DNA from: a bacterium
GTDB lineage: Bacteria; UBP18; UBA7526
Direction of reading: 5' to 3'
Assembly (NCBI GenBank): GCA_030619985.1
Contig: JAUXAI010000019.1
Coordinates: 1-18,050 of the forward strand
DNA: 18,050 nt
The notes below the pieces were generated by a model. That model ran no database searches. It was not told the origin of the DNA and saw only the letters and a list, made by a program, of their open reading frames with translations. This document shows positions 1-18,050 of the stretch, piece by piece. The position numbers and the translations under genes are program-made. Within the stretch, counting starts at the first letter, position 1. Each line of letters begins with the position of its first letter.

Positions 1-1
1 C

Positions 2-145
2 AAGGTTCTCGAGCGCAGCGAGAGGCCTCCTTATAGAGAGCCAGAGATAGCGCTCGCCGTTCTTATTGAGCATGGAGGGATGGGAGGGGAGGCCGCGGCC
101 CCGGTTGCCAAAAAAATATTTGAGGCCTACTTTGCAGGAAAGTGA
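2..145 (+). CDS. mrdA: Penicillin-binding protein 2, C-terminal end (partial)
   Basis: This is the 3' end of a gene that begins before the window; 47 codons plus TGA are visible. PBP2 is the inner-membrane transpeptidase that cross-links lateral-wall peptidoglycan with RodA. The tail reads PEIALAVLIEHGGMGGEAAA followed by PVAKKIFEAYFAGK, the usual C-terminal strand and helix of class B PBPs just past the catalytic domain. rodA follows 265 bases later, the classical mrdA-rodA order. The first visible residues, KVLERSERPPYREPE, are odd: family members normally have an aromatic-rich HAWFxxFAP-like stretch here, and the DNA at 2-28 is a small palindromic repeat. The repeat has either been inserted in frame or replaced the normal sequence. 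The identification rests on the tail and the neighbour; the catalytic motifs are outside the window. Confidence 0.85.
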   Translation, partial: KVLERSERPPYREPEIALAVLIEHGGMGGEAAAPVAKKIFEAYFAGK

Positions 146-177
146 GGCTCCGCCCCAGAGGGGCTCTGCCCCGGAGG
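146..177. repeat. GC-rich direct/inverted repeat after mrdA
   Basis: Directly after the PBP2 stop the words GGCTCCGCCCC and GGCTCTGCCCC occur in tandem around CCCCAGAGGGG, which can form a short hairpin. No T-run follows, so an intrinsic terminator is not supported. Confidence 0.5.
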
Positions 178-292
178 GAAAGTGAGAAAGTGGGAAAGTG
201 AGCAGGTGAGAAAATGGATAGTAAATTGGGTGGAATAGGTGGATTGGTTGGATTAGGTGAATAGTTTGATGGTTGGATGGTTGGATGTTTTA
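178..292. repeat. Degenerate short-word repeats (GTGAGAAA, then TTGGATGG)
   Basis: Two adjoining low-complexity islands fill this stretch. At 178-213 the word GTGAGAAA/GTGGGAAA repeats, and at 214-292 the words TGGATTGG, TTGGATTAGG and GGTTGGATGG repeat. No ORF or RNA gene is visible. Confidence 0.6.
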
Positions 293-354
293 ATCACTTA
301 TTCCCATATTTTCTTGTTAACTTTTTTTCGCATTAACGCATTTCGTATTACCGC

Positions 355-386
355 ATTAACTTATTAACTTATTAACTTATTAACTT
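355..386. repeat. Four perfect tandem copies of ATTAACTT
   Basis: The 8-base word ATTAACTT repeats four times without error at 355, 363, 371 and 379. Degenerate relatives lie upstream from about 331. The array ends just before the hairpin that holds the rodA ribosome-binding site. Confidence 0.85.
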
Positions 387-393
387 GTCAACT

Positions 394-408
394 CCCACCG
401 GAGGTGGG
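394..408 (+). promoter_or_regulatory. Hairpin enclosing the rodA Shine-Dalgarno
   Basis: CCCACC-GGA-GGTGGG is a perfect 6-bp inverted repeat ending two bases before the rodA ATG. The only good Shine-Dalgarno, GGAGGTG (400-406), is the loop plus the right arm. When folded, the ribosome-binding site would be paired. The inverted repeat is visible; any effect on translation is inference. Confidence 0.55.
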
Positions 409-410
409 CG

Positions 411-1463
411 ATGTTCGATAGAAGGCTTTTAAAGAACTTTGACTGGGGCTTACTCGTTATCACCCTTCTCCTTTGCCTTATCGGGATATTGACCATCTAT
501 AGTGCCGCCAAGCCCTACTATCTGAAGCAGTTTGCTTCCCTGGGCCTGGGCCTGGTTGCCTGTATGATCCTTTTCTCCATCGATTATCATAAGTGGGCGA
601 GATGGGCTCCCCTCCTTTATCTTGCAGGCCTGGTGCTTCTCTTGCTCCTCTTCTTCTTCGGCCACTCAGTATTGGGTGCCCGGCGCTGGCTCTCCATTGG
701 CTTTTTAACCTTCCAGCCTTCAGAAGTCTCCAAGGTGGCAACCCTTCTCCTCCTCGCCAGATATCTAAGCCAAAAAGAGAAGGCAGACCTCTTCATTCCT
801 TTAATCATTGTCGTCCTCCCCCTTCTTTTGATAGCCAGTCAGCCCGACCTGGGAACTGCCTTCCTCTTCCTCCCCCTGGGACTGGTCCTGGTCTATCTCG
901 CTGGTGCCCGGATAAGGCATCTTCTTCTTTTAATCGGTTCCTTCCTGCTTGCTTCTCCCTTAGTCTGGCTCTTTCTGCATGACTATCAGAAGAGGAGGAT
1001 CCTCTCCTTCTTGAATCCCGCCAGGGATCCCCTGGGTGCAGGCTACAATGTCATTCAGTCCAAGATTGCCATCGGCTCTGGCCGACTCCTGGGAAAAGGA
1101 TTCCTAAATAGCACCCAGAGTAGTTTTTTACCCGGACATCATACCGACTTCATCTTCTCCTCCTTTGCAGAGGAGTGGGGCTTTCTGGGCTCCCTGTTAC
1201 TTTTGGGAATCTACTTCTTTCTCATCATTCGTGCCATTGAAATAAGCCTCCATGCTAAGGATAGATTAGGATCCCTCTTAGCAGCAGGGGTCGCCATTCT
1301 CCTCGCCAGCCAGATCATCATCAATATCGCCATGGCAACCGGAATCCTGCCTGCCACGGGATTGCCCCTTCCCTTCTTAAGTTATGGGGGAAGCCACTTA
1401 GTAACCAGCCTCGCCTCAATCGGCCTCTTGCTCAATATACGTATGCGCAGATTTATGTTTTGA
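411..1463 (+). CDS. rodA: Rod-shape-determining protein RodA (SEDS glycosyltransferase)
   Basis: RodA is the SEDS-family peptidoglycan polymerase of the elongasome. It is an integral membrane protein that extends glycan strands from lipid II and works with PBP2. The 350-residue product has about ten hydrophobic segments and the normal family length. Visible signatures are GARRWL (89-94), FQPSE (101-105), QPDLGTA (144-150), the HTDFIF loop (244-249), whose Asp246 corresponds to the essential Asp of SEDS proteins, FAEEWGFLG (252-260) and GLPLPFLSYGGS (317-328). The ATG at 411 is supported by GGAGGTG at 400-406 and by the N-terminal FDWGLLVITLLL helix. It follows the PBP2 gene as in most rod-shaped bacteria. 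RodA rather than FtsW is favoured by this neighbour and by the HTDFIF loop. Confidence 0.96.
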   Translation: MFDRRLLKNFDWGLLVITLLLCLIGILTIYSAAKPYYLKQFASLGLGLVACMILFSIDYHKWARWAPLLYLAGLVLLLLLFFFGHSVLGARRWLSIGFLTFQPSEVSKVATLLLLARYLSQKEKADLFIPLIIVVLPLLLIASQPDLGTAFLFLPLGLVLVYLAGARIRHLLLLIGSFLLASPLVWLFLHDYQKRRILSFLNPARDPLGAGYNVIQSKIAIGSGRLLGKGFLNSTQSSFLPGHHTDFIFSSFAEEWGFLGSLLLLGIYFFLIIRAIEISLHAKDRLGSLLAAGVAILLASQIIINIAMATGILPATGLPLPFLSYGGSHLVTSLASIGLLLNIRMRRFMF

Positions 1464-1512
1464 AAACGCAGATGACCGCAGATAACAACGCTGATGACCG
1501 CAGATGCGGCTA
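1464..1512. repeat. GATGACCGCAGAT word repeat after rodA
   Basis: GATGACCGCAGAT occurs twice, with partial copies, directly after the rodA stop. It is one of the short-word islands that begin soon after stop codons in this window. No gene is visible. Confidence 0.55.
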
Positions 1513-1558
1513 GTCTATCGGTTATCGTTATTCGGTTGCGAGGCTCGTATTAACTAAA

Positions 1559-1690
1559 TGATATAGCACAATATCAAAAATCAAAGTGCAAAAATCAAAA
1601 TGATCCGTCTAAGACGGACAAAATGTAAAAATTTCTAAGGTTTAGAAGTTATTGATTTTAATATTTAATTTTTAATATTTGATTTTTCAA
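1559..1690. repeat. AT-rich imperfect hairpin element, copy 1
   Basis: An A-rich left arm (CAAAAATCAAA words) is followed by a small perfect inverted repeat (TTCTAA-GGT-TTAGAA) and a T-rich right arm containing TTAATTTTTAATATTTGATT. The whole can fold back on itself. A second element with the same architecture and very similar right arm lies at 17925-18042. No coding potential is seen. Confidence 0.6.
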
Positions 1691-1691
1691 C

Positions 1692-1731
1692 GTAACCCTT
1701 CAACGAATGACGAAAGACGGAACTGGTTACC
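1692..1731. repeat. 40-nt dispersed repeat, copy 1
   Basis: This 40-nt stretch matches 10345-10384 at 32 of 40 positions by my hand alignment, sharing the core TTCAACG-ATGACGA and the end GGTTAC. It is followed by 21 nt (1725-1745) that reappear inverted at 2415-2435. Confidence 0.5.
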
Positions 1732-1794
1732 GTTCGCTGGTTACTGTAAACCTCTATTCTACCGTTCATCGATAATGAGGTAAACATAGTTTCC

Positions 1795-1863
1795 TTGGAG
1801 GATAAAATAGCAGAGATGCTTCCCCTGGTCTCAAGGCCGGCCAAGTATCTGGAGCGGGGTTGA
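1795..1863 (+). pseudogene. N-terminal remnant of a B12-type radical SAM gene (TIGR03960-like)
   Basis: One frame reads LEDKIAEMLPLVSRPAKYL, then ERG and a stop. It closely resembles the start of the TIGR03960/DUF2344-associated radical SAM proteins as I recall them (LPLVxKPARYLGNEIN). Those genes commonly sit between rodA and rplU, which is exactly this position. Similarity stops at 1851, where the GGAGCGGGGTTGAC repeat begins, so the rest of the gene appears to have been lost or replaced at the repeat. There is no ATG in frame at the expected start; TTG at 1795 is possible. The peptide is short, so chance similarity remains possible. Confidence 0.45.
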
Positions 1864-1917
1864 CCCCGCCCCTTCTTTATGTCATGGTTTTATCTCTGAT
1901 GAAGGAGCGGGGTTGAC
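1851..1917. repeat. GCGGGG hairpin repeat with direct copies of GGAGCGGGGTTGAC
   Basis: GGAGCGGGGTTGAC occurs at 1851-1864 and again at 1904-1917. Between them CCCCGCCCCTTC (1864-1875) and GAAGGAGCGGGG (1901-1912) pair with one mismatch. This is one member of a four-copy family (also 10201-10266, 10884-10958 and 12003-12027) with ends CCCCGC-N-CC and GG-N-GCGGGG. Confidence 0.65.
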
Positions 1918-1941
1918 AAATTTCTTTATTGATGATATACT
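1913..1941 (+). promoter_or_regulatory. Sigma70 promoter of rplU
   Basis: TTGACA (1913-1918), a 17-base spacer and TATACT (1936-1941), with TG one base upstream of the -10 (extended -10). Transcription would start near 1948 and give a leader of about 150 nt before rplU. The first five bases of the -35 box are the last bases of the second GGAGCGGGGTTGAC repeat. The match to consensus is visible; activity is inferred. Confidence 0.8.
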
Positions 1942-1950
1942 TAATAAATA

Positions 1951-2029
1951 AAAACCTCGCTTCGCGAGAACCTTGTTTTTCGTTTCGCTCAAAATAAGAA
2001 CCTCCGATTTCATCGGAGAACCTTTTTTT
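1951..2029 (+). terminator. Hairpin/T-run pair in the rplU leader, possible attenuator
   Basis: Two related stem-loops occur in the predicted leader: CTCGC-TTC-GCGAG (1956-1968) followed by AACCTTGTTTTT, and CTCCGAT-TTC-ATCGGAG (2002-2018) followed by AACC and seven T (2023-2029). The second looks like an intrinsic terminator, although the T-run starts four bases after the stem. Because it lies between promoter and gene it could act as an attenuator. Both hairpins have the same flanks (AACC on each side), so they may simply be repeat copies. Confidence 0.45.
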
Positions 2030-2100
2030 ATCAATACCTTAAAATGAACCAAACAAGTTGTCTCTTTTATTGAAATAAAATAAAGTAGTTGGAGAACGAT

Positions 2101-2412
2101 ATGTACGCCATAATCCAAAGCGGAAGCAAGCAGTATAAAGTAGAGGTCGGGGATACTATCCGCACAGAAAGAATAGACTCTAAAGTGAGAGAGAAGATAG
2201 AGCTAAAGGAAGTCCTACTGATCAAGGATGAAGATAAGGTCCTGGTGGGAAGGCCCCTTCTCTCTGGAGCAAAGGTTATTGTAGAGGTCAAGGAGCAGGG
2301 AAGAGGGAAGAAGATAGTGATCGGTAAGTTCAAGAGAAGGAAGGGATACAGAAGAAAGGCCGGACATCGCCAGGAATATACTGCATTGCTCATCAAGGAA
2401 ATTATAAAGTAA
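2101..2412 (+). CDS. rplU: 50S ribosomal protein L21
   Basis: L21 binds 23S rRNA in the large subunit and contacts L20. The 103-residue product has the normal length. Family features are MYAIIQSGSKQYKVEVGD at the N-terminus, VGRPLL (49-54), the basic KFKRRKGYRRKAGHRQ (77-91 region) and the closing YTALLIKEI. ATG 2101 is chosen over the in-frame TTG at 2089 because homologues begin MYAIIxSGGKQY and GGAG at 2091-2094 is well placed for 2101. A near-consensus promoter lies about 160 bases upstream. No gene for the Prp protease lies between rplU and rpmA, in keeping with the unextended L27. Confidence 0.97.
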   Translation: MYAIIQSGSKQYKVEVGDTIRTERIDSKVREKIELKEVLLIKDEDKVLVGRPLLSGAKVIVEVKEQGRGKKIVIGKFKRRKGYRRKAGHRQEYTALLIKEIIK

Positions 2413-2753
2413 CCAGTAACCAGCGAACAGTAACCAGAACAGTAAATTCCAAATAACAAATCACAAACAATATACAATGACCAAATGACCAAAACAATAA
2501 GCGAATCAGAACATCAGAACATCAGTAGGAAGGATAGACGCCAAACAAGCTGGCTAAATTCTTCGCGATGCTCCGAATGCAGATTATCGGGATATCAGGA
2601 AAAATCTATTAAAGCCTGATATTCTGGTATCCTGATACTCTACCCACTGATATACTGATACCCTGATATGCTTTTGATTTATCTAATTTGATGCTTGTAA
2701 TTTTGCTGTAAACTGGTTACTGTAAACTTCTAATCTATAAAGGGAGGAGAGAA
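2413..2753. repeat. Short-word repeat islands between rplU and rpmA
   Basis: No gene is visible in this 341-base gap. It contains several word islands in order: AGTAACCAG words (2408-2447), AACAAATCACAAACAA and ATGACCAA words followed by AACATCAG twice (about 2447-2523), an imperfect ATTC/GAAT palindrome near 2560-2580, CTGATA/CCTGATA words (2590-2690), and CTGGTTACTGTAAAC (about 2712-2728), inverted relative to the first island. The gap ends at the rpmA Shine-Dalgarno GGGAGGAG. Confidence 0.6.
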
Positions 2754-3020
2754 ATGGCACATAAGAAGGGAATGGGTTCCTCAAGGAATGGAAGGGATTC
2801 TGCTTCCCAGAGATTGGGGATCAAGACCTCCTCTGGCCAGAAGGTAAGAGCAGGAGCCATCATTGTCAGGCAGAGGGGGACGAGATTTCGACCGGGCTTG
2901 AATGTCGGCCTGGGAAGGGATGATACCCTCTTTGCTATGATAGATGGCTTCGTCTCCTTTGAGAGAACTGGAGAGAGGAAGAGGGTCTCTATCTATCCCT
3001 CTCTTAAGACAATCTACTAA
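2754..3020 (+). CDS. rpmA: 50S ribosomal protein L27
   Basis: L27 is a large-subunit protein whose N-terminus reaches toward the peptidyl-transferase centre. The 88-residue product begins [16 protein letters not shown] and carries the family signature [15 protein letters not shown] (38-52) and the DDTLFA motif (56-61). The N-terminus starts directly with the mature AHKKG sequence, so there is no cleavable extension of the Firmicutes type. GGGAGGAG lies just upstream of the ATG. It sits between rplU and obg as in most bacteria. Confidence 0.97.
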
Positions 3021-3024
3021 AATA

Positions 3025-3106
3025 ACACGGGTGACAAGGGGAACAAGGGTGACAAGGGTTTAACTCCTGTTACCCCTGTAGCCCCTGCCCCCCCTGCAAC
3101 CCCCGA
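3025..3106. repeat. GGGTGACAAGG / CCTGTTACCCC imperfect inverted repeat
   Basis: GGGTGACAAGG words occupy the left half and CCTGTTACCCCTGTAGCCCC words the right half, so the rpmA-obg spacer could form one long imperfect hairpin. It runs almost to the obg ribosome-binding site (GAGAGA). Confidence 0.5.
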
Positions 3107-3112
3107 GAGAAT

Positions 3113-4135
3113 ATGTTCATTGATCGGACAAATATCTTTGTTAAAGCAGGCAATGGAGGGAATGGTTGCATCGCCTTCGCCCGCCAGAAGCATCGTCGAG
3201 GTGGCCCGGATGGAGGGAATGGAGGAAGAGGAGGGAGTATCTACCTGGAGGTAGATAAAAGGCTCAAGACATTAATTGACCTTCGTTACCATCCCCACTA
3301 CAGAGCAAGAAACGGAGATCATGGAAAGGGAAAGGGGAAGAGCGGGAAGACGGGTCAAGACCTGATCATTAGAATCCCTCCAGGAACCGTAGTAAGGCAT
3401 AGGAAGAACAGAGAACTTATCGCTGATCTCCTAAACCCTGGCCAGGGGATATTAATCGCTAAAGGAGGAAAAGGGGGGAAGGGGAATGCTTCCCTTGCTT
3501 CTTCCCGGGACCCGGCCCCCCGCTTTGCAGAGGAGGGGCAGACAGGTGGGGAGAGGGAATTAGAATTAGAGTTAAAACTGATCGCAGATGTGGGACTGGT
3601 TGGCTATCCCAATAGTGGAAAGTCAACCCTTTTGGCCTCTCTCACCCGTGCCCGACCCAAGATTGCCTCCTATCCCTTTACCACCCTCTCTCCCAACCTG
3701 GGAGTTGTCTCTTGTAAGGGAAAAGAGTTCATCCTGGCTGATATCCCGGGTTTGATTGAAGGAGCCCATAAGGGGAAGGGATTAGGACACGACTTCTTGC
3801 GCCATATAGAGAGGACCAGACTTCTCATCCACATCGTTGATCTTACCGGCTATGAGGAAAATCCTCCCTTCTTTAACTTCCGAACAATAAATGAAGAACT
3901 TAGAGCCCACGATCCCTTGCTCTTTGAGAGGCCTCAGATTGTGGCGGCAAATAAGATGGACCTGAAGGAGGCCAGGGAGAACTTCCCCCAGTTCCAAGAA
4001 GAGCTCAGAAGCCAGAGATATAAGATATATCCTATATCTGCCTTAACTGGCGAGGGAATGGAAGAGTTGAAGGAAGCGATAGTAAAAGAGCTGGAGAAAG
4101 TGGGAATCGGAGAAACGGAGAAACGGGGAAGGTGA
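3113..4135 (+). CDS. obg: GTPase Obg/CgtA
   Basis: Obg is an essential GTPase in late 50S subunit assembly and the stringent response. The 340-residue product has the glycine-rich Obg fold (about 1-157, e.g. KAGNGGNG and GGPDGGNGGRGG), then the G domain: G1 GYPNSGKST (164-172), switch I ASYPFTTLSPN (185-195), G3 DIPG (210-213), G4 NKMD (280-283) and G5 SAL (309-311). It lacks the C-terminal OCT domain found in Firmicutes Obg, giving the common short form. The last eleven residues (GIGETEKRGR end) are encoded by GGAGAAACGGAGAAACGGGG, which looks like the neighbouring intergenic word repeats, so the tail may be a late extension. Confidence 0.97.
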   Translation: MFIDRTNIFVKAGNGGNGCIAFARQKHRRGGPDGGNGGRGGSIYLEVDKRLKTLIDLRYHPHYRARNGDHGKGKGKSGKTGQDLIIRIPPGTVVRHRKNRELIADLLNPGQGILIAKGGKGGKGNASLASSRDPAPRFAEEGQTGGERELELELKLIADVGLVGYPNSGKSTLLASLTRARPKIASYPFTTLSPNLGVVSCKGKEFILADIPGLIEGAHKGKGLGHDFLRHIERTRLLIHIVDLTGYEENPPFFNFRTINEELRAHDPLLFERPQIVAANKMDLKEARENFPQFQEELRSQRYKIYPISALTGEGMEELKEAIVKELEKVGIGETEKRGR

Positions 4136-4275
4136 GCAACCAAGCTATCCAGTATCCAGCATCAAGGATCCAGGATCTGTGATCTGTATCTATCCGTAAT
4201 CAATCCGTGTTAATGCTTAATATTTATGCTCTCTAGAATGCCAGCGAAGCGCATTCTGTAATCCGTGAGAATAAA
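4136..4275. repeat. obg-proB spacer with ATCCGT words and a palindrome
   Basis: Words of the type TATCCAGTATCCAGC, GGATCTGTGATCTGT and AATCCGTGTTAATG fill the spacer. AGAATGC (4235-4241) and GCATTCT (4251-4257) form a perfect inverted repeat around CAGCGAAGC, a member of the widespread GAGCGAAGCG-type bacterial palindromes. Confidence 0.55.
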
Positions 4276-5385
4276 ATGAAGAGAGACTTCTCGAAAACAA
4301 AGCGCATCGTGGTAAAAATAGGTTCCAACCTCCTAACAGAAAAGAATAGATTGAACCTGAAGAGGATGGAGGAGATTGTAGATCAACTGGCCTCTCTTCA
4401 GAAGGAGAATAGAGAGATCATCCTGGTCACCTCTGGTGCCATTGCCAGCGGAATGGGGAGGTTAAATCTGAAGAGACTCGCCTCTATGCCTCAGAAGCAA
4501 GCCGCGGCAGCCATCGGCCAGAATCTCTTGATGGGAATATATGAGAGACTCTTCAAGAAAAGGGGCTGCCTCGTTGCCCAGGTTCTCTTGACCTCTGAGG
4601 ATATTCAAGATAGAGAAAGATACCTCAATGCCCGCAACACCCTTTTAACCCTTTTGAATTATAAGGCCATCCCCATCGTCAACGAGAACGATACCGTAGC
4701 AGTAGATGAGATAAAGTTTGGAGATAACGATACCCTCTCCGCCCTGGTAGCCAGCAAGGTAGAGGCGGATCTCTTAATCATCCTAACCGATACTAAGGGA
4801 TTATATACTACGGATCCCAAGAGAAGAAGAGGGGCCAGGTTCATAGAAGAGGTATCCGAGATCACTCCCCAGTTGGAGAAGATGGCCTCTGGCCCGGGAA
4901 CCCTAAGGGGAACGGGAGGAATGGTGACTAAACTGAGGGCGGCTAAGATCACTCGCTCCTCAGGGATAGCCATGGTCATCGCTGATGGAAGAATGGGGAA
5001 TGTGATCAAGAGGCTTTTGGCTGGGGAGCGCCTGGGAACCCTATTCCTGCCTAAAAAGAGGCTCAAATCACGAAAGAGATGGATCGCTTTTGGAGTCATC
5101 CTCAAGGGGAAGGTAAGGGTGGATGAGGGGGCCAAGGAGGCCATTTCCAAGAGAGGAAAGAGTCTCCTCCCTTCTGGAATCACAGAGGTTAGGGGTGAGT
5201 TCTCTATAGGAGACGGGGTGAGCATCATCGATGAAGAAGGTGAAGAGTTTGCCCGGGGAATAGTCTCCTACTCTTCAAATGAAATTGATGAAATAAAGGG
5301 AAAGAAGACCCAAGAGATAAGAAAGATCCTGGGCTATAAGGACTACGATGAAATCATCCATAGAGATAATCTGGTCATCCTCTAA
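4276..5385 (+). CDS. proB: Glutamate 5-kinase with PUA domain
   Basis: ProB phosphorylates L-glutamate to gamma-glutamyl phosphate, the first step of proline synthesis, in the cytoplasm. The 369-residue protein has an amino-acid-kinase domain with VVKIGSNLL (12-20), VTSGAIASG (51-59), the substrate segment NENDTVAVDEIKFGDNDTLSA (spanning 136-156), LTDTKGLYTTDP (170-181) and GTGGMVTKLRAAK (212-224), followed by a PUA domain (about 278-353). The length matches the standard two-domain form. proA follows after 102 bases. The presence of the PUA domain and the FGDND/LTDTKGL motifs exclude other amino-acid kinases. Confidence 0.97.
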   Translation: MKRDFSKTKRIVVKIGSNLLTEKNRLNLKRMEEIVDQLASLQKENREIILVTSGAIASGMGRLNLKRLASMPQKQAAAAIGQNLLMGIYERLFKKRGCLVAQVLLTSEDIQDRERYLNARNTLLTLLNYKAIPIVNENDTVAVDEIKFGDNDTLSALVASKVEADLLIILTDTKGLYTTDPKRRRGARFIEEVSEITPQLEKMASGPGTLRGTGGMVTKLRAAKITRSSGIAMVIADGRMGNVIKRLLAGERLGTLFLPKKRLKSRKRWIAFGVILKGKVRVDEGAKEAISKRGKSLLPSGITEVRGEFSIGDGVSIIDEEGEEFARGIVSYSSNEIDEIKGKKTQEIRKILGYKDYDEIIHRDNLVIL

Positions 5386-5487
5386 GTAGCTTGCTAAGCA
5401 AGAAAAGACAAGGGTTTACAGTTAACGGTGTACGGTTTACGGTAAAAAATGGTAAACGGTAAACAATAACTCCTAAAAGGTATTGGA
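5386..5487. repeat. TTTACGGT word repeats between proB and proA
   Basis: A short palindrome CTTGCTAAGCAAG (about 5390-5402) follows the proB stop. It is followed by degenerate repeats of GTTTACGGT/GTTAACGGT/GGTAAACGGTAAAC up to about 5468. The same words reappear after proA (6736-6857). Confidence 0.6.
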
Positions 5488-6735
5488 ATGTCTATCAAGA
5501 GCGAGATGATTAGCCTGGCCGAGAGGGCTAAGAGGGCCTCGGAAGAATTGGCCAGGCTTTCTACCCCTGCCAAAAATAGCATCCTGAAGAATATGGCAAG
5601 GGGAATCCTTAAAAGGAAAAAAGAGATTTTAAGGGCAAACGAAAGGGATGTTGAACTTACTAAGAAGAAAGGTCTAAGTAGAGCCTTGATAGATCGCCTC
5701 GCCTTAAAGCCCGCCCGCATTCAAAATATGGCAAAATCCCTAAGAAAGGTTGCCTCCCTTCCCGATCCCGTGGGAAGGATAATAAGAACCACTAGAAGGC
5801 CTAATGGCTTAGTAATAAAGAAGATAAAGGTTCCCATTGGGGTAATCGCTATGATCTATGAGGCCCGGCCAAATGTCACGGTAGAGGCCAGTGGCCTGGC
5901 ATTCAAGAGCGGGAATGCTGTCATTCTAAAGGGAGGAAGCGAAGCCCAGAACTCTAACCTTATTATCACCAAAATCTTGAATGAGACTAAAAGCCTTCCT
6001 AAAAACGCTATTCAACTAATCGGGACCACTTCTCGCCAGGCGGTAAAGGAATTACTGAGACTGGATGACTACATCGATCTCGTCATCCCCCGGGGAGGGG
6101 AGGGTCTCATCCAGATGGTGAGAAGCCAGTCTACTATCCCGGTCATCGCCCATGCTAAGGGACTATGCCATACCTATGTGGACCGGGATGCTAATCTTGA
6201 TATGGCGGAGGAAATAGTCTATAATGCCAAGGTTCAGAGGCCCGGGGTATGCAATGCTCTTGAGACCCTCCTGGTTCATAAAGATATCGCCAAGAGGTTT
6301 CTGCCCCGAATGATCGAGAGATTGGAAGGAGTCGGGGTAGAAGTGAGGGGTTGTCCTAAAAGCAGAAGAATTGTCCTTAGTATCAATAAGGCAGGAGAGA
6401 TCGATTGGCAGACAGAGTACCTAGACTTGATCCTATCCATCAAGATAGTTAATAGTCTGGAGGAGGCTTTAGACCATATCGCAAGGTATGGCTCAAACCA
6501 CTCAGAGGCCATAATCACCAGAGATAAGAAAGCAGCAGAGAGGTTCCTGAAAGCGGTTGATGCCAGTGCGGTCTTTGTCAATGCCTCAACCAGGCTCAAT
6601 GATGGTGGGGAGTTTGGTCTGGGAGCAGAGATTGGGATCTCCACCCAGAAGCTCCATGCGCGAGGTCCCATGGGCCTGGAGGAACTCACCACCTATAAGT
6701 ACTTAGTCTACGGGAAGGGACAGGTTAGAACATAA
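5488..6735 (+). CDS. proA: Gamma-glutamyl phosphate reductase
   Basis: ProA reduces gamma-glutamyl phosphate to glutamate-5-semialdehyde with NADPH, the second step of proline synthesis. The 415-residue protein is of normal length and belongs to the aldehyde-dehydrogenase superfamily. Visible features are IYEARPNVT (123-131), the nucleotide-binding SGNAVILKGGSEA (141-153), PRGGEGLI (201-208), the catalytic cysteine Cys255 in VQRPGVCNALETLL, and the C-terminal FGLGAEIGISTQKLHARGPMG region. It follows proB on the same strand, consistent with a shared operon. The spacer carries repeats rather than an obvious promoter. RPGVCNA is a mild variant of the usual RPSVCNA. Confidence 0.97.
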   Translation: MSIKSEMISLAERAKRASEELARLSTPAKNSILKNMARGILKRKKEILRANERDVELTKKKGLSRALIDRLALKPARIQNMAKSLRKVASLPDPVGRIIRTTRRPNGLVIKKIKVPIGVIAMIYEARPNVTVEASGLAFKSGNAVILKGGSEAQNSNLIITKILNETKSLPKNAIQLIGTTSRQAVKELLRLDDYIDLVIPRGGEGLIQMVRSQSTIPVIAHAKGLCHTYVDRDANLDMAEEIVYNAKVQRPGVCNALETLLVHKDIAKRFLPRMIERLEGVGVEVRGCPKSRRIVLSINKAGEIDWQTEYLDLILSIKIVNSLEEALDHIARYGSNHSEAIITRDKKAAERFLKAVDASAVFVNASTRLNDGGEFGLGAEIGISTQKLHARGPMGLEELTTYKYLVYGKGQVRT

Positions 6736-6878
6736 GGTTTACGGTTGACGGTGTACGGTTAACGGTACACAGTCCCGACGGATGTCGGGACAGGCAAATT
6801 GAATAGTAGCTATTCACCAGCGGGGCAAGTAAAACGCACCGCTCAACGGTAAACGAAATCACCAATATTGGAGATGTT
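6736..6878. repeat. proA-nadD spacer: TTTACGGT words and two perfect palindromes
   Basis: GTTTACGGT, GTTGACGGT and GTTAACGGT words occur at 6734-6765 and 6840-6856. They bracket two perfect inverted repeats: GTCCCGAC-GGAT-GTCGGGAC (6772-6791) and GAATAG-TAG-CTATTC (6801-6815). No ORF is seen. Confidence 0.65.
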
Positions 6879-7472
6879 ATGCGCATTGGGATCATGGGCG
6901 GGACCTTTAACCCCATCCACTACGGCCACCTGGTGACCGCAGAGGTGGTGAGGGATAAGTTCAAGCTGGACAAGGTGATCTTCATTCCCTCCTATCGCAC
7001 TCCCTATAAAGGGAGAAGAGACTTAATCTCTTCCTCTCATCGCTACAAGATGGCAAAATTAGCCATAGAGAATAATGGCTATTTTTCAGTATCCGATATT
7101 GAGATTAAGAGAAGGGGAAAGTCATACACCCGGGATACCATGAAAGAGTTTAAGGAAAAGTTTGGGAAAGAAACGAAACTCTTCTTTATCACCGGAGCGG
7201 ATGCCATCGGCCAGATGCCCAGATGGAAGGGGGCCAAGGAATTACCTCAATTATGTGAGTTCATCGCTGCCTCCCGACCGGGCTTTAAACTAAGAAAACT
7301 ACCCCCGAGATATGAGAGGCATACCCGCTTAATCGAGGTTCCTGCCTTGGCCATCTCATCCACAGATATCAGGAAGCGCCTAAAAAGAGGCGAGACCATA
7401 AAGTATCTTCTCCCAGAGAAGGTTGAGAGATATATCCACCAGCACCGGTTATATTTAAGCCTCGGAATTTAA
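6879..7472 (+). CDS. nadD: Nicotinate-nucleotide adenylyltransferase
   Basis: NadD joins nicotinate mononucleotide and ATP to form deamido-NAD in the NAD pathway. The 197-residue product is of family length and has the nucleotidyltransferase signature GGTFNPIHYGHL (7-18), SYTRDT (82-87), ITGADAIGQMPRWK (104-117) and the second nucleotide-binding motif ISSTDIR (159-165). GGAG (6870-6873) precedes ATG 6879. The obg-proB-proA-nadD order is common in bacteria; the usual follower rsfS is absent here and is replaced by a repeat-filled gap. The His of GHxGH-like signatures (His14, His17) is present. Confidence 0.96.
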   Translation: MRIGIMGGTFNPIHYGHLVTAEVVRDKFKLDKVIFIPSYRTPYKGRRDLISSSHRYKMAKLAIENNGYFSVSDIEIKRRGKSYTRDTMKEFKEKFGKETKLFFITGADAIGQMPRWKGAKELPQLCEFIAASRPGFKLRKLPPRYERHTRLIEVPALAISSTDIRKRLKRGETIKYLLPEKVERYIHQHRLYLSLGI

Positions 7473-7684
7473 ATAAGTGTAACAAAGGAAAAAGGGGAAG
7501 GGGGCTTAATTCCCAATTACCCATTCCTAATGAAATTCTTAATGTCCAATGCCAGAATACCAAAAGATTTTTGGAAATTTAGGATTTTTGGAAATTTAGG
7601 ATTTTTGAATTTATCTGTGATCATCTGCGCTTTAGAATCTGTGCTAATCTGTGAAGATCGCCGAATGAAGTGAGGCATATCTTG
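7473..7684. repeat. nadD downstream gap with 17-bp tandem repeat and palindrome
   Basis: GATTTTTGGAAATTTAG is repeated nearly three times at 7566-7613 (two perfect copies). ATCTGTG-type words follow (7613-7655). GCCGAATGAAGTGAGGC at 7660-7676 is a short palindrome also present at 10966-10982. Its TGAGG (7671-7675) is suitably placed to serve the next ATG. Confidence 0.65.
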
Positions 7685-8839
7685 ATGAAGATCCCCTTAG
7701 TAGACCTGAAGAGTCAGTATGAGGAAATAAAGGATGAAATTCAGGAAGCAATAAATAGAGTCTTAGATAGTAGCGCCTTTATCCTGGGTGAAGAGGTTAC
7801 TAAGTTCGAAGAGGAATTTGCTAAATTCTGCAATACAAAATATGCCATAGGAACCTCCTCCGGAACCTCGGCTCTTCACCTTGCCCTATTATCTTTAGGA
7901 ATAGGGGAAGGGGATGAAGTCATTACCACCCCTTATACCTTCACGGCAACGGTGGAGACCATTATCCACTGTGGGGCGAAACCAGTCTTTATTGATATTA
8001 ATCCCAGAAACTACAATATCGATGTCCAAAAACTCGAAGAATACCTTAAACTCTCGGAGCGAAGCGGAGACCCCGACCCTTCCTCTCCACGCTCGTCGGG
8101 GCGAACTCGGCCAAAGGCCATTGTTCCCATCCACCTCTATGGCCAGTCAGCAGATTTAGACCCTATCCTAAAACTGGCCAAAAAGTATAACCTAAAAGTG
8201 ATCGAAGATGCCTGTCAGGCACACGGAGCAAAGTATAAAGGAAAGAGAGTGGGCTCCACAGGAGATATTGGATGTTTCAGCTTCTATCCCGGAAAGAACC
8301 TGGGAGCCTATGGGGATGGAGGAATGGTGGTCACCAATGACGAAGAGATTGCTGATAAGATTAGATGCTTAAGAGACCATGGGAGAAGGGAGAAGTATGA
8401 ACACCAGATGATAGGGTATAACTACAGATTGGATGCCCTCCAGGCTGCTATTTTGAGAATAAAACTGAAGTATTTGAATGAATGGAACGAAAAGCGAAGA
8501 AAGAATGCCTTAATCTACAACGAGTTATTAAAGGGATTGGATATCATCACTCCTTATGAAGAGGAATATGCAAAGCATGTCTATCACCTCTATGTTGTCA
8601 GAGTAAAGGGAAGAGACAAGGTCTATGAATCTTTGAGGACGAAGGGCATTCTCTGTGGGATTCACTATCCTCTCCCCCTCCATCTCCAGAAGGCCTATCG
8701 ATATCTGGGGTATAAGGAAGGGGATTTCCCAGTTGCAGAAGAATGTACCCGGGAAGTCATCTCCCTTCCCATTTATCCCGAACTAAAGAGAGACCAGATA
8801 GAATACATCGTTAAAACCTTAAAGAAGAAATTAACCTAA
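7685..8839 (+). CDS. DegT/DnrJ/EryC1-family PLP aminotransferase
   Basis: These enzymes transfer an amino group from glutamate to a nucleotide-linked keto-sugar for surface glycans. The 384-residue protein shows [17 protein letters not shown] (56-72), [15 protein letters not shown] (77-91), EDACQAHGA (174-182) and the PLP lysine Lys204 in [17 protein letters not shown] 7685 is preferred to the in-frame GTG at 7670 because homologues begin (M)xIPLVDL. About 20 residues (123-142, [19 protein letters not shown]) interrupt the region between the LEEYL helix and the AIVPIHLYG strand. Their DNA is a palindromic repeat, inserted without breaking the frame. The substrate cannot be told from sequence. 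The gene could belong functionally with the glycan operon at 12173-17798. Confidence 0.92.
8051..8110. repeat. Palindromic repeat lying in frame inside the aminotransferase gene
   Basis: Two hairpins lie side by side: TCTC (8052-8055) pairs with GAGA (8067-8070) around GGAGCGAAGCG, and CCCCGAC (8071-8077) pairs perfectly with GTCGGGG (8095-8101). The GAGCGAAGCG core is the widespread intergenic palindrome type, also seen in the PBP2 end and the rplU leader. The insert adds about 20 codons with no stop. Confidence 0.65.
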
Positions 8840-8867
8840 GAAGCTCTTGCTAAATAGCAATCTTTAT

Positions 8868-8931
8868 GATATCCTGATTACCCGATATCCTGATTACCCG
8901 ATACCCTGATTACCCGATACCCTGATTAAAG
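8868..8931. repeat. 16-bp tandem repeat, four copies (GATATCCTGATTACCC)
   Basis: Units start at 8868, 8884, 8900 and 8916. The first two are identical, the third differs by one base (GATACC), and the fourth ends AAAG, merging into the AAAGGAG ribosome-binding site of the next gene. A small TTGCT-AAAT-AGCAA hairpin (about 8848-8861) precedes it. Related CCTGATA words occur at 2590-2690. Confidence 0.9.
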
Positions 8932-8940
8932 GAGTCTCTT

Positions 8941-9747
8941 ATGTATGAGGCCTACTGGGGATTGAAAGAGAAGCCCTTTGAGAATACTCCCGACCCCCGC
9001 TTCCTCTATCGCTCCCCAAAGCATGAGGAGGCTTTAACTCGCTTAATCTATGCTATTCAGGAGAGGAAGGGAGGAGCAGTAATGACCGGGGAGTTCGGAA
9101 GCGGGAAGACTGTCATATCCCGGGTTCTTTTGGATGAACTCGATCCCGTGAAGTATAAGCTCATTTACATCACCAATACCCAGATCACAGCCATAGAGTT
9201 CCTGAGGGAGATCGTGCGTCAATTACAGAATGAGACCCCTCCCTTCAGAAAGTCAGACCTCCTCCACATCCTGAACGAGATACTGCAGAGGAATGTGGAT
9301 ATTGGGAAGGATACCGTCATCATCATCGATGAGGCCCAGCTCATCGCCGACCAGAGGATATTCGAGGAACTGAGAATGCTTCTGAACTTCCAGTGGGAGA
9401 AGAGGTTCCTTCTCACCCTCCTCCTTATAGGCCAGCCCGAATTGAGGGAGAAGATAAACCGCATCCCCCAATTCAAGCAGCGGCTCCCCATAAGGTATCA
9501 TCTTACCACCCTGAATGCGGAGGAGACTGGGAAATATATCGCCCATCGCCTGCGAGTAGCGGGGAGGGAAGAGGAGATCTTCGATGCTGAAGCCTTGGAA
9601 CTGATCCACAGGCAGTCCAAGGGCTGTCCCAGGGAGATAAATAATATCTGCGATATGGCACTCTTCATCGGCTTCGGAAAAGAGGTTCCCAGAATCGGGG
9701 AGGAGATCGTTAGAGAGGTAGCCAGCGACCTGGGAGGAAGATGGTAA
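8941..9747 (+). CDS. ExeA/GspA-type AAA ATPase
   Basis: This is a 268-residue AAA ATPase of the ExeA family, whose members couple ATP hydrolysis to secretion or envelope assembly; some sit in PEP-CTERM/exosortase loci (TIGR03015-like, about 269 residues). The sequence opens with the family hallmark MYEAYWGLKEKPFENTPDPR, then Walker A GEFGSGKT (50-57), Walker B VIIIDEAQ (126-133), the sensor segment IGQPEL (163-168) and the sensor-2-like GCPREINN (228-235). It has no peptidoglycan-binding or membrane domain, unlike full-length ExeA/GspA. AAAGGAG precedes the ATG. It is followed after 111 bases by a small membrane protein. Family is clear; the process it serves is not. Confidence 0.88.
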   Translation: MYEAYWGLKEKPFENTPDPRFLYRSPKHEEALTRLIYAIQERKGGAVMTGEFGSGKTVISRVLLDELDPVKYKLIYITNTQITAIEFLREIVRQLQNETPPFRKSDLLHILNEILQRNVDIGKDTVIIIDEAQLIADQRIFEELRMLLNFQWEKRFLLTLLLIGQPELREKINRIPQFKQRLPIRYHLTTLNAEETGKYIAHRLRVAGREEEIFDAEALELIHRQSKGCPREINNICDMALFIGFGKEVPRIGEEIVREVASDLGGRW

Positions 9748-9797
9748 CTGCGGCGACAGAGCCGCTGAGTAAAAAAGTATAAAAGTAAGAAAGTAAT

Positions 9798-9840
9798 TTA
9801 TCCGTGCTAATCCGTAATAAATCAGTGCTAATCCGTGTCT
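9798..9840. repeat. AATCCGTGCT word repeat
   Basis: ATCCGTGCTAATCCGT, AATCAGTGCTAATCCGTG and related words occur just before the next gene. The same words recur at 4190-4212, 10620-10735 and 10845-10880. Confidence 0.6.
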
Positions 9841-9858
9841 AAAAGGAGGTGATTAGAG

Positions 9859-10050
9859 ATGAAAACGCTTTCCATCATTGCTATTGTTGTGGCGGCAGTA
9901 AGTGCTCTTCTGGGGATTATCTCACGAATAATGATTCAGCCCTTCTTCGGTGGTCTCCGGGTTGAGGCCCATGCCTTCCTCCAGTTTTCCAGCGTCTGCC
10001 TACTATTCGCCATTGCCTTAGGAACCCTGAAACTCCTAGAGAAGAAGTAA
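9859..10050 (+). CDS. Small two-helix membrane protein (unknown function)
   Basis: This 63-residue ORF is preceded by AAAGGAGGTGAT (9842-9853), a near-perfect Shine-Dalgarno with suitable spacing to ATG 9859, which strongly supports translation. The product has two hydrophobic helices (about 5-24 and 41-60) separated by a short loop with IQPFFGGLRVEAH, and ends with a basic tail LLEKK, so both termini are probably cytoplasmic. I do not recognise a named family. It follows the ExeA-type ATPase and may be a membrane partner of it, but that is guesswork from position. Base composition matches its neighbours. Confidence 0.7.
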   Translation: MKTLSIIAIVVAAVSALLGIISRIMIQPFFGGLRVEAHAFLQFSSVCLLFAIALGTLKLLEKK

Positions 10051-10200
10051 CTGTAAAAATGCCAGAGCGAGACAAGTAGACAAAGGTTACGGTAACGCCT
10101 GCCCCGATTTTAATCGGGGAAACCCGTATCATTATTTAGAAAACGGAAAAATTCTGATTTCAGATTTCTGATTTCACTACCGCTTTCAGGTTTCCGTCAA

Positions 10201-10266
10201 CCCCGCACCTTTTATATCTAAAATCTTCCTTCTAGGCAGATAGGTGCAGGGCAGAAAGGTGCGGGG
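10201..10266. repeat. CCCCGCACC hairpin repeat, copy A
   Basis: CCCCGCACCTTT (10201-10212) and AAAGGTGCGGGG (10255-10266) are perfectly complementary and enclose 42 bases. GTCAA precedes and TCAAC follows, so the ends are also related. It is a member of the GCGGGG family. Confidence 0.75.
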
Positions 10267-10445
10267 TCAACTGTTTTCCGACTTCAACAAAACGGGCGTC
10301 GCAACCTCAACCGTATTACGTTACCGAAAGACGAAACGAACAGCGCAACCTTTCAACGTATGACGAGAAACGGAAAGGGTTACGTAATCCTAACCGGATT
10401 GCTAACTTCTTGAGGCGAAGTTCCCTATTCTGTAATTGCCGATCC

Positions 10446-10470
10446 GGGGAGCGAGAAATTCTCGCTCCCC
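10446..10470. repeat. Perfect 12-bp-arm inverted repeat
   Basis: GGGGAGCGAGAA (10446-10457) pairs with TTCTCGCTCCCC (10459-10470). GCTTTTGC follows on the + strand, too few T to call a terminator. Confidence 0.75.
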
Positions 10471-10532
10471 GCTTTTGCACATTTGTATCAACGATTGTCT
10501 CTAAAATTGTGCGCATACTAGATTGTTGAAAG

Positions 10533-10566
10533 CACAAATTGATCGACGATCGTCGATTGATTTGTG
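10533..10566. repeat. 34-bp near-perfect palindrome
   Basis: The sequence is symmetric about 10549/10550 with 15 of 17 pairs matching. The inner 16 bases, ATCGACGATCGTCGAT, are an exact palindrome. On the + strand ATTTTTTATTTT follows. It could be a bidirectional terminator-like hairpin or a dimeric-protein operator. Confidence 0.7.
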
Positions 10567-10741
10567 TATTTTTTATTTTGAAGCATCAGAACTTCAATGA
10601 AACCATGGATTTGACCGATTAGACGGATTTCTTTAAAAATATAATCCGTTAAATCCGTGCTACGAAGTGATCCCCTCGGGATAATCCGTGGTTCCAAAGA
10701 TAATCCGTGAAAATCTGCGCAATCTGTGGTTATTATTTTGC

Positions 10742-10770
10742 TTGACAAATGCCTTTTCTTATGATAAACT
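10742..10770 (+). promoter_or_regulatory. Sigma70 promoter upstream of the MerR/toxin-antitoxin unit
   Basis: TTGACA (10742-10747), a 17-base spacer and TAAACT (10765-10770), with TG upstream of the -10. It shares TTGACAAA and ATGATA-ACT with the promoters at 1913 and 17821. It points toward the MerR gene, whose ATG is 230 bases downstream; repeats including a CCCCGCACC hairpin lie between. Confidence 0.7.
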
Positions 10771-10800
10771 TAAAGTAGACTGTTAGTTCTAAGATTCTGG

Positions 10801-10833
10801 AGCATCGGAACTTCAATAGTTACACAGATGGGC
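10801..10833 (+). promoter_or_regulatory. Conserved leader element, copy 1
   Basis: A 28-nt core (10806-10833, CGGAACTTCAATAGTTACA plus nine more bases ending GATGGGC) matches 17890-17917 at 25 of 28 positions. Both copies lie about 36-41 bases after the -10 of a similar promoter. A shorter related copy, AGCATC-R-GAACTTCAAT, is at 10582-10598. Function is unknown. Confidence 0.55.
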
Positions 10834-10883
10834 CAAATTAAATCAGTGCTAATCCGTGTTCCAAATCTGTGCTAATCTGCTTG

Positions 10884-10958
10884 CCCCGCACCTTTTTAGC
10901 ATTCATAAAGGCATTATTTAAGTATTCAAGAAATTCTGAATATTTAAAAGGTGCGGGG
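10884..10958. repeat. CCCCGCACC hairpin repeat, copy B
   Basis: CCCCGCACCTTTT (10884-10896) and AAAAGGTGCGGGG (10946-10958) are perfectly complementary over 13 bp and enclose an AT-rich 49-base interior unrelated to copy A, in the manner of a miniature element with conserved ends. Confidence 0.75.
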
Positions 10959-10999
10959 TGAAATTGCCGAACGGAGTGAGGCTTATCTGGGAGGAGAAT

Positions 11000-11269
11000 A
11001 TGACTCGTGATGAGAGGTTGAAAAAGGGACTATTGAGGGTAGGGGAATTGGCAAAAAGAGCCGGCGTTCTATCCTCCACCATAAGGCACTATACCAATGT
11101 CGGCCTCCTATACCCGGCCTCTACCACTCCGGGTGGCCACCGCCTCTACGAGGAAGAAAAGAGCCTGGCCAGACTGAGGGAGATCAAGAAAATCAATAGC
11201 CAAAGGCCTTCCCTGGCCCAGATCAAGGAGAGGATAGACAGACAGTTCAACTCTGGAGAAAGAAAATGA
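11000..11269 (+). CDS. Short MerR-family transcriptional regulator
   Basis: This 89-residue protein is little more than a MerR winged-helix DNA-binding domain: LRVGELAKRAGVLSSTIRHY (12-31), VGLLYPAST (34-42), TPGGHRLYEEE (43-53) and a helix with LARLREIKKI (56-65), ending in a short QIKERIDRQF helix. No effector or metal-binding domain is present. ATG 11000 is chosen over upstream in-frame GTG because GGGAGGAG (10989-10996) lies directly before it and the extra upstream residues would be coded by repeats. Its stop overlaps the next ATG (ATGA, 11266-11269). Autoregulation of this unit is likely by analogy but not shown. Confidence 0.88.
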   Translation: MTRDERLKKGLLRVGELAKRAGVLSSTIRHYTNVGLLYPASTTPGGHRLYEEEKSLARLREIKKINSQRPSLAQIKERIDRQFNSGERK

Positions 11270-11526
11270 AAAAGAAAAATAAATCAATGTTGTTAAGAGA
11301 AAAAGGATCTGTTTATAAGATAAATAGAAATACAATTACCATTCCAGTAATTGAAAAAATTGTTGAAAAAGTTGTTAACAAGAAACTTCAGGAATTACTG
11401 AAAGATCCTGATTATGGTTTAAAATTGCGCAAGAAGTTCAAAGATAAATTAAATGCTATTATGAAACAGAAAAAAAAGATAATTCCTGAGGAAAAGATAC
11501 TAAAAAAGTATAGAGTCGAATTGTAG
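11266..11526 (+). CDS. Putative antitoxin of a type II toxin-antitoxin pair
   Basis: This 86-residue, very Lys-rich ORF precedes a RelE-type toxin by a one-base overlap (stop TAG 11524-11526, next start GTG 11526), the standard antitoxin-toxin order. I see no clear DNA-binding motif. The middle (VIEKIVEKVVNKKLQELLKD) predicts an amphipathic helix, and the C-terminal IIPEEKILKKYRVEL resembles the toxin-wrapping tails of RelB-like antitoxins. The gene is much richer in A+T than its neighbours, as is the toxin, which suggests acquisition. The call rests mainly on context. Confidence 0.65.
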   Translation: MKKKNKSMLLREKGSVYKINRNTITIPVIEKIVEKVVNKKLQELLKDPDYGLKLRKKFKDKLNAIMKQKKKIIPEEKILKKYRVEL

Positions 11527-11786
11527 TGTACAAGGTTAGATATCACTCAGAGGCAGACAAGGATTTAGAAAAGTTAGATGAGCTAATAAGAAAGAGAATC
11601 ATTGCGAAGGTACATTGGTTAGCAAAGAATGTTGAAAAACTGAGGCCTGAGATGCTTGGCGGTGGATATAAAGGACTATACAAATTAAGAATCGGTGACT
11701 GGCGAGTAATATATGAGATAAGGTATTCGCAAAAATTATTGGTTGTTTATACCGTTGGTCATGGAAAAGAAATTTATAGAAAATGA
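11526..11786 (+). CDS. RelE/ParE-superfamily toxin
   Basis: The 86-residue protein fits the RelE/ParE fold: N-terminal YKVRYHSEADKDLEKLD (2-18), helix to about 36, then the beta core GLYKLRIGDWRVIYEI (50-65) and the end VVYTVGHGKEIYRK (73-86). RelE toxins cut mRNA in the ribosomal A site, while ParE members poison gyrase. The GDWRVIYEI strand and GHxKEIY end favour the RelE side. Residue 80 is Gly where most relatives have Arg (GHRKEIY), which could weaken the nuclease. It starts with GTG overlapping the antitoxin stop, so it is translationally coupled. The A+T richness matches the antitoxin. Confidence 0.83.
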   Translation: MYKVRYHSEADKDLEKLDELIRKRIIAKVHWLAKNVEKLRPEMLGGGYKGLYKLRIGDWRVIYEIRYSQKLLVVYTVGHGKEIYRK

Positions 11787-11917
11787 ATGACAGAAAGAAG
11801 GAATATCTCTCTGGTCCGGTGGCGGAGAAAGTTGGTCTCCTTTTGGAAAAGGAATGGAAACCGGAAACAGTTCTCTCTGTACCAGTCATCAGCTACCGAG
11901 AGGCAGCCTTAGCCTAA
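11783..11917 (+). CDS. 44-residue ORF coupled to the toxin gene (unknown)
   Basis: ATGA at 11783-11786 overlaps the toxin stop and opens a 44-codon frame: MNDRKKEYLSGPVAEKV, then GLLLEKEWKPETVLSVPVIS, then YREAALA and TAA. It is probably a real gene or gene remnant: the overlap is typical of coupled genes, codon use resembles the chromosome rather than the A+T-rich toxin pair, and the peptide looks globular with a helix (13-24) and a beta strand (30-38). I do not recognise a family. Upstream of the MerR stop there is the same AGAAAATGA, with GGAG before it, so this ORF may originally have followed merR directly. Confidence 0.5.
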   Translation: MNDRKKEYLSGPVAEKVGLLLEKEWKPETVLSVPVISYREAALA

Positions 11918-12172
11918 AAGGCAATCCTTACTCGTAACCCGTAACCCTTAATCCTTACTCAACTGGCCAACCGGCTAACTAATAATCTACGATCCGTATG
12001 AACCCCGCCCCTCATGGAGGAGCGGGGTGAATCTGCCTATATCTGCCTGCCTCGTTGATAAGGGGCCTGCCCCGTTGTTGCGTAGCAACTTTACGGGGTT
12101 TGCATCCCTGTCTGCCGACAAGTAGGCGCATTTTACCGAATGGATTGAAGCTTAACTTGATAAGGAGGAGAG
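11918..12172. repeat. Spacer with CGTAACCC words and two GC hairpins
   Basis: CCTTACTCGTAACCCGTAACCC words follow the previous stop. A compact GCGGGG-family hairpin ACCCCGC...GCGGGGT is at 12002-12028. A nested hairpin has CCCCGT (12070-12075)/ACGGGG (12093-12098) around GTTGC-GTA-GCAAC (12077-12089). I see no confident promoter; the spacer ends at AAGGAGGAGAG, the ribosome-binding site of the next gene. Confidence 0.55.
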
Positions 12173-13030
12173 ATGAAGAGAGTGAGTATTGTTATCCCAG
12201 TCTATAATGAGGAAGGGGTGATCGGAAAGGTCCTGGATGGTATAGGGGAGATGATGAAGCGGAAGAAGAAGGATTATGAGATCCTGGTGGTTAATGATGG
12301 CTCAGTAGATAAAACGGAAGAAGAGGTTAAAAAGAGAAGAGTAAAGGTGATAAGCAACCCTTATCGGAGGGGATATGGCGGGGCGCTGAAGACTGGGATA
12401 CAGAGGGCGAGGGGAGAGTATCTCATCTTCTTTGATGGCGATGGGCAGCATAATCCGTACGATATCCCGCGCATCTCTCAAGAATTAGGGAAATATGATA
12501 TGGTGGTGGGGGCCAGGAGGGAGCAGTCCCATCTCCCCCTCTACAAGAGGCTCTCCAAGGCCCTCCTCTGTCGGGTAGCAGATTATCTCGCTCAGACAAG
12601 AATCCCGGATCTGAACTCCGGCCTGCGCGGGGTGAAGAAGGAGGTGGTTATGCGCTTCATGCACCTCTTGCCCAATACCTTCTCCTTCACCACTACCATA
12701 ACCCTGGCCCTGATCAAGGACGGCTACAGCGTTAAATACCTTCCCATTGAGACCAAAAGGAGAGTGGGAAGGGGGACGATGAGCTATCTTCGGGATGGCT
12801 TTGGAACCCTTCTTCTCATTCTGCGCACTATCGTATTGTTCGATCCCCTGAGAATCTTTCTACCAGTGAGTTTTCTGCTCTTTCTCGTTGGCCTGGGTAT
12901 GGGCCTTTTCGGTGTCATCCTCTATCAAAACCTCTCCAAATCTGCTCTCCTCTTACTCCTCTCCGGGATAAGCGTCTTCTTCTTTGGCCTCCTGGCAGAT
13001 CAGGTATCCCACATTAGAAGGGAATTATGA
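12173..13030 (+). CDS. GT2 glycosyltransferase, dolichol-phosphate-mannose-synthase type
   Basis: This 285-residue protein transfers a sugar from a nucleotide donor to polyprenyl phosphate or a similar lipid at the inner membrane face. The GT-A domain shows SIVIPVYNEE (5-14), VVNDGSVDKT (39-48), GYGGALKTGI (67-76), the DxD-type FFDGDGQH (86-93) and DLNSGLRGVKKE (146-157). Two transmembrane helices follow (about 226-252 and 258-276), as in membrane-anchored DPMS-like enzymes. AAGGAGG precedes ATG 12173. It is the first gene of a five-gene overlapping operon; its stop overlaps the next ATG (ATGA, 13027-13030). The sugar and acceptor cannot be read from sequence. Confidence 0.92.
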   Translation: MKRVSIVIPVYNEEGVIGKVLDGIGEMMKRKKKDYEILVVNDGSVDKTEEEVKKRRVKVISNPYRRGYGGALKTGIQRARGEYLIFFDGDGQHNPYDIPRISQELGKYDMVVGARREQSHLPLYKRLSKALLCRVADYLAQTRIPDLNSGLRGVKKEVVMRFMHLLPNTFSFTTTITLALIKDGYSVKYLPIETKRRVGRGTMSYLRDGFGTLLLILRTIVLFDPLRIFLPVSFLLFLVGLGMGLFGVILYQNLSKSALLLLLSGISVFFFGLLADQVSHIRREL

Positions 13031-13833
13031 AAAATGCCCTGACTATCGATCTCGAGGATTGGTATCAGGGGAATGACTTCTCTATCCCGGTGGAAAACTG
13101 GGGGGATTATGAGGACCGGATTGTGGAAAGCACAGAGAGGCTTCTCACCATCCTCACCCAACATGGAGTGAAAGCCACCTTCTTTGTTCTGGGCTACCTT
13201 GCTCAGAGTCATCCCTCCCTCATAAAGACCATCGATAGGGAGGGGCATGAGATAGCTTCTCATGGGTGGGCTCATCGACTCCTCTATCACCAGAGACCAA
13301 AAAAATTTAGAGAGGAGTTGAAAAAATCGTTAGGGATAATAGAGGGAATAATCGGGAAGAAGGTTAAGGGTTTCCGGGCCCCCTCCTGGTCCATTACCAA
13401 AAAGTCCCTCTGGGCGCTGGATATTTTGCAGCAATCTGGAATGAGGTATGATTCGAGTATCTATCCCACCAGGACTCATCTCTATGGTCTTCCCTTTTCT
13501 CCTCGTTATCCCTATAATATAAGGGAGGGGCTCGTTGAGTTTCCCCCCTCAACCATAAGGATTTTGGGAGTCAACCTCCCTTTCGGAGGTGGTTTTTTCA
13601 ACCGCCTCCTTCCCTATAAAATAATAAAGTGGGGCATTGAAAGAATAAATAGGGAAGGAGAGCCGGCCCTCATCTACCTCCACCCCTGGGAACTGGATAC
13701 CTCCCAGCCCCGAATAAAACTTCCCCTCTTCCATAAGAAGCATTATTTCCACCTCCAGTCTACAGAGGAAAAACTTGAGAAATTACTCACTGACTTCTCC
13801 TTCTCTCCCATATCAAGGCTTCTCTCCCTATGA
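13027..13833 (+). CDS. Polysaccharide deacetylase (NodB fold, PEP-CTERM-locus-like)
   Basis: The 268-residue enzyme is predicted to remove N- or O-acetyl groups from a glycan. It has motif 1 ALTIDLEDWYQ (4-14), TFFVLGYLA (51-59), the metal-binding HEIASHGWAH (74-83, with His79 and His83), RAPSWSI (117-123) and the late motif LIYLHPWELD (215-224). The N-terminal LEDW(Y/F) start and the HPWELD segment resemble the subfamily found in PEP-CTERM/exosortase polysaccharide loci (TIGR03006). There is no signal peptide, so it probably acts in the cytoplasm or on lipid-linked intermediates. It overlaps both neighbours by ATGA (13027-13030, 13830-13833). Confidence 0.92.
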   Translation: MKNALTIDLEDWYQGNDFSIPVENWGDYEDRIVESTERLLTILTQHGVKATFFVLGYLAQSHPSLIKTIDREGHEIASHGWAHRLLYHQRPKKFREELKKSLGIIEGIIGKKVKGFRAPSWSITKKSLWALDILQQSGMRYDSSIYPTRTHLYGLPFSPRYPYNIREGLVEFPPSTIRILGVNLPFGGGFFNRLLPYKIIKWGIERINREGEPALIYLHPWELDTSQPRIKLPLFHKKHYFHLQSTEEKLEKLLTDFSFSPISRLLSL

Positions 13834-15242
13834 AGGTCCTCTTCATCTCTCCCCCCAATAAGAATATGATCTCTACCAACGTTCCCTCCTTTGTGGAAGA
13901 AGAGACCGGCCGTTATCCACCACTGGGCCTTCTCTATATCGCTTCTTATGTCCGAAAATATACCGAGCACGAAATAACAATCTTAGATGCTATTGTTGAG
14001 GAATTGGATTATCCCGGGATAGAAGAACGGGTGAGGGCGATTAAGCCGGATATTGTGGGCATCCAGACCATGTCCTTCACCCTGATAGATGCCCTATTAT
14101 GTGCTAAAATAGTCAAAAGAATCAATAAAAATATTCCCATTATCTTTGGTGGCCCCCATCCCACCATCTTCTCTCAGGAGACGATAAACCTAAAGGAAGT
14201 GGACTATGTGGTGGTTGGGGAAGGGGAAGTCACCTTCAAGGAACTATTAGAGAATATCAATAATCCTAAGGAATTAAATGGAGTAAAGGGTCTGGTCTAC
14301 AAAGAGGATGAAAAAATAATAGATACTGGCCCAAGAGAATTTATTAAGAATTTAGATGCCATTCCCTTTCCTGCCCGAGAGTTAATCCCCCGTAAGGAGT
14401 ATTATTCCCTTCTTGCCAAGAGAACACCTATTACTACCATGATTACCTCTCGTGGCTGTCCCTACAGATGTCTCTTCTGCGATAGACCCCAACTGGGAAA
14501 GAAATTTAGAGCGAGGAGTGCAGAGAATGTGGTGGATGAGATGGAGGAGTGTCTCAGGATGGGGATTAAGGAGATCCTCATCTATGATGATACCTTTACT
14601 ATCGATCGCCAGAGGGTCTTAGATATCTGTAGTGAGATATTGAAAAGGAGATTAAAGATTGGCTGGGATATCAGGGCCAGGGTAGACAATGTAGATAGGG
14701 AGATGCTTGAAAGATTGAAGGAGGCGGGATGTGAGAGAATCCACTATGGAGTGGAGGCCTCAAGCCAGAGGATATTAGATATATTGGGAAAAGGGATTAC
14801 TTTAGAGCAAGTAAAAAAAGCCTTTAGATTGACTGAGGAGGCCGGGATCTCCACCCTGGCCTACTTCATGTTTGGTTCACCAAAAGAAACAGAGGAAGAA
14901 ATCAAAAATTCTATAAGGTTAGCAAAGGAGTTGAAACCAGACTTCGTTCACTTCTCTTTAACTACCCCCTTCCCAGCCACCGATCTCTATCGCCTTGGCC
15001 TGGAAGAAGGGGTTTTAAAAAGAGACTACTGGAGGGAGTATGCCCGAAATCCAGAAAAGGACTTTATCCCTGAGCTTTGGGAAGAGAATCTATCGCGAGA
15101 AAAGTTAGTAACACTACTAAAATCAGCCTATCGAAGTTTCTATATCCGACCAGCCTATATCTTGAAAGAATTGACCAAGGTCAAATCCTTAAAAGAGTTC
15201 AGCAGGAAAACAAAAGCTGGTCTAAGAGTCGTTAAACTTTAA
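13830..15242 (+). CDS. B12-binding-domain radical SAM protein
   Basis: This 470-residue protein has an N-terminal cobalamin-binding-like Rossmann domain (1-about 145; PPLGLLYIASYV at 30-41, GIQTMSF at 77-83, FGGPHPT at 106-112, VVGEGE at 128-133) and a radical SAM domain with the cluster motif SRGCPYRCLFCD (207-218; Cys210, Cys214, Cys217), YDDTFT (252-257), GVEASSQ (307-313) and FMFGSPKE (346-353). Relatives perform radical methylations or rearrangements on lipids and natural products. Placement between a deacetylase and a methyltransferase suggests it modifies the glycan or its lipid carrier, but the substrate is unknown. It overlaps the deacetylase gene by four bases. Confidence 0.92.
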   Translation: MKVLFISPPNKNMISTNVPSFVEEETGRYPPLGLLYIASYVRKYTEHEITILDAIVEELDYPGIEERVRAIKPDIVGIQTMSFTLIDALLCAKIVKRINKNIPIIFGGPHPTIFSQETINLKEVDYVVVGEGEVTFKELLENINNPKELNGVKGLVYKEDEKIIDTGPREFIKNLDAIPFPARELIPRKEYYSLLAKRTPITTMITSRGCPYRCLFCDRPQLGKKFRARSAENVVDEMEECLRMGIKEILIYDDTFTIDRQRVLDICSEILKRRLKIGWDIRARVDNVDREMLERLKEAGCERIHYGVEASSQRILDILGKGITLEQVKKAFRLTEEAGISTLAYFMFGSPKETEEEIKNSIRLAKELKPDFVHFSLTTPFPATDLYRLGLEEGVLKRDYWREYARNPEKDFIPELWEENLSREKLVTLLKSAYRSFYIRPAYILKELTKVKSLKEFSRKTKAGLRVVKL

Positions 15243-15243
15243 A

Positions 15244-15897
15244 ATGGAGACTATAGAGTATCATAAGAGAAGAAAGAGGAGAGGAGCCCTCAGGTATCGT
15301 CTTGAGAAAAGAACAAAAGAGGTATTGGAGGCTGTCAAAAAACATCGAGGGACTAAAATCACTTCTCTTTTGGATATTGGCTGTGCTGACGGGCTGATGC
15401 TCAATCTTTTGAATCAAGGCTTAGCAATCTCCTTATCTATAGGAATAAATTCCTCCTTAGAATTATTAAGAGCTAATCTCAATCCTGATATCAAAATGAT
15501 TCAAGGCTGGGCCGAAAATCTGCCCTTCAGGAATGAGGAATTTGAAGTGATTATTGCTACTGCAGTTATAGAACACCTCTCACAGCCCACGAGAATGATT
15601 AAAGAATGCTATCGCCTTCTGAAGAAAGGAGGGATACTTATTATAACTACCCCGGTTCCCTTCTGGGATAAAATAGCAAGGAAAACAGGACTTCTAAAAG
15701 AAAAAGGGCATCAGAAAACCTTTTCCCTTTCGATACTCAAAGCACTTCTTACTTCACAGGACTTCAATATATTAAAGGCAGAAAAATTTATGTTCTCTCC
15801 CATTGGTTTTCCTTTCGAAGAAAAAATTGAGAGGATCCTCAAAAAACCACTGTTTAATTCTTTATTAGCTAATCAGATAATTGTTGGTAGCAAATGA
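15244..15897 (+). CDS. Class I SAM-dependent methyltransferase
   Basis: This 217-residue methyltransferase has motif I SLLDIGCADG (41-50), the acidic turn GINSS (67-71), AENLPFRNEEFEVIIATAVI (90-109, motifs II-III of Methyltransf_11) followed by EHL, and YRLLKKGGILIITTP (123-137). There is no transmembrane segment. It begins one base after the radical SAM stop and its own TGA overlaps the next ATG, so it is part of the operon. The N-terminus is short and highly basic (HKRRKRRGALRYRLEKR), which could favour binding to phospholipid or another anionic partner. The methyl acceptor cannot be deduced. Confidence 0.92.
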   Translation: METIEYHKRRKRRGALRYRLEKRTKEVLEAVKKHRGTKITSLLDIGCADGLMLNLLNQGLAISLSIGINSSLELLRANLNPDIKMIQGWAENLPFRNEEFEVIIATAVIEHLSQPTRMIKECYRLLKKGGILIITTPVPFWDKIARKTGLLKEKGHQKTFSLSILKALLTSQDFNILKAEKFMFSPIGFPFEEKIERILKKPLFNSLLANQIIVGSK

Positions 15898-17798
15898 TAA
15901 AAAAAAGTCATTTCATTCCTTTTCTATTATTCCTCATCTCCTTCGGGATATATCTTAAGACCCTATGCCCCACTATCTACACCAGCGATAGCGGGGAATT
16001 AATCATAGCTGTCTATACCCTGGGCATACCCCATCCTCCAGGGTACCCTCTATATTGTCTTCTAGGCAAATTTTTTACCTTAATCTTTCCTTCTGGCAAT
16101 ATCGCCTTTAGACTAAACCTAATGAGTGCTCTCTTCGCCTCCCTGACCGTTTCCCTGCTCTACCTCATTACGTTACACATTACCCGTTACCCATTACACC
16201 TGCCTCGTCAGCAGACGGGCGTTACCCGCATCAATGCTGCCTTAGAGTATATCCCTGCCCTCGCTGCAGCCTTAATCTTTGCCTTCTCCCTTGCCTTTTG
16301 GTCCCAGGCGGTAACTGCTGAGGTATATACCCTGAATGCCTTCTTTGTCGTCTTGACCATGCTCCTCTTATTAATCTGGAGCCAAAAGAGGAAGAATAAA
16401 TATCTCTATTGGTTTGCCTTTTTCTTTGGCTTAAGCACCACAAATCACTATGCCATGCTCCTATTAATCCCGGGGTATATATTCTGTATACTTTATTCTG
16501 ACAGAAGTATTCTAAATAGAAGGAGCATTCCCGTTATCTCTGGTCTTTTTCTATTGGGCCTGACTCCCTTTCTCTACCTTCCCATTCGTTCCCTGGCCAA
16601 TCCCATACTTGACTTTGGCAACCCAGAGAATCTAACTAATTTTTTAGCCCATATCACCAGACAACAATATGGGGAACTGGGAAAGACTGTCCAGAGCCTG
16701 GGCCCTTTCTTAAAGCAATTATTTTACTTTCTCAGAGTTTTGTTGCAACAGATTCCAGGGTATATCTTACTATTGGGTCTGATCGGCCTACCCTCCCTGT
16801 TCAAGGGGAACAAAAGATGGTTTTATACTACCCTTCTGCTATTCCTCTCTGTTATCTTTGGGACAACTTACTTTCTAAATTATAAGACCCAAGCTGAGGT
16901 CTTCTATTTTGGATCAAAATTTTATATCCCGGCATATATCGTTCTTGCTATCTGGATGGGCTATGGAATAGAGCATCTCCTCCTTACCCTGAAGAGATGG
17001 AGGAGAACATCTGTTGTATGGGTGGGTATTCTCATCTTGCTTTTGCCCTTAATCCCTTTGAAGAGAAACTACTTCCAGAACGATAAGAGCAGAAACTACA
17101 TTAACTATGATTATGGATTAAATCTCTTAGAGACCAAGAAAAAGAATGCCATTATCATTACTCGGGGCGATAATAGCATATTTCCCATGTTATACCTCCA
17201 GCAGATAGAAAAAAGACGTCAGGATATCATGTTTCTTCACCTTCCGCTCTTAAACCAAAACTGGTATCTAAATAGACTAAAAGAAAACTATCCTGACCTA
17301 AAAATAGATAAAGCTCACCCTACTTTAGAAAAAATTATTCAAGATAATCTCAATGAATATCCTATCTACACTGTTTTTAAGCCCAGATTCAGGGTAGAGA
17401 AAGGATACTTTGTCTTTCCAGAAAAGTTATTATACCGTATTTATAAATCTGAAGAAGAAATGCTCAAGATACCCGATTATGAGATTATCCATGCTCGGGG
17501 AATAGATGATGAGAAGATATTTAAAGATTTTCGGGAGCAGAGCATCATCGCCAGCTATCAGGGATGGTACCTGGAGCGGAGCAATTATTTTCTCAAGAGA
17601 GATAGGCTCGATGAAGCCATTAGAGAATGCCACAGGGGGCTAACCATCCCCATGCTGAGAATTAATTACTCCAAATATATGACCAAGGCCTTGTATAATA
17701 ACCTTGCCTATTGCTACCTTAGGAAAGGTCAGAAAGATGAAGCATTAGCTACCATAGAGAAAACAAAAGCCATTATCATCGAGCCAGGGGGACCATAA
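15894..17798 (+). CDS. DUF2723 polytopic membrane protein with C-terminal TPR-like segment
   Basis: This 634-residue GT-C-like membrane protein carries the DUF2723 opening YTSDSGELIIAVYTLGIPHP (29-48) with its conserved Asp/Glu, then PGYPLY (49-54), FAFSLAFWSQAVTAEVYTLN (129-148) and GLSTTNHYAMLL (179-190). About ten hydrophobic helices run to about 387, followed by a soluble region and TPR-like helices (about 554-627, ALYNNLAYCYLRKGQKDEAL). Family members are thought to transfer sugars from lipid carriers. About 20-25 residues around 94-118 (ITRYPLHLPRQQTGVTRINA) look foreign and are coded by repeat-like DNA. The start overlaps the methyltransferase stop (15894-15897). It ends the operon. 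Confidence 0.88.
   Translation: MIKKSHFIPFLLFLISFGIYLKTLCPTIYTSDSGELIIAVYTLGIPHPPGYPLYCLLGKFFTLIFPSGNIAFRLNLMSALFASLTVSLLYLITLHITRYPLHLPRQQTGVTRINAALEYIPALAAALIFAFSLAFWSQAVTAEVYTLNAFFVVLTMLLLLIWSQKRKNKYLYWFAFFFGLSTTNHYAMLLLIPGYIFCILYSDRSILNRRSIPVISGLFLLGLTPFLYLPIRSLANPILDFGNPENLTNFLAHITRQQYGELGKTVQSLGPFLKQLFYFLRVLLQQIPGYILLLGLIGLPSLFKGNKRWFYTTLLLFLSVIFGTTYFLNYKTQAEVFYFGSKFYIPAYIVLAIWMGYGIEHLLLTLKRWRRTSVVWVGILILLLPLIPLKRNYFQNDKSRNYINYDYGLNLLETKKKNAIIITRGDNSIFPMLYLQQIEKRRQDIMFLHLPLLNQNWYLNRLKENYPDLKIDKAHPTLEKIIQDNLNEYPIYTVFKPRFRVEKGYFVFPEKLLYRIYKSEEEMLKIPDYEIIHARGIDDEKIFKDFREQSIIASYQGWYLERSNYFLKRDRLDEAIRECHRGLTIPMLRINYSKYMTKALYNNLAYCYLRKGQKDEALATIEKTKAIIIEPGGP
16170..16232. repeat. Repeat-like insertion in frame inside the DUF2723 gene
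   Basis: ATTACCCGTTACCCATTACACC words, like the CGTAACCC islands between genes, are followed by the hairpin GCCTCGTC-AGCA-GACGGGC (16202-16220, one mismatch). The reading frame is kept. Homologues pass directly from a helix to the ALAAALIFAFS segment. Confidence 0.5.
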
Positions 17799-17820
17799 AA
17801 ACTATGAAAAAATTTTTTTC

Positions 17821-17849
17821 TTGACAAAGCCATTTAGCTATGATATACT
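17821..17849 (+). promoter_or_regulatory. Sigma70 promoter pointing out of the window
   Basis: TTGACA (17821-17826), a 17-base spacer and TATACT (17844-17849), with TG for an extended -10. It lies 22 bases after the DUF2723 stop and reads toward a gene beyond the window. Immediately after it, TTTTAAAGT and ACTTTAAATTTT can pair into a hairpin (about 17853-17880). Confidence 0.75.
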
Positions 17850-17889
17850 AATTTTAAAGTGAACTGTCTACTTTAAATTTTAACAGTTT

Positions 17890-17917
17890 CGGAACTTGAA
17901 TAGTTACAGGGATGGGC
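17890..17917 (+). promoter_or_regulatory. Conserved leader element, copy 2
   Basis: The 28-nt core (CGGAACTTGAATAGTTACA plus nine bases ending GATGGGC) matches 10806-10833 at 25 of 28 positions and has nearly the same distance to its promoter (-35 to core 69 versus 64 bases). The interval between -10 and core is much less conserved. Confidence 0.55.
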
Positions 17918-17924
17918 ACAGATA

Positions 17925-18050
17925 ATTAAATGCAAAATGCAAAAATTAAAATGCAAAATGACAAATCAAAATGTAAAGTTTAAGAAACTTTTGAATTTTA
18001 GTATGTAACTTTAATTTTTAATATTTAATATTTGATTTTCATCTGCTAAT
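17925..18050. repeat. AT-rich imperfect hairpin element, copy 2
   Basis: AAAATGCAAAAATTAAAATG words are followed by the perfect inverted repeat AAGTTT-AAG-AAACTT and a T-rich arm with TTTAATTTTTAATATTTAAT, ending TTTGATTTTC. It has the same layout as 1559-1690 and runs to the window end. No gene start is visible. Confidence 0.6.

Follow-up and report, generated by a model that had tools for sequence, protein, structure and literature searches.

The window, i.e., the whole stretch of DNA that was analysed, is a complete contig (C10) of 18,050 nt from a bacterial genome of 1.25 Mb that is 84% complete. It was compared with five genomes of the same family and with 54 others that are related only at domain level. 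Two loci in the window combine a putative promoter, a leader and a core sequence, the latter at 10799-10833 (copy 1) and 17883-17917 (copy 2). The features concerned are listed below.

7456-7684, + strand: further copy of the dispersed element; a nadD-like open reading frame ends inside its left end, and its right end TATCTTG abuts the ATG of a DegT-type aminotransferase gene
10580-10600, + strand: degenerate solitary core (third core), followed by ATCCGTG repeats
10742-10770, + strand: putative merR1 promoter of the sigma-70 type (TTGACA, 17 nt, extended -10 TGATAAACT), aligning with that of copy 2 and kept in the sister species (G002)
10771-10798, + strand: first part of the merR1 leader, from promoter to element, with its homologue at 17850-17882 (9 of 2000 shuffles as good)
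10799-10990, + strand: type III element of 192 nt; its left end is the reported core (10799-10833), its right end is GAACGGAGTGAGGCTTATCTGG, and it has a nested inverted repeat (CCCCGCACC...GGTGCGGGG)
11000-11269, + strand: merR1, encoding a MerR-family regulator of 89 aa, downstream of copy 1 (Pfam MerR_1, 1e-11)
17821-17849, + strand: putative copy 2 promoter of the sigma-70 type (TTGACA, 17 nt, extended -10 TGATATACT), aligning with that of copy 1
17850-17882, + strand: copy 2 leader, between promoter and element, aligning with that of copy 1
17883-18050, + strand: left portion of a type III element in which an A+T-rich repeat is nested; it runs off the contig end, and its right end, followed by a second MerR gene, probably lies in contig C9

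Two promoter-bearing loci and their genes

The first-pass annotation had reported a near-consensus promoter with a core at two loci, and this likeness is real. The coordinates match, and local alignment against dinucleotide shuffles gave scores of 32.5 for the promoter (shuffle mean 12.3), 46 for the core (12.3) and 84.5 for the whole stretch (21.4), with 0 of 2000 shuffles as good in each case. Both promoters consist of TTGACA, a 17-nt spacer, a TG ahead of the -10 and TAAACT or TATACT, and are, judged from their sequence, ordinary strong sites of the sigma-70 type. The middle, which had been described as diverged, aligns too (TAAAGTrrACTGT...), more weakly than promoter and core, as 9 of 2000 shuffles were equally good. 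Since the spacer aligns along with promoter and core, the copies are homologous over their full length of approximately 92-97 nt, and the middle is no unrelated stretch between conserved flanks. The hairpin that had been proposed for the middle of copy 2 (TTTAAAGT...ACTTTAAA) is present there. The middle was folded only jointly with the core (66 nt), and this stretch did not exceed shuffles in stability (z = +0.15). The hairpin is conserved neither in copy 1 nor in the sister-species orthologue. Two further details of the annotation were confirmed. The promoter at 1913, upstream of a gene read by inspection as rplU, shares the first half only, as it has the same consensus and lacks the core, and the partial third core lies at 10580-10600.

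Copy 1 precedes merR1, which starts at the ATG at 11000, and in the sister species promoter, spacer, element and MerR gene are all kept. Directly after merR1, at 11266-11786, lie a small partner gene and a gene whose product is a toxin of the ParE type (Pfam 9.6e-15). Copy 2 runs into the end of the window. The final 131 nt there are identical, in reverse orientation, to the opening 131 nt of contig C9. Past this overlap, C9 contains the right half of the same element type and then a MerR gene that is 60% identical to merR1. The join of C10 and C9 is only probable, because contig C55 also opens with this repeat (96 nt) and continues to a P-loop protein, by inspection similar to adenylate kinases. 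Position 18050 thus probably continues into C9, which would place a second regulator gene, merR2, just beyond the contig end, and the pair of copies most likely represents a duplicated merR promoter and leader.

The A+T-rich repeat at 17920-18050 (AAATGCAAAATGCAAAAATTAAAATG...), which probably caused the contig break, is itself dispersed, with another copy at 1578-1686 and many partial copies in all six genomes of the family. A second observation concerns approximately 95 nt of the type III right half (GCTTGCCCCGCACC...GGTGCGGGGTGAAATTGCCGAACG, 10884-10980). This stretch is identical in copy 1, in the joined copy 2 and in the sister species, whereas the left leaders are only about 85% alike; the right half in C55 (L266) has a single deviating base. 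The identity could stem from recent insertion, from gene conversion or from selection.

The reading that we favour, and consider probable with some reserve, is that these are the leaders of paralogous merR genes (merR1 at 11000 and merR2, probably past the contig end). Each of the paralogous upstream regions would consist of a strong housekeeping promoter and a leader, into which a separate, short, non-autonomous dispersed element would have been inserted with the core as its left end. The merR duplication would have followed the insertion. The conserved promoter-core spacing would then be due to the shared descent of the two upstream regions, which presupposes the probable contig join. One alternative is that two elements were inserted independently behind convergent consensus promoters, so that the leaders have no common ancestry. 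Elements do follow other promoters, i.e., a strong one ahead of a tRNA-Thr gene (L073) and a weaker one (L077), promoter consensus sequences can converge, and the gene downstream of copy 2 is not merR2 if 18050 leads into C55. However, the spacer between promoter and element aligns as well, the probable downstream genes are close paralogues, and the right end of the element lies at a similar distance before the ATGs of both MerR genes, which makes independent insertion unlikely.

A dispersed element that begins at the core

The 28-nt core forms the left end of a dispersed element that is independent of, and separate from, the promoter. A 21-nt core pattern (GAAGCRTCGGAAYTTSAATAG) has 22 matches in the own genome with at most three mismatches (0 for the reversed-pattern control), and every one of the five relatives has 20-26 matches to a near-identical pattern (0-1 for the control). 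A promoter with at least 10 of 12 matching positions within 100 nt upstream was present at three of the 22 copies, compared to 0-1% of random stretches of the window. These three are both window copies and the one ahead of the tRNA-Thr gene. Among the BLAST matches listed for the six genomes, promoter plus short spacer is confined to the two copies and the orthologous sister-species site.

The first-pass annotation had treated promoter and leader as a single functional module, against which scattered cores without promoters would speak. Such scatter is what was found, as only three of 22 cores have a promoter. What stood of that reading is that the sites combine promoter and leader and that something mobile is involved. 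Its suggestion of a mobile promoter cassette, in which promoter and core move jointly, draws on the presence of both parts in both copies. Yet 19 of the 22 cores lack such a promoter, strong promoters also occur without a core, promoter and spacer are not dispersed among the BLAST matches listed, and the mobile part extends from the core in the downstream direction, which leads away from the promoter. Joint movement is therefore hardly credible.

Many core copies open elements that close in TATCTTG. Complete elements have the left end GAAGCATCGGAAYTTSAATAR, interchangeable hairpin-rich interiors and the right end TATCTTG, present as GTGAGGCCTATCTTG or AAGGGGATATCTTG, i.e., a Shine–Dalgarno-like GAGG or GGGG followed after 5-6 nt by TTG. 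Type I elements measure about 165 nt and have several predicted hairpins, in which, for six of the 42 predicted pairs, some sequences have both bases changed and can still pair. Type III, the type in the window, has an interior of inverted ATCCGTG repeats that is far more stable than shuffles (z -5.1). A third, short form of about 58 nt has different right ends, and a minimal form of 60 nt exists as well (L083). In the rplU-like leader downstream of the 1913 promoter, at 1945-2050, an apparent degenerate short-form element lies in antisense orientation (ACCTCCGATTTCATCGGAGAACC). Interiors are both exchanged and nested: compared with copy 1, the merR1 leader of the sister species has two extra inserts, and the interior of copy 2 carries the nested A+T-rich repeat.

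These features also bear on the idea of a small RNA or leader regulatory RNA, in which the core would act in the merR transcripts, e.g., by regulator binding or attenuation. The core would be transcribed if the promoters work, the copy 1 leader is somewhat more stable than shuffles (z -2.5), and the leader is kept in the sister species. On the other hand, the same core occurs at many unrelated genes, core plus spacer of copy 2 are no more stable than shuffles, and the interiors of orthologues differ by whole inserted repeats. Moreover, covariance models gave no Rfam match at gathering score, and so no known riboswitch, leader or sRNA family, in the window or in eight element loci. A regulatory function of the core in merR transcripts is thus very improbable.

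Mobility, host range and comparison with known repeats

Several junctions are occupied in some genomes and empty in others. The element at a site in contig C47 of the own genome is absent from G001, G003 and G005 (L181 versus L182-L184). G001 and G003 have no element at a junction that precedes an ABC-transporter gene (L078); an acyltransferase-like junction (L081) is empty in G001, G002, G004 and G005, and the leuD junction in G003. Manual comparison of occupied and empty sites indicates a target duplication of at most 0-1 nt, an approximate estimate, because the compared relatives are diverged (1-2 nt is possible). The homology of the copies, the dispersal, the empty sites, the orientation and the conserved ends are established by comparison. 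The element may be mobilized by a transposase acting in trans; a search of the own genome (84% complete) found no Y1 transposase (PF01797).

Type I is present in the own genome and four of the five family relatives and in none of the 54 more distant genomes, and type III in the own genome and four relatives. The exact type III core pattern occurs in three MAGs among 84,980 species genomes, a set that possibly leaves out the records of the own genome. No match was found for type I in phage records, for type III in plasmid records or for the core pattern in IMG/VR. The element family has so far been seen only in one family of uncultured bacteria.

In its behaviour, the element resembles BOX repeats and MITEs. 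Like the BOX elements of Streptococcus pneumoniae, which sometimes encode the stop codon of the upstream gene (PMC3049150), it is short, dispersed and mostly intergenic, with conserved left and right modules around variable interior modules. Unlike BOX, it occurs in another host, its sequence matched nothing in Rfam or the databases and is to that extent unrelated, its interiors are exchanged hairpins instead of tandem boxB units, and its right end bears a ribosome-site-like sequence and TTG. With bacterial MITEs such as RUP, Correia and ERIC (PMC2229807) it shares that it is non-autonomous, smaller than approximately 300 nt, hairpin-rich, intergenic, non-coding, dispersed, and present or absent between relatives, i.e., mobile. 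It differs from them in its weak terminal inverted repeats (AAG..TATC / GATATCTT), a target-site duplication not beyond 0-1 nt and ends without TA. No IS that shares these ends was encountered in the searches made. Hairpins near the ends (those of type I), a short GAAG-like head, insertion without target duplication and a fixed tail, TCTTG, after the right hairpin recall REP and IS200/IS605-derived elements (RAYT; PMC2817692), but there is no GTAG head, the interior is longer and composite, copies are few (about 22), and the Y1 transposase was not found in the own genome. Because no target duplication beyond 0-1 nt was seen and Y1 was not found in the own, incomplete genome, the element is filed neither under MITEs nor under IS200/IS605/REP.

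Placement at gene junctions

Complete elements lie at gene junctions in sense orientation. For 24 of 37 complete elements a sense gene start lies within -6 to +45 nt of the right end, compared to four in antisense; these counts are approximate, as they follow a simple ORF rule in which the terminal TTG of the element counts as a start where the frame is open, and as the 37 elements were gathered through searches and are not a sample. Often the stop codon of the upstream gene reaches 1-2 nt into the element (T|GA, TA|A), whose left end then completes it. Alternatively, the upstream frame terminates within the core and reads EASEFE-stop or a close variant. At the other end, the TTG could serve as start codon where the native start is displaced, and in C47 it occupies the place of an ATG in a relative. 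Translation may start from the ribosome site and TTG of the element.

The ends of the element look fitted to gene junctions. In many cases one gene would take its end signal, and the following gene its start signal, from the element. Tentatively, the element might be a portable intercistronic cassette, restricted to one family, that enters the stop/start junctions of operons by a single-strand type of movement and leaves no target duplication. It would come with a stop codon, a ribosome-binding site and a TTG start of its own, as a result of which insertion between genes would be nearly harmless. If this is true, it would show how small mobile DNA can persist in compact operons. As the element alters gene ends and start codons, it is also a hazard for gene annotation. 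The reported pair itself is mostly ordinary, probably duplicated regulator promoters that bear a repeat.

One type I element sits within a tRNA-Glu-like sequence and splits it (GTCTAGCCT|...|GTTAGG; L074 1501-1521, L126) beside an intact tRNA-Glu, and this site is also occupied in G001. With a T before the element and a G at its end, a self-splicing intron was considered. This reading was set aside because the other inspected junctions are flanked by two different genes and the tRNA-Glu-like copy looks degenerate. Elsewhere in the window, a 16-nt tandem repeat (GATATCCTGATTACCC) at 8868-8928 lies just upstream of an AAA ATPase gene.
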